The notes beneath the pieces were generated by a model. The model did no database searches and had not been told where the DNA came from. It saw only the letters and a program-made list of their open reading frames with translations. DNA of 64,000 bases. Origin: Streptococcus didelphis DSM 15616. GTDB lineage: Bacteria > Bacillota > Bacilli > Lactobacillales > Streptococcaceae. The stretch spans positions 496,001 through 560,000 of the forward strand of contig NZ_KB904188.1 in the NCBI RefSeq assembly GCF_000380005.1, read 5' to 3'. Shown here one piece after another: positions 1 to 64,000 of the stretch (within the stretch, counting starts at the first letter, position 1; each line of letters begins with the position of its first letter). The position numbers and the translations under genes are program-made.

Positions 1-20
1 GGTGTTTTTCTTAATAAGAA

Positions 21-2168
21 TTATTTAATAGCTTCTTCCTTATAATCACAATTCTCATTGCTACAAACAACTTGCTTGCCTTTACCACGAACTTTTTTCT
101 CAACGAGATAATCACCTGACTTAGGACAATTTCTTGCGATGGGAATATCCCAGGAAGTAAAGTCACATTCAGGGTAACGATCACACCCATAGAATACTCG
201 GTTTCGCTTGGTTTTACGTTCAATGACTTGCCCCCTTTTACATTTTGGACAAGTTACACCGATTTCTTTAGTGATAGCCTTGGTATTATGACACTCAGGA
301 AAATTACTACAAGCATAGAATTTCCCAAAACGACCAAGTTTGATTACCATGGGGCTCCCACAAAGTTCACAATCAAAGCCAGCAGGTTCATCCTTGATTT
401 GGATTTTTTCTATTTCAACTTCTGCCTTGTCTAACTCTTTGACAAAGGGCTTATAAAAGTGATCAATAATGGTTTGCCATTCAAGTTTCCCAATTTCTAC
501 CTGGTCTAGCTGAGACTCCATATCAGCTGTAAAGGTGACATCAACGATATTAGGGAAAAATTCCACAATTAATTTATTGACAATTTCTCCAAGTTCAGTT
601 GGCTCAAAGCGTTTAGCAGATAATTTAACATAATAACGTTTTTGAATAACTTCTAGAGTTGGGGCGTAGGTTGAAGGTCTTCCAACACCATTTTCTTCTA
701 GGGTTTTAATTAAGGTTGCTTCAGAAAAGCGAGCTGGTGGCTGAGTAAAATGTTGTTCGGGAGAGCTTGAAACTCTCTTAACAGTTTCTCCTTCTTCCAT
801 TTCAGGTAGAGTCTTGTCTTTGTCATTATCATTATAGACTGTTAAATAACCATCAAACTTTATTTGACTCCCATTTGCGACAAAAGTTACTTTATTATGT
901 TCTAGATAGACTTTTACAGTATCAAAAACTGCGGGAGTCATTTGACTGGCCACAAAACGATTCCAGATAAGCGTGTAGAGCTTGAGCTGATCTTTGTTAA
1001 GATAACTTGCCATTAATTCAGGTGTGTGATTAACATTTGAAGGCCTAATAGCCTCATGGGCATCTTGTGCTCCACTTGAATTCTTTACTTTGTTACCATG
1101 TTTTGAATACTTGCTACCATATTTCTGACTAATGAATTGGGCAGCGTCAGCTTTGGCAACATTACTAATACGTGTAGAATCCGTACGCATATAAGTAATT
1201 AAACCTTGAGTTCCATTGCTACCTAAATTTATTCCCTCATAGAGTTGTTGAGCAACCATCATTGTTTTACGAGTTCTAAAGTTAATTTTATTAGCTGCAT
1301 CTTGTTGTAATGAAGAGGTAGTATAAGGTAAGGGAGCATTTCGACGACGTTCTTTTTTATCTACTTTAGTAACATCAAAATTCTCATCTTTAATATGAGA
1401 TAATACTTTTTGAACATCTTCCTTGGTTTTTAACTTTAATTTCTCACCATCTAGGCTATGGAAACTTGCTTGAAACTTTTTATTTTTCTTTTGGAAAAGA
1501 CTATTAATAGTCCAGTATTCTTCTGGTACAAAAGCCTTAATCTCGTTTTCACGATCAATAATAAGTTTTAAAGCTACAGATTGAACACGTCCTGCTGATA
1601 AGCCTTTTTTAACTTTTTTCCAAAGGATTGGGGAAATAGAATATCCTACAATACGGTCCAAAACACGTCGAGCTTGTTGAGCATTCACAAGATCCATATC
1701 AATTTCTCTGGGATCGATAAATGCATTTTTGACAGCATCTTTTGTTATTTCATTAAATACCACTCGATTTTTAGCATGAGGATTAAGATCAAGTATATGA
1801 GATAAATGCCAAGAGATAGCTTCTCCTTCTCGGTCCGGGTCACTTGCTAAGAATACTTTTTTAGCATTTTTAGCTTCTTTTTTTAAAGAATTAATGAGGG
1901 GTCCCTTGCCTCGAATATTAATATATTGCGGTTCATAGTTGTTGTCAAAATCAATTGACATAGATGATTTTTTTAAATCTCTGATATGACCAATAGAGGC
2001 AACAACTTTATAGTTACTTCCCAAATATTTTTCAATTGTTTTAGCCTTAGCAGGAGATTCTACGATGACTAAATTTTTTGAGGGACTTGATTTTTTACTC
2101 TTTGTTTTTTTGTTAGTCGTAGTTTTTTTCTGACCTGTTTTAGCCTTCGTTGTGGTTTTAGTTACCAA
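21..2168 (-). CDS. topA: DNA topoisomerase I
   Basis: Type IA topoisomerase that relaxes negative supercoils by transient single-strand cleavage. The 715-residue protein has an N-terminal TOPRIM domain ([11 protein letters not shown] near residue 34, acidic SDPDREGE at 109-116), the active-site tyrosine in YMRTDST (Tyr326) and C-terminal zinc-ribbon repeats. Two repeats have full Cys pairs; the last (NCPKSGDY) has lost one Cys. The first 30 residues are a Lys/Thr/Ser-rich basic tail. The start codon is TTG, with AGGAAG about 9 nt upstream and no better ATG nearby. It lies about 100 bp downstream of dprA on the same strand, the usual dprA-topA arrangement in Firmicutes. Confidence 0.97.
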
Positions 2169-2266
2169 TTTAACACACTTCCTATATGATAATGATTAAT
2201 GCTTATAGAAGCATATCCCATTTTTTTATAACTGTCAATAAAAAAATTTTAACATAGGAAGAAAGT

Positions 2267-3115
2267 TTAATAAAAATCAAGTTCCGAAATAATATCTAAG
2301 CCTGAGGTAACACACTTTGCACCCTCTTTTATGAGCTGATTACACCCATGGGAATGAGGTTCTACGATATTACCTGGAATAGCAAATACCTCACGACCTT
2401 CTTCTAAAGCAATCTTACAACTAATAAGGCTACCTGATCGTATTTTAGCATCTGCCACCAAGACACCAGGTGCTAGCCCCACTATAATCCGATTTCTTTC
2501 TGGGAAATGACATGATAAAGGAGCTTCATCGGGACCATATTCACTTAGTAATAGATGATTTGTAGCTATGTACTGCTGTAGCTTTTTATTTTCCTTAGGA
2601 TAGAAATGATTGAAACCTGAACCAATTACTGCTATTGTATTTCCACCATTTTTTAGAGCACTTAAATGTGCAGCTGTATCTATTCCTCTGGCAAGGCCAC
2701 TTACAATAACATAGACTTTGTTGAGTTGTTCAATGATATCTTGTACGGACTTTATACCGATTTCCGAGGCTTTCCGAGCTCCTACAACAGCTAGTTTAGG
2801 ATAGTTTAATAAGTCTAAATTCCCTTGATAAAAAAGAAGAACAGGGGGATTATAAATTTCACTTAGCAATGGAGGATAGTTTTTATCCAGCAAAGAAAGT
2901 GAGGGAAAGAGATTAAATTCCTTGCGTAATAACTTTGTATCCAGTACTTTATATTTTTCTATAAATTTAATAGGATCTTTGCAGTTAGAAACTACAGCTA
3001 TATCCCTTAAAGACAGATGAGATTTCTTTGTATCTTTTAAATAATTGATAATATTAATTAGATGATGATTTTTCAAGCCAGCTTTTTTCAACTTATATAG
3101 TTCAAAATTATTCAT
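2267..3115 (-). CDS. dprA: DNA-processing protein DprA
   Basis: Recombination mediator of natural transformation: it binds incoming single-stranded DNA and loads RecA. The 282-residue protein carries the Smf/DprA Rossmann fold (GARKAS at 112-117, SGLARGIDTAAH at 139-150, then FPERNRI and AIPGN). The N-terminal 90 residues match the short SAM-like region of streptococcal DprA. The length is normal and no frameshift is visible, so the gene looks intact. A candidate SigX (com/CIN) box lies just upstream. It is probably co-transcribed at least partly with topA. Confidence 0.95.
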   Translation of the reverse strand: MNNFELYKLKKAGLKNHHLINIINYLKDTKKSHLSLRDIAVVSNCKDPIKFIEKYKVLDTKLLRKEFNLFPSLSLLDKNYPPLLSEIYNPPVLLFYQGNLDLLNYPKLAVVGARKASEIGIKSVQDIIEQLNKVYVIVSGLARGIDTAAHLSALKNGGNTIAVIGSGFNHFYPKENKKLQQYIATNHLLLSEYGPDEAPLSCHFPERNRIIVGLAPGVLVADAKIRSGSLISCKIALEEGREVFAIPGNIVEPHSHGCNQLIKEGAKCVTSGLDIISELDFY

Positions 3116-3136
3116 TTTATACCTCGCTATAGTATA

Positions 3137-3144
3137 TATCCGAA
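3137..3144 (-). promoter_or_regulatory. candidate SigX CIN box of dprA
   Basis: TTCGGATA on the minus strand matches the streptococcal competence box TACGAATA at 6 of 8 positions. It is preceded by a T-rich run, as CIN boxes usually are, and sits 21 bp before the dprA start, where a -10-like SigX element would leave a short leader with GAGG. DprA is a known SigX target in streptococci. The two mismatches keep this tentative. Confidence 0.4.
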
Positions 3145-3181
3145 AATAAAAAAAGATTTCTGCTTGTTTGGACTGTATTTT

Positions 3182-3208
3182 AAAAGTTTGATTTAAAAGT
3201 CAAACCTT
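3182..3208 (-). terminator. weak hairpin between maa and dprA
   Basis: Minus-strand inverted repeat GTTTGA / TCAAAC with an 8-nt loop and a short broken U tract. It follows the acetyltransferase gene and precedes the dprA promoter region. Confidence 0.35.
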
Positions 3209-3243
3209 TATAGCAGTTCATTTTTTACAGAATCTTTTTTAAT

Positions 3244-3792
3244 TTATAATTGTTTTATTATTTTAGCTGGATTGCCCGCAAGAACTAGGTTATCTCCAAA
3301 AGATTTGGTAACAACACTTCCAGCACCTACTACTACATTATGACCCAGTGTCACGCCTGCTAGAATAGTTACTCCTCCACCCAGCCAAACATTGTGACCA
3401 ATAGTTATTGGAGCACCGTATTCTAAGCCAGCAATACGGTCTGTAGCCTCTAAGGGATGTAGAGGGGTTAAAAATTGACAATTTGGTCCTATCATAGCAT
3501 TATCACCAATTCTAATTTCACAGACGTCAAGCATTGTTGTGTTAAAATTGGCATAGAAATTTTCTCCAAGATGAATATTTGTACCATAATCACAAGCAAA
3601 TGGAACTTCCATAAAGATAGTGTGACCTGTTGTTCCCAACCAGTTTTGTAAGAGAGAACTTCTTTTTGCACTATCTAGTTCAGCATTAAAACGTGAGATA
3701 TTTTGGCGAGCTAGCCCTCGTAAGTCTCTTAAGTGACTGTCGCTTGCATTATAAAGTTCTCCAGCCAGCATTTTCTCATATTCAGTAACCAT
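3244..3792 (-). CDS. maa: sugar O-acetyltransferase (maltose acetyltransferase family)
   Basis: Hexapeptide-repeat acetyltransferase of the Maa/LacA/NodL group, which moves acetyl from acetyl-CoA to a sugar hydroxyl. The 182-residue protein has the family N-terminal helical Mac region (residues 1-60), the left-handed beta-helix repeats (for example IGDNAMIGPN, IGHNVWLGGG), and the catalytic His in LTPLHPLE (His112). Length is normal for the family. The gene stands alone between the importer operon and dprA. The true substrate in streptococci is unknown, so the symbol reflects family only. Confidence 0.85.
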   Translation of the reverse strand: MVTEYEKMLAGELYNASDSHLRDLRGLARQNISRFNAELDSAKRSSLLQNWLGTTGHTIFMEVPFACDYGTNIHLGENFYANFNTTMLDVCEIRIGDNAMIGPNCQFLTPLHPLEATDRIAGLEYGAPITIGHNVWLGGGVTILAGVTLGHNVVVGAGSVVTKSFGDNLVLAGNPAKIIKQL

Positions 3793-3866
3793 TTTTTCTC
3801 CCTAATATAGAATAACTTATAAAATATAATAATCTTTTCAAGCTATTATAGCATAAAAGACATAAG

Positions 3867-3943
3867 AAAAATACCCAAATTTAGAGTAAACAGAAGAGAT
3901 TTTTTAAAGAATCTCTTCTGTTTAAACCTTAATTGGGTATTTT
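3867..3943 (-). terminator. long hairpin terminator of the siderophore importer operon
   Basis: A 77-bp inverted repeat directly downstream of the substrate-binding protein gene. The outer arms are AAAATACCCAA / TTGGGTATTTT and the inner arms are a perfect 14-bp pair (AAACAGAAGAGATT and its complement) around an 8-nt loop. On the minus strand the outer arm ends in a U run, so it reads as a terminator, but it is much longer than usual. Confidence 0.7.
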
Positions 3944-3950
3944 ATTAGGA

Positions 3951-4964
3951 TTATTTATCCATGAATGTTTGGATTTCTTTGATCATTCTAAGGCTGGCAT
4001 TAATTCCACCTGCGTTGATATACCAATCTTTTCCATTTACTTGTAAGACATGGTTATTCTTAACAGCTTCTGTTTCTTTTACAACGTCGTTTTCAAGCAC
4101 AGATTTTGCAGATGCTTTTTTACCGACAGTTGCACCACGGTCTAAAACAAATAGATATTTAGGATTTTTTTCTGATAAGTATTCAAATGAGATAGGAGTT
4201 CCGTGGGTATTGGCTTCTAATTCCTTATTAACAGAAGTAAATCCAGTATCGGTAAATAACCATCCAAATCGGCCAGAAGGTGCTTGAGCTAAGAGTTCTC
4301 CACCGTTAACCATTACAAATAAGGCTGAAGGATTTTTCTTATTAGCAACTGTTTTTTTCAGTGAAGACATAGCTTTAGCAAGTTTTTTATTATACTTTTT
4401 AACTGATTTTTCTTTATTGAAAATGTCACCATAGTTATTTAAACGCTCAGAAACGGCCTTTACAAATGGTTTTTTCACATCTAGTGAAGTATAAAGTATA
4501 GCTGCTTTTGGGGCTGCTTTTTTTAATTGTTCAATGTTTTGAACAGTAGCCGTTCTACCACCAATCATAATTAAATCTGGTTGCAGTTCTGCAACTACTT
4601 CAAAATTAGGTTCAAACAGGCTACCTGCATCACGATAAGAAGATTTTTCATAGATTTTTTGCGTTTTCTTATCAAACATCTTAAGTCCATTTTGTGCTTT
4701 AGGTACAGCAACAATGTTATCTTCTAGACCAAGAGCAGTTAAACTATCTAAAGCACCTGGATCAAAGACAATAACTTTTTTAGGATTTTTTTGGATTTTA
4801 ATGGTTTCAGAAATAGTTTTTTTCTCGCTATTACTTTCTTTGCCTGTACGAGCCATAAAGTTATTTTCAATTGTAACAGTATCTTCTTTAGCAAATACTG
4901 GAGAAGTTACTCCTAAAGCACAACAAGTAACAAGACTTATTAGTAAAATCATTAATTTTTTCAT
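3951..4964 (-). CDS. siderophore-type ABC transporter substrate-binding protein
   Basis: Periplasmic-binding-like protein of the FecB/FhuD superfamily, last gene of a four-gene importer operon in the same order as B. subtilis yclNOPQ (petrobactin) and close to the vibrio fat system. The 337 residues show a signal peptide, then two lobes with DPGALDSLTALGLEDNIVAVP and QPDLIMIGGR motifs typical of siderophore binders. The lipobox is odd: LVTCC at residues 11-15 has Thr where Ala/Gly is expected, and VFA-KE at 23-27 could instead be a signal peptidase I site. Ligand unknown; a catecholate or ferric chelate is the family expectation. Confidence 0.85.
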   Translation of the reverse strand: MKKLMILLISLVTCCALGVTSPVFAKEDTVTIENNFMARTGKESNSEKKTISETIKIQKNPKKVIVFDPGALDSLTALGLEDNIVAVPKAQNGLKMFDKKTQKIYEKSSYRDAGSLFEPNFEVVAELQPDLIMIGGRTATVQNIEQLKKAAPKAAILYTSLDVKKPFVKAVSERLNNYGDIFNKEKSVKKYNKKLAKAMSSLKKTVANKKNPSALFVMVNGGELLAQAPSGRFGWLFTDTGFTSVNKELEANTHGTPISFEYLSEKNPKYLFVLDRGATVGKKASAKSVLENDVVKETEAVKNNHVLQVNGKDWYINAGGINASLRMIKEIQTFMDK

Positions 4965-5041
4965 ATTTCCACCTTTATTTTTAAATGGGGCCTAGGGTTT
5001 ATCGTCTTTTGATTAAAATAAGATCAGTGCTGGATATTATC

Positions 5042-5806
5042 CTAATCTAAATCATAATAAACACAGAATTTACGCTGATTAACTGTTTCTATTGCAATGG
5101 GAAAGTCAAATAATTCTTTTAATAATCTTTCTGTTAAAAGATTCTCTGTATTTCCATGTGCAATAAGTTTTCCTGCTTTCATCGCTAAAATCTGGTCAGA
5201 ATAGTGAGAAGCAAAATTAATATCGTGAATCACAAAAATAATTGTTTTTTGGCGTTCTTTTACAAGGCGCCTTAATAAAATCATTAACTGGACAGAATGC
5301 TTTAAGTCTAAGTTGTTAAGTGGTTCATCCAAAAGAATATAGTCTGTATCTTGTGCCAGAATCATTGCAATAAAGGCCCTTTGAAGCTGACCTCCACTAA
5401 GTTGATCAATATAGCGATCAGATAAAGATAAGAGTTCCATATCTGCTAAGCTTTGCTCTATAACGTATTTATCTGTCTTATCTAATCGTCCTCTAGAATA
5501 GGGAAAGCGACCAAAAGATACTAGTTCTTTGACAGTCATCTTTAAAGAAAGTTGATTACTTTGTTTAAGAAATGCTAATTTTTTAGCTAAACTTTCTTTA
5601 GGATAATCTAGTAATGACTGTTCTTCCAGACAAACTTCTCCAGAATCAGGGGACATAAGGCCACTTAAAAGGCTTAATAGGGTACTTTTCCCGGATCCAT
5701 TTGGACCAATTATGGCTGTCAATTTCCCCTTAGCTATTGTGGTAGATAAATTGTCAATAACACAGTTGCTTTGATAGGATTTTTTTAGTTCTTTTAATTC
5801 AATCAT
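5042..5806 (-). CDS. siderophore ABC transporter ATP-binding protein
   Basis: ATPase subunit of the FecE/FhuC type that powers iron-chelate import. The 254-residue protein has Walker A GPNGSGKST near residue 34, a Q-loop, signature LSGGQ, Walker B YILLDEP and the switch His in FVIHDINFAS. It overlaps the upstream permease gene by 4 bp, which indicates translational coupling, and precedes the binding protein gene by about 80 bp. Corresponds to YclP by position and family. Confidence 0.92.
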   Translation of the reverse strand: MIELKELKKSYQSNCVIDNLSTTIAKGKLTAIIGPNGSGKSTLLSLLSGLMSPDSGEVCLEEQSLLDYPKESLAKKLAFLKQSNQLSLKMTVKELVSFGRFPYSRGRLDKTDKYVIEQSLADMELLSLSDRYIDQLSGGQLQRAFIAMILAQDTDYILLDEPLNNLDLKHSVQLMILLRRLVKERQKTIIFVIHDINFASHYSDQILAMKAGKLIAHGNTENLLTERLLKELFDFPIAIETVNQRKFCVYYDLD

Positions 5807-6765
5807 AAATTATTTCCTTTTTTGATAACAATATATATAAAGTAAGTTCCCCCTAAAACATTAAGTAATACATTAAACGGTACTTCAAAGTGTAATATAT
5901 TTTGAGTCAGTAATTGACCCCCAATTAAGGTAATCATTGCGATTAGAGAACTAGCTGGTAACAATATATGATGTTTATAAGTCGGAAATAACTTATAAGT
6001 GAGAGAAACCACTAAGAGACCAAAAAAGGTAATAGGGCCAACCAAGGCTGTCGAAACAGCTACAAGAATCGAAACCAGTATAAATAATCTCAGTATATAT
6101 CTATTGTAATCAACTCCTAAACTAATGGTACGGTCTTTTTCAAGTAATAAAATATCCAAATAAGCTAAATCATGTCTCATGATAGCTATCATAAGTCCTA
6201 CAATAATGAAGGACCATATGAGTAAGTTAGGATTAATGGCATTAAAACTTGTAAATAGACGTGCTTGAAGAATGAAGAATTCATTTGGGTCAATCAATAA
6301 CTGAAAAAATGAAGTCAAGGATTGAAAGAGACTATTCATTATAAAACCAATGAGTAAAATAAAATAGATAGAATATCCTCTTTTTTGAAATAGAATTTTG
6401 AAAAGAAAAATTGCAAAACAAAACATTATCCCTAAAGAGAGGAAATAGTGTAAACTAGAATTAAATTGTAACATTCTTGAAGAACCTATAAAGAATACTA
6501 ATAAGGTCTGTATTAGAATATAAAGGTTATCAAGACCAATAAGGCTAGGAGTTAGTATCCTATTGCTAGTAATCGTTTGAAAAATCAAGGTTGCTAGAGC
6601 CCCACAGAAAGCTGTTAACAAAAGAGCAAGCAAGCGTTGGTAGCGACTTGATAAAATATATATAAGAAGCTCAAGGTTAGCATTATCAAAAGGAATACCA
6701 TAAAAGAGATAAGCTAATAATATGGTCATTAAGATTAGAATTAGAATTATGAATTTTCTCTTCAT
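5803..6765 (-). CDS. siderophore ABC transporter permease (second subunit)
   Basis: FecCD-family integral membrane permease, 320 residues with about nine hydrophobic segments. Family signatures are seen in the middle (ILTPSLIGLDNLY) and near the C terminus (VGPITFFGLLVVSLTYKLF). It shares one base with the preceding permease gene and overlaps the ATPase gene by 4 bp, so all three are tightly coupled. By order it matches YclO/FatC. It would pair with the other permease as a heterodimer. Confidence 0.92.
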   Translation of the reverse strand: MKRKFIILILILMTILLAYLFYGIPFDNANLELLIYILSSRYQRLLALLLTAFCGALATLIFQTITSNRILTPSLIGLDNLYILIQTLLVFFIGSSRMLQFNSSLHYFLSLGIMFCFAIFLFKILFQKRGYSIYFILLIGFIMNSLFQSLTSFFQLLIDPNEFFILQARLFTSFNAINPNLLIWSFIIVGLMIAIMRHDLAYLDILLLEKDRTISLGVDYNRYILRLFILVSILVAVSTALVGPITFFGLLVVSLTYKLFPTYKHHILLPASSLIAMITLIGGQLLTQNILHFEVPFNVLLNVLGGTYFIYIVIKKGNNL

Positions 6766-7730
6766 TAGACCATTCTCCCACTTCTTTTAAGTAAAATAGC
6801 AAGAAATGTGATGCTTCCTAAAACTCCCATAATAAGCCCAATGGGAATTTCATAAGGAAAAATGAGCAGTCTACCTACAATATCACAGACCATAACAAGA
6901 TTGGCTCCTGCTAAGGAAGTTAATACTAGATTATTCCTTAATAAATCACCTTTTACCAAACGAACAAGATTAGGTACGACAAGTCCTAAAAAGGGTAACA
7001 TTCCTACTACCGTAATAACTAAAGATGTCATAATAGATACAATGATAAAACCTAATAAGAGCCAGAAATCATAGGAAAGTCCAAGGTTTTTAGCCATTGA
7101 TTCTCCTAGGCTAACAATTGTAAATTGATGAGCAAATAAATAGGTTATTAATAAACATGGCAGAGCAAAGTAAAGTAATTCATAACGATGCGATGTGACA
7201 ATAGCAAAATTTCCTTGCAGCCAACTGTTTAGGGATTGTAAAATTTGGTACTTTGTCCCTAATAAGGTAGCAAAACCGCTTACAAATTGTCCCAACATTA
7301 AGCCCATTAAGGGAATGTAGATGTCGTCTTTAAATTTAATCCATTTTAAGATAAGGACAAAGAATAAGGAACCGCAGATAGCAAAAAGGGAGGCTAGAAT
7401 CAATTGCAGTATCAAGCTAGCTTGATTAAAAAAGATAAGACAAATAACAATACCTAATTTAGCCCAATCCATTGTTCCAATTGTGGTCGGTGAGACAAAC
7501 TGATTCCTGGTTAGGAGTTGCATAATCAACCCACAAACTGACAAGGCAGCTCCTGCAATGATAATACTAATTGTTCTAGGTATTCTACTAGTTAACAAAA
7601 TATGTATTTGTGATTCACTAAGTGTTAAACCATCTTGCAAAGCTAGTGTTTTAACACCTATTAATATAGAAAAAAGAGACAGTAAAACTAAGATAACTCC
7701 CAGCACTGGAGTTGAAAAAAATCTTTTCAT
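6765..7730 (-). CDS. siderophore ABC transporter permease (first subunit)
   Basis: FecCD-family permease, 321 residues and first gene of the importer operon. It has LTSRIPRTISIIIAGAALSVCGLIMQ near the N terminus (the conserved R-PR motif), VSPTTIGTMDWAKLG, and GMLPFLGLVVPNLVRL before the C terminus, all typical of this family. It matches YclN/FatD by position. The promoter lies about 50 bp upstream and overlaps a candidate operator. Confidence 0.92.
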   Translation of the reverse strand: MKRFFSTPVLGVILVLLSLFSILIGVKTLALQDGLTLSESQIHILLTSRIPRTISIIIAGAALSVCGLIMQLLTRNQFVSPTTIGTMDWAKLGIVICLIFFNQASLILQLILASLFAICGSLFFVLILKWIKFKDDIYIPLMGLMLGQFVSGFATLLGTKYQILQSLNSWLQGNFAIVTSHRYELLYFALPCLLITYLFAHQFTIVSLGESMAKNLGLSYDFWLLLGFIIVSIMTSLVITVVGMLPFLGLVVPNLVRLVKGDLLRNNLVLTSLAGANLVMVCDIVGRLLIFPYEIPIGLIMGVLGSITFLAILLKRSGRMV

Positions 7731-7757
7731 GCTATCTCCTTAATAATTTAAAAGCTT

Positions 7758-7811
7758 GTTGTCGATGCTGACAACGTTTTTATTTTAACATACGACTAAT
7801 ATAATAAGCAA
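7758..7811 (-). promoter_or_regulatory. promoter and candidate operator of the siderophore importer
   Basis: Extended -10 TGTTAAAAT at 7782-7790 with a weak -35 TTGCTT at 7806-7811. The expected start point near 7775 is covered by a perfect inverted repeat GTTGTC-N6-GACAAC (7758-7775). An inverted repeat over the start site fits repressor binding. The regulator cannot be named from the sequence; it does not look like a classical Fur box. Confidence 0.45.
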
Positions 7812-7817
7812 TAAGAT

Positions 7818-7850
7818 AAGGAGAATCTGCTATATAATAGATTCTCCTTT
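7818..7850 (-). terminator. hairpin terminator upstream of the importer operon
   Basis: Perfect 11-bp stem AAGGAGAATCT / AGATTCTCCTT with a 10-nt AT-rich loop. It lies between the importer promoter and the rnhB stop codon and most likely ends transcripts of rbgA-rnhB. The U tract on the minus strand is interrupted. Confidence 0.55.
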
Positions 7851-7952
7851 TAAGTTATGGTAACTAGCTTTTTTACTCTTATGATTCTAAAAATTTATTT
7901 CAATTAAATAAGAAGGAAACTTTTATAGATTGACCTTTAGGTCGGACTTCAT

Positions 7953-8741
7953 TTAAGGATTGTCTTTTTGTAATAAGCTTTTTATAGGTTCAAAACTCTT
8001 ACGATGGATTGGGGTAACCCCTAGCTTACTAAGTCCTGCTAAATGTGCTTTTGTTCCATAGCCAGCGTTTTTATGAAAATCGTAGCCTGGGAATATCTTG
8101 TCATAATCACACATGATATTATCTCTAGTAACCTTGGCAATAACTGAAGCAGCCGCAATTGAAAGGGAATTAGCATCTCCTTTTATAATAGCTTGCTGAG
8201 GAAGATTACTCTCCAAAGACATGGCATCAATCAAAAGATAGTCTGCCTGTGCTACTTTTCCTTCTAGATTAGCTAGTGCTTCTAGCATTGCTAATTTAGT
8301 AGCCTGGTAGATGTTAACTTGATCAATAATGTGATTATCAACGATACCAATTCCGATGGCTAGTGCTTTATCTTGAATAGCTTTATAAAGCTTTTTATGA
8401 TTTGCTTTGGATATTTTTTTGGAATCATTTAAGCCAGTAATCTTACAATTAACAGGTAAAATAACAGCTCCTGCTACTACAGGACCTGCTAGTGGACCTC
8501 TTCCTACTTCATCAATCCCTGCAATTGCTTTGTAACCTTTTAAATAAAGTTCCCTTTCATAAGTCAACATCATGTCCAGGCGCTCTTCTTCTTTTATAAA
8601 GGCTTCTAAGGCCTTTCTTTTAGCGTTTAAAGCTTGTTGGACACCAAGGCGACTGTCAGTCTCTAAATCGGTAAAAAGAGGATCAGTGAGCTCTGTGACA
8701 GCAGCTAGTTGGGCCTTGATTTCTTTAATTGTTAAAACCAT
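7953..8741 (-). CDS. rnhB: ribonuclease HII
   Basis: Cleaves RNA in RNA-DNA hybrids and removes misincorporated ribonucleotides. The conserved core starts at [14 protein letters not shown], carrying the first two acidic catalytic residues, followed by [16 protein letters not shown] and [12 protein letters not shown]. About 70 residues precede the core, as is usual in lactic acid bacteria. Three in-frame ATGs lie close together at the 3' end of rbgA; I chose the one giving MVLTIKEIK because GGTG sits a few bases upstream, making a 17-bp overlap with rbgA. Starts at 8747 or 8756 are possible. Confidence 0.93.
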
Positions 8742-9579
8742 CGTCATCACCCACATGGTCTAAGGTGTAGACTCCTAATTTACCATCACGGACTTCTTTA
8801 ATAAAAAGATTATAGAAACGGTCGTAATCTTCCTTGAAACCTAATTTTTTAGTCATATCCATAATGATTTCAGGGACTTCATTTTCTAGCTCAATCCCTT
8901 TATACCGTTCTTTTAAACGTTGTGGGTAATTTTCTATAAAGAAATTGAGACCAAATATGGTTACTTCATCAAGTGGCAAAAGTTGATCTTTAATAGCGCC
9001 AGTGAGGGCTAACTTCAGACCAACCAAGTCATCTTCAAATTTTGGCCACAAGATACCTGGAGTATCTAAAATTTCTAAATCTTTATTAGATTTTAACCAT
9101 TGTTGGCCCTTTGTTACACCAGGTTTATTACCTACTACTGCTATTTTTTTACCAGCTAAGCGATTCATCAGGGTAGATTTGCCTGCATTTGGAATACCAA
9201 TAATCATAGTACGTAAGGTTTCTTTTTGAATTCCTCTGTCGCGGAGCTTCTGTATTTTTTCAGCCATTAGTTGCTTAGCAGTATCTGTGACCTTTTTTAC
9301 AGTTGCTTGTTCTTTAGAGTTGATAGCAAGGGTTTTAATGCCTTGACTTTCATAAAAATGACACCATTCTTTTGTACGACTTTGATCTGCTAAATCAGCC
9401 TTATTTAAAATCATCAATTTAGGCTTATCACCTACAATTTTGGTTAACATGGGATTTTGACTCGATAAAGGAAGTCTCGCATCCACTAAGATAGTTACGA
9501 AATCTACATGTTTTAAGTTTTCTTGAACCTGTCTTCTGGCCTTGGACATATGTCCAGGAAACCATTGAATAATTGCCAT
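8725..9579 (-). CDS. rbgA: ribosome biogenesis GTPase RbgA (YlqF)
   Basis: Circularly permuted GTPase needed for late assembly of the 50S subunit. The permuted motif order is visible: G4 NKAD at 59-62 precedes G1 GIPNAGKST at 128-136, then the G2 region and G3 DTPG at 172-175. The N terminus WFPGHMSKA is the family hallmark. Length (284) is standard. Overlaps rnhB, as in many Firmicutes. Confidence 0.96.
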
Positions 9580-9828
9580 GAGTTTGTAATTCCTTTCATA
9601 TCAGAGAGTTAAGTTTATCTAGTTTATTACTAAATATTCAGAATTGTTTATTTCTTATTATTTTTAATTTGAAATTTTTAACGTTTTTAAAAATAACTGT
9701 TGGTAAAACATAAATCACTACTATTATAACATATATCTTTTATAAAGAATCTTATCACTTTTTTATTTGCTATTTGGTTTATTTAAATATATAATCTAGT
9801 TATTAAGACTAGATTGAGGACTTATGAT

Positions 9829-10284
9829 ATGATTAATAATCAACTTCCAAGATGGGAGCAATTACCTGATATAGATTTGTACTTAGATCAGGTTTTACTA
9901 TATGTCAACCAAAATACTTTATTGACAGAAAATACTGATCAAAAAAATCTGACAGCTTCAATGGTCAATAATTATGTTAAACATGCTTATATGGAAAAAC
10001 CTATCAAAAAAAGATATAGTAAGCATCAAATTGCCCGTCTCATTGCTATTGCTGTTTTAAAAAATACCTTTCCTATACAAGAAATTAGTAAGGTCTTAAA
10101 TAACTTACAAAAGCAATTAAGCTCCGAGACTTTGTACAATATTTTTGTTAGTTATTGGAATGACGGTCAAAAAGCTGATACACCTGAAATTATCATTAAT
10201 GCTTGTAAAACAGTTAAATATTATCAAAAAACCTTTGATCTCATCAATCAATATATGGAGGAAAATAATGAATCAAACTTTTAA
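9829..10284 (+). CDS. DUF1836 domain-containing protein
   Basis: About 151 residues, matching the small DUF1836 family of Firmicutes, whose members are predicted MerR-like or helix-turn-helix proteins of unknown role. The region MVNNYVKHAYMEKPIKKRYS followed by HQIARLIAIAVLKNTFPIQEI looks like the family DNA-binding-like helices. I start at ATG 9829 because GAGG lies 9 nt upstream; a TTG at 9814 is less likely. It overlaps the hemolysin III gene by 17 bp. The pair DUF1836-hemolysin III is common in streptococci. Confidence 0.8.
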   Translation: MINNQLPRWEQLPDIDLYLDQVLLYVNQNTLLTENTDQKNLTASMVNNYVKHAYMEKPIKKRYSKHQIARLIAIAVLKNTFPIQEISKVLNNLQKQLSSETLYNIFVSYWNDGQKADTPEIIINACKTVKYYQKTFDLINQYMEENNESNF

Positions 10285-10918
10285 ATATAGCCTACCTTTA
10301 GCTTTTGGTGAGGAAGTTGCTAACGCAGTGACACATGGTATCGGTGCATTGATCATGCTCTTTTTATTACCTATTTCTGCTATTTTCACCTATCAACAGT
10401 ATGGTGCTAAAGATAGTTTAGGTGTCTCGATCTTTATTATTAGTCTTTTCTTAATGTTTCTTTCTTCTACGATTTACCATTCAATGTCTTATGGAACACC
10501 CCAAAAGTATATTCTCCGCATCATTGACCACAGTATGATTTATATTGCAATTGCTGGTAGTTACACACCAGTAGCTCTATCTTTAGTTGGAGGTTGGATT
10601 GGCTATACCATTATCATTTTACAATGGACCACAACTATTTTTGGTATTCTATACAAAATATTTGTTAAGAATGTCAATGAAAAATTTAGTTTAAGTCTTT
10701 ATCTCTTCATGGGATGGTTAGTTGTCTTTGTTATTCCGATCATTCTTCCTAAAATGTCTACTGCTTTTGCTATTTTAATGTTACTAGGTGGTTTATCCTA
10801 TACAATTGGCGCTGGTTTTTATTCTAAAAAGAAACCTTATTATCATATGATTTGGCATCTCTTTATTCTTCTAGCTTCTGCCCTCCAGTTTATTGCTATT
10901 GTTTTTTACATGTTATAA
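10268..10918 (+). CDS. hemolysin III family membrane protein (TrhA/YqfA)
   Basis: PAQR-superfamily membrane protein, 216 residues with seven hydrophobic segments. Family motifs are visible: EEVANAVTHGIGA at the start, SSTIYHS in the second segment, RIIDHSMIYIAIAGSYTP, and YHMIWHLFILLAS near the C terminus. These histidines are the putative metal ligands of the family. Despite the name, the cellular role is membrane homeostasis rather than a proven toxin. Start ATG 10268 has GGAGG immediately upstream; a longer reading frame from 10145 has no support. Confidence 0.9.
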   Translation: MNQTFKYSLPLAFGEEVANAVTHGIGALIMLFLLPISAIFTYQQYGAKDSLGVSIFIISLFLMFLSSTIYHSMSYGTPQKYILRIIDHSMIYIAIAGSYTPVALSLVGGWIGYTIIILQWTTTIFGILYKIFVKNVNEKFSLSLYLFMGWLVVFVIPIILPKMSTAFAILMLLGGLSYTIGAGFYSKKKPYYHMIWHLFILLASALQFIAIVFYML

Positions 10919-11005
10919 ATTTCATTGCATAAAATGGGTCTTTTAAAAGAAAATTTAATAATTAGTGGTATAATGATTTCAAGCGTTTAAAGAAAGGATA
11001 GGATT

Positions 11006-11911
11006 ATGAAATCTGTCGCAATTTTTTTCAATCCTAAGTCTGGTAAAAAAAAGGATAATTTAGCTGAAGAAGTTAAAGAAGCTCTTGTTAGAAGAGGATT
11101 TTTACCAGAAGATATTTCCATAATTATACCAGAAAGTGCAGACCATGCTTTTTCTCAAGCACGGAAAGTTTCCAGTGAAAATATCGATTTAATCATCCCC
11201 TTGGGTGGTGATGGTACAATCAGTAAAATTATTGGAGGGGTCTACGAAGGTGGTAAGCATTCAAAAATAGGGCTTATTCCTTCTGGTACTGTTAATAATT
11301 TTGCCAAAGCACTTCATATTCCTCTTGAATTTGACTCTGCTCTCGATAATATTGTTAATGGCCATGATAAAAAGATTGATATTTGTAAAGTTAAAGACCA
11401 TCAGTATATGATCAGTAGTTTAACTCTAGGCCTTCTTGCAGATATTGCCGCTGATGTAACTCCTGAAGAAAAACGAAAATTTGGACCTTTTGCTTTTTTA
11501 AAGGATAGTTATCGTATTTTAAAACAAAATAGGTCTTATTCTATTATTATTCAAAACCAAGAATTTAAGATGGAATCCCGTACTAAATTTTTATTGATTA
11601 CCATGACGAATACTATTGCTGGTTTTCCTTCCTTTTCACCAGATGCTTTGGTTGATGATGGCCTTCTTCAGGTTTATACGATGAAAAAATTATCTTTTTT
11701 TAAATTTCTCTTCCATATTAATGAATTCAGAAGAGGGGATTTTTCAAAAGCTGAAGAAATTTCTCACTTTCATTGTCATTCATTGGAATTATTGCCATTG
11801 ACTCATAAAAAATCCTCACGACCTAGAACACGAATTGATGGTGATAAAAGCTCTGCTATTCCCCTATCCCTAGAGGTCTTGCAAAAAGCCGTAACGGTCA
11901 TTGTTCCCTAA
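11006..11911 (+). CDS. diacylglycerol kinase family lipid kinase
   Basis: Soluble lipid kinase of the DagK/YegS/BmrU fold, 301 residues. The nucleotide-binding loop is seen as FFNPKSGKK at residues 7-15 and PLGGDGTISKIIGGV near 70, with IPSGTVNNFAKAL near 92. It probably phosphorylates diacylglycerol or a related lipid at the membrane. SD AAAGGATAGG is good, and a TATAAT sits about 30 bp upstream of the start. No operon partner. Confidence 0.88.
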   Translation: MKSVAIFFNPKSGKKKDNLAEEVKEALVRRGFLPEDISIIIPESADHAFSQARKVSSENIDLIIPLGGDGTISKIIGGVYEGGKHSKIGLIPSGTVNNFAKALHIPLEFDSALDNIVNGHDKKIDICKVKDHQYMISSLTLGLLADIAADVTPEEKRKFGPFAFLKDSYRILKQNRSYSIIIQNQEFKMESRTKFLLITMTNTIAGFPSFSPDALVDDGLLQVYTMKKLSFFKFLFHINEFRRGDFSKAEEISHFHCHSLELLPLTHKKSSRPRTRIDGDKSSAIPLSLEVLQKAVTVIVP

Positions 11912-11961
11912 GCATGACAGATCATCTCGCTAGGGTTATTAGACATTATCCTTATAAAATA

Positions 11962-12000
11962 AATACAAAAAAGAGACTACAAGAGCCTCTTTTTTGTATT
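11962..12000. terminator. bidirectional terminator between lipid kinase and YtxH genes
   Basis: 14-bp perfect stem AATACAAAAAAGAG with its complement around an 11-nt loop. A and T tracts in the arms give a U run in both directions, so it can serve the plus-strand kinase gene and the minus-strand YtxH operon. Confidence 0.8.
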
Positions 12001-12043
12001 ATCTAAAATATAGTTAATGCTGTCTTATCGAATTAAGTCGTTT

Positions 12044-12397
12044 TTAAGAGTCGCTACCATCATGTAATTGGTTTAACTTCTCATTAATAGTTTTGTTTGC
12101 TGAAGTTGAGTAGTCTTCTACTTTATTTTTAACCTTATCAAATGTCTCACCGACAGACTGTCCTGCACGTTCAGAGTAATGAGTTAAACTGTCTTTTGAG
12201 TCTTCTAATTTATCTGAGGCGAGGTTAACTAAACTATCACTCATTGATTTGAGAGATCCTATTAAATCGTCTAATTTTTGACTACTGTCATCAATGATTT
12301 CTTTTTTGTCATTATCTGCTAGAGATAAATAAGCAATTGTTGCAGCTAGAGATCCTACTGCTAATCCAATTAGTAATCCTTTTTTCTTAGAGTTCAT
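12044..12397 (-). CDS. YtxH domain-containing general stress protein
   Basis: Small 117-residue protein with an N-terminal hydrophobic segment GLLIGLAVGSLAATIAYLSL (residues 7-26), the YtxH/Gas vesicle-like anchor, followed by a long charged helix rich in D, S, K and T. B. subtilis YtxH is a general stress protein; function in streptococci is unknown. The SD GGAGG overlaps the stop codon of the small gene upstream, so the two are translationally linked. The operon promoter shares its architecture with the Gls24 operon in this window, which argues for a shared stress role. Confidence 0.85.
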   Translation of the reverse strand: MNSKKKGLLIGLAVGSLAATIAYLSLADNDKKEIIDDSSQKLDDLIGSLKSMSDSLVNLASDKLEDSKDSLTHYSERAGQSVGETFDKVKNKVEDYSTSANKTINEKLNQLHDGSDS

Positions 12398-12409
12398 AGA
12401 TTGAACCTC

Positions 12410-12565
12410 CTATTTTTTTAGCTTACGGTCGTTGATAATTTTTTTAGCTAACTTTATTGCTGGAAGAACAAGTAAAACTAGCTGGAATAAATCAGCCTTA
12501 TTAACTTTATTTTTCCCATTGTGAGTCGTTTTCATTTTCTGTGATTTATTTTTTCCAAATATCAT
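12410..12565 (-). CDS. small membrane protein upstream of YtxH
   Basis: A 51-codon reading frame (MIFGKNKSQK start, stop TAG). SD AGAGG lies 8 nt before the ATG, and the stop codon abuts the YtxH SD. The N terminus is basic, the middle VNKADLFQLVLLVLPAIKLA is hydrophobic or amphipathic, and the tail KKIINDRKLKK is strongly basic, so it probably sits at the membrane. I do not recognise a family. It is the first gene after the dual-operator promoter and so should be co-regulated with YtxH. Confidence 0.7.
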   Translation of the reverse strand: MIFGKNKSQKMKTTHNGKNKVNKADLFQLVLLVLPAIKLAKKIINDRKLKK

Positions 12566-12638
12566 ACTCTTAGCCTCTTTTCACATTTATTTTATAGTAA
12601 TAATGCTATATTTTATTCTCTTAAATAGGTCCATTTAA

Positions 12639-12801
12639 AAGTGACTACTTTAATATCACTAAATAATGGTTAATTAAATTTATAAAATATTTTTTATTAA
12701 ATAATTAGTGTACAAAACCTATTAAAATAAGTTTATTTAGAAGTGACTATTTATTTAATTATTTATGTTGTCATTATATAATTTACTTGTTCTCTAGTCA
12801 A
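12639..12801 (-). promoter_or_regulatory. YtxH operon promoter with two copies of a shared operator-like element
   Basis: Minus-strand promoter: -35 TTGACT (12796-12801), 17-bp spacer, -10 TATAAT (12773-12778). Twenty bp downstream of the -10 is AAATAGTCACTT (12741-12752), and 102 bp further on is AAGTAGTCACTT (12639-12650). Both are followed after 11 bp by TATTTW, a possible second -10. The same layout precedes the Gls24 operon near 62 kb. The rest of the gap up to 12887 is AT-rich and shows no gene. Confidence 0.65.
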
Positions 12802-12887
12802 GTATTTTGCATTTTATAAATTAAAAAACTAGGATAGGATACATCTGTTGTCACAAGAGACAAATCAAACGATCACTATAGCTAGTT

Positions 12888-14432
12888 TTACAATAATTGA
12901 TTAAAATCCCAGACGTCACTTACCCAATCTTGGTAAAACTCTGGTTCGTGACAAACCATTAAAATAGATCCCTTAAAAGCTTTTAGAGCTCTTTTGAGTT
13001 CTTCTTTTGCATCTATGTCTAGATGGTTTGTTGGTTCGTCTAAGACCAAAACATTGTTTTCACGATTCATTAATAGACAAAAACGTACTTTTGCCTGTTC
13101 TCCACCTGAAAGTACTTGGATTTGGCTTTCAATGTGTTTAGATGTAAGTCCACATCTTGCAAGGGCAGCACGAACTTCAGCTTGATTTAAAGCAGGAAAA
13201 GCATCCCAAACAGCTTCTAATGGTGTTTGGCGGTTACCTCCTGCAACCTCTTGTTCAAAGTATCCTAGTTCAATAAAATCTCCACGCTCTACTTGTCCGC
13301 TTAAAGGTTCAATTATACCTAAGAGGCTTTTTAAAAGAGTTGATTTTCCTATTCCATTAGCTCCTGTAATAGCAATTTTTTGGTTTCTCTCAAACTTTAA
13401 GCTTAAAGGCTCTTTAGTTAAGGCTTTATCATAACCAATAATAAGTTCTTTTGTTTGAAAAATGAAACGACTAGGAGTTCGGCCTTCTTTAAACTCAAAA
13501 CTTGGTTTTGGCTTTTCGGATTGTAGTTCAATGATATCCATTTTGTCTAATTTTTTCTGACGAGACATAGCCATATTTCGGGTGGCTACACGCGCTTTGT
13601 TTCGATTAACAAAATCCTGGAGCTCTGCAATCTCTTTTTGCTGTCTTTGATAAGCTGCTTCTAGCTGGGATTTTTTCATTTCATGGACTTCTTTAAATTG
13701 ATAATAGTCTCCTGAGTATCTCACCAAGTCCTGGTTCTCAACATGGTAGACAATATTGATAACGTCATTTAAAAAAGGAATATCGTGAGAAATAAGGACA
13801 AAAGCATTTTCGTAATTTTGTAAATACCGTTTTAACCAATCAATATGTTCAGCATCTAAATAGTTAGTTGGCTCATCTAGTAATAAGATATCTGGTTTTT
13901 CTAATAATAATTTTGCTAGTAAAATTTTTGTTCGTTGTCCACCTGATAATTCGGTAACATCTGAATCCATACCAAAATCCATGACACCTAAGGCTCTAGC
14001 TACCTCGTCAATCTTAGCATCTAGGGTATAAAAATCTCTAGATTCAAGTCTATCTTGGAGTTCACCAACTTCTTCCATTAAGGCATCTACATCAGCATTC
14101 TCATCAGCCATGGACATATAAATATCATTAATACGACTTTCTGTTTTAAATAATTCATCAAAAGCTGTACGTAAGACATCTCTTACAGTTTGTCCAGGAT
14201 TTAGAACTGTATGCTGATCGAGATAGCCGGCGGTCACATACTTAGACCATTCTACTTTTCCTTCGTCAGGTTGTAAATGGCCTGTAACAATACTCATAAA
14301 GGTTGATTTTCCTTCACCATTTGCCCCAATTAGGCCAATGTGTTCCCCTTTTAATAGCCTAAATGATACATTTTCAAATATAGCTCTGTCACCAAATCCG
14401 TGACTTAAATTTTTAACTTCTAATATACTCAT
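12888..14432 (-). CDS. ABC-F family ATPase (YfmM-like)
   Basis: Soluble tandem-ABC protein without membrane domain, 514 residues. The first cassette has GANGEGKST and LSGGQ, the second GANGIGKST and LSGGE, joined by a charged linker (the P-site interaction motif region) around residues 230-310. The N terminus SILEVKNLSHGFGDRAIF is close to B. subtilis YfmM. Housekeeping ABC-F proteins act on the ribosome; resistance function cannot be claimed. I start at ATG 14432, where AAGGAT is well placed. The short leader contains a hairpin with a U run. Confidence 0.9.
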   Translation of the reverse strand: MSILEVKNLSHGFGDRAIFENVSFRLLKGEHIGLIGANGEGKSTFMSIVTGHLQPDEGKVEWSKYVTAGYLDQHTVLNPGQTVRDVLRTAFDELFKTESRINDIYMSMADENADVDALMEEVGELQDRLESRDFYTLDAKIDEVARALGVMDFGMDSDVTELSGGQRTKILLAKLLLEKPDILLLDEPTNYLDAEHIDWLKRYLQNYENAFVLISHDIPFLNDVINIVYHVENQDLVRYSGDYYQFKEVHEMKKSQLEAAYQRQQKEIAELQDFVNRNKARVATRNMAMSRQKKLDKMDIIELQSEKPKPSFEFKEGRTPSRFIFQTKELIIGYDKALTKEPLSLKFERNQKIAITGANGIGKSTLLKSLLGIIEPLSGQVERGDFIELGYFEQEVAGGNRQTPLEAVWDAFPALNQAEVRAALARCGLTSKHIESQIQVLSGGEQAKVRFCLLMNRENNVLVLDEPTNHLDIDAKEELKRALKAFKGSILMVCHEPEFYQDWVSDVWDFNQLL

Positions 14433-14454
14433 TTTTACATCCTTAATAATCACT

Positions 14455-14517
14455 AAAAAAGCCGCCTAGGCGACCTTAAGATATGCTCATTATGGCAAAA
14501 ATAAACTTATTTGTCAA
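14455..14517 (-). promoter_or_regulatory. ABC-F gene promoter and leader hairpin
   Basis: Promoter TTGACA (14512-14517), 17 bp, CATAAT (14489-14494). The transcript should begin near 14482. Eight to ten nt later it forms GTCGCC-TA-GGCGGC (14461-14474) followed by six U (14455-14460), just before the ribosome binding site. It resembles a compact intrinsic terminator in the leader. Confidence 0.55.
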
Positions 14518-14652
14518 TTTAGATCTTTGAAAGCTACTTAACCCTTACTTAATTGATAGGATTGTTTTTTAGATCGGCGTCTTAATAAGCCTTGTAAGTT
14601 TATCCAGATTAAGCTACAATAAGTACAAATTTAAATGGTATGGGGACATTTT

Positions 14653-15903
14653 ATGGTAAGTAAATACAAAGAAATCAGTGATGACATTCAAAGGCAGATT
14701 AAAGAGGGAAAACTTAAAAAAGGAGATCGTATTCCTTCTATACGCCAGCTAAGCAGTAGCTACGCTTGTAGTAAGGACACTGTTCAAAGGGCTTTATTAG
14801 ACTTAAAATATAAGCAAAAATTATATGCTGTCCCTCAAAGTGGTTATTATGTTTTAGATAATTATCAATTAACAGAACTAGCACCTTACTTTAGTTTAAA
14901 GGAGTACAACAACCTTGCTTACAATGATTTTCGCCTTTGTCTTAACGAGGCATTAACTGGAAAAGAAACCTATCTTTTTAACTATTATCATCAGGAAGAA
15001 GGCTTAAAGGAATTACTTTTTTCACTTAAAAACTATTTGTCTGGAAGTGCTATTTATACAAATCTTAATCACATTGTAGTTACTTCCGGTAGTCAGCAAG
15101 CTCTCTATATCCTATGTCAAATGCCTTTTTTGTCGAATAAGGAAGTTATTCTCTTAGAAAGGCCAACCTACCAACGTATGGAAAGTCTAGTGAGAGCCCT
15201 CAATTTGCCCCTTCAATTTATCGAAAGAACTAGTGACAGTATTGATTTGAAAGCTCTAGAAGACTTGTTTAAAACAGGAAATATTAAGTATTTTTACACG
15301 ATTTCTAGATATTCTAATCCCTTGGGTTTATCCTATTCACGCAAAGAAAAAGAAGCTATAGTTGAACTTGCTCATCGTTATCAAGTTTATATTATTGAGG
15401 ATGATTACCTGGGTGATTTTGCAAAAACAAGTGAACCTGCCCTTCATTATTATGATACAAATGAAAGAGTTATCTATCTTAAGTCATTTTCTATGAGTAT
15501 TTTTCCAGCTCTGCGTCTAGCTAGTCTAGTTTTACCTACAAGCTTACTTAAAACATTTTTAGCTTATAAGTCACTTATAGATCTTGACACTAATCTTTTA
15601 ATGCAAAAAGCCCTGTCTCTGTATTTGGATAATGGGATGTTTGATAAGAATTTAAAGTATATTAAAACCTTTCTCCAGAAAAAAACAAAATCCCTATTAA
15701 GCTATTTAGACAAATACTATCCAGAATTAGATTATCATGTAACAGCCCAGCATATTATTATTTCTTGTTTTCCTAGTATTCAGCAATTAAAACTAGCTAA
15801 AGAGAAATCTCTTGATATTATAAAAACAAAAGAAGCTTATTATATTCGTTTTCTCATTAATGATGCTACGGCTAGTCAGATAGATAATATTTTTAAAGAA
15901 TAG
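14653..15903 (+). CDS. GntR/MocR-type regulator with degenerate aminotransferase domain
   Basis: 416 residues: an N-terminal GntR winged helix (residues 1-70) fused to a class I aminotransferase fold. Fold motifs are present: TSGSQQALYIL, SNPLGLSYS and IIEDDYLGDF. The PLP-binding lysine expected in the SFSKxxxPxLR motif is Met281 (codon ATG at 15493-15495), in SFSMSIFPALRL. Promoter TTGTAA (14592-14597), 17 bp, TACAAT (14615-14620). It lies divergent to the ABC-F gene. ATG 14653 is chosen over 14635 because GGGGAC lies upstream of it. Target genes are unknown. Confidence 0.85.
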   Translation: MVSKYKEISDDIQRQIKEGKLKKGDRIPSIRQLSSSYACSKDTVQRALLDLKYKQKLYAVPQSGYYVLDNYQLTELAPYFSLKEYNNLAYNDFRLCLNEALTGKETYLFNYYHQEEGLKELLFSLKNYLSGSAIYTNLNHIVVTSGSQQALYILCQMPFLSNKEVILLERPTYQRMESLVRALNLPLQFIERTSDSIDLKALEDLFKTGNIKYFYTISRYSNPLGLSYSRKEKEAIVELAHRYQVYIIEDDYLGDFAKTSEPALHYYDTNERVIYLKSFSMSIFPALRLASLVLPTSLLKTFLAYKSLIDLDTNLLMQKALSLYLDNGMFDKNLKYIKTFLQKKTKSLLSYLDKYYPELDYHVTAQHIIISCFPSIQQLKLAKEKSLDIIKTKEAYYIRFLINDATASQIDNIFKE

Positions 15904-15913
15904 TGAAAAAGAT

Positions 15914-15949
15914 AAAAGACTCAACTACTTAAAAATAGTCGAGCCTTTT
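15914..15949. terminator. bidirectional terminator between MocR-type and ATP-cone genes
   Basis: AAAAGACTCAACTA pairs with TAGTCGAGCCTTTT through G-U and one mismatch, around an 8-nt A-rich loop, with T and A tracts on both sides. The two flanking genes converge here. Confidence 0.75.
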
Positions 15950-15951
15950 TG

Positions 15952-16290
15952 TTATTTTGTCTGTTCAAATCTCAAATGCACGATAATACTATCACCGTAA
16001 CCATTTCTTTCTAAATCACGTTGAAGTCTATATGAAATATAATGCTCTGCTATATTAATGTAACCAGCATCCATTAAACGGTTTTCAACCAAGGATTGAA
16101 TTATATTGATGGTTGGTTTTTCAACACGAGCTTCTTCTAGGTCGATGATAACTTTTTTAGTGACTTGAGCAAGATTCTGACGCCAAGTTTCATCAATAAT
16201 ATAGACTGTTTGAGCAGCTTTAAGGATAGCTTGATATATCTTTTCTGGATCAAAGTCAGCAACCTGTCCATCACGCTTAATTATTTGCAT
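15952..16290 (-). CDS. stand-alone ATP-cone domain protein
   Basis: 112 residues consisting almost entirely of an ATP-cone, the nucleotide-sensing module of ribonucleotide reductases and of NrdR. The start IIKRDGQVADFDPEKIYQAI is the classic ATP-cone N terminus. Unlike NrdR it has no zinc ribbon, and unlike NrdD it has no catalytic part, so it is neither a truncated NrdR nor an obvious NrdD fragment. No nrd gene is in the window. It may act in trans on a reductase or regulator, but this is inference. A candidate small RNA ends about 100 bp upstream. Confidence 0.75.
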   Translation of the reverse strand: MQIIKRDGQVADFDPEKIYQAILKAAQTVYIIDETWRQNLAQVTKKVIIDLEEARVEKPTINIIQSLVENRLMDAGYINIAEHYISYRLQRDLERNGYGDSIIVHLRFEQTK

Positions 16291-16388
16291 TTCCTAGCCT
16301 CATTTCATTTGTTTTCATCTTATTTACATTATGCAAATCTTTTTATCTTTTGTCAAGTCATTGCCTCAGAAGTCCCGTATTTAAAACA

Positions 16389-16532
16389 GAAAAAAACCTT
16401 TACCAAATTGGTAAAGGTTGGGGGCATTCAATGAATGTGATAAAAGGGTTCACACAATTTATCAAAGTCGGCTCCTGCCTTAATGACCTCCCCAGCGTGA
16501 TGTGGTAAAATACCACAATCGACTCATCGCAT
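16389..16532 (-). ncRNA. candidate structured small RNA or leader, about 144 nt
   Basis: The gap between cls and the ATP-cone gene has a complete minus-strand transcription unit: a good promoter (16539-16567), then a folded region, then a perfect terminator (stem AACCTTTACCAA / TTGGTAAAGGTT at 16395-16419 plus seven U). Internal helices include GCGATGA/TCACGC enclosing TGTGGTA/TACCACA, GGC-AGGA-GCC, TGATAAA/TTTATCA and GGGG/CCCC. AGTCG in the first internal loop can pair with CGACT downstream as a pseudoknot. It matches no RNA family I recognise. It could be a trans-acting RNA or an attenuator for the ATP-cone gene. Confidence 0.65.
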
Positions 16533-16538
16533 AAGCTA

Positions 16539-16567
16539 ATCATAACAGAAAAAAAGTGTAATTACAA
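16539..16567 (-). promoter_or_regulatory. promoter of the candidate small RNA
   Basis: -35 TTGTAA (16562-16567), 17-bp spacer, extended -10 TGTTATGAT (-10 hexamer 16539-16544). The -35 overlaps the stop codon of cls. Predicted start near 16532. Confidence 0.7.
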
Positions 16568-18163
16568 TAGGGGAGCAATAGTTTTTACTACTAATCCTAT
16601 TAATTTTTGATGCCAAGGCCTTGTGTTAACCTCGTGAATAGTAATAAGCTTAGATTCTTTTAAGGTTTGTTCAAAATCCTTTATAATATCAGAAATAACC
16701 TCAACCCGGTATAAGTAAATGGCACATTCAAAATGATGATATAGACTTCTATAATCCAAATTAATTGAACCTACGACAGCTTTTATATTATCACTGACAA
16801 AAACTTTAGAGTGGACAAAGCCAGGGGTATATTCATAAATTTTAACCCCTGAGGACATTAAACCTTTGTAGTAGGTTTTGGCTAATGCAAAGGCAATTGC
16901 CTTATCAGGAATTGCTGGCATAATGATACGAATATCAACTCCACGTTCTGCAGCAAAACGAATAGCATGCTCCATCTCACTATCTAAAATGAGATAAGGA
17001 GACATGATATAAACATATTCTTTAGCATGGTTAAGGATATCAATATAGACATTCTCCCCCACCTTATCAGTATCCAAGGGAGAATCACCATAAGGGATTA
17101 CATAGCCATCTGAATGTGTGGTTTCTGTGTGGGGTGATAGGTAGGGATCAATAATTAATTCATCTTCTGTGATAGACCACATTTGTAAAAATAAGAGTAA
17201 GAAGCTATCGACAGCGTGGCCAGAAATCATGATACCAGCATCTTTCCAGTGACCAAAACGTTCTTTTTCATTAATATATTCATCAGCTAAATTAATACCA
17301 CCAGTATAAGCCACTTCTCCATCAATAACGATAATTTTCCGGTGATCCCGGTAATTATAATAGGTGGAAATAAAAGGAGATATTGGTAAAAATGATTTTG
17401 CTTTGATACCAATATTTTCCAATCTCTGGGCATAATCCGAAGACAAGGTGGACAATTCATTCATGCCATCATAGAGAACTCTGACTTCTACCCCTTCTTT
17501 AACCTTAGCTTCTAAGATTGTTAAAATTTCTCCCCACATTAAGCCTTCAGCAATGATAAAAAATTCTAAAAAAATATATTTTTTGGCCTTGAAAAGTTCT
17601 TTTTTCAAACTTTCAAAGAAATCCTCACCAGTTGAGAAGTAGGTGGATTTTGTATTATCATAAACCGGAAAACGAGCCCTGCTTCTTTGTAAATACTGTA
17701 CTAAGTGATAGGTTGTATTAGTGTTATTTTTTAAAACATTTACAATATCATTATCATTTTTTAAATAAGGCCTGCTTTCTTCAACAAGTTGATTAATGCG
17801 TTTCTTTAACCCCTGCGAACCCCAGTCTAATTTAGTATAGACCAAGAGTAAGGAGCCTAATAAAGGAGCAATCATAATCAAAATTAGCCAGGTCACCCTC
17901 GAAATAGCATCCATCTCACTATTAACCAAGTAGAGAACTATGATAACTGCAAAAATTGTCTCTACAATTGTTAGCCAGTAACGGTACTGCTCCATCCAAG
18001 CATAGGATTGTACAATAAAAAAGACCTGTAAGAAAATCAAGAGAGCAATTAAAGTGGCTCTACTAAAAATTCCTCTTAAAAAACCACGCTTACTTTTATG
18101 AAGTAAATGTTTTACCTTTATTTTTTTATTTATTGTCTGCCCCTCCGATGCTTTTAATATCAC
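16562..18163 (-). CDS. cls: cardiolipin synthase
   Basis: Phospholipase-D-superfamily enzyme that condenses phosphatidylglycerol into cardiolipin at the membrane. Two HKD motifs are visible (HRKIIVID and HSKVFVSD), after two N-terminal transmembrane segments. The start is unclear. The only canonical codon before the conserved part is GTG at 18161-18163, but it has no SD and lies upstream of the start point predicted from the extended -10 TGATATAAT (-10 hexamer 18166-18171). A strong SD, GGAGGGG, lies inside the frame and is followed after 8 nt by an ATA codon (18131-18133). The protein is 533 residues from GTG or 523 from ATA. Confidence 0.9.
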   Translation of the reverse strand: MILKASEGQTINKKIKVKHLLHKSKRGFLRGIFSRATLIALLIFLQVFFIVQSYAWMEQYRYWLTIVETIFAVIIVLYLVNSEMDAISRVTWLILIMIAPLLGSLLLVYTKLDWGSQGLKKRINQLVEESRPYLKNDNDIVNVLKNNTNTTYHLVQYLQRSRARFPVYDNTKSTYFSTGEDFFESLKKELFKAKKYIFLEFFIIAEGLMWGEILTILEAKVKEGVEVRVLYDGMNELSTLSSDYAQRLENIGIKAKSFLPISPFISTYYNYRDHRKIIVIDGEVAYTGGINLADEYINEKERFGHWKDAGIMISGHAVDSFLLLFLQMWSITEDELIIDPYLSPHTETTHSDGYVIPYGDSPLDTDKVGENVYIDILNHAKEYVYIMSPYLILDSEMEHAIRFAAERGVDIRIIMPAIPDKAIAFALAKTYYKGLMSSGVKIYEYTPGFVHSKVFVSDNIKAVVGSINLDYRSLYHHFECAIYLYRVEVISDIIKDFEQTLKESKLITIHEVNTRPWHQKLIGLVVKTIAPLL

Positions 18164-18267
18164 ATATTATATCATATTAAGACCAAGAAGGGCTCAAGTT
18201 TAGCACCAAAGATTGGCTTTTTATAGAATAGCTAAGCAGGTATGATAATTCAGGAGAATAACAAGCA

Positions 18268-18299
18268 TTAAAAAGAGACCAACTTGTAAGTTGACCTCT
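18268..18299 (-). terminator. fhs terminator
   Basis: 12-bp stem AGAGGTCAACTT with AAGTTGGTCTCT (two G-U pairs), tiny loop, followed on the minus strand by five U. It lies 20 bp after the fhs stop codon. Confidence 0.8.
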
Positions 18300-18319
18300 A
18301 AAAGAATTGGAAACTTGTT

Positions 18320-19990
18320 CTAGAATAATCCTAGGGCAACACCATCTTCACTGACATCCATATTTAGGGCTGCTGGAATTTTAGGTAGGCCTGGCATTGT
18401 CATAACATCTCCTGTTAAGGCAACGATAAAACCAGCACCTGTTTTTGGAACAAATTCACGAATAGTAATATCAAAGTCTGTCGGAGCTCCTAATAATTTA
18501 GGATTATCTGAAAAGCTATACTGTGTTTTTGCCATACAAACCGGTAACTTGTCCCATTCATATGCCTTGAACTGTTTAAGTTGATTTTTGGCTTTGGCAG
18601 AAAATTGGACTGATTTACCACCATAGATTTCCTTAACAATCAGTGTGATTTTAGTCTCGATTGAGTCATCCTTGTCATAAATTGGTTTAAAGTTACTTTG
18701 GCTATTTTCAATAACTTCTACAAGTGTTTGAGCAAGCTCAACTCCACCTTCTGCTCCATTTGCCCAAACGCTAGCTAGCTCTACAGGAACATTAATTGCT
18801 TTACATAATTCCTTTAGAGTATCTATTTCTGCCTTGGTATCAGTGACAAATTCATTAATAGCAACAATAACTGGTAAGCCATATTTGCGAATATTTTCAA
18901 CATGACGTTTTAAATTTGCAAATCCTTCTTTAAGAGCTGAGATATTTTCAGTATTGAGACTTTCTTTAGCAAGGCCTCCATGCATTTTTAGGGCACGAAG
19001 GGTTGCAACTATAACTACAGCGTCTGGATCTTTAGGTAGATTTGGTACTTTAATATCTAAAAATTTTTCTGCCCCTAAATCTGCCCCGAAACCAGCTTCA
19101 GTAACGGTATAGTCTGCTAAACGCAGGGCCGTAGATGTGGCAATGACAGAATTACAACCATGAGCAATATTTGCAAAAGGGCCTCCATGTACCAAGGCAG
19201 GTGTTCCATAAATGGTTTGAACTAGATTAGGCTTAATGGCATCTTTTAAGATTAATGTTAAGGCGCCTTCTACCTTGAGGTCTCTGACATAAATTGGTTT
19301 TTTATCATGATCATAAGCGATTACTATGCTAGCTAATCGTTCTTTTAAGTCGTTTAAGTTTCTAGCTAAGCATAGAATTGCCATAATTTCAGAGGCCACT
19401 GTAATATCAAAACCATCTTCTCTAGGAATACCATTTAAAGGTCCTCCTAGACCAACGATAACTTGACGTAAAGCTCGATCATTTAAATCGACTACCCGTT
19501 TCCAAATGATACGTCTTTGGTCAATACCTAATTTATTTCCTTGTTGGAGATGATTATCAATAAGTGCAGACAAAGCATTATTAGCTGTAGTAATAGCATG
19601 CATGTCGCCTGTAAAATGCAGATTAATATCTTCCATAGGTAAAACTTGAGCAAAACCGCCCCCAGCTGCACCACCTTTTATACCCATGACTGGACCTAAA
19701 GAGGGTTCACGAAGAGCAATCATTGTTTTTTTGCCAATCTTATTTAAAGCATCTGCTAAACCAATACTCATAGTTGATTTGCCTTCTCCCGCAGGAGTTG
19801 GATTAATAGCAGTTACTAAAATGAGCTTACCAGTTTTTTCTGATTCTAAAGAATTGATTTTGTCAAAAGAAAGTTTTGCCTTGTACTTGCCATAAAGCTC
19901 AATATCATCGTCGTCTATTCCGACTTTTTTAACAATGTCAATGATTGGTTTTAGGACGACACTTTGGGCGATTTCGATATCTGATTTCAT
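18320..19990 (-). CDS. fhs: formate--tetrahydrofolate ligase
   Basis: Makes 10-formyl-THF from formate, ATP and THF, feeding purine synthesis and initiator tRNA formylation. The 556-residue protein has the P-loop TPAGEGKST at 65-73, conserved [11 protein letters not shown] and the C-terminal [19 protein letters not shown]. Length is standard. Monocistronic with its own terminator; the promoter region holds a candidate PurR box and a perfect palindrome, consistent with purine-linked control. Confidence 0.97.
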
Positions 19991-20010
19991 GATAACTCCT
20001 CAATTTTACG

Positions 20011-20083
20011 TAATGACGTCATTATATCACAATTTATTCCAGGCGTATATTTATTTGAATTATAACAGATATTGTTCGTTTTT
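20011..20083 (-). promoter_or_regulatory. fhs promoter region with palindrome and PurBox-like site
   Basis: -10 TATAAT at 20021-20026. A perfect 14-bp palindrome TAATGACGTCATTA (20011-20024) overlaps the -10 and expected start site. Upstream, AAAAACGAACAAT (20071-20083) matches the lactic-acid-bacterial PurR box AWWWCCGAACWWT at 12 of 13 positions. PurR activation of fhs is known in Lactococcus; the role of the palindrome is unknown. Confidence 0.4.
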
Positions 20084-20117
20084 TATTCTATTTAAACTAA
20101 TAAAGATGTCTTTTTAA

Positions 20118-21137
20118 TCAAGAAAATATCAAATCTACTAATTCTTCTGCTGTAATAGCTCCTAAGTAAGGGGTTAAATCAATTGAATTGAGGGTAGCTA
20201 AGACGTCTTCTTTTTCCATTCTTGTTCCGATCAGGTGATCTTCAAGCTCTGCAATGTCTGCCTTTCCAAAAAAGTCTCCGTAAATGCGACAAGCTGCAAT
20301 GTAGCCTTTTTCAATATCTAAATGAAGGTCAACAGTTCCACCGACAAAACGGCCATCCCTGTGGTAACAGTATTGTGGCGCATTGCCATAATTCCATTCC
20401 CAATTTTTATATTTACGCTCTGTTAAAGCATCAATCTGTTGCCAATCTTCTTCCGTTAAGTCATAGCGCTTAGCTTGGCTAATTGTCTCAATCTTCAGTA
20501 ATTGACAAACTATTAAATCTTTGAACTCTTCAATCGTGATGCTTTGGTATTGCGGTGCTAAATGTTCTCTAATATTACCAACGCGGCTACGAACTGACTT
20601 GATTCCTTTTGATTCAATTTTTTTGCGATTAGGATTGAGGACCTTTTCCATGGCTTCAAAATCCACATCTAAAAGAAGAGAATATCCACCATAAACACGC
20701 CCACCAGCAATAGTCATTGCAGCGCCAGATACCTTTTTCCCATCAATAATCAAATCATTTCGCCCAGACATTTCAACACCTGTTGCCCCCAAGTGATGAA
20801 GGGCTTCAATAGCAGGCTGGTAGGTTCTTTTAAAATCTCCAAAAATCCCATTATCATTGATAAGGTAACAAATGTTAACAGCTCCAGAATCGACATAAAC
20901 AGCTCCACCACCAGTATCTCGTCGAACAACAGGGATATGATGTTCTTTTAAATAATCTTGATTGGTTTCCACGACTGCATTTTGAAATTTTCCAATCTCA
21001 ACTTTGGGATCACAATAGTATGGAAATAAAATATCGTCATCTAAAAATAGATTTTCTTGAACATAGACTTGCATGGCTAGAGCAACAGCTCCATCAGTAA
21101 TACGTTTTCCCTTACGAATTGGTTCAATAAGGTACAT
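20118..21137 (-). CDS. lplA: lipoate--protein ligase
   Basis: Attaches free lipoate to lipoyl domains using ATP. The 339-residue protein has the ligase core with RRDTGGGAVYVD near residue 75, NDLIIDGKKVSGAAM, and the C-terminal accessory domain (residues 250-339) typical of full-length LplA. It begins 46 bp after the SirTM gene stop on the same strand, so read-through from the SirTM operon is plausible. It is distinct from the smaller lplA2 at the head of that operon. Confidence 0.93.
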   Translation of the reverse strand: MYLIEPIRKGKRITDGAVALAMQVYVQENLFLDDDILFPYYCDPKVEIGKFQNAVVETNQDYLKEHHIPVVRRDTGGGAVYVDSGAVNICYLINDNGIFGDFKRTYQPAIEALHHLGATGVEMSGRNDLIIDGKKVSGAAMTIAGGRVYGGYSLLLDVDFEAMEKVLNPNRKKIESKGIKSVRSRVGNIREHLAPQYQSITIEEFKDLIVCQLLKIETISQAKRYDLTEEDWQQIDALTERKYKNWEWNYGNAPQYCYHRDGRFVGGTVDLHLDIEKGYIAACRIYGDFFGKADIAELEDHLIGTRMEKEDVLATLNSIDLTPYLGAITAEELVDLIFS

Positions 21138-21183
21138 GTCAATCTCCTTTTCTATCTCTTACTTAACTACCTATTGGCACTGA

Positions 21184-23195
<2,012 letters not shown>

Positions 23196-23236
23196 TTTTT
23201 CTTTCCTTTCAGTTTGGGGAATTGTTTTTGATAAAG

Positions 23237-24235
23237 TTACAGGACCACGTACAAGTCTGCTAGAAGTTCTAAGGCTCGTTGTCTATTGGAAAATCCAGGA
23301 ACTAAGGGGATAGCTAATAATTCGTCAGCTTGGCAAGCTTGTATCAGTCTATCCAATTGCTTTTTGACCGTCTGAGCTGAGCCAATAACCATGCGACTAC
23401 GATTTGCTGCAATAGTTTCTTTTTGTTTCTCCGTTAAGGGGTAGTGTCTAGTCTCTTCAACATCAGGGTAGGTCTTAAACTCATTAAAATCTTGTTGGCC
23501 AAGCATCCAAATATCCAAAGGTTTAGCTAATGCTTCTGCTTCCTCATCGGTATCAGCAAGGACAACAAAAGTTGCTAATATAAGCTGAGGCTTCTTAAAA
23601 TGACTAGATGGCTGGAAAGCCTGCCGGTAATGAGCAGCCACTCTTTGAGCTTCTGTAAGTGGATCTTTAGGCATATAAGGAAAAATACCAAAGGTATAGC
23701 CTAGTCCTAATTGCCCAGCTAATTGAGCTGTCTCTGTACTATTGCTCAATGGCCAAAGCTGCGGGTAGGCCTTTCCTTTCGGATTGACAGCAATAGGAAG
23801 GGGGTTGGGACTATCAGGTGACAGATAAGTAGATAATTCTTCTATCACTCGATTGTAGTCTCCCTTAGCGTGAATACTAGATAAGGCTCTCTGAACCAAT
23901 GGTGTTCCTAGAGAATTCCCAATACCTAAATCAATACGATGAGGATGTAATGCTTCTAGCGTCATCATCCACTTCGCAATTTTAAAGCTACTATAATGTA
24001 AAGGCATAATACCTCCTGAGCCTATCCGAATCCGTTTGGTATGATCCGCCAAATGCATTATTAATAACTCTGGACTGCTGATTGCAAAGGCATGAATATT
24101 ATGATGCTCTGCCACCCAAAATCGATGGAAACCAAGTTTATCAGCTACTTGTGCTAAACAGCGCGTTTCTAATAAAGCTTCTTGGGGCGTTTTTTCTTTA
24201 TCAATCACCCCATAATCAAGAACACTAACTTTCAT
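23237..24235 (-). CDS. LLM class flavin-dependent oxidoreductase
   Basis: Luciferase-like monooxygenase family, 332 residues, with the characteristic start [26 protein letters not shown] near residue 40 and [22 protein letters not shown] or F420-type flavin is the family cofactor; reaction unknown. It overlaps the OYE gene by 4 bp and precedes gcvH-L by about 40 bp. Members of SirTM operons are proposed to take part in oxidative-stress response with lipoyl-GcvH-L, but the substrate is not known. Confidence 0.88.
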
Positions 24236-25431
24236 TCTTCCTCCTTGTAATATTGAGAAAGACTGCGAAAGAGCGCGCGGGATTCTTCAGGCAAGGATTC
24301 ACCATAATCCATCAAAGGAACAATGTCTTTGAACGACGCTTGAGGAATGGCCAAACTTGCTAAATCCTCAGGACGAATCCTTAAACGAATAGTCTCTTCA
24401 CACCCTTCTTTGATTTTATGAGCAAATTCTGGATCAACCACTAAGGGAGTTGAAGCTCCAACAAAGTCAGAATGGGCTAAGGCTTCGATTGCTTTCTCAG
24501 GAGTGTTAATACCTCCTGTTGCCATAACTGGTAACTGATTGTTCAAATGCTCCCAAACAATCTGATTAACCAATTGCCCATAGTAAGGACCAGGTGAACG
24601 AACGGTGTTTCGAAACACATGGTGTCCCCAACTTGCTATCGCTAAATAATCGAGTTCAGCAACTTCTAGTGCCCAATCCATCAGCTGTAAGAAATCTTCA
24701 ATAGTGTAGCCAATGCTATGTCCCCTTGTTTCTTCAGGGGTGGCACGAAAGCCAAAAATAAAACCATCAGGAGCTTCCTGCTTAATCACCTGTTGAACAG
24801 CTTGCAGGACTGCCAAAGTTAATTTTGCCCGACTAGCAAGCGATTGGCCACCATAATCATCTGTTCGCTGATTAGAGAAGGTAGAGAAAAATGTTTGAAT
24901 CAATAAGCGCTGTGCCGAAGACACTTCGACACCATCAAAGCCCGCTTGAATTGCCCGCCGGGTGGCCTGAGCGTAAGCTGCAATTAATTTCTCTATTTGC
25001 TGTCCTGTTAAGGGCTTGACTTCGTGAGCTTGTGGAGATCTTAACTGCATGTAACTGGGACCATAGACAAAGCCATATTTAGTCAAAGCATGACTAGCAA
25101 ATCGGCCAGCGTGGGTCAGTTGTAAGACAGCTTTAGCTCCCTTTGCCTTCATCGCTTGAGATAACTTTTTCAAGCCAGGAATATCAGTATCTTTTGCGAC
25201 ACTAAAACCATATTCAAATAATTGTCCATAAGGATCCACATAGGCCGCTCCTGTAATTTGTAGAGGAGCTGATTCTGCTCGTCTCAAGGCATAGGATACA
25301 TCTTCTTGAGTGACATAACCGTCTTTTGTGGACGAATTGGTCACCATAGGAGACAAGACAAAACGGTTGTCTAATTGACTCCCATTGGGCAAAATCAGAG
25401 GCTTGAATAAAGGACTAAATCTTTCGTTCAT
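24232..25431 (-). CDS. Old Yellow Enzyme-type NADH:flavin oxidoreductase
   Basis: TIM-barrel FMN oxidoreductase of the OYE family, 399 residues. Visible motifs are NRFVLSPMVTNSS near the N terminus, LQLTHAGRFA with the substrate-binding His, FDGVEVSSAQRLLIQTF, and ATGGINTPEKA for phosphate binding. It overlaps both neighbours by 4 bp, so it is a firm member of the SirTM operon. It likely reduces an enal, quinone or similar electrophile. Confidence 0.9.
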   Translation of the reverse strand: MNERFSPLFKPLILPNGSQLDNRFVLSPMVTNSSTKDGYVTQEDVSYALRRAESAPLQITGAAYVDPYGQLFEYGFSVAKDTDIPGLKKLSQAMKAKGAKAVLQLTHAGRFASHALTKYGFVYGPSYMQLRSPQAHEVKPLTGQQIEKLIAAYAQATRRAIQAGFDGVEVSSAQRLLIQTFFSTFSNQRTDDYGGQSLASRAKLTLAVLQAVQQVIKQEAPDGFIFGFRATPEETRGHSIGYTIEDFLQLMDWALEVAELDYLAIASWGHHVFRNTVRSPGPYYGQLVNQIVWEHLNNQLPVMATGGINTPEKAIEALAHSDFVGASTPLVVDPEFAHKIKEGCEETIRLRIRPEDLASLAIPQASFKDIVPLMDYGESLPEESRALFRSLSQYYKEEE

Positions 25432-26264
25432 TCGCTTTCCTTTCTAGCGACTTCTAGCTGCATCCGCTCATGGACAGCATCAAAATTAGCCACTAAGGCT
25501 TGATCTGGACGTTTTTCAGTTAGGGAAAAGCCCAGTTGTCTCAAAGTCAAGTGGAGACGTGCAAGGACTTCTGCCACTGTAAAAGGCGTCTCAAGGAGTT
25601 CTGAAAGAGTTGCCATACATTCCGGATCAATTTGAGGGTAATTAACCTTGGTCACTTCTCCATGCTTTCCAGCTTCATAAAAAGCCTTGATGAGTTGACC
25701 ACGCGCCGCTTGATCACCACAAACACTCAAGTAGATAGAGACCACAATCCCTTTTTTGATGCGGCGTTGGGCGATACCTGCAAACTTGCGGCCTGCAATA
25801 CTGAGATCAAAATTACCAGGGCAATAGGACTTTTCAATTTCCATGTATTCAATAGGATGATAGTAGTCAGAAAAGGCGGCTCTAATCAGGTCAACCATCA
25901 TTAAGTAGGCATTGGTAATACTGATAGGTTCTGAAAGCTGATCTGGAATAATTAAGGAAAAATTTAAAATCCCCTCGTCTGCCACAACAGCCAAACCACC
26001 AATATTACGAACAACAGGGTAATAACCTCTTCTTCTGAGCACTTGCTTCGCCAAATTAAGGTAAGGTAGTTGCCGATCCAACATACCTAAAATGACTGTA
26101 TTGGCCATCGGCCATATATGCCAAATGATTTGATTAGGTTTCTGATTAATGGCTTTTAAAAATACTTCTGTCCATGCAAAAGGAGACAAGGCGTCATCTG
26201 CCTCTATCAATCCCTCGTCATACACTAAGATAGGCAAGTCCTGTAAATCCCGAATATCTAACAC
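25428..26264 (-). CDS. lipoate--protein ligase family protein LplA2 (LipL-like)
   Basis: First gene of the SirTM operon; in this operon type it lipoylates GcvH-L. The 278-residue single-domain protein has RNIGGLAVVADEGILNFSL (86-104) and SYCPGNFDLSIAGRKFAGIA (146-165). Cys148 in the YCPG motif resembles the nucleophile of LipL amidotransferases, so the protein could be a transferase rather than an ATP-dependent ligase. Start is GTG with AAAGGA 6 nt upstream. Confidence 0.88.
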   Translation of the reverse strand: MLDIRDLQDLPILVYDEGLIEADDALSPFAWTEVFLKAINQKPNQIIWHIWPMANTVILGMLDRQLPYLNLAKQVLRRRGYYPVVRNIGGLAVVADEGILNFSLIIPDQLSEPISITNAYLMMVDLIRAAFSDYYHPIEYMEIEKSYCPGNFDLSIAGRKFAGIAQRRIKKGIVVSIYLSVCGDQAARGQLIKAFYEAGKHGEVTKVNYPQIDPECMATLSELLETPFTVAEVLARLHLTLRQLGFSLTEKRPDQALVANFDAVHERMQLEVARKESE

Positions 26265-26451
26265 AATAGTTCCTTTCTTAGCTGCAATCGCTTCCCCTAT
26301 TTTAACGTAAAAACCATATTTTCGCCACTATACTAAATCTCTTTCATTGTTTTTATCTTATTTTTATGAGTTTTCAAGAGTAAACGACAAATTACAAGAC
26401 AGACTGTCTAAAGATAGTAACCAAGTGCTTTTTTTGTAAAAGGAACTTTCA

Positions 26452-26480
26452 TTTACTATTACTTGTTTTTCTGTTAAAAT
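26452..26480 (+). promoter_or_regulatory. coaB promoter (predicted leaderless transcript)
   Basis: -35 TTTACT (26452-26457), 17-bp spacer, extended -10 TGTTAAAAT (-10 hexamer 26475-26480). The expected start point falls on or next to the ATG at 26487, and no SD is present. Confidence 0.5.
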
Positions 26481-26486
26481 ATGGCT

Positions 26487-27173
26487 ATGAAATTATTAAT
26501 TACATCAGGTGGCACAACCGAACCAATTGATGCCGTCAGAGGCATAACCAATCATTCAACTGGTCAACTTGGCAAACTAATGGCCGAAGAATTTTTGAAA
26601 CACCAGCATGAAGTGACCTTAGTAACGACTAAATCAGCTGTTAAACCAGCGGCGACAGACCGACTGACCATTATTGAAATCATAACAGTTAAGGACTTGA
26701 TGGGTATCTTGCAAGAGCAAGTCCCTCATCATGAGTTTCTTATCCATAGTATGGCTGTCTCCGACTACACGCCTGTTTATATGACAGACTTGGAGGAGGT
26801 TGCTCAGGCAGAAAACCTTGACAAGTTTTTAACCAGCCACAATGGAGAACAAAAGATTTCGTCTCAGTCTGACTATCAGGTTCTTTTTTTGAAGAAAACA
26901 TCTAAGGTTATTTCTTACATTAAGGAATGGAATCCTCAGATAAAACTAATTGGCTTTAAACTTCTCGTGAATGTCTCCAAGGAAGAATTAATTAAAGTAG
27001 CTCGTGCAAGCCTTCATCAAAATAAGGCTGACTATATTTTGGCTAATGATTTAAGTCAGATTAATGAATCAAACCATCAAGCACTCTTGGTAAGTGCTAA
27101 GGACAGTATTCCTCTTAAAACCAAGGAGGAAATAGCAAAAACGATATATGAGAAGGTAACAGAAAATGACTAA
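26487..27173 (+). CDS. coaB: phosphopantothenate--cysteine ligase
   Basis: Second half of the CoaBC function, carried as a separate protein as usual in streptococci. The 228-residue protein begins LLITSGGTTEPIDAVRGITN with the nucleotide-binding loop and STGQLGKLMAEEFL, then SMAVSDYTP. ATG 26487 is chosen over 26481 because the predicted transcript starts there. It overlaps coaC by 8 bp. Divergent from the SirTM operon. Confidence 0.94.
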   Translation: MKLLITSGGTTEPIDAVRGITNHSTGQLGKLMAEEFLKHQHEVTLVTTKSAVKPAATDRLTIIEIITVKDLMGILQEQVPHHEFLIHSMAVSDYTPVYMTDLEEVAQAENLDKFLTSHNGEQKISSQSDYQVLFLKKTSKVISYIKEWNPQIKLIGFKLLVNVSKEELIKVARASLHQNKADYILANDLSQINESNHQALLVSAKDSIPLKTKEEIAKTIYEKVTEND

Positions 27174-27708
27174 ACGCATTACCCTAGCTGTAACTGGTAG
27201 TATCTCAGCCTATAAGGCTGCGGATTTGACCAGTCAATTAAGTAAATTAGGTTATTCCGTCACCATTTTAATGACACAAGCTGCTCAGGCCTTTATCACC
27301 CCTTTAACCTTACAAGTGTTATCGAAAAATACAGTTCATTTAGACCTTATGAAAGAAGATATTGTATCTAAAGTCAACCATATTGAACTAGCTAAAACCA
27401 GTGATTTATTTATAGTGGCACCCGCTTCTGCTAATACTATTGCTCATCTTTCCTATGGCTTTGCTGAGAATATCGTAACTAGTGTTGCCTTAGCTTTGCC
27501 TGAAACAACACCAAAATTAATTGCCCCTGCAATGAATACTAAAATGTATCTCAATCCTATTACTCAGGAAAATTTAGCTCGCTTATCACAAGCAGGCTAC
27601 AAGGAGATTCCTCCCAAGTCATCTCTATTAGCATGTGGTGACCAAGGTAAAGGAGCTTTAGCAAATGTAGAAACGATAGTGGAAGCTATCATTGAACATT
27701 TAAACTAA
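27166..27708 (+). CDS. coaC: phosphopantothenoylcysteine decarboxylase
   Basis: Flavin-dependent decarboxylase of the HFCD family that forms 4'-phosphopantetheine. The 180-residue protein has TGSISAYKAADLTSQL, VNHIELAK with the catalytic His, APAMNTKMY (substrate-binding PXMNXXMW-like motif) and LACGDQGKGAL with the active-site Cys. Directly downstream of coaB, upstream of an ECF S component. Confidence 0.95.
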   Translation: MTKRITLAVTGSISAYKAADLTSQLSKLGYSVTILMTQAAQAFITPLTLQVLSKNTVHLDLMKEDIVSKVNHIELAKTSDLFIVAPASANTIAHLSYGFAENIVTSVALALPETTPKLIAPAMNTKMYLNPITQENLARLSQAGYKEIPPKSSLLACGDQGKGALANVETIVEAIIEHLN

Positions 27709-27760
27709 AAATTATTACATTTCTATTATATAATAGAAACTTCAAGGAGCACGACTTTCT

Positions 27761-28333
27761 ATGAACCGTCATAAATCATCTGATGTTGCAAGACTATCCA
27801 TATTTATTGCCATTATGCTACTTATTCACTTCATTAGTTCCCTAGTTTTTAATTTATGGCCTGTTCCTATTAAACCAACCCTAATCCACATTCCAGTTAT
27901 TGTGGCCTCTATATTATATGGGCCAAGATTGGGTGCCATCTTAGGAGGTGTAATGGGGATTATTAGTGTCGTTACAAATACTATTATTTTATTGCCAACC
28001 AGTTATCTCTTTTCACCATTTGTAACAAATGGGAACATTTATTCTTTTATTATAGCAATGGTTCCTAGAATTTTAATTGGTATCTTACCCTATTATTCTT
28101 ACAAACTCTTATCCAATAAGTTTGGACTCATGATTTCTGGGATACTGGGCTCTCTTACAAATACTGTATTTGTTTTAGGGGGAATTTTTATCTTCTTTTC
28201 TTCTGTTTTTGGGAGAAATGTTAAGGTTTTTCTAACAGGAATTATCTCTACTAATGCCCTGGTTGAAATGCTCATCTCAGCTGTTATTGTTACAGCTTTA
28301 GTACCTACTCTTTCTAAATTGAATACTAAATAA
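27761..28333 (+). CDS. ECF transporter S component, possibly pantothenate (PanT-like)
   Basis: 190-residue membrane protein with about six hydrophobic segments, matching the substrate-binding subunits of energy-coupling factor vitamin importers. The region VPIKPTLIHIPVIVASILYGPRLGAILGGVMG fits the family. Adjacent coaB and coaC, 53 bp away, suggest pantothenate as cargo, but this is guilt by association. The ECF energising module is not in the window and would be shared. Confidence 0.8.
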   Translation: MNRHKSSDVARLSIFIAIMLLIHFISSLVFNLWPVPIKPTLIHIPVIVASILYGPRLGAILGGVMGIISVVTNTIILLPTSYLFSPFVTNGNIYSFIIAMVPRILIGILPYYSYKLLSNKFGLMISGILGSLTNTVFVLGGIFIFFSSVFGRNVKVFLTGIISTNALVEMLISAVIVTALVPTLSKLNTK

Positions 28334-28338
28334 TATTA

Positions 28339-28370
28339 GAGGAGCCTGAATTTATTAGGCTTCTTTTTTT
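28339..28370 (+). terminator. terminator of the coaBC-ECF operon
   Basis: AGGAGCCT / AGGCTTCTT stem with a 9-nt loop and seven T. Lies just after the S component gene. Confidence 0.85.
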
Positions 28371-28433
28371 GGAACTATTCATGAAAAGGCTTGCAAACTC
28401 CTGCAAAAAAATCGTGCTTTTTTCTTTTTAAAG

Positions 28434-28455
28434 TGTTATAATGAAAGCGTTTAAA
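28434..28455 (+). promoter_or_regulatory. promoter and cre-like site of the phosphohexomutase gene
   Basis: Extended -10 TGTTATAAT (-10 hexamer 28437-28442) is directly followed by TGAAAGCGTTTAAA (28442-28455), which fits the CcpA consensus TGWAANCGNTNWCA at 13 of 14 positions. A site over the start point would suggest carbon-catabolite repression. Confidence 0.5.
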
Positions 28456-28474
28456 AATATTAAGGAGATATTCA

Positions 28475-30196
28475 ATGACTTATAATAAAAATTATCAGAG
28501 ATGGTTACAAGTTACTAATCTTCCTGATTATCTTCGTGAAGAACTCCAAACTATGGATGAAAAAACGAAGGAAGATGCTTTTTATACGAATTTAGAATTC
28601 GGGACTGCTGGCATGCGAGGTTATATTGGTGCAGGTACCAACCGTATTAATAGTTATGTTGTTCGGCAAGCAACTGAAGGACTGGCTAAATTAATCGATT
28701 CAAAAGGCGATCAAGCCAAAAAAAGAGGGGTTGCTATAGCCTATGACTCTAGGCACTTCTCTCCAGAGTTTGCCTTTGAATCTGCTCAAGTCTTGGCTGA
28801 ACATGGTATTAAATCTTATGTCTTTGAAAGTTTACGTCCAACTCCAGAATTATCTTTTGCAGTAAGACACCTCAATGCCATTGCAGGAATTATGGTAACA
28901 GCTAGCCATAATCCTGCTCCCTTTAATGGTTACAAGGTTTATGGGGAAGATGGAGGACAGATGCCTCCTCAGGATGCTGATGCGTTAACAAACCTTATTC
29001 GTTCAATTGAAGATCCCTTTAGCATTCAATTAGCTGATTTAGAAAAGTCTAAAAAATCTGGGCTTATAGAAGTTATCGGTGAAGAGGTTGACCTTGCTTA
29101 TTTAAAAGAAGTTAAAAAGGTGAATATTAATCAAAAGCTTATCACAGAATTTGGCCGTGATATGAAGATTGTCTATACTCCTCTTCATGGTACTGGTGAG
29201 ATGCTAACCAGACGAGCTTTGGCTCAAGCAGGTTTTGCAGCTGTAGAAGTCGTTGAAGCCCAAGCAATTGCTGATCCTGATTTTTCCACTGTTAAGTCTC
29301 CTAATCCTGAAAGTCAAGACGCCTTTGCCCTAGCTGAAGAATTAGGAAGTCAAGTAGGTGCTGATGTCTTGATTGCTACTGATCCAGATGCTGATCGTTT
29401 GGGAGTTGAAATTAGACAAGCAGACGGTAGCTACTGGAATCTTTCTGGGAACCAAATTGGTGCCCTCATTGCAAAATATATCTTAGAAGCCCATAAACAA
29501 GCAGGAACATTGCCAGATAATGCTGCTTTGGCTAAATCTATTGTTTCAACAGAATTAGTCACTAAAATTGCTGAAAGCTATGGGGCAAAAATGTTCAATG
29601 TCCTAACAGGTTTTAAGTTTATTGCCGAAAAAATTCAGGAATTTGCAGACACAAATAATTACAGCTATATGTTTGGTTTTGAAGAAAGCTTTGGTTACTT
29701 AATCAAGCCTTTTGTACGAGATAAGGATGCTATCCAGGCAGTACTTATTGTAGCTGAAATTGCAGCTTATTATCGTTCACGTGGTCTAACCTTAGCTGAT
29801 GCCATAGAGGAAATTTATAAAGAATATGGCTATTTTGCTGAAAAAACAATTTCTCTGACCTTGTCTGGTGTAGATGGTGCAGCAGAAATTAAGAAAATTA
29901 TGTCTAAATTCCGAGAGAGTCAGCTTCAAAAATTTAACAAAACTGACATTAAGCTTACAGAAGACTTTCTTGAACAAAGATCTACTAGTAAGACAGGAAT
30001 TAAAAAGCTATCAACACCTCCAAGTAATGTTTTGAAATATACTTTAGAAGATAGTTCTTGGTTTGCAGTTAGACCATCTGGTACTGAACCTAAAATAAAA
30101 TTTTATATTGCAACTGTCGGAGATAGCTTAGACCAAGCTAATGAAAAATTAAAACATATTGAAAATGAAATCAATACTTTTGTAAGTCACACTTAA
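28475..30196 (+). CDS. pgm: phospho-sugar mutase (phosphoglucomutase)
   Basis: Alpha-D-phosphohexomutase of 573 residues, most likely glucose-1-phosphate/glucose-6-phosphate interconversion feeding polysaccharide precursor synthesis. The phosphoserine is Ser144 in VTASHNPAPFNGYK; the metal loop DPDADRLG, sugar loop GFEESFGYL and phosphate loop VRPSGTEPKIKFY are present. Length matches the long PgcA group, not GlmM (about 450). SD AAGGAG is good. Confidence 0.93.
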   Translation: MTYNKNYQRWLQVTNLPDYLREELQTMDEKTKEDAFYTNLEFGTAGMRGYIGAGTNRINSYVVRQATEGLAKLIDSKGDQAKKRGVAIAYDSRHFSPEFAFESAQVLAEHGIKSYVFESLRPTPELSFAVRHLNAIAGIMVTASHNPAPFNGYKVYGEDGGQMPPQDADALTNLIRSIEDPFSIQLADLEKSKKSGLIEVIGEEVDLAYLKEVKKVNINQKLITEFGRDMKIVYTPLHGTGEMLTRRALAQAGFAAVEVVEAQAIADPDFSTVKSPNPESQDAFALAEELGSQVGADVLIATDPDADRLGVEIRQADGSYWNLSGNQIGALIAKYILEAHKQAGTLPDNAALAKSIVSTELVTKIAESYGAKMFNVLTGFKFIAEKIQEFADTNNYSYMFGFEESFGYLIKPFVRDKDAIQAVLIVAEIAAYYRSRGLTLADAIEEIYKEYGYFAEKTISLTLSGVDGAAEIKKIMSKFRESQLQKFNKTDIKLTEDFLEQRSTSKTGIKKLSTPPSNVLKYTLEDSSWFAVRPSGTEPKIKFYIATVGDSLDQANEKLKHIENEINTFVSHT

Positions 30197-30200
30197 CATT

Positions 30201-30233
30201 AAAAGCTGATTACGATTTAGTAGTCAGCTTTTT
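30201..30233 (+). terminator. pgm terminator
   Basis: AAAAGCTGATTAC pairs with GTAGTCAGCTTTT (one G-U) around a 6-nt loop, followed by T residues, directly after the stop codon. Confidence 0.85.
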
Positions 30234-30285
30234 ACTTATCGATTTTTCAGTTATCAGTAAACTATTTCTTTAAACAGATGTTAAA

Positions 30286-30334
30286 AAGAAAAAAGATTGA
30301 AGAAAAGAGCTTAGTTAGAACTTTTTCTTCAATC
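30286..30334 (-). terminator. terminator of the nucleoside importer operon
   Basis: Perfect 12-bp stem GATTGAAGAAAA with its complement (30295-30306 and 30323-30334) and a long U-rich tail on the minus strand. It follows the last permease gene. Confidence 0.85.
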
Positions 30335-30358
30335 ACTTTAAACGTTACAAGTCTGCTT

Positions 30359-31315
30359 TTATTTCGATTTAATGTAATTAACCCCATCAGCTTTAGGAGC
30401 AACTGCTTGTCCAAAGAAGGCTGCAAGGATAATAATTGTAAGAAGGTAAGGTGCTATTTGGAGATAAACAGTTGGAATGTTTGCTAATAAAGGTAGCTGG
30501 CTTCCAATAACTGCTAAGCTTTGAGATAATCCAAAGAACAAACTAGAAAGCATGGCTCCCACTGGATTCCACTTACCAAATATCATAGCAGCAAGAGAAA
30601 TAAATCCAGGACCTAGGATGGTTGTTACAGCAAAATTAACGGAGATAGACTGAGCATAGATTGCTCCTCCCATTCCACCTAAAAATCCAGAAATCATAAC
30701 ACCATAATACTTCATTAGGTAAACGTTGATACCTAAGGTATCAGCAGCTTGAGGATGTTCTCCAACAGAGCGTAATCTTAAGCCAAAACGTGTTTTGTAA
30801 AGTACAAACCAAGCTAGGAAAGAAAAGGCAACAGCTACGTAACCAATTAGAGTTGTGTTCTTAAATAAGATAGTTCCGATAACAGGAATATCAGATAGGA
30901 TTGGGAAGTCAAATTTACCAAAAGAGGCTTGAATATTATCCGTTTGACCTTTTCCGTAAATGACTTTTACTAAGAAAACGGCTAAGGAGGGTGCCATCAG
31001 GTTTAACACAGTACCACTAACAATATGGTCTGCTCTAAAATTAATAGTTGCAACTGCATGAATTAAAGAGAAAATAAGCCTAATAACTCCTCCGACCAAG
31101 ACGGCAAGCCATGGCGTTGCAGCTCCAAATAGGTCAACAAATTCCAAATTAAAAACAATACCTGAAAATGCTCCTATAACCATTATTCCTTCTAAACCAA
31201 CGTTAACAACACCAGCTCTTTCGGAGAAAGTTCCACCAATACTTGTAAAAATAAGAGGAGTCGCATAAATCAACATTGAGGACATCAATAATGAAAGGAT
31301 TGTAACAATATTCAT
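30359..31315 (-). CDS. nucleoside ABC transporter permease (NupQ-like)
   Basis: Branched-chain/ribose-type ABC permease, 318 residues with multiple hydrophobic segments. The motif GGTFSERAGVVNVGLEGIMVIGAFSG and later LRSVGEHPQAADTLGINV mark the purine/nucleoside permeases of the BmpA systems. It follows the other permease gene with a 1-bp gap and is the last gene of the operon. Confidence 0.92.
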   Translation of the reverse strand: MNIVTILSLLMSSMLIYATPLIFTSIGGTFSERAGVVNVGLEGIMVIGAFSGIVFNLEFVDLFGAATPWLAVLVGGVIRLIFSLIHAVATINFRADHIVSGTVLNLMAPSLAVFLVKVIYGKGQTDNIQASFGKFDFPILSDIPVIGTILFKNTTLIGYVAVAFSFLAWFVLYKTRFGLRLRSVGEHPQAADTLGINVYLMKYYGVMISGFLGGMGGAIYAQSISVNFAVTTILGPGFISLAAMIFGKWNPVGAMLSSLFFGLSQSLAVIGSQLPLLANIPTVYLQIAPYLLTIIILAAFFGQAVAPKADGVNYIKSK

Positions 31316-31316
31316 C

Positions 31317-32381
31317 TTATTTTCCGCCTTTCACAGTTTTTTTAGAACGGATCATATAACGTTCAATTAAATAATGAGCACCCACAAAGAAGATGATTGA
31401 TGCGGTAACTACTTTAACCAATTCTGGTGGAATCCCAGCAATATTCATTCCTGGAGCACCAATATTTAAGACTCCAAATAAGAAGGCTGAGAAGAAAATA
31501 CCTATTGGGGAATTAGCAGCTAAAAGACTAACTGCCATACCATCAAAACCGATAGCCAAAGAACTAGACTGGACAAAGACATTTTCAAATGTTCCAAGAC
31601 CTTCTACTACTCCTCCTAAACCTGCTAAGGCACCAGATATAATCATTGAAAGAATAATAGTTCTCTTAGCTGACATACCTGCATATTCACTTGCATGAGG
31701 ATTTAAACCTACTGAACGAATCTCAAAACCTAGAGTTGTTTTATTAAGTAGGAACCAAATCACCACAATAGCAATAATAGCAAAGAAGATTCCTATATTA
31801 ATACGTGAATTATTGGTTAAGGCTGAGAGCCAATGCGTCTGGTAGCTCGCATTATCACTAACTTGAATAGAGGAGTCGATACTTTGTTTAAGGTTCTTAG
31901 CAAAGCCTTTTTGGATAATAGTATTTCCTATATATAGAATAATATAGTTCATCATAATGGTGACAATGACTTCACTGGTACCAAGATAAGCTCTTAGAAT
32001 ACCAGGGATGGCACCTACAATTCCACCAGCCAACATACCAATTAAGATGGTTAATAAAATAAGTAAGGGTCTAGACATATCTGGATGGGTTAAAGCAAAC
32101 CAAGTTGAAGAAATCCATCCTGCTAAAGCTTGTCCTGATAGACCTATATTAAAGAATCCGGCACGACTAGCAACAGTAAAACCTAAGGCAATAAGGATAA
32201 GTGGACCCATTGCACGGAAGATTTCTCCGATATTTTTAAGACCACCAAAGGCAGTTTGAAAAAGTCCCTCATAACCCCAGATAGGATCATAGCCAAAGAT
32301 AAACATTATAAGAGCACCCAGAACAAATCCCAACAAGACAGAGATAACTGGAACTGCAATTTTTTGAGTCCGTTTAGACAT
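31317..32381 (-). CDS. nucleoside ABC transporter permease (NupP-like)
   Basis: About 354 residues with many transmembrane segments. LILIALGFTVASRAGFFNIGLSGQ and IRSVGLNPHASEYAGMSAKR are typical of the larger permease of BmpA-linked nucleoside importers. ATG 32381 has AGGAGGAAGAAG upstream and overlaps the ATPase gene by 8 bp; a longer start has no SD. Works as a heterodimer with the next permease. Confidence 0.92.
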   Translation of the reverse strand: MSKRTQKIAVPVISVLLGFVLGALIMFIFGYDPIWGYEGLFQTAFGGLKNIGEIFRAMGPLILIALGFTVASRAGFFNIGLSGQALAGWISSTWFALTHPDMSRPLLILLTILIGMLAGGIVGAIPGILRAYLGTSEVIVTIMMNYIILYIGNTIIQKGFAKNLKQSIDSSIQVSDNASYQTHWLSALTNNSRINIGIFFAIIAIVVIWFLLNKTTLGFEIRSVGLNPHASEYAGMSAKRTIILSMIISGALAGLGGVVEGLGTFENVFVQSSSLAIGFDGMAVSLLAANSPIGIFFSAFLFGVLNIGAPGMNIAGIPPELVKVVTASIIFFVGAHYLIERYMIRSKKTVKGGK

Positions 32382-33906
32382 CTTCTTCCTCCTTATCAAT
32401 TGAACCACCAGCCATAAGGATACCTAATTCTTGTTTGTTAGTATCTTCTGGTTTTACAATACCTTGTATTTTTCCATCATGGATAACAGCGATTCTATCT
32501 GATAAATTTAAAATTTCATCAAGTTCAAAACTTACTACCAGAACGGCTTTGTTTTTATCTCGTTCTTCAATCAAACGTCTGTGAATATACTCAATTGCAC
32601 CAACATCTAAACCACGTGTTGGTTGGCTAACAATAAGCAAATCTGGGTTACGGTCAATCTCACGTGCAATAATAGCCTTTTGTTGATTCCCCCCTGAAAA
32701 GCCCTTAACTGGGACTAATTCACTAGCACCACGGACATCAAATTCTGCCATCAATTTTCGAGCATAGTCATTGATTTTACTGTAGTTTAATATACCATTT
32801 TTACTAAGTGGTTCTTTATAATAGGTTTGCAGGGCAATATTTTCAGCCAAAGAAAAATCTAAAATTAAACCATCTCTATGGCGATCTTCTGGTACATGTC
32901 CGACTGATAATTCTGTAATTTTACGAGATGAAAAATGGGTAATATCTTGTCCTTTTATTTTTATTTGACCTGATTTAATTTTTCTGAGTCCTGTAATAGC
33001 CTGGATTAACTCACTTTGACCATTCCCATCAATCCCAGCAATACCGACAATTTCACCTACTCTAACATCTAAGGACAACCCTTTAACTGCAGGAACACCA
33101 CGGTTTTCATCAACGTGTAAATCGTGAATAGATAAAACAACTTCTTTTGGAAGAGCAGCTTGTTTATTAGTAGTAAACGAAACAGAACGTCCCACCATCA
33201 TTTTTGCTAGTTCCTTAGAACTTACACCGGCAACATTAACTGTCTCAATACTTTTTCCACGTCTGATAACCGTAACACGGTCTGCTACTGCTCTGATTTC
33301 ATCTAATTTATGAGTAATTAAAACAATAGATTTTCCTTCTTTAACTAGGTTTTTCATAATAATCATAAGTTCTTTTATTTCAGAAGGGGTTAAAACTGCT
33401 GTAGGTTCATCAAAAATGAGGATATCTGCTCCGCGATAAAGAGTTTTTAAAATTTCAACCCTTTGCTGAGCTCCAACTGAAATATCTGCTACTTTAGCAG
33501 TAGGATCAACTGAAAGACCATATCGAGTTGATAGTTCCTTTATTTCCCGACTAGCTTCTTTTAAATCTAGTTTTCCTTTTTTGACAGTTTCATTTCCTAA
33601 GATAATATTTTCAGCAACAGTAAAGGCTTCTACTAACATAAAATGTTGGTGGACCATGCCAATGCCAAGCTTTGAAGACTTAGAAGGCGAGTCAATAAGA
33701 ACAGATTGGCCATTAATGAAAATGTCTCCTTCGGTTGGTTCTAATAAACCAGCTAGCATATTCATTAATGTTGATTTACCTGCGCCATTTTCACCTAGGA
33801 GAGCATGAATCTCTCCTTTTCTGACTGACAAATTAATATGATCATTTGCGACAAAATCACCAAATTTTTTTGTAATCTCTTTCATTTCAATGACATGTTG
33901 AGTCAT
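32374..33906 (-). CDS. nucleoside ABC transporter ATP-binding protein (NupO-like)
   Basis: Tandem ABC ATPase of the sugar/nucleoside type, 510 residues. The first domain has GENGAGKST and FDEPTAVLTPSE; the second has GIDGNGQSE in the Walker A position and FSGGNQQK as signature, the usual pattern in this group. Start ATG 33906 with AGGAAG is preferred. An intrinsic terminator lies between the lipoprotein gene and this gene, which should lower its expression relative to the binding protein. Confidence 0.93.
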   Translation of the reverse strand: MTQHVIEMKEITKKFGDFVANDHINLSVRKGEIHALLGENGAGKSTLMNMLAGLLEPTEGDIFINGQSVLIDSPSKSSKLGIGMVHQHFMLVEAFTVAENIILGNETVKKGKLDLKEASREIKELSTRYGLSVDPTAKVADISVGAQQRVEILKTLYRGADILIFDEPTAVLTPSEIKELMIIMKNLVKEGKSIVLITHKLDEIRAVADRVTVIRRGKSIETVNVAGVSSKELAKMMVGRSVSFTTNKQAALPKEVVLSIHDLHVDENRGVPAVKGLSLDVRVGEIVGIAGIDGNGQSELIQAITGLRKIKSGQIKIKGQDITHFSSRKITELSVGHVPEDRHRDGLILDFSLAENIALQTYYKEPLSKNGILNYSKINDYARKLMAEFDVRGASELVPVKGFSGGNQQKAIIAREIDRNPDLLIVSQPTRGLDVGAIEYIHRRLIEERDKNKAVLVVSFELDEILNLSDRIAVIHDGKIQGIVKPEDTNKQELGILMAGGSIDKEEEDV

Positions 33907-33996
33907 AAAATTTTTCTTCCTTTCAATTATCACTTTTACTTTAGTAAAGCTTGTCGTAGGATACAAACTTTACTGAGATAAAAGTTATCTTAGGTT

Positions 33997-34022
33997 AAAA
34001 AAGCGACCGACTAAGGTCGCTC
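33997..34022 (-). terminator. intra-operon terminator between lipoprotein and ATPase genes
   Basis: GCGACC / GGTCGC stem (34003-34008, 34015-34020) with a 6-nt loop and six U on the minus strand. It sits between the BmpA lipoprotein stop and the ATPase start; partial read-through would set binding-protein excess. Confidence 0.8.
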
Positions 34023-34035
34023 TCTGTCACACCTA

Positions 34036-35091
34036 TTATTTTTCTGGAACTTTGATATCACCAGAAATAATTTTTTCTTTTGCTTCTTTTATTGATGAAA
34101 TAGCAGAATCTGAAAGTTGTGTTGTTACAATATCAACACCACCATCTTTTAAGCCATAGACAGTTAATTTTCCACCTGGGAACTTACCGTCTGCAATATG
34201 CTTATTAGTTAACTGGACTGATTTACCAACTTTTTTGATTGATGAAGCAAGTACAAAGTTAGCCGCTTTATTATCTTTAGATGTGTATTTACCTTCATCT
34301 TTTTGGTCACGGTCTACCCCAATAACCCAAACTTTATCAGCTTCATTTCTTTTTTCATTAACAGCTTTAGCTTCGTTAAAGACACCTGCACCTGTTCCAC
34401 CAGCAGCTTGATAAATAATATCAGCACCACCAGCATATTGAGCAGCAGCTATTGTTTTACCTTTAGCAGCATCACCAAATGAACCAGCATAGTCAACTTT
34501 AACTTGAATACTGCTATCTACTGATTTAACACCAGCTTCAAAGCCTTTTTCAAAACGTGTGATAACAGTGCCTTCCATACCACCAACAAATCCTACAATT
34601 TTAGTTTTTGTTGTTTTAGCAGCTGCAATACCTGCTAAATAAGCAGCTTCATTGTCTGCAAAGGTTACACTTGCAACATTTTCTTTGCCTTTAATAACTT
34701 CATCGACAATAACATATTTAACATCTGAGTTATCACCAGCAGCTTTGTTAATAGCATCTTTGAGGGCAAAACCAATGCCATAAATAACTTTGTAGCCACT
34801 TGAAACAGCTGTGTCAAGATTTGTTGCATATTCAGATTCACTAGTAGATTGGAAGTAATCGAATCCTGAACCTTTTTTGAGACCCATTTCTTTACCCCAA
34901 GCTTGTAAGCCTTCCCAAGCTGATTGGTTAAATGATTTATCATCAACACCACCAGTATCTGTTACAATAGCAGCCTTCAAATCTGTTTTAGCATCTTTGC
35001 TACCAGCTTTTGAAGCACCACGGTTTCCACATGCAGCTAAGCTTAATAAAGCAACTGAAGTTAAACCAAGACCGATAATTTTCTTGTTCAT
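34036..35091 (-). CDS. bmpA: BMP family nucleoside-binding lipoprotein
   Basis: Substrate-binding lipoprotein of the nucleoside importer, 351 residues. The lipobox is LAAC at the end of the signal peptide (LTSVALLSLAAC). Family motifs are VTDTGGVDDKSFNQSAWEGL, VDEVIKGKENVASVTFADNE and WVIGVDRDQKDEG. B. subtilis NupN and the treponemal TmpC/PnrA proteins are relatives that bind purine nucleosides. Cytidine deaminase is encoded just upstream, which supports nucleoside salvage. Confidence 0.94.
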   Translation of the reverse strand: MNKKIIGLGLTSVALLSLAACGNRGASKAGSKDAKTDLKAAIVTDTGGVDDKSFNQSAWEGLQAWGKEMGLKKGSGFDYFQSTSESEYATNLDTAVSSGYKVIYGIGFALKDAINKAAGDNSDVKYVIVDEVIKGKENVASVTFADNEAAYLAGIAAAKTTKTKIVGFVGGMEGTVITRFEKGFEAGVKSVDSSIQVKVDYAGSFGDAAKGKTIAAAQYAGGADIIYQAAGGTGAGVFNEAKAVNEKRNEADKVWVIGVDRDQKDEGKYTSKDNKAANFVLASSIKKVGKSVQLTNKHIADGKFPGGKLTVYGLKDGGVDIVTTQLSDSAISSIKEAKEKIISGDIKVPEK

Positions 35092-35179
35092 GAAAATGAA
35101 CCCTCCTAAAAAGTTTCTAGCAATGACTTGCTGAAAATAATATTAAGCCTTATGGCTGAATAACACATTTGAGACAGAT

Positions 35180-35569
35180 TTATAGTAAATCTGTAAAAGA
35201 ATAAGGCAATAATTCACCTACTGTAGTTGTCCGACTACTACCATCTTTAGCAATTAGATGTACCTTTGCACTAACTGGAAAAAACTCAGACATAACTTGT
35301 CTACAAGCTCCACAAGGAGAGACGGGTTCCTTAGTTTGACCATATATAGCAATTTCTGATAAGTCTTGAAATCCTTCAGAAACAGCTTTAAATATCGCAG
35401 TTCTCTCACCACAATTTGACAGACCAAAACTAGCATTTTCAACATTACAGCCCGTAAAAATCTGCCCCTCTTTAGTTTTTAAGGCAGCTCCAATAGGAAA
35501 ATGGGAATAAGGAACATAAGCATGCTTGCTAGCTTCTTTAGCTAAAGTTATTAAATCAACATCTATCAT
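35180..35569 (-). CDS. cdd: cytidine deaminase
   Basis: Zinc enzyme converting cytidine and deoxycytidine to uridine forms. The 129-residue protein has CNVENASFGLSNCGERTA with the zinc Cys and catalytic Glu, and PCGACRQVMSEF with the other two zinc ligands. The start overlaps the end of a broken gene by 14 bp, a relic of translational coupling. Heads the nucleoside importer genes. Confidence 0.96.
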   Translation of the reverse strand: MIDVDLITLAKEASKHAYVPYSHFPIGAALKTKEGQIFTGCNVENASFGLSNCGERTAIFKAVSEGFQDLSEIAIYGQTKEPVSPCGACRQVMSEFFPVSAKVHLIAKDGSSRTTTVGELLPYSFTDLL

Positions 35570-35864
35570 TTTTCATTTCCTCATACAAAATTTTAGCTTT
35601 ATGTAGATAAGTAGAACTTTTTCGTTTAATGTGACCAGGTGCTAGGAAATAGTAAAGACTTTTATCTCTGTTTTCTTCAAAGAGAGAGGTCTGCAAAAAT
35701 ATTCTTTCTCTGAGATGCAGTTCAATAAGCTTAGGAAGCCTCTTTGTTCTTCCTTTATTCTATCATTTTTTTCAAGTTCTGTATCTAGATTTTTTAATTT
35801 ATTATTAGCGATTAGAGACCTTGGATAGCTTAATAGGTCACTGGTAAAGGAGTCTTTTACTCTT
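35556..35864 (-). pseudogene. broken gene of unknown family between RsmC-like and cdd genes
   Basis: The gap between the two genes reads as protein in two frames. The upstream frame gives KDSFTSDLLSYPRSLIANNK and continues to about 35745. After a one-base shift the other frame gives RTKRLPKLIELHLRERIFLQ, FLAPGHIKRKSSTYLHKAKI and ends in a TGA inside cdd (35556). There is no usable start codon, so about 100 codons of a former operon member seem to be decaying. I do not recognise the family. The alternative is that only the second half was ever a gene. Confidence 0.5.
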
Positions 35865-36447
35865 TAATACTTCTTAAAATACAATAACCCTTTTCTTTAG
35901 CAATTACAGTAACATTTCCAAAAACTAAGGCCATCTTTTTCTTAGCACTTGGAGCTCCTTGTTTTTTTTGAATAACGATAGTTAAATCACCATCTTTATT
36001 TAAAAAATCAATACTTTTTTCAATAATTTCATGAACAACTTTTTTGCCAGCTCGGATGGGGGGATTACTAATAATGTGATCAAAATTCCCACTAACTTGT
36101 TCATAAACATTAGATTGAAAAATTGTCAGGTCTACTTTATTTTTTTCAGCATTTTTACGAGCTAGATCAAGAGCTCGATTATTAATATCGACTAGGGTGG
36201 CTTTGACACCTTGGCCCTTTGCTAAACTTATCCCGAGAGGACCATAGCCACAGCCAAGATCTAATAAAGTTTCATCTTTTTTAAAATGCAAGTTTCTGAG
36301 TAAAACTTGACTACCAAAATCTATATTTTTTTTTGAAAAAACTCCTGAATCTGTGTAAAAAGTAAAGTTGGTATTCAGTAAAGTTACTTTTAATTCATGA
36401 ATATCGTGAACACTGTCCGGATTTTCATCATAATACATTTTCGTCAT
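35857..36447 (-). CDS. class I SAM-dependent methyltransferase (RsmC-like)
   Basis: 196-residue methyltransferase with the SAM motif LLDLGCGYGPLGISLAKG, VDINNRALDLARKNAEKN and the catalytic FDHIISNPPIRAG (NPPI motif as in RsmC/RlmG guanine-N2 methyltransferases). It is shorter than RsmC because it lacks the inactive N-terminal half, and resembles the YbxB type of Firmicutes. The substrate is probably rRNA. First gene of the cdd-nucleoside importer cluster. Confidence 0.88.
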   Translation of the reverse strand: MTKMYYDENPDSVHDIHELKVTLLNTNFTFYTDSGVFSKKNIDFGSQVLLRNLHFKKDETLLDLGCGYGPLGISLAKGQGVKATLVDINNRALDLARKNAEKNKVDLTIFQSNVYEQVSGNFDHIISNPPIRAGKKVVHEIIEKSIDFLNKDGDLTIVIQKKQGAPSAKKKMALVFGNVTVIAKEKGYCILRSIKE

Positions 36448-36546
36448 TGCTTTTCCTATCTATTTTCGATGCTTTTTCATTCTATCATACTTTGAAATGG
36501 TTTACAAGACGCTTGATTTATAAACGTTTATAGGATAAGGTTCGTT

Positions 36547-36559
36547 ATAAGCGAACAAT
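36547..36559. promoter_or_regulatory. PurBox-like site between the divergent RsmC-like and coaA genes
   Basis: ATAAGCGAACAAT matches the PurR box consensus AWWWCCGAACWWT at 12 of 13 positions, and a GTTCG lies in inverted orientation just before it (GTTCG TTATAAG CGAAC). It could control the minus-strand operon with nucleoside import. A single short match has low specificity. The rest of the 260-bp gap is AT-rich with the coaA promoter near 36675. Confidence 0.3.
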
Positions 36560-36710
36560 AAAGTTTAGAAATTTTGGAAAACTATCAGATAGTTTGATAT
36601 ATGATAGCACTTACATATTAAGTTCCATTTTTTCTATTTTTATAAAAAAATTTTTCTATTTTTTTTATGAAATGCTATAATAAAAACATTGTGAGCCCGG
36701 AGGAGATAAT

Positions 36711-37631
36711 ATGTCTAACGAATTAATTAACTTTTTAAAAATGTCACGAGAGTCTTGGAAATTATTACACCAAAAGACAAGACCCCTTTTAACAAAAGAA
36801 GAATTAGAAACTATTACAAGTCTAAACGATAATATCGATATCGTTGATGTCACAGAAGTCTATCTGCCCCTACTTAATCTTATTCAAATCTATAAAATTA
36901 ATCAGGAAAATTTATCTTTTTCTAAAAGTCTCTTCCTTAAAAAAAATGCTCACAAAAGGCCCTTTATCATCGGGATAGCTGGGTCAGTTGCTGTAGGTAA
37001 ATCAACGACCAGTAGGCTTTTACAATTACTTCTTTCTAGAACCTTTAAATCCAGCAAGGTCGAAATGGTTACTACAGATGGTTTTTTATATCCGAATGCT
37101 TATTTAACTGAGAAAAACATTCTTCAAAAAAAGGGATTCCCTGAGTCTTACAATATGGAGCTCTTGATAGATTTCTTAGACGCTATGAAAAATGGAATCA
37201 GCACATCCATACCTGTTTATTCCCATAAAATTTATGATATTGTCCCCAATCGTATGCAAAAGATTGAAAGCCCAGATTTCCTAATTGTTGAGGGGATTAA
37301 TGTTTTTCAGAACCAACAAAATAACAGATTGTATATGAGTGATTATTATGATTTTTCAATCTATATTGATGCTGATAGAAAACATATTGAGTCCTGGTAT
37401 ATAGAACGTTTCCAAAGTCTTTTGGATTTAACTAAAAATGACCAAACAAACTATTATGCAAAATATGCCGAAATGCCAAGGCAAGATGCTATTACTTTTG
37501 CAAGAGAAGTTTGGAAGACAATTAATTTAGAAAACCTTGAACGCTTTATCGAACCTACCAGAAACCGTGCTGAAGTTATTCTTCATAAATCACAAAACCA
37601 TAAAATCGATGAAATTTTTGTTAAAAAATGA
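36711..37631 (+). CDS. coaA: type I pantothenate kinase
   Basis: First step of coenzyme A synthesis, feedback-regulated by CoA in the type I family. The 306-residue protein has P-loop GSVAVGKS at 91-98, [12 protein letters not shown], and the conserved [20 protein letters not shown] is strong and a TATAAT lies about 35 bp upstream. Together with coaB and coaC this gives three CoA genes within 10 kb. Confidence 0.96.
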
Positions 37632-37699
37632 TAAAGACTTGCCAAACCCTTATTATTTCTATATAATAGTGTAGTTAGATTAATACGGAGGTGAAAACA

Positions 37700-37933
37700 T
37701 TGGCAAATATTAAATCAGCTATCAAGCGTGCTGAACTTAACGTTAAAGCAAACGAAAAAAATTCAGCACAAAAATCAGCTATGCGTACTGCTATCAAAAA
37801 CTTTGAAGCAAACCCTACTGAAGAGCTTTACCGTCTTGCTTCTTCAAGCATTGACAGAGCTGCATCAAAAGGTTTGATTCACACTAATAAAGCAAGTCGC
37901 GATAAAGCACGTCTTGCTGCAAAACTTGGCTAA
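37700..37933 (+). CDS. rpsT: 30S ribosomal protein S20
   Basis: Small basic ribosomal protein, 77 residues, starting [13 protein letters not shown] after the initiator. The start is TTG at 37700, 8 nt after GGAGG. The upstream GTG at 37691 overlaps the SD and is unlikely. The TTG start and flanking SD may serve autoregulation, as S20 in other bacteria controls its own translation from a weak start codon. Own promoter (TATAAT near 37662) and terminator. Confidence 0.97.
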
Positions 37934-37946
37934 TAAATATCCAATG

Positions 37947-37970
37947 AAAACTCCTGCTGGAGTTTTTTCT
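37947..37970 (+). terminator. rpsT terminator
   Basis: AAAACTCC / GGAGTTTT stem with a 4-nt loop and a six-T tract. Confidence 0.9.
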
Positions 37971-38024
37971 TTTACCGCCAGACTCTTTATTAAGCTATGT
38001 TGATTTAAGGAAATAATCACAAAT

Positions 38025-38068
38025 AAAAAAGGATTTTATTCTATAATGATAGCGTAAAATCCTTTTTT
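38025..38068. terminator. ciaRH terminator
   Basis: Perfect 14-bp stem AAAAAAGGATTTTA with its complement around a 16-nt loop; U runs in both directions. It follows ciaH. Confidence 0.8.
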
Positions 38069-38105
38069 TATAATGCTTGATTAATATGTATCGTTCTTGA
38101 TAGGC

Positions 38106-39413
38106 TTATAACCTAACTTCAAATATGGTACCTTGTAGCTTATTATCTTTAACGACAATACTACCTTTAAGAGCAAGTACTATTTGCTGAGCAAGAGCTA
38201 GTCCTAATCCAAAGCCACCTCTACTTCTTGTTCTAGCCTTATCAACTCGGTAGAATCTATCAAAGACTTTCTTTTTATCACTATCTTTAATACCTGGACC
38301 ATTATCAGCCACTGTAATAATAAGGTTTTTCTCACTAGTTTTAACTCTAATAAAGACCTTTCCATCAACTCCAGTATATTTTATAGCATTATCGAAAAGT
38401 ATGGTCATTACTTGCTTAAGCAGGGACTTGTCCATATTGACATTTCTTGTCACCTGGTTTTCAGTTTGTAATTCTTTGCCATACTCTTTTGAAATAATTT
38501 GATAGTTTTCAAAGATATCATCAAAAAAACTAGCGTCAATAGTAACTATTTCAGGGTTAATCCCATCATCACGTCTGGCTAGGTTAAGTAAATTAGTAGT
38601 AAGAATCCTCATATTTCTAACTTCTTCTAAACTTGAAGCAATAGCTTTGCTATTATCTAAAATACTTTCGTCAGGCTTTCTAAAGAGAGTCTCAAGCCTA
38701 TTTTGCAAGACAGATAAGGGAGTTCTTAATTCATGGCTGGCATTTTCAACAAACATCTTTTGTTTTTCATAACTTTCAAGAATTGGCTTTCTACTCCAAT
38801 TGGCTAGATAAATGCTGGCAATAATAGAAATAAGCCAAAATATGGTCATAATGATAATAATAATTTTTTCAATACGTTCATTAGTTTTCTCAGACTGTTC
38901 CACATTGACAACAGCCATCAGATAGGCAACTGCGGGATAACTGTTAGAATGCACTTTAACTGTAATGGTATGGAACTTCTCTTCATATCCATAGTAATTA
39001 ATTAACTTACGAGTGACAATCTGATTAAGTTCTTTTTTATTAAGTTTAAAATTTTGAAAATTAGATAGGGCATCAAAGGTATTTAAGACAGTTCCATTTG
39101 CACTAAATAAGATAATGTCTGTATTAGCTACTGGTGTTTGAACATCTTTAAATTTACTGTTACTACTATTTTTAAAAAAATTATTTTGGCTATCAAAATA
39201 GAAAGAAGATATCCGCTCCATTGTTTTATTAGCATAAACTGATGAATCACTTGCAACAGCTATTAAACTACTATCAACAGAATAATAAATACCAAACTTC
39301 ATTATCTGCAAAATAATAAAAGTCATTATAATAAAGATACTTGTAAAGACAGCAAAAAAATGAAAAAAATGGTTAAAAACATCTGAATTTAAAAAGCTTT
39401 TTACTTTAGTCAT
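38106..39413 (-). CDS. ciaH: sensor histidine kinase CiaH
   Basis: Membrane sensor kinase of the CiaRH system, which in streptococci influences competence, beta-lactam tolerance and stress. About 435 residues: two transmembrane segments around residues 15-45 and 183-205 enclosing an extracellular sensor loop, then the dimerisation helix with His227 in [13 protein letters not shown], and ATPase boxes [14 protein letters not shown] and [10 protein letters not shown]. Start ATG 39413 overlaps the ciaR stop by 8 bp. Confidence 0.93.
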
Positions 39414-40080
39414 TTGCTTTGAGAATGTAACCCACACTTCTTAGGGTTTGAAGGTTGGTTACAAAATCAGTTCCTTTCAATTTTTTTCTAATTTTTGAAA
39501 CATAAACTTCAACCACAGAAATGGTTGTGTCGCTATCAAATCCCCAGATACGATCAAAAATTTGTGATTTGGGTAAGATAACATTCTGATTTTGCAGAAG
39601 ATAGACCAATAACTCATACTCTTTACCTAAAAGTTCTATTTCTTTATCTTCTACTAGGACCATATTTCTATCCATATCTACACTGATATTACCGTAGACA
39701 AGGTGGTTTACATTAAACTTTCCAGTTCGCTTTAAGAGAGCCTGTATGCGCATTTTTAATTCTTCTAAGTAGAAGGGTTTAGTTAGATAGTCATCAGCTC
39801 CCAATTCAAAGCCATGTCCTTTATCATCTAAGGCTTCTTTTGCTGTCATAATTAAAACAGGGGTTTTAATATCTTTTTCCCTTAGTTCTTTTAGAACCTG
39901 GAAACCATTTTTTTCAGGTAACATCAAATCCAAAAGAATTAAATCATAGACACCACTTTCGGCCTCATATAATCCTTCATCGCCATCAAAAACTTGGATA
40001 ACATCTGCAAAATCATCCAAAAAATCAAAAATTGAATTGGATAAACTTAAATCATCTTCTACCAGTAAAATTTTTATCAT
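39406..40080 (-). CDS. ciaR: response regulator CiaR
   Basis: OmpR-family regulator, 224 residues, phosphoacceptor Asp51 in [14 protein letters not shown], conserved Lys in YLTKPF and a C-terminal winged helix. Identity as CiaR rests on sequence and on pepN directly upstream, the same order as in pneumococcus. I looked for the CiaR repeat (NTTAAG-N5-WTTAAG) in the upstream gap and found only single half-sites. Confidence 0.93.
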
Positions 40081-40198
40081 AGAATTCTATTCCTCTTCTA
40101 GAATAATTTAGACATCCTTATTCTCTTTCTTAAAACTCGTCTAATCTCTATAGAGAATCATATCATAAAAAGCTTAAGAATTACTAAAATATCCCTAA

Positions 40199-40273
40199 AA
40201 AAGAAACAGATATGAACCGCTTCTACTTAACTTTTTGATAAGTCATAAGAAGCAATCACACTGTTTCTCTTTT
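40199..40273 (-). terminator. long terminator after pepN
   Basis: Outer arms AGAAACAG / CTGTTTCT and inner arms GCTTCT / AGAAGC form an extended hairpin that ends in a six-U tract. It separates pepN from ciaR. Confidence 0.65.
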
Positions 40274-42811
40274 TTAATAGGCTTGTAGAGCACTTTTAAC
40301 GTCTTCTTTATCTTTTTCAATCAGTTTGACACGAGCTGTGATTTCATTAATACCCATTTTAATGTTACGGCTAATTGCCATATCATCTAGTTTAGGTTCA
40401 AAGAAAGCTTTATAGTCATCTAAGCGTTCTTGTGCTTTAAAGTGATTAGCTGGATAGATAACAAAGCGATCAAAACTCATATCTCCACCTAGAGTAGACT
40501 TAACCCATTCCCAATCCTCACGTGCCCAAGTCCATACGCTTTCTTGAGTATAGGCTTGTGATAGTAAGAAATTATACCAACTAGCTAAATCTTGGGGCTT
40601 AATAATTGTCTTATCTTCTAGACTGATTAAAATTCTTCTTAAGGTATTCTGGCTATGAGTTCTAGACAAGGCTAGAGCTATATCGACACGTAAATTATTG
40701 TTGCTTGTATTGATGTATGTGTCAAATAAGCTATCAACCACTTGTTCATTTTCAAAGTATTTTATCTGATTAATCAAGACAAATCGGCGAATTCCAGCTG
40801 GAATATCAGAAATTTTATTTGCATACTGTTCAAAGATAGACTTAGCTTTTTCAACGGCTTGTTTGTTACCAGAGTTGATTAATTGGCTAAGAGCAATTTG
40901 ACGAACCATTTCATCTTCATCAACTTCGCCTTCTGCTTTTTCAAATCCTAATTTTTCAAAGTCATCTTGGAAGATAGCAGAGACTAGAGAGTTGTAAGCT
41001 TTTTCTTCTTCAGTATTTTCATCTACAAAACGTGATAGTCCTGCAAGCACTTGGTTAATAGCTGACGCTACCATGTAAGACTTCTTAGCTCTTAACTTGG
41101 CTATTAAGTCAATAAGTTCAGCGTAAGAAATTATTCCTGCTTCTGCTAATAGGCGTCTTTCTTGTATCAATTGTAGGATACTTGTCTGATCTAAATGATT
41201 AATCTTATCTACCAAATTTTCAAAAAGTTGACCTTGATAATTAGTAATGTAATGAGCTGTATTTTCAGTATTAAAACGTAATGGAGCTTGATTTTCCGAC
41301 ATAAGCTGACTAAAGTTTGGAATGGTGATATTTCTTTCAGTCAAGGTATCAGGAAGACCAGACCAAGTACTATTTAATGGGATTGGCCAAATTCTATCTT
41401 TATCACTATGCTCACCTATGAAGAATTGTTCTTGACTGATGATTAGATTATTATCTTTAACTTCTACGTTTAAAACAGGATAACCAGGTTGTTCAAGCCA
41501 AGCATCCATAAATCCGGCAACATCCTTTTGAGATGCTTCTGCTAGAGCATTCCATAAGTCACGACCAATTGTATTACTGTACTGATGCTTTTCAAAGTAA
41601 ATGGCTAAGCCTTTAGCAAAATCCTTATCACCTATCCAGCGTCTCAACATGTGCATTAAACGGCTACCTTTGGCATATACAATTGCTGGATCAAAGAGGG
41701 TGTTAATTTCATCAGGATGGTTTACGGCCACATGAACAGATTGGACACCATCAGTAGCATCTCTTTGAAGGGCTAAAGGAAGTCCACTTGTTTGGAACTC
41801 TTCAAAAATTTTCCATGATGGCTCAATAGCATCTACTGATACGTATTCCATCATATTAGCAAAGCTTTCATTTAACCATAAATCATCCCACCACTTCATG
41901 GTTACCAGATTACCAAACCATTGGTGGGCAATCTCATGGGCAACAACTAAAGCTACCTGTTGTCTGCTAGTTACAGTTGAATTTTCATCTACTAATAAGT
42001 AAATTTCGCGGTAGGTAATGAGACCCCAGTTTTCCATAGCTCCAGATGAAAAATCTGGTAGGGCAACATTATAAGAATGGGGAATAGGATAGTTAACACC
42101 AAAATAATCTTCATAAAATTCAATGACTCTAACAGCAACATCTAGTGAAAATTCTAATGAAGAACTTGGATGTGCCTTAGTCGCAAAAACACCAACTTCA
42201 GTACCATTTTTGGTTTTTTCAGTAATTCCGTGTAATTCTCCTAAAGCAAAAGCTAAAAGGTAAGAAGACATCCGAGGTGTTGTATCAAAGATCCATAAGC
42301 CAGTTTCTTTACGTAAGTCTACATTTATTTCTGGCATATTTGAAAGAACAATTTCGCCTTCTTCCTGATCAAATTTAATGCTTAAATCAAAGGTTGCCTT
42401 TGCTTGTGGCTCATCAATACATGGGAAAGCTTCGCGAGCAAAATGACTCTCAAACTGTGTTGAAATCACTTCCTTATTAATACCATCTAATGTGTAATAT
42501 GAAGGATAAATACCAGTCATATTATCAGTAATTTTTCCGGAGAACTCAATCACAAGAGTCATTAAACCAGTTACAGGAAGTTCAACGTTGATAGCTTCAT
42601 TTTCATTATCTATGTGGAAAATAACGTCTTCATTATCTAATAAAATAGAATGAATAAGTAGGTCTTTTTGATGAAATGAGACTAAGTGATCAAGTGCTTC
42701 ACCATTTATTGCAACATTACCTGTGAATGTCTTATCTTTACGATTAATATCTAAAAAGATATTATAATTTTCTGGAACAAATTTCTCAATGAGATGTTCT
42801 ACTGTTTTCAT
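40274..42811 (-). CDS. pepN: aminopeptidase N (M1 family)
   Basis: Zinc lysyl/alanyl aminopeptidase, cytosolic, 845 residues. GAMEN substrate loop at 257-261, HEIAH zinc motif at 292-296 with the third ligand Glu in NESFANMMEY. C-terminal ERAP-like helical domain is present. ATG 42811 has AAGGAGATTT upstream; an upstream start giving 17 more residues has no SD. Follows phoU by about 70 bp on the same strand. Confidence 0.96.
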   Translation of the reverse strand: MKTVEHLIEKFVPENYNIFLDINRKDKTFTGNVAINGEALDHLVSFHQKDLLIHSILLDNEDVIFHIDNENEAINVELPVTGLMTLVIEFSGKITDNMTGIYPSYYTLDGINKEVISTQFESHFAREAFPCIDEPQAKATFDLSIKFDQEEGEIVLSNMPEINVDLRKETGLWIFDTTPRMSSYLLAFALGELHGITEKTKNGTEVGVFATKAHPSSSLEFSLDVAVRVIEFYEDYFGVNYPIPHSYNVALPDFSSGAMENWGLITYREIYLLVDENSTVTSRQQVALVVAHEIAHQWFGNLVTMKWWDDLWLNESFANMMEYVSVDAIEPSWKIFEEFQTSGLPLALQRDATDGVQSVHVAVNHPDEINTLFDPAIVYAKGSRLMHMLRRWIGDKDFAKGLAIYFEKHQYSNTIGRDLWNALAEASQKDVAGFMDAWLEQPGYPVLNVEVKDNNLIISQEQFFIGEHSDKDRIWPIPLNSTWSGLPDTLTERNITIPNFSQLMSENQAPLRFNTENTAHYITNYQGQLFENLVDKINHLDQTSILQLIQERRLLAEAGIISYAELIDLIAKLRAKKSYMVASAINQVLAGLSRFVDENTEEEKAYNSLVSAIFQDDFEKLGFEKAEGEVDEDEMVRQIALSQLINSGNKQAVEKAKSIFEQYANKISDIPAGIRRFVLINQIKYFENEQVVDSLFDTYINTSNNNLRVDIALALSRTHSQNTLRRILISLEDKTIIKPQDLASWYNFLLSQAYTQESVWTWAREDWEWVKSTLGGDMSFDRFVIYPANHFKAQERLDDYKAFFEPKLDDMAISRNIKMGINEITARVKLIEKDKEDVKSALQAY

Positions 42812-42879
42812 AAATCTCCTTAATGTATAAAAAATAGTGATTAGAAAAACTTTCTTAACCACTATTATAACATATTTTT

Positions 42880-43533
42880 TTATAGTTCAATAATTTTGCC
42901 GGTTTTTAGGTAGACAATCCATTCGCAAATATTACGAGCATAATCACCAATTCTTTCCAAGTACATTAACACTTGGAAGTATTCTTTTCCTGCAAAAACA
43001 GCATCTGGACTTTTCCTGATAGCTTCAACAGCTAAGGCTTGAATGTCTCTGAAATAGTTATCAATAATTTCATCATGGGCAGCAATTTCATATGCCTTGG
43101 CATCATCTCCATTAATGTAAGCATTTAAGGCATCTTCAACCATTGATTTAACAGCCTTACCCATAAGGTTAATTTGATCTTCTACAATTGGAATTCTTTC
43201 TTCACCTTTCATGCGAATAGTTGCTTTAGCAATTGAGGCAGCATGGTCACCAATTCTTTCAATATCACTTGAAGCTTTTAAAACTGTAATTACAGTACGT
43301 AAATCATTAGATACGGGTTGTTGAAGTGCAATAATTTCTAATGATTTTTTCTCTAGCTTTGTTTCAAATTCATTGACAACAATATCTTCTTCAATGACTT
43401 CTTTTGCTAGATCACGATCATGGCTAACAAAAGCACGAACAGTTTTATTAAGTTGCGCTAATACTTCTGTTCCCATTGAATAGAATTGATTATGCAATTT
43501 ATCTAATTCTTCTTCGAATCTTGTTCTTAACAT
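42880..43533 (-). CDS. phoU: phosphate transport regulator PhoU
   Basis: 217-residue all-helical protein of two repeated three-helix bundles, with the metal-binding ExxxD motifs (EVIEEDIVVNEFE and IAAHDEIIDNYFRD) and DIERIGDHAASIA / YLERIGDYARNICEW. Last gene of the pst operon. No PhoR/PhoB pair is in the window. Confidence 0.95.
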   Translation of the reverse strand: MLRTRFEEELDKLHNQFYSMGTEVLAQLNKTVRAFVSHDRDLAKEVIEEDIVVNEFETKLEKKSLEIIALQQPVSNDLRTVITVLKASSDIERIGDHAASIAKATIRMKGEERIPIVEDQINLMGKAVKSMVEDALNAYINGDDAKAYEIAAHDEIIDNYFRDIQALAVEAIRKSPDAVFAGKEYFQVLMYLERIGDYARNICEWIVYLKTGKIIEL

Positions 43534-43558
43534 ATTTTTTCCTCTTTAGTGTTTTCTT

Positions 43559-44317
43559 TTATCCAAATTTTCCTGAAATATAATCTTCTGTTTCTTTACA
43601 TTTTGGATTCATAAACATGGTTTTGGTATTGCCATATTCTAACAAGTCTCCTGCAAGGAAAAATCCTGTCCTATCTGACAACCTTGATGCTTGTTGCATA
43701 GATCTTGTAACCACAACCATGGTGTAATCTTTTTTCAAGCCAAATAGTGTTTCTTCAATCTTACCGGCAGAAATAGGATCTAAGGCTGAGGTAGGCTCAT
43801 CTAATAAAATGATTTTAGGACTTGTAGCTAATACTCTGGCAACACAAACTCTCTGTTGCTGTCCTCCAGATAGACCAAGAGCAGAATCATGAAGACGATC
43901 TTTAACTTCGTCCCAGATAGAAGCACCTTTTAAGGAACTTTCAACAGCTTGATCCAAGATGTGCTTATCTTTAATTCCTTTTAAACGAAGGCCATAAACA
44001 ACATTTTCATAAATTGACATTGGAAAAGGATTAGGTTGTTGGAAAACCATACCAATTTCTTTTCTTAAATCAACGGTATCAGTGCGTGGGCTATAGATAT
44101 TGTGACCATTATAGACAATTGAACCGGTTACGGTTACTTCAGGATTTAAGTCACTCATCCGGTTGATAGCACGTAATAAGGTAGACTTACCAGAACCTGA
44201 CGGGCCAATAAAAGCCGTAATTTCATTGGGATATAAATCTATAGAAACATTTTTTAGGGTTTTCTTTTTATTATAGTAAACAGAAAGATCTTTAATTTGT
44301 AAAATAGGTTCTGTCAT
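43559..44317 (-). CDS. pstB2: phosphate ABC transporter ATP-binding protein PstB2
   Basis: 252-residue PstB ATPase with Walker [10 protein letters not shown], phosphate-family [18 protein letters not shown], signature LSGGQQQR and Walker B ILLDEP. One of two tandem PstB copies, a normal feature of streptococci. In the switch region [10 protein letters not shown] the usual His is Arg (VTHNMQQ in PstB1), which may reduce its ATPase activity. Confidence 0.95.
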
Positions 44318-44328
44318 ATTTTCCCTTT

Positions 44329-45132
44329 CTAGCCAAAGTGACCTGACACATAGTCATTGGTAGATTGACATTTAGCATTTTGGAAGATATTGCGTGTCTT
44401 ATCATATTCGATTAAATCTCCTAAATAAAAGAAGGCTGTATAATCACTAGCACGGGCAGCTTGTTGCATGTTGTGCGTTACAATAATAATAGTATAATTC
44501 TTCTTTAATTCAAACATGGTTTCTTCCAATTGCATTGTAGCTATTGGGTCTAAAGCTGAAGCAGGTTCATCCATCAATAAAATATCTGGTTTTACTGAAA
44601 TAGCCCTTGCAATACAGAGTCTTTGTTGTTGACCACCTGATAGGGTAAAGGCTGATTTGTGTAAATCATCTTTTACCTGTTCCCAGAGTGCAGCTTGTTT
44701 CAAGGATGTTTCAACTATCTCATCAAGTACAGCCTTGTCCTTAATTCCTGCTCTTTCATGGGCAAATGTTATATTACGGTAAATAGACTTAGCAAAAGGA
44801 TTTGGCCTTTGAAAAACCATTCCGATATGCTTACGAATCTCATAAACATTCATATCTTTACGATTAATATCAATACCTTGATAAATGATTTCACCTGTAA
44901 CTTTGGCGATATCAATAGTATCATTCATACGGTTTAGGCTCCGCAAATACGTCGATTTACCACAGCCTGACGGACCAATCAAGGCTGTTATTTTATTTTT
45001 TTCAAACTGCATATCAATCCCTTTTATGGCTTCTTTGTTACCATAATAGACATGCAAATCATTTGTAGATAAGGCAATTGATTCTTTAGGAAAGGTTTTA
45101 ATATGGCGTTCATTCCAATTATATTCTGTCAT
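44329..45132 (-). CDS. pstB1: phosphate ABC transporter ATP-binding protein PstB1
   Basis: 267-residue ATPase paralogous to its neighbour. Walker [42 protein letters not shown] and a complete switch His in VTHNMQQ. It has about 20 extra N-terminal residues ([16 protein letters not shown]). Starts 16 bp after the pstA stop. Confidence 0.95.
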
Positions 45133-45148
45133 AATATCTCCTATTGTA

Positions 45149-46036
45149 TTATTTAGCCGCTGTTAACTTAGAATGAAGTTTTTTACCAATAAAGCGAGCT
45201 GATAAGTTAAAGATTAAGATAAAGATTAATAATACGGCTGCACTACCAGCTGAAACTAAAGTTCCATCTGGAATAGTTCCTTCACTGTTTACTTTCCAAA
45301 TATGAACAGCTAGGGTTTCTGATTGACGGAAGATGGAAATTGGGCTTGTGACACTTAGAGGATTCCAATTTGACCAGTCTAAAGCAGGTGCTGACTGTCC
45401 AGCAGTATAAATCAAGGCTGCCGCTTCTCCAAAGATACGACCTGAAGCCAAGACAATACCTGTTACAATACTTGGCAAAGCTTCCGGAACCACCACATGA
45501 AAAACAGTTTCCCATCTAGAAAGACCTAAAGCAAGCCCTGCTTCTCTTTGTGTGTGATGAACATGTAAAAGACTATCTTCTACATTACGGGTCATCTGAG
45601 GCAAATTAAAGACTGTTAAGGCAAGTGCACCTGAAATAATAGAAAAGCCATATTGAAATTGAACAACAAAAATTAAATAACCAAACAAACCAACAACTAC
45701 AGATGGCAAGGAAGATAGAATTTCAATACAAGTCCTGATAAAATTAGTTAAAGGTCCTTTTTTGGCATATTCAGCAAGATAAATCCCTGCACCTGTAGAT
45801 AGTGGGATAGAAATTAATAAGGTAATTACCAATAAGAAGAAGGAATTATAAAGTTGAATCCCAATACCTCCACCAGCTTCATAAGAAGAAGAATTTGCAG
45901 TTAGAAAATGCCAACTAATATGAGGTAAACCACGAAGGAGAATAAAAAGAATTAAAGAAGCCAAAATAGCTACAATAATCCCAGCAATGGCATATAAGGT
46001 ACCAGTTGCTAATTTATCTATTTTTTTAGCGTTCAT
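45149..46036 (-). CDS. pstA: phosphate ABC transporter permease PstA
   Basis: 295-residue integral membrane permease with six main hydrophobic segments and the EAA loop [20 protein letters not shown]. Overlaps pstC by 11 bp. Confidence 0.95.
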
Positions 46037-46961
46037 AGTTTCTCTTTCTCTCTTTCGTAATTAATTTAACAAGTGAATTGAAAGCTAAGCTCATTAATAA
46101 TAATACCAAGGCAAGAGACCAAAGTACATTATTTTGAACAGTTCCCATAACGGTATTTCCAATTCCCATAGTTAGAACAGATGTTAATGTCGCTGCTGGT
46201 GTGGTTAAGGATGTTGGCATTATAGCTGAATTACCAACAACCATTTGGATTGCTAAGGCTTCACCGAATGCTCTGGCCATACCAAAAATAATAGCTGTAA
46301 AAATACCAGGACGAGCAGCATTTAAGACAACTCTCCAAATGGTCTGCCAACGGGTAGCTCCCATAGCTAAACTGGCTTCACGGTAATGCCTTGGTACAGC
46401 TTTTAAGCTATCAGTTGTCATAAAAGTAACTGTTGGTAAGATCATGACAAACAAGACACAAACACCTGACAAAATACCAAAACCAGTTCCACCAAAAATC
46501 GAACGGACAAAAGGTACGATGATTTGTAGACCAATAAATCCATAAACAACAGAAGGTATCCCAACCAATAACTCAACAGCTGGTTGTAATAATTTAGCAC
46601 CGTATTTAGGAGAGATTTCCGTCATAAAAACAGCTGCTCCTATGGCAAAAGGTGTTGCTATCAGAGCTGATAAAATAGTGACAAGAAATGAACCTGTAAT
46701 CATAGGTAGAGCACCTAGCATTGGAAGTCCATTTTCACCTTTGACACTTGGTTGCCAGTCTTTTCCAAATAAGAAATCGAAAATATTAATCTTATTTATG
46801 AAAAAGGTAGATAGGCCTTTTTGTGCAACAAATAATAAAATCATTGCAACAATAAATACAATTAGTCCCAAACAAAGAAAAGTTAAGGTCTTACCAAATT
46901 TTTCTAAACGTGAATTTTTCGAAGGTGAAACTAATTTTTTAGCTAATTCCTGATTATTCAT
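46026..46961 (-). CDS. pstC: phosphate ABC transporter permease PstC
   Basis: 311-residue permease with the EAA loop REASLAMGATRWQTIWRVVL, VGIPSVVYGFIGLQ and FGEALAIQMVVGN near the C terminus. It begins 10 bp after the pstS stop and forms the channel with PstA. Confidence 0.95.
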   Translation of the reverse strand: MNNQELAKKLVSPSKNSRLEKFGKTLTFLCLGLIVFIVAMILLFVAQKGLSTFFINKINIFDFLFGKDWQPSVKGENGLPMLGALPMITGSFLVTILSALIATPFAIGAAVFMTEISPKYGAKLLQPAVELLVGIPSVVYGFIGLQIIVPFVRSIFGGTGFGILSGVCVLFVMILPTVTFMTTDSLKAVPRHYREASLAMGATRWQTIWRVVLNAARPGIFTAIIFGMARAFGEALAIQMVVGNSAIMPTSLTTPAATLTSVLTMGIGNTVMGTVQNNVLWSLALVLLLMSLAFNSLVKLITKERKRNYER

Positions 46962-46971
46962 AATTCCCTCA

Positions 46972-47838
46972 CTATTTTTTACTTACTTTTCCATCATGAG
47001 ATTTAACAACCTTCATGTCAGTAATCGGAATATAACCCATATGCGAAACGATTTTCTTTTGCACTTCTTCTGAAGTCATATAATCTAAAAATTCTTTTGT
47101 TAAGCCATCAGCTTTTCCCTTAGTATACATGTGTTCATAAGACCAAATCGGCCAATCATTAGTAGTAACATTAGCTGGTTTGGGTTTGAAACCATTTAGT
47201 TTCAAAGATTTTACAGACTTATCTACATAAGAAAATGCTAGGTAAGAAATGGCTCCTGGTGTTTGAGAAACAATTGATTTCACCATTCCATTTGAATCTT
47301 GCTCTTGACTTTTCTTAGGATTAGTATCCCCCATAATAACTTTATCAAATGTAGCACGGGAACCAGAACTTGCAGCTCTATTGATAACAGAAATTTCTAG
47401 GTCTTGTCCACCAACTTCTTTCCAATTTGTATATTCTCCAGAAAAGATACGGCGGAGCTGATCTGTTGTTAAGTTAGAAACTTTAACTTTAGGATTGGTA
47501 ATGACTGCTAAACCAGCTACGGCTACTTGATGATCTTCTAAGCTTTTAGCATTAATACCATCTTTTTCCTCAGAGAATAAATCACTGTTACCAATTTGAA
47601 CGGAACCTGACTGTACTTGTGATAAGCCAGTACCAGAACCCCCGCCTTGTACATTGATGGTTTTTCCAAGATGTTCTTTACCAAATTCATCAGCAGTAGC
47701 TTCAACTAAAGGTTGTAAGGCAGTTGAGCCAACAGCAGTTATTGATTCTCCCTTTTGTATCCAGCTAGAACACGCTGTTAAAAATAGAGTGGACACTACT
47801 AATAGGCTGATTAAAAACATTTTCTTTCTTATATTCAT
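46972..47838 (-). CDS. pstS: phosphate-binding lipoprotein PstS
   Basis: High-affinity phosphate-binding lipoprotein, 288 residues, with lipobox LTAC after a hydrophobic signal. Phosphate-contact motifs are [20 protein letters not shown] and [14 protein letters not shown] 47838 is preferred because AGGAAA lies upstream; the earlier ATG at 47856 has none. First gene of the pst operon, with a hairpin in the leader region. Confidence 0.95.
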
Positions 47839-47865
47839 AGTAAATTTCCTATTCATTAAAAATAA

Positions 47866-47889
47866 AGGAAGCTGAAAAATTCAGCTCAA
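47866..47889 (-). other. hairpin in front of pstS
   Basis: GAGCTGAA-TTT-TTCAGCTTC inverted repeat followed by a broken T run, between a TATAAT (about 47893-47898, minus strand) and the pstS start. It could be a leader attenuator or the terminator of the upstream gene. Confidence 0.4.
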
Positions 47890-47989
47890 TCATTATAGTA
47901 ACATATCTGGCAATCCTTTAAAAGAACTTTCACCTTAATTCCCTAACAAAAATCTGATTATTAACTATTAGATTAAAGTTCAAAAAGAA

Positions 47990-48760
47990 TTACATTTCCT
48001 TGATATCTAGAATCTGTTTAAGAGTAGCTAATTCTTCTTTCGGAACTAACATCACTTTTTGTCTGCTAGTGAAATCGGGTTCTTTACCATCCATAGTTAA
48101 GATAGTGTAGCCAAGCTTTTTACCTATAATGAAAGCAGCAGCATAATCCCAAGGTTGGATATAAGAAAAGTAAGCTAAAATTTCTTGAGAAAAGACTTTC
48201 ATCATGGAAATACCTGCTCCGCCATATACCCTAATCCCTAAAGTTTGACTAACTAAGTTGGCAATTCCATATTCATTGTTAGCAAACATACCAGCATTGC
48301 AAGCTATGAGACAGCGGTTGAGTTCTTTTTTAGTATAATTCCCTAATTTTTTGTGGTTAAGATAAACGTCAAAAGAACCTCCTCCGGAAAGAAGAAGATC
48401 ATTCATGACATCATAAATAAGACCAAATTGGCCACAACCGTCCTCATAATAGGCTATCATAATAGCAAAGTTATTTCCTTGAACAATAAAATTAACAGTT
48501 CCGTCAATGGGGTCTAGGACCCATACAGCTCCCTTGTCAATAGGATGTCTTACATTGTTTTCCTCAGCTAATATATTATCTGTTGGAAAATGATCTTTTA
48601 TCCTTTTAATAAGAAAATCCTGAGCTTCTTGATCAACATTTGTGACCAGATCATCATAGTTGCTTTTAACTTCAATGTCTAAACTATCATTCATTTTTTC
48701 TTTGATAAAGTGGGCTACTTCTTTTATAAGAGATTTAGCAAACGAAAATTTATTTTCCAA
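47990..48760 (-). CDS. inositol monophosphatase family protein
   Basis: Magnesium-dependent phosphatase of the SuhB/CysQ group. With the TTG start chosen here it has about 256 residues and begins [19 protein letters not shown] is 10 nt upstream. Motifs are [26 protein letters not shown] (metal site) and [11 protein letters not shown]. The longer frame would read through the UPF0223 gene and has no signal. Substrate unproven. It is the last gene of the spxA-UPF0223 cluster. Confidence 0.9.
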
Positions 48761-49028
48761 GTGAAAAACATCCTTTCTCAACTTCTTTTGCTTTCTTAAC
48801 TGCTTGATAGGTTGAATAACCACTGCTCTTTTGAAATTCCCGATCAATTTGTTTTTCTTGTGATTTACTCGGAACAATCTTTTTAAATGTTTGATAAGCA
48901 TCTAATAATTTAGATGCTTCTACCTTGTTTTCATAGGCTAATTCAACTTGATTCAAAAAATGAAGCACTGATCCTATTTCGTCAGTGCTCCAATTTATGT
49001 CAAGAGGATAATGGTAATTACCTGACAT
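48750..49028 (-). CDS. UPF0223 family protein
   Basis: 92-residue protein starting [17 protein letters not shown], an exact match in style to the UPF0223 family (structure of B. subtilis YktA type, function unknown). The start ATG lies against the spxA stop and the stop overlaps the next gene by about 11 bp. The usual spxA partner in streptococci. Confidence 0.88.
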
Positions 49029-49029
49029 A

Positions 49030-49434
49030 TCATCCCTCAATTTCTGCTTTAATAGTGGCTTGACGTAGCTCTTGCTTTCGATAATCTCTAGGTAAGAATG
49101 CTCTAATTTCATCTTCATTAAAGCCAATCTGCATTCTTTTAGTGTCCATAATAATAGGACGACGTAAAAGACTGGGATTTTTAGCTATCAAGTCAATTAG
49201 ATCAGAAATAGAAAGTTCCTCAACATCAATATTTAATTTTTGAAAAACTTTAGATCGTGTTGAGATAATATCTTCAGTTCCATTTTCTGTAAATGCCAAG
49301 ATAGACAACAACTCGTCGCGATTAAGGGGACTAGTGATAATATTATGCTCTTGAAAATTCACTTCGTGTTTTACAAGCCATGCTCTCGCCTTTCGGCAAC
49401 TAGTACAACTTGGTGATAAAAATAAGGTAACCAT
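49030..49434 (-). CDS. spxA: transcriptional regulator Spx
   Basis: ArsC-like redox regulator that binds the RNA polymerase alpha C-terminal domain and activates the thiol-stress regulon. 134 residues with the redox CxxC (Cys10, Cys13), the conserved Arg-Pro-Ile region RRPIIMD and [13 protein letters not shown]. The UPF0223 and inositol phosphatase neighbours match the SpxA1 locus of other streptococci, but SpxA1 and SpxA2 cannot be told apart with certainty here. Confidence 0.93.
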
Positions 49435-49526
49435 ACTTTTCCTCTGTCATTTTTCTTACCTTATTATACAAAAATTTAATAGAATTGGCTATCTTTTTTC
49501 GAACTAAAGCCTGATAAAATAATAAT

Positions 49527-50450
49527 TTATCTTTCTGCTTTCCAATGGATAGCCTTTTCTTTATCCTTGTTTAACTGTTCTATCAAACCTTCAATTCCTT
49601 CAAATTTTGTCATGTCTCTAATCTTATCAAGCCAAATAATTTCAATTGATTCACCATAAATCTGACTTTCAAAATTAAAAATATTAGCTTCTAGTCTCAA
49701 CTCTGTTCCTCCAAAAGTAACATTTTTACCAATACTTGTCATGGAACGATACCTTTTTCCATTAACAATAACATCAGCTACATACACTCCATCAGCTGGT
49801 AGATAGGTTCTATCAATGGGGGCCAAATTAGCAGTGGGAAAGCCAAGAGTTCTACCACGCGCATCACCATGTACCACCATTCCTCTTGTGGAAAACTCAT
49901 AACCTAAAAGCTTATTAACCTTGGCTACCTCACCTTCTTTTATCAGATTTCTAATCCAGGTCGAGGAAATTTTTTTACCTTCATAGTTTTTTTCTTCAAT
50001 AGTATAAACCTTACCATCAAAATTGCGCTGCAAATAATCCGAGTCCGTCCTATTATGACCAAACTTGTAGTCAAAGCCAACAACAATATACTTAGCTTTT
50101 AGTGCCCCGATATAATTTTTGATAAAATCATCTGAAGATACCATAGAAAAATTGGAGGTGAAATCAATAAGATAGAGTGAGTCAACCCCATATTCAGCAA
50201 ATTTTTCATAACGCTTTTGGGGATAACTTATGTGCAATAATAAATCGGGTCTAAATTTAGAAAAAGCCAATTGAGGTGTTTCGTTAAAAGTAAGACTTGT
50301 AATATTCAAGGATTCTTTAGTAGCAAGCTCTTTTGCTTTATCAAATAAGGCCTTATGTCCTTTATGAAGACCATCAAAATAGCCTAAAACTAATATGGTG
50401 GGCTCTTCTTCCTTAATCTCCTTATAGGAATTAATGTGTTTTATTTCCAT
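49527..50450 (-). CDS. ribF: bifunctional riboflavin kinase / FAD synthetase
   Basis: 307 residues: N-terminal nucleotidyltransferase GYFDGLHKGHKALF and STWIRNLI, then C-terminal flavokinase with GDARGRTLGFPTANL and the catalytic Glu in ELRLEANIFNF. Converts riboflavin to FMN and FAD. Twenty bp after truB on the same strand, a common pair. Confidence 0.96.
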   Translation of the reverse strand: MEIKHINSYKEIKEEEPTILVLGYFDGLHKGHKALFDKAKELATKESLNITSLTFNETPQLAFSKFRPDLLLHISYPQKRYEKFAEYGVDSLYLIDFTSNFSMVSSDDFIKNYIGALKAKYIVVGFDYKFGHNRTDSDYLQRNFDGKVYTIEEKNYEGKKISSTWIRNLIKEGEVAKVNKLLGYEFSTRGMVVHGDARGRTLGFPTANLAPIDRTYLPADGVYVADVIVNGKRYRSMTSIGKNVTFGGTELRLEANIFNFESQIYGESIEIIWLDKIRDMTKFEGIEGLIEQLNKDKEKAIHWKAER

Positions 50451-50470
50451 TGTTTTATTGCTCCAATTAC

Positions 50471-51352
50471 TTATATTAGCACTTTCTTAGGCTTATATCC
50501 GTCTTCTCGTTTTTCTAAAATAGCCACCAGCTCTGCTTGATTAAAAACAGCTACCAGAGGGTCTTGACAAGCTAGACTAATTTTGCGACCAAAAGAAATC
50601 TCTCGTTTGTCATCTTGATTAATCTCTACTTGAGGCAAATCAGACACGCCTAAAGCTAATGGCAATAAGAAGGAATGGTCACCATCTTCCACCATGTCTT
50701 TAATTTGACTTAAAGTAAAGGCCTGGTCAATAGTCAATCCTGCTGAAGCAGTTCTCTTCAAGGCAGACATATGACTTGCTAAGCCGAGTTTTCCCCCTAA
50801 ATCAACAGCTAATGTGCGAACATAGGTGCCCTTGCTACAGGCTACCTTGAAATCAAATCGACATAGGCCTTCCTTGAATTCAAGTGGACTAGTCCTAACA
50901 AATTCAGCAATTCTTACCTGCCTAATAGGTCTTTCTACTTCTTGGCCAAGTCTAGCATACTCATACAACTTTTTTCCATTAACCTTAATAGCAGAGAACA
51001 TAGGAGGAATCTGTTCAATATCTCCTAGAAAGCTAGCTATACACTCATCAATTTCTTTTTCTGTTAATGTAGTTGCTACAGGCGTTTTTTTCACTACTTC
51101 TCCACTAGCATCTTCAGTAGTTGTAGAGTAGCCCAAGGTTACTTGCCCTTCATAGACCTTACCTGCTTCTGTCATAAATTCAATGACCCTAGTTGCCTTA
51201 CCAACAGCAATAGGGAGAACCCCCACTACATCTGGGTCTAAAGTTCCACCATGACCAATCTTTTTTTCATTTAAAATACGACGAAGCTTAAAAACAACGT
51301 CATGAGATGTCATTCCTGCTTCTTTTTTGACATTAATAATTCCTTGATACAT
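50471..51352 (-). CDS. truB: tRNA pseudouridine(55) synthase
   Basis: Makes pseudouridine 55 in the T loop of tRNA. 293 residues with [20 protein letters not shown] carrying the catalytic Asp, followed by [11 protein letters not shown] and [14 protein letters not shown]. Length is standard. Confidence 0.97.
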
Positions 51353-51422
51353 ATTATTCTTTCATTTCACTTAAATTTTGACCTTTTCAATTATAACTGT
51401 TTTGAAAGTAAAAAGACAAGAG

Positions 51423-51446
51423 AAAAAACTCCTAAGGGAGTTTTAA
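51423..51446 (-). terminator. terminator after the DUF2130 gene
   Basis: AAAACTCC / GGAGTTTT stem with a 4-nt loop and T run on the minus strand, just after the DUF2130 stop and before truB. Confidence 0.8.
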
Positions 51447-51455
51447 AGCTGGAAA

Positions 51456-52796
51456 TCATTTATGATTTATATTTTCAAATTTTTCTCGCATGGTTGGGTT
51501 ATTGCGGGTTAATTTTTTAACAGAAACATCTTCTAACTTATTATTAGCCTTGTTAAGGTGATTCGAACTGAGGCGAAGAGCTTCTTTGACTCTTTCCATC
51601 TGCTTAATGGACTCATCAATACGTTTGATGGCTTCATCAAACTGACTGCTAGCATTATTATAGTGTTTGGCAAAAACTGTTTTAAAAGCATCTAGGTCTT
51701 CTTCAAAATGAGTAATGTCAATATTTTGTTCCCTGACCAAGGCTAGGTCTTGTTTATATTTCAAGCTATTAAGAGCTGCATTTCTTAGAATACCAATCAA
51801 TTGAATAAAGAGCTGTGGCCTGACGACATACATTTTTTCATATTCATGACTGACATCTACAATTCCTGTATTATAATAATCACTATCAGCTTCTAGCATA
51901 CTTACCAAAACAGCATACTCACATTTTTTCTCCCTACGATCCTTATCTAGTTCTTTAAAAAAATCTTTATTTTTATGCTTAGTTTTAGTTGTATCAGCCT
52001 CATTTTTCATTTCAAACATTATCGAAATAATTTCTAGGCCATTTTCATCCAACTCCCTATAAATATAGTCACCTTTTGATCCTCGATTTGAAAGGGTATT
52101 ATCCTTGGTAAATTCTGCATTAGGAAAAGCATAGCTTCTAACCTTGTTAAACTCAGTTTCAGCATATAGTTCCAAACTTTCTCCAATAGCTTTGGTGGAC
52201 TGCTGCGCTTTGAAATTCTTATAAAACTCCACCTGTTCGTTAGCTGCTTTCAACTGTGACTGAAAGTCACTTTGTAAAGAAGCCAAGGATAAGGCTTGTT
52301 CTTTTTCATTAAGCACAAGCTGATTTTTCAAATCATCTCGCTCTTTTTCAAGATTTGTCAAAAGAGAATGAACCTTTGCCTGGTTTTCCAATTCCATCTT
52401 TTCTAATTTATTTTTCAACTCTATGACTTCTCTATCTTTTTGGCTTAATTTATCACTTAGTTCTAGGGCATTTTGAGAAGCTAGGTTTTGTAATTCAGCC
52501 TCCAAAGAAGTAATTTCTTGATTCTTTTTGGCAAGCTCTTCTTGGTTTAAATAGTGATATTCTTTCTCTTTTTGTTCTAGTAGATGCTTCAATTGATTAA
52601 TATGACTATCTTTTTGCCCTAATTGTTCTTGAAGGTCATTTTTGGCTTTTTCTTTTAGAATAGCAACTTGATTTTCTAGCCTTTCACCAACTTCTTTTTC
52701 AAATTCTTCCCCACGAACCTGCGCCAATAAATGGCTATAGTCAGATTCGTCTATGGTAAAAATAGTTTTACAGTTTGGGCATTTTATTTCTTTCAT
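51456..52796 (-). CDS. DUF2130 domain-containing coiled-coil protein
   Basis: 446 residues: an N-terminal CxxC (IKCPNCKTIFTID) that may bind metal, a long coiled coil (about residues 30-200, rich in E, K, L, Q) and the DUF2130 core with GSKGDYIYRE, FEMKNEADTT and VSMLEADSDYYNTGI. The core resembles a PD-(D/E)xK-like nuclease fold in some family descriptions (DYI...EMK), but activity is unproven. About 100 bp after the FUSC-like gene, separated by a terminator. Confidence 0.85.
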   Translation of the reverse strand: MKEIKCPNCKTIFTIDESDYSHLLAQVRGEEFEKEVGERLENQVAILKEKAKNDLQEQLGQKDSHINQLKHLLEQKEKEYHYLNQEELAKKNQEITSLEAELQNLASQNALELSDKLSQKDREVIELKNKLEKMELENQAKVHSLLTNLEKERDDLKNQLVLNEKEQALSLASLQSDFQSQLKAANEQVEFYKNFKAQQSTKAIGESLELYAETEFNKVRSYAFPNAEFTKDNTLSNRGSKGDYIYRELDENGLEIISIMFEMKNEADTTKTKHKNKDFFKELDKDRREKKCEYAVLVSMLEADSDYYNTGIVDVSHEYEKMYVVRPQLFIQLIGILRNAALNSLKYKQDLALVREQNIDITHFEEDLDAFKTVFAKHYNNASSQFDEAIKRIDESIKQMERVKEALRLSSNHLNKANNKLEDVSVKKLTRNNPTMREKFENINHK

Positions 52797-52840
52797 GGTT
52801 CTCCATTCTAATGCTTGATTTCCTATGACCTAGTATACCA

Positions 52841-52881
52841 AAAAAGATTAGACTTCTCTTTTAAGAACTGGCTAATCTTTT
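52841..52881 (-). terminator. terminator after the FUSC-like gene
   Basis: AAAAGATTAG / CTAATCTTTT perfect stem with a 20-nt loop and six U on the minus strand. Confidence 0.8.
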
Positions 52882-52895
52882 GAAGTTAACTTGGG

Positions 52896-53855
52896 TTAAG
52901 GTAAATCATGGTATTCTTGATAAAATTCGGTTTTTTCTCTAATGAAATTTTCTAAGTCTTGAAGAAGTTGGAATAACTGGGCGCGATTTTCAAACTCTAA
53001 TCTTGTCTTTGGAAGTTCTCTTTGACGATAAGTTTGAAGTAAGCTTGCAATGTCATCAAGCAAGGTAACAGCTGGATTTTTTTCACTTAACTGACTAGCA
53101 GTTTCATGGATAAAATGAGCTAATAGTACACTTTCTCGATTCTTCTCCTTGATATTTTGGCTAATTTTAACAATCTGTTTGAGAAGTCTAACTTGATTAC
53201 GACGCATTTCAAAGTAATGAACCTGGTAATTGGTTTGTTGGAAGACCTGATTATCACTTTCTCGATAAACCATTTTCAGGGCTTGTTCTAACTCAAATTC
53301 CAGCTCTTGAACCAAAACTTCTATTACGGAGTCTTTTTCGGCTAATAAAGAAGCCTCTAATTGAAAAAGAATTTCTTTTAATCTTTTTTCAATATCTTTT
53401 TGATAGGTTTTTATTTGCCCACTGTTAGATGTCATATAGGTATTTAAAAGTAAAGCAAATCCAGTTCCAATAACAAATATTAAGGCTTCATTTAATAAAA
53501 CAGAAGGATTGAGAGATTTTAAGGTTAGGAGATGACTTACTAAGACAGTTATAGGAACTAAGCCAGATTCTATCTTTAAATAATAGAGTAAGGGAATAGT
53601 GATGACAAGATAGAGAGTAAAAGCAAATAGTCCAAAACCAAAAACTAAAAAGATGCTATAGGCAAGCATAAAGGATAAAATAAAAGAAATAAGGCGATCC
53701 CGTGCTATTTTTAGACTATATTGTCTCGTATCAAGTAAGCTTAGAAGGGCAATAATCCCAGCAGAAGTTGAAAATTTTAAGTTAAGTAGGTCAGCCACTA
53801 TAATAGCTAAACAAGTGGCCAAAACCATTTTTACAGTTCTTTCAAAGAGTTTCAT
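52896..53855 (-). CDS. aromatic acid exporter family / FUSC-like membrane protein
   Basis: 319 residues. The N-terminal half has four to five transmembrane segments beginning LATCLAIIVADLLNLKFSTS (typical of DUF939/ArAE_1 proteins) and the C-terminal half is a soluble helical domain. Related proteins include bacterial aromatic acid exporters; the substrate here is unknown. Starts 10 bp after the HsdS-like gene, so the two are co-transcribed. Confidence 0.82.
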   Translation of the reverse strand: MKLFERTVKMVLATCLAIIVADLLNLKFSTSAGIIALLSLLDTRQYSLKIARDRLISFILSFMLAYSIFLVFGFGLFAFTLYLVITIPLLYYLKIESGLVPITVLVSHLLTLKSLNPSVLLNEALIFVIGTGFALLLNTYMTSNSGQIKTYQKDIEKRLKEILFQLEASLLAEKDSVIEVLVQELEFELEQALKMVYRESDNQVFQQTNYQVHYFEMRRNQVRLLKQIVKISQNIKEKNRESVLLAHFIHETASQLSEKNPAVTLLDDIASLLQTYRQRELPKTRLEFENRAQLFQLLQDLENFIREKTEFYQEYHDLP

Positions 53856-53865
53856 CTTACTTTCC

Positions 53866-54462
53866 TTAATTTAAGCTTTTTTCAATTTCTTTTTGAATGT
53901 GTTGCCACTCCTGCTGGGCTCTTTTTATTTTTCGGTGATAGTCACTTAAACCTCTCAAATAGTGATTAATCAAGTAATCTTGTTTGACAAGTGGAATCAA
54001 GGGTATTGGAATGTCAAGTAACTCCTTGGTAGATAAATTAATGACATCCTTACCATGATCGGCCCTATCCAGTAAGGTGTGCCCAATTGGGGAGTCTAGG
54101 AAAAATTTAATATAATAGCTCCGCAATTTTTCAGTTGGACGCAAAACAGTGATATTGGACGAAGCAACAATATCTCTATTTTGCTTATGAAAAACACAAA
54201 CTTTTTTCACCGTTCCTTTTGAAGCAATTAATAGATCTCCTTCTTCTAAAAAATATCTCAATAATTGTCTTTTATCTAACTGAAAAGTTCTTAATTTGTC
54301 ATAGGCTATACCATCTGGACTCATATCTGAAAGATTAATGAGACCAAATTCTCCTTCTGCTAGCTTTGCAGAAACAGCTTTACCTTTAAAACATTCAACA
54401 GCTTCTCCTAGTAAAATTTTGGGTTTACTATTATTAAAATAGTCTTCTAGCTTTTCTTCCAT
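53866..54462 (-). CDS. orphan HsdS-like protein with a single target-recognition domain
   Basis: 198 residues resembling half of a type I restriction specificity subunit: one TRD-like domain (GEFGLINLSDMSPDGI, EEGDLLIASKGTVKK, LRSYYIKFFLDSPIG, IPIPLIPLVKQDYL) followed by one helix of coiled coil (YHRKIKRAQQEW). A functional HsdS has two TRDs, and no hsdM or hsdR is in the window. The usual conserved INLSTKELLDIPIPLIP region is intact, so it is not obviously decaying. It may dimerise, or act outside restriction. Confidence 0.7.
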   Translation of the reverse strand: MEEKLEDYFNNSKPKILLGEAVECFKGKAVSAKLAEGEFGLINLSDMSPDGIAYDKLRTFQLDKRQLLRYFLEEGDLLIASKGTVKKVCVFHKQNRDIVASSNITVLRPTEKLRSYYIKFFLDSPIGHTLLDRADHGKDVINLSTKELLDIPIPLIPLVKQDYLINHYLRGLSDYHRKIKRAQQEWQHIQKEIEKSLN

Positions 54463-54500
54463 GTTAGTATCTTTCTATTATCTTATAGTATCAAAATACT

Positions 54501-54538
54501 AACACTTTTAAAAAGGAATTTCAAGTTTTAAAAGTGTT
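54501..54538. repeat. 13-bp perfect inverted repeat
   Basis: AACACTTTTAAAA / TTTTAAAAGTGTT with a 12-nt loop, between the exporter operon and the HsdS-like gene. There is no U run, so it is a weak terminator at best. Confidence 0.5.
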
Positions 54539-54560
54539 AAAAACACCTCAATTCCAACTT

Positions 54561-57068
54561 TTAATCAAGGGACTTTAAAGCCTCTAACATATTTAATTTT
54601 CTCATTCTAAAGTCTACTAGGATTCCTAATAGGAAAAGAAGCCCTGTAATAGAGATTAGGGGAATGAGATAAACATAGCTATCCAATTGGGTGCCAAAGT
54701 TTATCCTATCTGAGCTGATTATCTTCATAATATAAGTATGAAGATAACGCCCACCTATGATGCCAACAATTATTCCAATAAAAGAAAGAATAATTGTTTC
54801 TCGGTAAATATACAGGGTCACCTCAGTATTGTAAAAACCCAGAACTTTTACTGTTGATAGTTCTCTAACCCTTTCTGCTATATTGATACTTGTTAAATTG
54901 TAAAGAATCACCATTCCTAGTAAGATAGATAGTATGATTAAAAGTGCCATAACATTCTTTAAGGATGCAATTACTGACTCTACAGACTGAATAGTCTGAG
55001 AATTTTGATGTAGAGCTTCTACAGAAGATAAAGCTAAGAGCTTGTGAGACACCTGACTGATATGATTACTATTAGCATTTTGCAAATTAATAAAATATGC
55101 AAGACTATAATCTATCGAAGCAAAATACTTAGAATAATAAGTATCTGACATAAGCATATAATGGCCAACATTCATTTGAACTATCTTTTTTACAGTAACT
55201 TTTAAGCTATGATTTTGGTCATCATGAATAGTGAGTTTTTGACCTTCTTTTACCTTATAAAGATTGGCAAATTTTTCAGACAGGACTATTCCATCTTTAG
55301 GAATAGTTACTTTTTTACTGGTTTTACTATCTTTCAAATTAATGAAATCATCTAGATTACCTTTATCTGTCGCGATGACATTAACTAAAATGTTATGCTT
55401 TTGACCTTTTTTAACTATATTAAGGTTAGAAAAATGAACTTTTTGTAATTGCTTAACTTCTTTTGAAGCAAAAAATTGACTTAACTTTTGATCCCTATTA
55501 GGAGTATCTTTACTAATCAATAAAATATGATAAGGTGTCAACACTGAAAACTGATGATCAACTACTTTTGATAAGGAAGACTGAATGCCCAAGCCGGAAA
55601 ATAAAAGTGCCACTGAACCTGCAACTCCTATTATGGTCATAAACATCCGTCGTTTATATCTAAAAATATTTCTAAGGGTTATCTTATAGGTGAAACTTAA
55701 TTTTTTCCAGAAAAAGGAAAAATGTTCTAAAAATATCCTTGAGCCCTTACTAGGTGGCTTAGGAAGTAATAGTTGGGCTGGTTTTTGAAATAATTCTTTT
55801 CTGACTACTAAATAGGCAGGTAAGAGAGCTGAAATCATCGCTAAGGCATAGGCTAATAAAGCATAGGTCCAATAAAAATAAAAGGAGATATTGCCTATAA
55901 CAAGGGGATCGGTGACAATCTTAGCAATTAAAGAGGATAAGAAATAAGTTCCGCCTAAAATTCCCAAAGTCGTTCCTAAAAAGCTTGCCATAAATCCATA
56001 CATAATAAATTTAAAAAAGATGTCTTTTCTGCTATAACCAAGTGCTAAAAATAATCCAGAATTGATTCTCTCTTCATCGACAAAACGTGTCATAGTTGTA
56101 AAAGTAACTAAAGCAGCAACTAAATAAAGCAAAACAGGAAAGATATTGCCTACTCTTGAAATAGAGTTTGAGGATGTCTGATAGGCTTCATAACCCTCTC
56201 CTCCTGGTAGGCTAGATTTATTATAGACGGTATAGGTAGGCTTAGGAAGATGCTTAAGTTCTTCTTTTTGTTTAGGGCTAAGTAGATGGTCTTCTGAGCC
56301 TAACATCTTGTTTTGAGCCTCAGCTTTTAGTTCTTCTTTCCTAGCTGGGCCATTATCAACTAATATATTTTCTATCTGTCTTTCTTTGTCAGAAAGCTTA
56401 TCAGAATAGGTTTTAGAAAAAGGTTTTAGCTCTTTTAAATCTCTAAAAGTGAGTCTTACGATATTACCTTGTATATTAAAGGCAGACTTATTTAAGAAAC
56501 CATAAACATCTAAGTTTCCATCACCTGCTTGAGAACTTCCTAGATTTTTCTTGGACCAAATTTCTGATGAATTAAGGTAACCTACTACTTTAAATGCTTG
56601 GAACTTCAATAAGCCCTGATTTTTAGTTTTTAACTGAATAAGAGAACCTATTGGATAATTCTTTTGAAACCAGCTTGCAATAGCTATCTCATTATCTTGA
56701 TTAGGCAGCTTCCCTTTAATTAAGGTAGGTTTTGATATCTTATCTGTAAGTGATAATATCCGAATAGATTGTTTTTTTCCAACAATATCTGCATCTAGGA
56801 GATGGCCAAGTTCCATCTGACTAGCTGGTAACTCTGTTTTTAATTCTGACAGGGCTGTATCTGAAAAACCACTTGAAGCAATAATGCTTAGTTCCATCAC
56901 TCGATGTTTGTTAATATAATGGCTAGCTGATCTCTCAAGATCTGGTCCGGTCACTTTTAATCCAACAAGAGCAAAGGAGCCTATAAACATCAATAAAAAC
57001 AAAGAAATAAAACGACCACTTGAAGATTTGATAGACCTGAGAATATCTTTCCAAAATGTTTTTTTCAT
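54561..57068 (-). CDS. ABC transporter permease (FtsX/MacB-type)
   Basis: 835-residue permease: N-terminal transmembrane helix (residues 16-38), large extracellular domain, three central helices, a second extracellular domain and three C-terminal helices, with two FtsX domains (LVAALVTFTTMTRFVDEERI and VRELSTVKVLGFYNTEVT). This long duplicated form is typical of Gram-positive exporters linked to peptide or lipid stress. The partner ATPase is encoded 12 bp upstream and a divergent TetR gene probably controls both. Confidence 0.9.
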   Translation of the reverse strand: MKKTFWKDILRSIKSSSGRFISLFLLMFIGSFALVGLKVTGPDLERSASHYINKHRVMELSIIASSGFSDTALSELKTELPASQMELGHLLDADIVGKKQSIRILSLTDKISKPTLIKGKLPNQDNEIAIASWFQKNYPIGSLIQLKTKNQGLLKFQAFKVVGYLNSSEIWSKKNLGSSQAGDGNLDVYGFLNKSAFNIQGNIVRLTFRDLKELKPFSKTYSDKLSDKERQIENILVDNGPARKEELKAEAQNKMLGSEDHLLSPKQKEELKHLPKPTYTVYNKSSLPGGEGYEAYQTSSNSISRVGNIFPVLLYLVAALVTFTTMTRFVDEERINSGLFLALGYSRKDIFFKFIMYGFMASFLGTTLGILGGTYFLSSLIAKIVTDPLVIGNISFYFYWTYALLAYALAMISALLPAYLVVRKELFQKPAQLLLPKPPSKGSRIFLEHFSFFWKKLSFTYKITLRNIFRYKRRMFMTIIGVAGSVALLFSGLGIQSSLSKVVDHQFSVLTPYHILLISKDTPNRDQKLSQFFASKEVKQLQKVHFSNLNIVKKGQKHNILVNVIATDKGNLDDFINLKDSKTSKKVTIPKDGIVLSEKFANLYKVKEGQKLTIHDDQNHSLKVTVKKIVQMNVGHYMLMSDTYYSKYFASIDYSLAYFINLQNANSNHISQVSHKLLALSSVEALHQNSQTIQSVESVIASLKNVMALLIILSILLGMVILYNLTSINIAERVRELSTVKVLGFYNTEVTLYIYRETIILSFIGIIVGIIGGRYLHTYIMKIISSDRINFGTQLDSYVYLIPLISITGLLFLLGILVDFRMRKLNMLEALKSLD

Positions 57069-57079
57069 TTTTAGCTCCC

Positions 57080-57781
57080 TTAATATTCAATGTCATCTAT
57101 AGCTTGTGGCTTAGCATTAGTAAGAACCTTTGTTACCTTGGCATCATGCATATAGATAACCCTGTCAGCTATAGGGGCTAGGGCTGTATTGTGAGTAACA
57201 ATAACCACTGTAGCCTGTCGATTGCGAATCATTTCCTGTAATAACTTTAGAATTTGTTTCCCTGTTTGATAGTCTAAGGCACCTGTAGGCTCATCACAAA
57301 GCAAGAGTTTGGGTTTTTTAGCAATAGCTCTTGCAATAGAAACTCTCTGTTGCTCGCCTCCTGATAGCTGTCCAGGAAAATGATCAATACGATTTTCTAA
57401 GCCAACTTCTTTTAAAATTTGAAGGGGTTCTAAAGCATCTTCTACAAGTTCTACGGCCAATTCAACATTTTCTTTAGCTGTTAAGTTGGGAACTAAATTA
57501 TAAAATTGGAATACAAAACCGATTGCATTTCTACGATATTGGGTTAGTTCTTTAGCAGTATAACTTGAAATATCTTTTCCATCAACGATAACACTACCTT
57601 GATCATTTGTATCCATTCCTCCAAGAATATTTAAAACAGTTGATTTCCCAGCTCCAGATGCACCTAAAATAACCACTAATTCCCCTTGATTTATTTCAAA
57701 AGATACTTTATCATTGGCTACAATTTCACTGTCACCCATCTTATAATGCTTGGAAGAAGATCTCATTTCTATATATGCCAA
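57080..57781 (-). CDS. ABC transporter ATP-binding protein (MacB/LolD-type)
   Basis: 233 residues with Walker [35 protein letters not shown] and switch His in [20 protein letters not shown]. The leader contains two direct GTTGATATA repeats beside a palindrome that probably binds the TetR regulator encoded divergently. Confidence 0.93.
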
Positions 57782-57806
57782 AGCTACTCTCCTTTATATC
57801 AACTAT

Positions 57807-57866
57807 ATCAACAGAATGTTGATTTTATTCTACTTATATTATATAATGTGCCCATACAGGCAACAA
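57807..57866. promoter_or_regulatory. divergent promoters and candidate TetR operator
   Basis: Perfect inverted repeat ATCAACA-GAA-TGTTGAT (57807-57823). Plus-strand tetR promoter: TTGATT (57819-57824), 17 bp, TATAAT (57842-57847), so the -35 overlaps the operator. Minus-strand ABC promoter: TTGTTG (57861-57866), 17 bp, TATAAT (57838-57843), with the operator just downstream. One bound dimer could silence both. Confidence 0.6.
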
Positions 57867-57908
57867 GAACAAAAAATAAAACTTTGTTCATTTAAGGAGG
57901 CTTAGCTT

Positions 57909-58451
57909 ATGAATAAAAGACATACAGAAACAAAGTATTATCTTACACTAGCTTTAGTATCTCTACTTTCAGAAAAAGACTTTGAAGCTATTACCATTTC
58001 AGATTTGGCTAAGCGAGCTGGCATTAATAGAGGGACCTTTTATCTTCATTATAAGGATAAGTATCAAATGATTGATCAAATCAAAGAAGAAAGTTTAGAA
58101 CACATCTTTAAAATACTTGATCAACAAGCAATCTATACTGATACAAGGGCTCTTCTTATTGCTGTTTTAACCCTCTTTCAAGGCAATTTTTCCTTTGTTC
58201 AGGCACTTTCTAAATCTTCTTATGTTAATTTCAAACAGACCCTAAAAGATTTTATCTTCCGCGTGCTCTTAAGCATTAAAGATTATCAAACTATTGTCAG
58301 TAAACAATATGGAATTCCTTATGAATATGCCCTAGAAGTCTATCTCTCAAGCATTGAAAGTATTATCAGTTACTGGGTTGCAAATGGAGGAAAAGAATCA
58401 CCAGAGCAATTGAGTGATATTATATTAAAAACAGTTTCAGTGGAAAAATAA
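57909..58451 (+). CDS. TetR/AcrR family regulator
   Basis: 180 residues with an N-terminal TetR helix-turn-helix (ITISDLAKRAGINRGTFYLHYKDK, residues 28-51) and a helical ligand-binding part with a C-terminal DUF/TetR_C-like region (VYLSSIESIISYW). SD AAGGAGG. Most likely represses the divergent ABC exporter and itself. Confidence 0.9.
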   Translation: MNKRHTETKYYLTLALVSLLSEKDFEAITISDLAKRAGINRGTFYLHYKDKYQMIDQIKEESLEHIFKILDQQAIYTDTRALLIAVLTLFQGNFSFVQALSKSSYVNFKQTLKDFIFRVLLSIKDYQTIVSKQYGIPYEYALEVYLSSIESIISYWVANGGKESPEQLSDIILKTVSVEK

Positions 58452-58454
58452 AAT

Positions 58455-58482
58455 GTCAGTTCAATTAAGGACTGACTTTTTA
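58455..58482 (+). terminator. tetR terminator
   Basis: GTCAGT / ACTGAC stem with a 10-nt loop and five T, directly after the stop codon. Confidence 0.75.
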
Positions 58483-58523
58483 TTTTTAGGTATTGGATAT
58501 AGTTGAGAGTGCTGGGATAAACT

Positions 58524-58548
58524 AAAAAAACTAGATAATTCTAGTTTT
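58524..58548 (-). terminator. terminator at the end of the BusR-like gene
   Basis: AAAACTAG / CTAGTTTT stem, 6-nt loop, seven U on the minus strand; it begins at the stop codon itself. Confidence 0.8.
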
Positions 58549-59192
58549 CATAATCCCATAGAGAGATTAAAATAGTTTTTCATACGTGAATAAACTGATT
58601 CATCTCCGACAAAAAAGATATGGTCGCCTTTTTCTATCACTGAATAAGGTCCAGGAGAGATAGTAAATTGACCTTCATGCTCAATAGCTACAACAGTTGC
58701 ACCTGTTTGGTGCCATAAATTTAAGACACCGATAGATTTTCCAAAATGTTCTGAATCCTTACTTACAATAATTTCATAAGGAGCAAGAGGAAAATGTTTA
58801 CTGATATTTTGGCTTTGCATCAAAAATTCATTAACTAAAACAGATAGTTGGTCCATTCCTCTTTGCTGGTCATGCAAATTTTCACGAATACGCTCTTTAA
58901 TAACAGCAATAGAATGTGTTGATTCATATTGATTAATAAATTCCATGGCTTTTTCTTTAGATAAAACGATGGCTCCACTACCATGTTTTAAGGTTAAAAT
59001 ATTAAGGTCAGCTAGTATGTTCAATCCTTTTCGTGCTGTCTCTGGTGAAACATTAAAAGTAGAAGCAATTGTTGTTCTAGATTTTAACTTTTCACCAACT
59101 TCATATTCTCCATTTGCGATTCTCTGGGCAACTGAAATAGCTATTTTCTGATATTTTGAGCTTGTAAATTCACTTTTCTTACTTATGCTCAT
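58548..59192 (-). CDS. BusR-like GntR/RCK_C regulator (candidate c-di-AMP sensor)
   Basis: 214 residues: GntR winged helix (residues 10-75, FNVSPETARKGLNILADL) plus a TrkA-C/RCK_C domain (about 125-205, ISPGPYSVIEKGDHIFFVG). The same architecture as BusR, which represses the betaine importer busAB and responds to c-di-AMP in Lactococcus and S. agalactiae. busAB is not adjacent here, so it must act in trans if orthologous. SD AAAGGAG. Adjacent to the Gls24 cluster but separated by a terminator. Confidence 0.8.
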   Translation of the reverse strand: MSISKKSEFTSSKYQKIAISVAQRIANGEYEVGEKLKSRTTIASTFNVSPETARKGLNILADLNILTLKHGSGAIVLSKEKAMEFINQYESTHSIAVIKERIRENLHDQQRGMDQLSVLVNEFLMQSQNISKHFPLAPYEIIVSKDSEHFGKSIGVLNLWHQTGATVVAIEHEGQFTISPGPYSVIEKGDHIFFVGDESVYSRMKNYFNLSMGL

Positions 59193-59282
59193 AGTATTCT
59201 CCTTTATAGACTATCTAAAACATTCCTATTAAATCATATTTTTGAATAGTTTTCAACAGTATTTTAAGAGGAACGAGGGCAA

Positions 59283-59310
59283 AATTAAGAGCCGGTTTTA
59301 AACCAGCTCT
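59283..59310 (-). terminator. terminator of the Gls24 cluster
   Basis: AGAGCTGGTTT with AAACCGGCTCT (one G-U) around a short loop on the minus strand, followed by TAATTTT. Confidence 0.75.
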
Positions 59311-59346
59311 CCATAACTTACCGATTAGAGTTTCTACAATGAAAAA

Positions 59347-59835
59347 CTAGTTGACAGTTTGATTTGTTTTTTTTGCATCAGAAGTTGCTTCTTTTAGCTC
59401 TTCTGATTTAGAACTGATATAGTCTGAAGTTGAGCTAGCGGCTTTTGAAACTCTATCTTGTACAGTTACTTCAGCAGCTTTTTGTTCTTCTTTAGTTCGG
59501 ATATCAACTACATTAATGTTAACTTCAATAACTTTTAAGTGAGTCATAGAATCAACATTTTGAGCAACAATTGCTTTAATTCCCTCTGAGATTTTTGGAA
59601 TATCTTTACCATATTCAACAATAACATCTAGGTCTACTGCTACTTCTTTGCTACCAACTTCAACATTGACACCTTCACCGATAGAATCCGAATTAACGAC
59701 GCTATTTTTAAGATTTGAGAAAAATCCACCGCTAACTGCTAGAAGTCCATCTACTTTTTCGAGTGCATGTCCAACAATTTTTTCAATGACCTTGTCATCA
59801 TAAGTAAGTGTACTTTTAATATCGTTAGTTGTCAT
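59347..59835 (-). CDS. Asp23/Gls24 family envelope stress protein (second copy)
   Basis: 162 residues, Asp23 fold (STLTYDDKVIEKIVGHALEKVDGLLAVSGG at 8-37, then VEVGSKEVAVDLDVIVEYG). Last gene of the cluster. Strongly similar to the 176-residue Asp23 gene two genes upstream, so a tandem paralog pair. Asp23 proteins attach to the membrane through AmaP and are linked to envelope stress and virulence. Confidence 0.93.
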   Translation of the reverse strand: MTTNDIKSTLTYDDKVIEKIVGHALEKVDGLLAVSGGFFSNLKNSVVNSDSIGEGVNVEVGSKEVAVDLDVIVEYGKDIPKISEGIKAIVAQNVDSMTHLKVIEVNINVVDIRTKEEQKAAEVTVQDRVSKAASSTSDYISSKSEELKEATSDAKKTNQTVN

Positions 59836-59845
59836 AGTTTCTCCT

Positions 59846-60046
59846 TTATTTTTTATCTTTTAGACCTTTAACAAGACCATTAATAGCATCTTTAGCATCA
59901 GCTACAATCTCATCTAATTTACCTGAGCTTTTTTCAACTTTACCTTCTGTTTCAAGAGACTTATCTCCAGAAACTTTACCAAAAGATTCTTTGAGTGTAC
60001 CACTAGCTTGGTCTACTTTAGCTTTCATTTTTTCTTCTGACATCAT
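59846..60046 (-). CDS. CsbD family stress protein
   Basis: 66 residues, lysine- and glutamate-rich, with the CsbD core [20 protein letters not shown] and [17 protein letters not shown]. CsbD proteins are general-stress proteins with unknown mechanism. Sits between the two Asp23 genes, with about 10 and 40 bp gaps. Confidence 0.9.
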
Positions 60047-60087
60047 AAAACCTCTTTTCTATATCTTTAAGTTTTAATAGCCGCGAT

Positions 60088-60618
60088 TTATTTTACACGG
60101 GGTTCAGACTGCATGTTATCCATACCATTATTAACTGAAGATTTAACGTTATCTACTTGTTTATTAGTAAATTGGCTTGTAGCATGTGCTGCATCAGAAA
60201 CTTTATCTTGTAAGCTTACTTTATCAGCTTCATGTTGAGCTTTTGTTTTAATATCAACAACATTTACATTAACTTCAATCACATCTAAATCAGTCATTGT
60301 TTTAACTTCTTTTTCAATGATTTCTTTGATTTCAGTAAAAATAGTTGGTACATGTTTTTGGTATTCAGCAATAATATCTAAGTCAACTGCTACTTGTTTT
60401 TTACCTACTTCAACGTTAACACCATCACGTACACTGTTAGTATTAACAAGTTTTTCTTTAATGTTAGATAAGAATCCACCACTAACTGCTAGTAAGCCGT
60501 CTACATGTTCAATAGCTAAACCAACAATTTTTTCAATAACTTTATCTTCATAAGTCAATTCTCCACGAATTGAAGGGGCAGTAGATGATTGTGTATTTTT
60601 AATAAATGTTTCAGTCAT
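60088..60618 (-). CDS. Asp23/Gls24 family envelope stress protein (first copy)
   Basis: 176 residues with RGELTYEDKVIEKIVGLAIE and VEVGKKQVAVDLDIIAEYQ. The C-terminal 40 residues are hydrophilic (Asn, Ser, Lys). Closest in length to enterococcal Gls24. It follows the DUF2273 gene after the 49-bp duplicated stretch. Confidence 0.93.
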   Translation of the reverse strand: MTETFIKNTQSSTAPSIRGELTYEDKVIEKIVGLAIEHVDGLLAVSGGFLSNIKEKLVNTNSVRDGVNVEVGKKQVAVDLDIIAEYQKHVPTIFTEIKEIIEKEVKTMTDLDVIEVNVNVVDIKTKAQHEADKVSLQDKVSDAAHATSQFTNKQVDNVKSSVNNGMDNMQSEPRVK

Positions 60619-60660
60619 AATTCTTCTCCTCTAAATAATCAGATTTTTGTATTTTTCTAT

Positions 60661-60758
60661 GTTAGAATACTTTCTTATCTACGATGGATAAATTGATCCA
60701 GAATACCAGGTTAGAATACTTTCTTATCTACGATGGATAAATTGATCCAGAATACCAG
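60661..60758. repeat. perfect 49-bp tandem duplication
   Basis: Two identical 49-bp units, 60661-60709 and 60710-60758, starting GTTAGAATACTTTC and ending AGAATACCAG. The second unit contains the end of the DUF2273 coding sequence and its stop codon; the first lies downstream of the stop in the gap before the Asp23 gene. The unit length is not a multiple of three, but the stop precedes the extra copy, so the protein is not changed. Confidence 0.97.
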
Positions 60759-60912
60759 TTCTTTTAACGAATAAACCACCATAAACACCCAATACAATAA
60801 ATATTAGTGCTAATAGGGTTCTGAAAAAACCAAATGACATTAGTAACACAGCAAGTACTAGGCCAACTAATCCACCAACAATTGGGTATTTATATTTTTC
60901 GTAAAACTCCAT
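60724..60912 (-). CDS. DUF2273 small membrane protein
   Basis: 62 residues with two hydrophobic segments (YPIVGGLVGLVLAVLLMSFG and LLALIFIVLGVYGGLFV), typical DUF2273 partner of AmaP-Asp23 clusters. It ends in a basic tail ILDQFIHRR. The stop codon lies in a 49-bp tandem duplication. Confidence 0.9.
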   Translation of the reverse strand: MEFYEKYKYPIVGGLVGLVLAVLLMSFGFFRTLLALIFIVLGVYGGLFVKRTGILDQFIHRR

Positions 60913-60921
60913 ACTAATCTC

Positions 60922-61533
60922 CTATTCTACTCGGTCTTTATTTGCAAACCTCATATCAGAATCAGCAATATCTTTAACACGAACTTTGAAATTAACAGGT
61001 TTATCAAGTCCAAAGAATTTATTTAGACCTGTAGTAACACCTTCTTTAATTCCGTTAATTTGGTCTGTAACACCAACACGTGAATCTAATTTACCAGCTA
61101 CATCAATAGTAAACTTACGTTTATATAATTTAGCTGTTACATTTGGATTTGTCATTAGGCCAGCTTCTTTAACTGCTGTACCTACATATCCTTCAATTGC
61201 AGATTTCTTTAAAAGAAGGCTACCTTGCTTTTTACTTAATTGAATCTCAGTATAAGTTCTTGGATAAAAGATAATCACAAGAATTGCTACTAAAGTAATC
61301 ACTGCAAAGGCTGCTGCAACCCAAAAGAAATAGTAATATAAGCTTGGGTTTAAGAAGCCAGAAACATTATCTAAATCCCAAGCTAGCCAATGATAGCTAG
61401 ATGGCATATCAAGATAAGGTTGCGTTACACCCATAACCATGATAAAAATGGATAATAGGATAAGACCTAAGAGACTATAAATAATCTTTAAAGCTTTTGC
61501 CATACCTACCTCTTTCTTCATTAAACGTATCAA
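60922..61533 (-). CDS. amaP: alkaline shock response membrane anchor protein AmaP
   Basis: 203 residues with two transmembrane segments (about 13-33 and 68-88) and a cytoplasmic domain with SAIEGYVGTAVKEAGLMTNP, the anchor that recruits Asp23 to the membrane in S. aureus. It lies 9 bp upstream of the DUF2273 gene and 25 bp downstream of glsB. Confidence 0.9.
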   Translation of the reverse strand: MIRLMKKEVGMAKALKIIYSLLGLILLSIFIMVMGVTQPYLDMPSSYHWLAWDLDNVSGFLNPSLYYYFFWVAAAFAVITLVAILVIIFYPRTYTEIQLSKKQGSLLLKKSAIEGYVGTAVKEAGLMTNPNVTAKLYKRKFTIDVAGKLDSRVGVTDQINGIKEGVTTGLNKFFGLDKPVNFKVRVKDIADSDMRFANKDRVE

Positions 61534-61558
61534 CTATTAAAACAGTTGACTGTTTTAA

Positions 61559-61804
61559 TTAGTTCATTTTAGCTAATACAAAAGAAGTAACTGCAACTAC
61601 TATTACTGCACCAATGATTGAAGGAATCAAAGCCATACCTGCTAGGGAAGGGCCCCATGAACCAAGTAATGCTTGACCTACATATGAACCAACAAGACCT
61701 GCTACAATGTTAGCAATCCATCCCATTGAGCCACCTTTTTTAGTAAGCGCTCCAGCAATAACACCAATAATAGCACCAACGATTAATGTCCAAATAATTC
61801 CCAT
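61559..61804 (-). CDS. glsB: GlsB/YeaQ/YmgE family stress membrane protein
   Basis: 81 residues with three glycine-rich membrane segments (IWTLIVGAIIGVIAGALTKKG, ...IANIVAGLVGSYVGQALLG..., ...IGAVIVVAVTSFVLAKM). Transglycosylase-associated-protein family. First gene of the cluster, behind the dual-operator promoter. SD AAAGGAGA. Confidence 0.92.
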   Translation of the reverse strand: MGIIWTLIVGAIIGVIAGALTKKGGSMGWIANIVAGLVGSYVGQALLGSWGPSLAGMALIPSIIGAVIVVAVTSFVLAKMN

Positions 61805-61906
61805 GATAATTCTCCTTTTTCCTAAAGTACATGTGTACTAAAATATTATTGTTGAAAAATGAAAACCATTTTTCATTGTAACCTTAATTGTAGCCCTTTG
61901 CGTCCA

Positions 61907-62066
61907 AAGTGACTACTTAAATAAAATAACTAGTGTCTTTTTTATCAGAAGACCTTATAAAAAGTAATTTTATAGAGATAAAACACTATATTATAGGTAT
62001 TCCTTAAAGTGACCACTCTTTATTTAATTTATATTGTTATTATACACTTTCTATTATTAATTGCAA
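61907..62066 (-). promoter_or_regulatory. Gls24-cluster promoter with two copies of a shared operator-like element
   Basis: Minus-strand promoter: -35 TTGCAA (62061-62066), 16 bp, -10 TATAAT (62039-62044). Twenty bp downstream is GAGTGGTCACTT (62007-62018) and 100 bp further AAGTAGTCACTT (61907-61918). The first copy is followed after 11 bp by TATAAT; the second after 14 bp by TACAAT. The layout matches that before the YtxH operon. The remaining part of this 350-bp gap shows nothing else. Confidence 0.65.
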
Positions 62067-62104
62067 GAATTAGGCTCATTTTTTATAACTTTTTTTATAA
62101 AAAG

Positions 62105-62147
62105 AAAAAAACCAACTAAATTCCCTATTTTTAGGGCATTAGTTAGT
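62105..62147 (-). terminator. pcrA terminator
   Basis: Stem built from AACTAA and CCCTA arms around TTTTT, followed on the minus strand by seven T, just after the helicase stop codon. Confidence 0.75.
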
Positions 62148-62154
62148 TTATTTC

Positions 62155-64000
62155 TTATTTTTTTTCAATTGGAGCTACACTGGCAAGTAGTTTTTTGAGT
62201 CCGACTTCTGGGAACTTAATTTTTAATTCCGTTGTTTGGCCGCTTCCACTAACCTCTAAAACCGTACCATCTCCCCATTTTTTATGATGAGCAATATCAC
62301 CTATTTGCCAATCATTTACTTCTTGAGCCTGTGGTTGATTAAAAGGCAGGTCATTGGAGCTAATAATTCTGTCTTTATTCTGGGCCTGTACCTGGCTTTT
62401 ACGTGATTGAATAGCTTGTGAGAGACTCATTCCACTAGCAAATTGATTTTTACTTTCCTTACTAAACCTAACACCAAAAGAAGAGTTTGCCGGCCTTGCC
62501 AATCCTTGGTGCGCTAATAACTCTTCAGAGATTTCTCTTAAAAATCGCGTTGGTCTATTGTAGTTAGTTTTCCCAAATAGGGTTCTTGTAGTCGCGTTTG
62601 TCAAAAAGAGGATTTCTTCTGCCCTTGTGATACCTACATAGGCTAGTCGTCTTTCTTCCTCAAGCTCATCTTGATCTTCAGCCGCTCGAGATAAGGGAAA
62701 GACTCCTTCTTCCATACCAATTAAAAAGACTACTGGAAATTCCAAACCTTTGGCAGCATGCAAGGTCATCAAAGTCACTTCAGCTACCTCTGTATCGCTA
62801 TCATCAGTGTCAGCAATCAAGGCTAGGTCATTTAAAAAGCGTCCAAGGCGATCAATTCCGCTTTCGCCTTCAATTTGGTTTGCACTATTATCATCAAAGT
62901 TTTTAGTAACTGTTAAGAATTCCTCAATATTTTCAGTTCTTGCTTGGCTTTCAAGGGTGTTTTGGATTTGTAAAGCTTCAAGATAACCACTTCTTTCAAG
63001 TAGGGTTTGGGCTAGTTCTGTAATTGTTAAGTTATCAAGTTTATTCCTTAAGTCTTGTAACAAGTTGGCTAAATCCATAATAGACCGCGCAGCTTTTCCT
63101 TTTAAAGGAGATAAGAAAAGATTAGAGGATGCTTCAAGGAAAGCCATATTATTATCATAAGCAAACAGGCGCAACTTCTCCAGCGTTCCAGGGCCAACTC
63201 CTCTTTTGGGCTCATTTACAATACGCTCAAAAGAAATATTATCTGAAGGATTGGCTACTATATTAAGGTAAGAAATGACATCTCTTATTTCTTTTCTACT
63301 ATAGAATTTAGTTCCTCCAACCATAGTATAGGGAATATTAGATTTTAAAAATGCTTCTTCAATTGTACGAGACTGGGCATTTGTTCGATAAAGGACAGCA
63401 AAATCTTTGAAGCTCTTCTTTAATTCTAAACACATATTTGAGATAGTTGAGGCTACAAAAACAGCTTCATCTCTTTCATCATTAGCTCGGTAGTAGACAA
63501 TCTGCTCACCTTGGGAATTTTGCGTCCAAAGTTTTTTTTCTCTTCTATTACGGTTATTTTTAATGACATCATTAGCAGCTTGAAGAATAGTTTGAGTAGA
63601 GCGGTAATTTTCTTCCAAAAGAACGACTTTTGCATTTGGATAATCTTTTTCAAAGTCTAAAATATTTTGCATGTCTGCTCCACGCCAGCCATAGATAGAC
63701 TGATCAGCATCACCCACTACACAAATATTTTGGAAACGAGAAGCTAGCAATTTAACCAACTGATATTGGGCATGGTTAGTATCTTGATACTCATCAACAT
63801 GAATATATTGATAACGTTGCTGATAGTAAGCTAAGACATCCTTATGTTGATCAAATAACCTTAAAGTCATCATGATTAAATCATCAAAATCCAAAGCTTC
63901 GCTTCTTCTAAGCTCTGCTTGATAAGCCTTATAACATCTTGCTACTATCTGGCTATACATATCAGAAGCTTGAGCTTCATAGGCAACTTCATCTAATAAA
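62155..64000 (-). CDS. pcrA: ATP-dependent DNA helicase PcrA, 5' end outside the window
   Basis: UvrD/PcrA-type 3'-5' helicase used in repair and plasmid/rolling-circle replication. The visible 615 codons run off the window edge with an open frame; Walker A lies beyond it. Present are VDEYQDTNHAQY (motif II), VGDADQSIYGWRGAD (III), EENYRSTQTIL (IV), VTLMTLHAAKGLEFPVVFL (V) and EERRLAYVGITRAEE (VI). The C-terminal tudor-like tail DWQIGDIAHHKKWGDGTVLE is the PcrA RNA polymerase-binding region. Confidence 0.95.
   Translation of the reverse strand, partial: LLDEVAYEAQASDMYSQIVARCYKAYQAELRRSEALDFDDLIMMTLRLFDQHKDVLAYYQQRYQYIHVDEYQDTNHAQYQLVKLLASRFQNICVVGDADQSIYGWRGADMQNILDFEKDYPNAKVVLLEENYRSTQTILQAANDVIKNNRNRREKKLWTQNSQGEQIVYYRANDERDEAVFVASTISNMCLELKKSFKDFAVLYRTNAQSRTIEEAFLKSNIPYTMVGGTKFYSRKEIRDVISYLNIVANPSDNISFERIVNEPKRGVGPGTLEKLRLFAYDNNMAFLEASSNLFLSPLKGKAARSIMDLANLLQDLRNKLDNLTITELAQTLLERSGYLEALQIQNTLESQARTENIEEFLTVTKNFDDNSANQIEGESGIDRLGRFLNDLALIADTDDSDTEVAEVTLMTLHAAKGLEFPVVFLIGMEEGVFPLSRAAEDQDELEEERRLAYVGITRAEEILFLTNATTRTLFGKTNYNRPTRFLREISEELLAHQGLARPANSSFGVRFSKESKNQFASGMSLSQAIQSRKSQVQAQNKDRIISSNDLPFNQPQAQEVNDWQIGDIAHHKKWGDGTVLEVSGSGQTTELKIKFPEVGLKKLLASVAPIEKK

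Follow-up and report, generated by a model that had tools for sequence, protein, structure and literature searches.

Predicted BusR operators at the promoters of the YtxH and Gls24 envelope-stress operons of Streptococcus didelphis DSM 15616

The window, a stretch of 64,000 nucleotides from Streptococcus didelphis DSM 15616 (contig NZ_KB904188.1, positions 496,001 to 560,000), carries a YtxH operon and a Gls24 operon, both on the minus strand. The YtxH operon begins with an open reading frame for a small membrane-type protein of 51 aa (12410..12565), which yielded no Pfam or NCBIfam match; small proteins akin to it, with a VLQLVLLVIPAVKL-type stretch, are found in the YtxH operon of other species. 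The YtxH-like protein itself (117 aa; 12044..12397) matches PF12732 with an E value of 1.5e-4, below the curated cut-off, and is matched with a higher score by PF01442, likewise below its own cut-off. The Gls24 operon starts with a GlsB-type membrane protein (Transgly_assoc, PF04226; 61559..61804), followed by the membrane anchor AmaP (NF033218, E 2.9e-49; 60922..61533), a small membrane protein with a DUF2273 domain match (60724..60912), Asp23/Gls24 protein a (PF03780; 60088..60618), a CsbD-like protein (PF05532; 59846..60046) and Asp23/Gls24 protein b (PF03780; 59347..59835). To our knowledge, the function of the Asp23/Gls24 envelope-stress proteins in streptococci is poorly understood.

The YtxH operon is preceded by a sigma-70-type promoter, TTGACT-N17-TATAAT (12773..12801, minus strand), which agrees with the consensus at 11 of 12 positions and has its boxes at 12801-12796 and 12778-12773, 17 bp apart. 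The promoter of the Gls24 operon, TTGCAA-N16-TATAAT (62039..62066, minus strand), agrees at 10 of 12 positions, with boxes at 62066-62061 and 62044-62039 and 16 bp between them. After a gap of 20 bp beyond the -10 box follows a first element, a 12-mer ending in GTCACTT, AAATAGTCACTT at 12752-12741 and GAGTGGTCACTT at 62018-62007, respectively, and a second copy lies 102 bp further on in the YtxH promoter (half-site AAGTAGTCACTT, 12650-12639) and 100 bp further on in the Gls24 promoter (61918-61907), all on the minus strand. These four elements, promoters, gaps and repeats had been pointed out in a sequence-only reading, and rereading the minus strand confirmed their positions as well as the TAT found exactly 11 bp after three of the four copies. 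The same reading took each element for an inverted repeat, AAGT-N4-ACTT, and proposed one unrecognised regulator, for which LiaR and CovR were named as candidates, or an alternative tandem promoter.

A gene for a BusR ortholog of 214 aa (58548-59192, minus strand), the predicted regulator, immediately follows the Gls24 operon and starts 154 bp beyond the last Gls24 stop. The protein has an N-terminal GntR winged helix and a C-terminal RCK_C domain and matches the solved BusR of S. agalactiae over nearly its full length (7b5t_A, residues 3-214, E 1.1e-108, 364.9 bits); the C-terminal part matches 7b5u, 7b5w and KtrA as well. Its identity to the protein of S. agalactiae ATCC 13813 is 75%. Mutating R38, R53, K54, G70 or G72 in S. 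agalactiae BusR reduces DNA binding (PMC8517857), and all five residues are unchanged across an alignment of 12 BusR proteins, corresponding to R39, R54, K55, G71 and G73 of the window after a shift of the published numbering by one. Y13 and W159 are also invariant in this alignment, and K36 (K37 of the window), likewise known from mutation to matter for DNA binding, is nearly so; the DNA-contact and autoinhibition residues established by mutation in S. agalactiae BusR are thus present in the protein of the window. The gap before busR (59193-59346, minus strand) contains an 11-bp hairpin with a T-rich tail, possibly an attenuator, and, seen by eye, a promoter-like pair TTGAAA/TTTAAT, possibly a promoter of busR itself. 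A separate scan lists neither of the two; together they make read-through from the Gls24 genes into busR uncertain.

BusR has been described as a GntR/RCK_C repressor that is activated by c-di-AMP and acts on busAB, the genes for the glycine-betaine transporter (PMC8517857), with repression of busAB reported for S. agalactiae by Devaux et al. 2018, who also state that c-di-AMP is essential for growth of this species in standard conditions (PMC5919688). Bandera et al. 2021 give the operator as 5'-GAC-N22-GTC-3', with two sites (pAB1 and pAB2) in the busA promoter; scrambling one half, or altering the spacing by +5 or -10 bp, does away with binding, and both half motifs are needed in EMSA (PMC8517857). 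Binding of c-di-AMP to RCK_C frees the winged helices, and the rigid coiled coil measures 22 bp (PMC8517857, PMC5919688). The affinity of the S. agalactiae ortholog for its operator is raised by c-di-AMP from a KD of 577 nM to one of 5 nM (PMC8517857). By analogy with this ortholog, for which binding of c-di-AMP has been shown (PMC5919688, PMC8517857), the BusR of the window would bind the nucleotide too.

Set against this operator, the repeated element is the right half only of a predicted bipartite site, which starts directly after the -10 box. In the YtxH promoter a GAC at 12772-12770 abuts that box, so that the site reads TATAAT-GAC-N22-GTCACTT and contains GAC-N22-GTC at 12772-12745 on the minus strand; the predicted operator 1 of this operon (TAATGAC-N22-GTCACTT, 12741..12776, minus strand) matches the published consensus. 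The predicted operator 1 of the Gls24 operon (TAATAAC-N22-GTCACTT, 62007..62042, minus strand) reads TATAAT-AAC-N22-GTCACTT, with AAC-N22-GTC at 62038-62011; spacing and right half fit, and the left half, AAC and not GAC, is one base off. AAC is found at this place in the window and in most close relatives, GAC in five BusR-encoding relatives (G026, G069, G107, G121 and G130). The AAC speaks against BusR binding at this site, given the need for both half motifs in the published EMSA. A predicted operator 2 of the Gls24 operon (GAC-N21-GTCACTT, 61907..61937, minus strand) has GAC-N21-GTC at 61937-61911, one bp short of the published N22. The second copy in the YtxH promoter has an AAC at a spacing of 23 (12639..12671, minus strand), a weak site and perhaps a lone half-site.

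Among relatives, GTCACTT is kept, and so is the RAC 22 bp to its left, directly after the -10 box. The AAGT-N4-ACTT repeat is present in the letters of the window, but its left AAGT drifts in relatives (GAGT, GTGT, TATA), and the element was dropped as an inverted repeat of its own; what is conserved as an inverted repeat is GAC/AAC...GTC, with its halves 22 bp apart. The consensus is TATAATGACAATATAAaTtAatAaatGtGTtGTCACTT for eight distinct YtxH-type sites and TATAATaACAATATAAAttAAAaaA.gaGTgGTCACTt for 21 distinct Gls24-type sites. These sites, like the 27 promoters listed below, were chosen via the spacing-22 pattern and thus do not test the spacing, which is tested by separate spacing scans.

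The signal of the element resides in its geometry and not in the 12-mer. When up to two mismatches were allowed, the 12-mer was not enriched in the window (21 found, 31 expected), and AGTSACYACTT with one mismatch was enriched only weakly (seven found, 3.75 expected; eight of 100 shuffles reach seven). AAGTGACYAYT matched at 13 places in the S. didelphis genome, compared with four for the reversed control. Six of the nine matches beyond the window's four lie within open reading frames, three (L008, L011 and L013) not clearly so, and none of the nine is paired. At L008 (1501-1511) the element follows an acyl-carrier-protein-like gene and stands beside a palindromic stretch, which we take to resemble a FabT box. 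A genus-wide search for the paired element gave matches in nine of 147 genomes; among these, the match in G059 is a dispersed repeat, the one in G010 is probably coding, and in G021 the second copy falls within the start of the GlsB coding sequence. The repeats of G059, a genome without BusR, are spread over nine contigs, many of them about 53 bp apart (loci L015, L024 and L026-L043); they begin with AAGTGACCAC or AAGTGACCAT, and their geometry differs from that of BusR.

Of 144 genomes of the genus, 37 encode BusR and 68 encode AmaP, used as marker of the Gls24 operon. Stretches of about 1.5 kb upstream of the AmaP genes were examined in 67 of these 68 genomes, one AmaP copy per genome; G005, with a short broken match, was left out, and in G134 the copy on C5 was used, the one on C33 lying at a contig end. 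A strict site was defined as RAC-N22-GTCACT[T/A] or [A/T]AGTGAC-N22-GT[C/T], and spacings from 12 to 33 were scanned. At spacing 22 it occurred in 16 of the 29 genomes with BusR and in none of the 38 without, i.e., the predicted operator is present upstream of Gls24 operons where BusR is and absent where BusR is not; the genomes are related, however, and these counts, like those that follow, are not independent. At the other spacings the strict site was found in zero to eight of the 29 genomes with BusR and in zero to two of the 38 without. The eight genomes with a site at spacing 21 agree with the spacing of many second copies, and a minor peak at spacing 26 (six of 29) is explained in part only by AACTAAC repeats. 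The plain half-site, GTCACTT or AAGTGAC, was present in 24 of 29 genomes with BusR vs. three of 38 without. Base composition does not explain this contrast, since the upstream stretches are more AT-rich in the genomes without BusR (G+C 0.322 vs. 0.347).

The strict site is missing from 13 of the 29 Gls24 operons in BusR-encoding genomes. Three of these (G057, G072 and G075) differ from it at one or two bases; the other ten have no site at spacings 20-24 (eight that are alike, including G047 and G105, as well as G004 and G142), though a lone GTCACTT persists in six of these ten. Regarding the 19 Gls24 operons linked to a named busR, 16 have the site at spacing 22, two at spacing 23, and eight, overlapping with the 16, at spacing 21 too. 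The Gls24 sites of S. suis HCJ31 and S. minor (L271 and L273) were seen at a spacing of 23 instead of 22.

YtxH-like relatives were found in 12 of the 144 genomes, all 12 of which encode BusR. Upstream of these genes, RAC and GTC[A/T]CT[T/A] occurred at spacing 22 in ten of the 12, at any other spacing in three at most; the strict rule was satisfied in eight. Of the two genomes that remain, G021 has TAC-N22-GTCACTT ahead of a GlsB gene that itself lies upstream of YtxH; in G026 GlsB, a second busR and YtxH are clustered without a clear site. When -10 box and site were searched jointly (TATAATRAC-N22-GTCACTT, up to one mismatch), 37 places in 22 of the 144 genomes were obtained. Every one of the 17 exact matches stands before a Gls24 or YtxH operon, as do 27 of all 37 places, distributed over 17 genomes that all encode BusR; eight of the ten places elsewhere are in genomes with BusR and two in genomes without. 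Counted by genome, the joint pattern is found in 20 of 37 with BusR, three of which (G042, G070 and G127) have off-target places only, vs. two of 107 without. The reversed control is also commoner in genomes with BusR (19 of 37 vs. 17 of 107), a contrast that is smaller than that of the true pattern.

The sequence-only reading expected copy number and spacing to be shared, which holds in relatives for the larger part only: a second GTCACTT-like copy follows 89-104 bp further on in 19 of the 27 listed promoters (13 of 18 Gls24-type, six of nine YtxH-type), but is missing in the remaining eight, among them the YtxH-type promoters of G015, G071 and G078. The 13 second copies of Gls24-type have a RAC at spacing 21 in seven cases and at spacing 22 in four (11 of 13), other spacings yielding a mean of 0.3 each. 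Only one of the six YtxH-type second copies has a RAC at spacing 22, that of the window having it at 23. From these counts, many Gls24 promoters have two bipartite sites, as busA does, and the YtxH promoters have one, often accompanied by a lone half.

The busA promoter served as a positive control. Thirty of the 37 genomes with BusR were searched, 29 of which have busA, using 400 bp upstream and spacings from 16 to 29. GAC-N22-GTC was found in 13 of the 29, and in at most four at any other spacing; the exact half-site was present in 21. Under the strict rule the counts were spread over several spacings (13 at 22, 12 at 26 and ten at 21), a consequence of the weak right half, GT[C/T]. The busA site of S. 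agalactiae (G012) reads AAGTGAC-N22-GTCACTT, and many Enterococcus loci have AAGTGACCAC...GTATGGTCACTT or the like, i.e., an element of the kind first noticed in the window at both ends. The busA promoter of S. didelphis itself has AAGTGAC-N22-TTC and a lone GTCACTT, which is weaker than the sites of the two stress operons; a full GAC-N22-GTC is absent from it. AAGTGAC-N22-GTCACTT with up to three mismatches matched at 92 places in this genome and at 62 in the control, so that such a scan alone would not single out the YtxH and Gls24 sites. Among the matches listed, seven have two mismatches, one of them being the YtxH site; of the other six, four lie in open reading frames and two (L047 and L049) have no open reading frame over 300 bases.

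The gene neighbourhood was compared in 80 named busR loci, 19 of which are linked to gls24: in 18 of these the gene comes after the Gls24 operon, and in one (L284) it is embedded in it. In named S. sanguinis loci busR stands beside busA, as the enterococcal busR does. S. gallinaceus and a record named S. gallolyticus (L263 and L264) have busBA, gls24 and busR in one divergent cluster, perhaps the ancestral arrangement. S. ferus and G026 each have two busR copies. In S. ferus (L265 and L272) gls24 neighbours one of them and busA the other; in G026 (L101 and L181) one copy precedes amaP-gls24 and the other is flanked by GlsB and YtxH. In the gene numbering of group B streptococcus (GBS), BusR bears the number gbs1201 (PMC5919688) and the Gls24 homologs the numbers gbs1202 and gbs1204, which points to the same busR-Gls24 neighbourhood; locus L262 of S. 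agalactiae ATCC 13813 displays it directly.

Taken together, the paired elements are very probably the right halves of BusR-type operators, and BusR is predicted to bind and repress both envelope-stress operons. The proposal of one regulator common to both is supported. That regulator need not be called unrecognised, as motif and spacing are those of the published BusR operator and busR itself lies in the window. Since GAC or AAC abuts the -10 box, the predicted operator would extend as far as about position +26, counted from the presumed transcription start, and a tetrameric BusR on the start region would block RNA polymerase. The copy about 100 bp further on would serve as an additional site that BusR binds separately; busAB likewise has two sites. 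At high c-di-AMP the YtxH operon, the Gls24 operon and busAB would all be silent; they would be switched on together when c-di-AMP falls or the ionic strength changes. Given its position immediately behind the Gls24 genes, busR might be transcribed in part by read-through from them and so come under negative feedback, which we put forward as a proposal. One predicted switch is likely to control both envelope stress proteins and osmolyte uptake.

Occupation of both sites of one operon by BusR, with the 100 bp between them looped out, would be a variant of this explanation compatible with it. The distance of 89-104 bp, where a second copy exists (19 of 27 promoters), is near ten helical turns. 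The spacing nevertheless varies over 15 bp, eight promoters do without a second copy, the second YtxH copies mostly have no left half, and looping was sought in vitro with the two busA sites and not seen (PMC8517857). The loop is retained as a weak variant and considered improbable.

A companion regulator inherited together with BusR (e.g., the two-component regulators BceR, LiaR or CovR) could bind AAGTGACYAC and control both operons. Co-occurrence alone cannot separate BusR from such a companion gene, and deletion of BceR lowers Gls24 in GBS (PMC6351488). The same half-site and 22-bp spacing, however, are present before busA, a proven BusR target, also in enterococci, and it is the busR gene that adjoins gls24; nothing in the analysis points to LiaR or CovR. 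We know of no other regulator with a 22-bp spacing, and regard control by a companion as improbable. The TAT(A/T) box 11 bp beyond the element might be the -10 box of a second, unusual tandem promoter, as three of the four copies in the window would suggest. In the homologous promoters, those of the window included, TAT stands at this position in only three of 20 first and five of 16 second copies, and it is the canonical upstream promoter that is conserved instead; the tandem-promoter reading was dropped for this lack of conservation and is judged highly improbable. That AT-rich promoters merely resemble each other by chance would agree with the 12-mer not being enriched in the window when mismatches are allowed and with the many matches of degenerate scans. 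It is at odds with the peak at spacing 22, the contrast between genomes with and without BusR, and the confinement of the exact joint-pattern matches from 144 genomes to the same two operon types, which leave chance a next to negligible place.

Published expression data on GBS Gls24 genes come from stationary phase, blood, glucose and amniotic fluid, none of which tests BusR. The genes gbs1202 and gbs1204 are among those raised 30-64-fold in stationary phase and are reported as raised in blood; gbs1202 is down (-2.4) in amniotic fluid, and 55 mM glucose lowers three Gls24-type genes and raises a betaine transporter (sag0241-0244). The amniotic-fluid and glucose results, like the fall of Gls24 on loss of BceR, are counted against BusR control of Gls24. 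A study of gdpP in S. gallolyticus reports no BusR in strain UCN34 and hence is no test of the BusR model.

Regulator and operator are known; the YtxH and Gls24 targets appear to be new. In the literature searched, to which subscription papers and preprints did not belong, no paper was found that contained both BusR and Gls24, both c-di-AMP and Gls24, or Gls24, YtxH, Streptococcus and regulon together; the sole paper joining cyclic di-AMP, Streptococcus and Asp23 concerns B. subtilis. In the two BusR studies, it is stated that whether BusR-type regulators control osmoregulation genes only remains to be determined (Devaux et al., PMC5919688) and that further BusR targets are not yet experimentally characterized (Bandera et al., PMC8517857). 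The present analysis predicts two BusR target operons at base level in many streptococci, including S. agalactiae for gls24. If this is true, c-di-AMP would reach the Gls24/Asp23 envelope-stress proteins, which would suggest that these proteins act in turgor or membrane tension. More broadly, we think it probable that BusR is the c-di-AMP arm of envelope-stress control and not a single-target osmolyte repressor. In many streptococci gls24 would be its home operon and the YtxH operon a second target, with busAB as one remote member; the Gls24/Asp23 and YtxH proteins would then take part in turgor homeostasis, their level being set directly by c-di-AMP.

The closest known counterpart is the busAB operator of S. 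agalactiae and of busA in L. lactis, with which the present sites share inverted GAC...GTC halves at a distance of 22 bp, the presence of two sites in the promoter region, of which one lies on the promoter core, and an orthologous regulator. The predicted targets here, however, are the YtxH and Gls24/Asp23 stress operons and not a glycine-betaine transporter, the site lies just after the -10 box, and the left half of the Gls24 site is AAC. The Asp23/Gls24-AmaP-GlsB-CsbD envelope stress operons known from elsewhere have the same protein families side by side, whereas here they are credited in addition with a predicted regulatory site and a neighbouring regulator gene. An extension of the BusR regulon by computation has also been made for L. 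lactis IO-1, but for other genes (arsC, hom and thrB), and gls24 does not occur in that paper (PMC7051946). Atu1419, a tetrameric GntR repressor that loops DNA, is similar to BusR in combining a tetramer with two distant sites, and differs in that a loop was not seen for BusR in vitro (PMC8517857).
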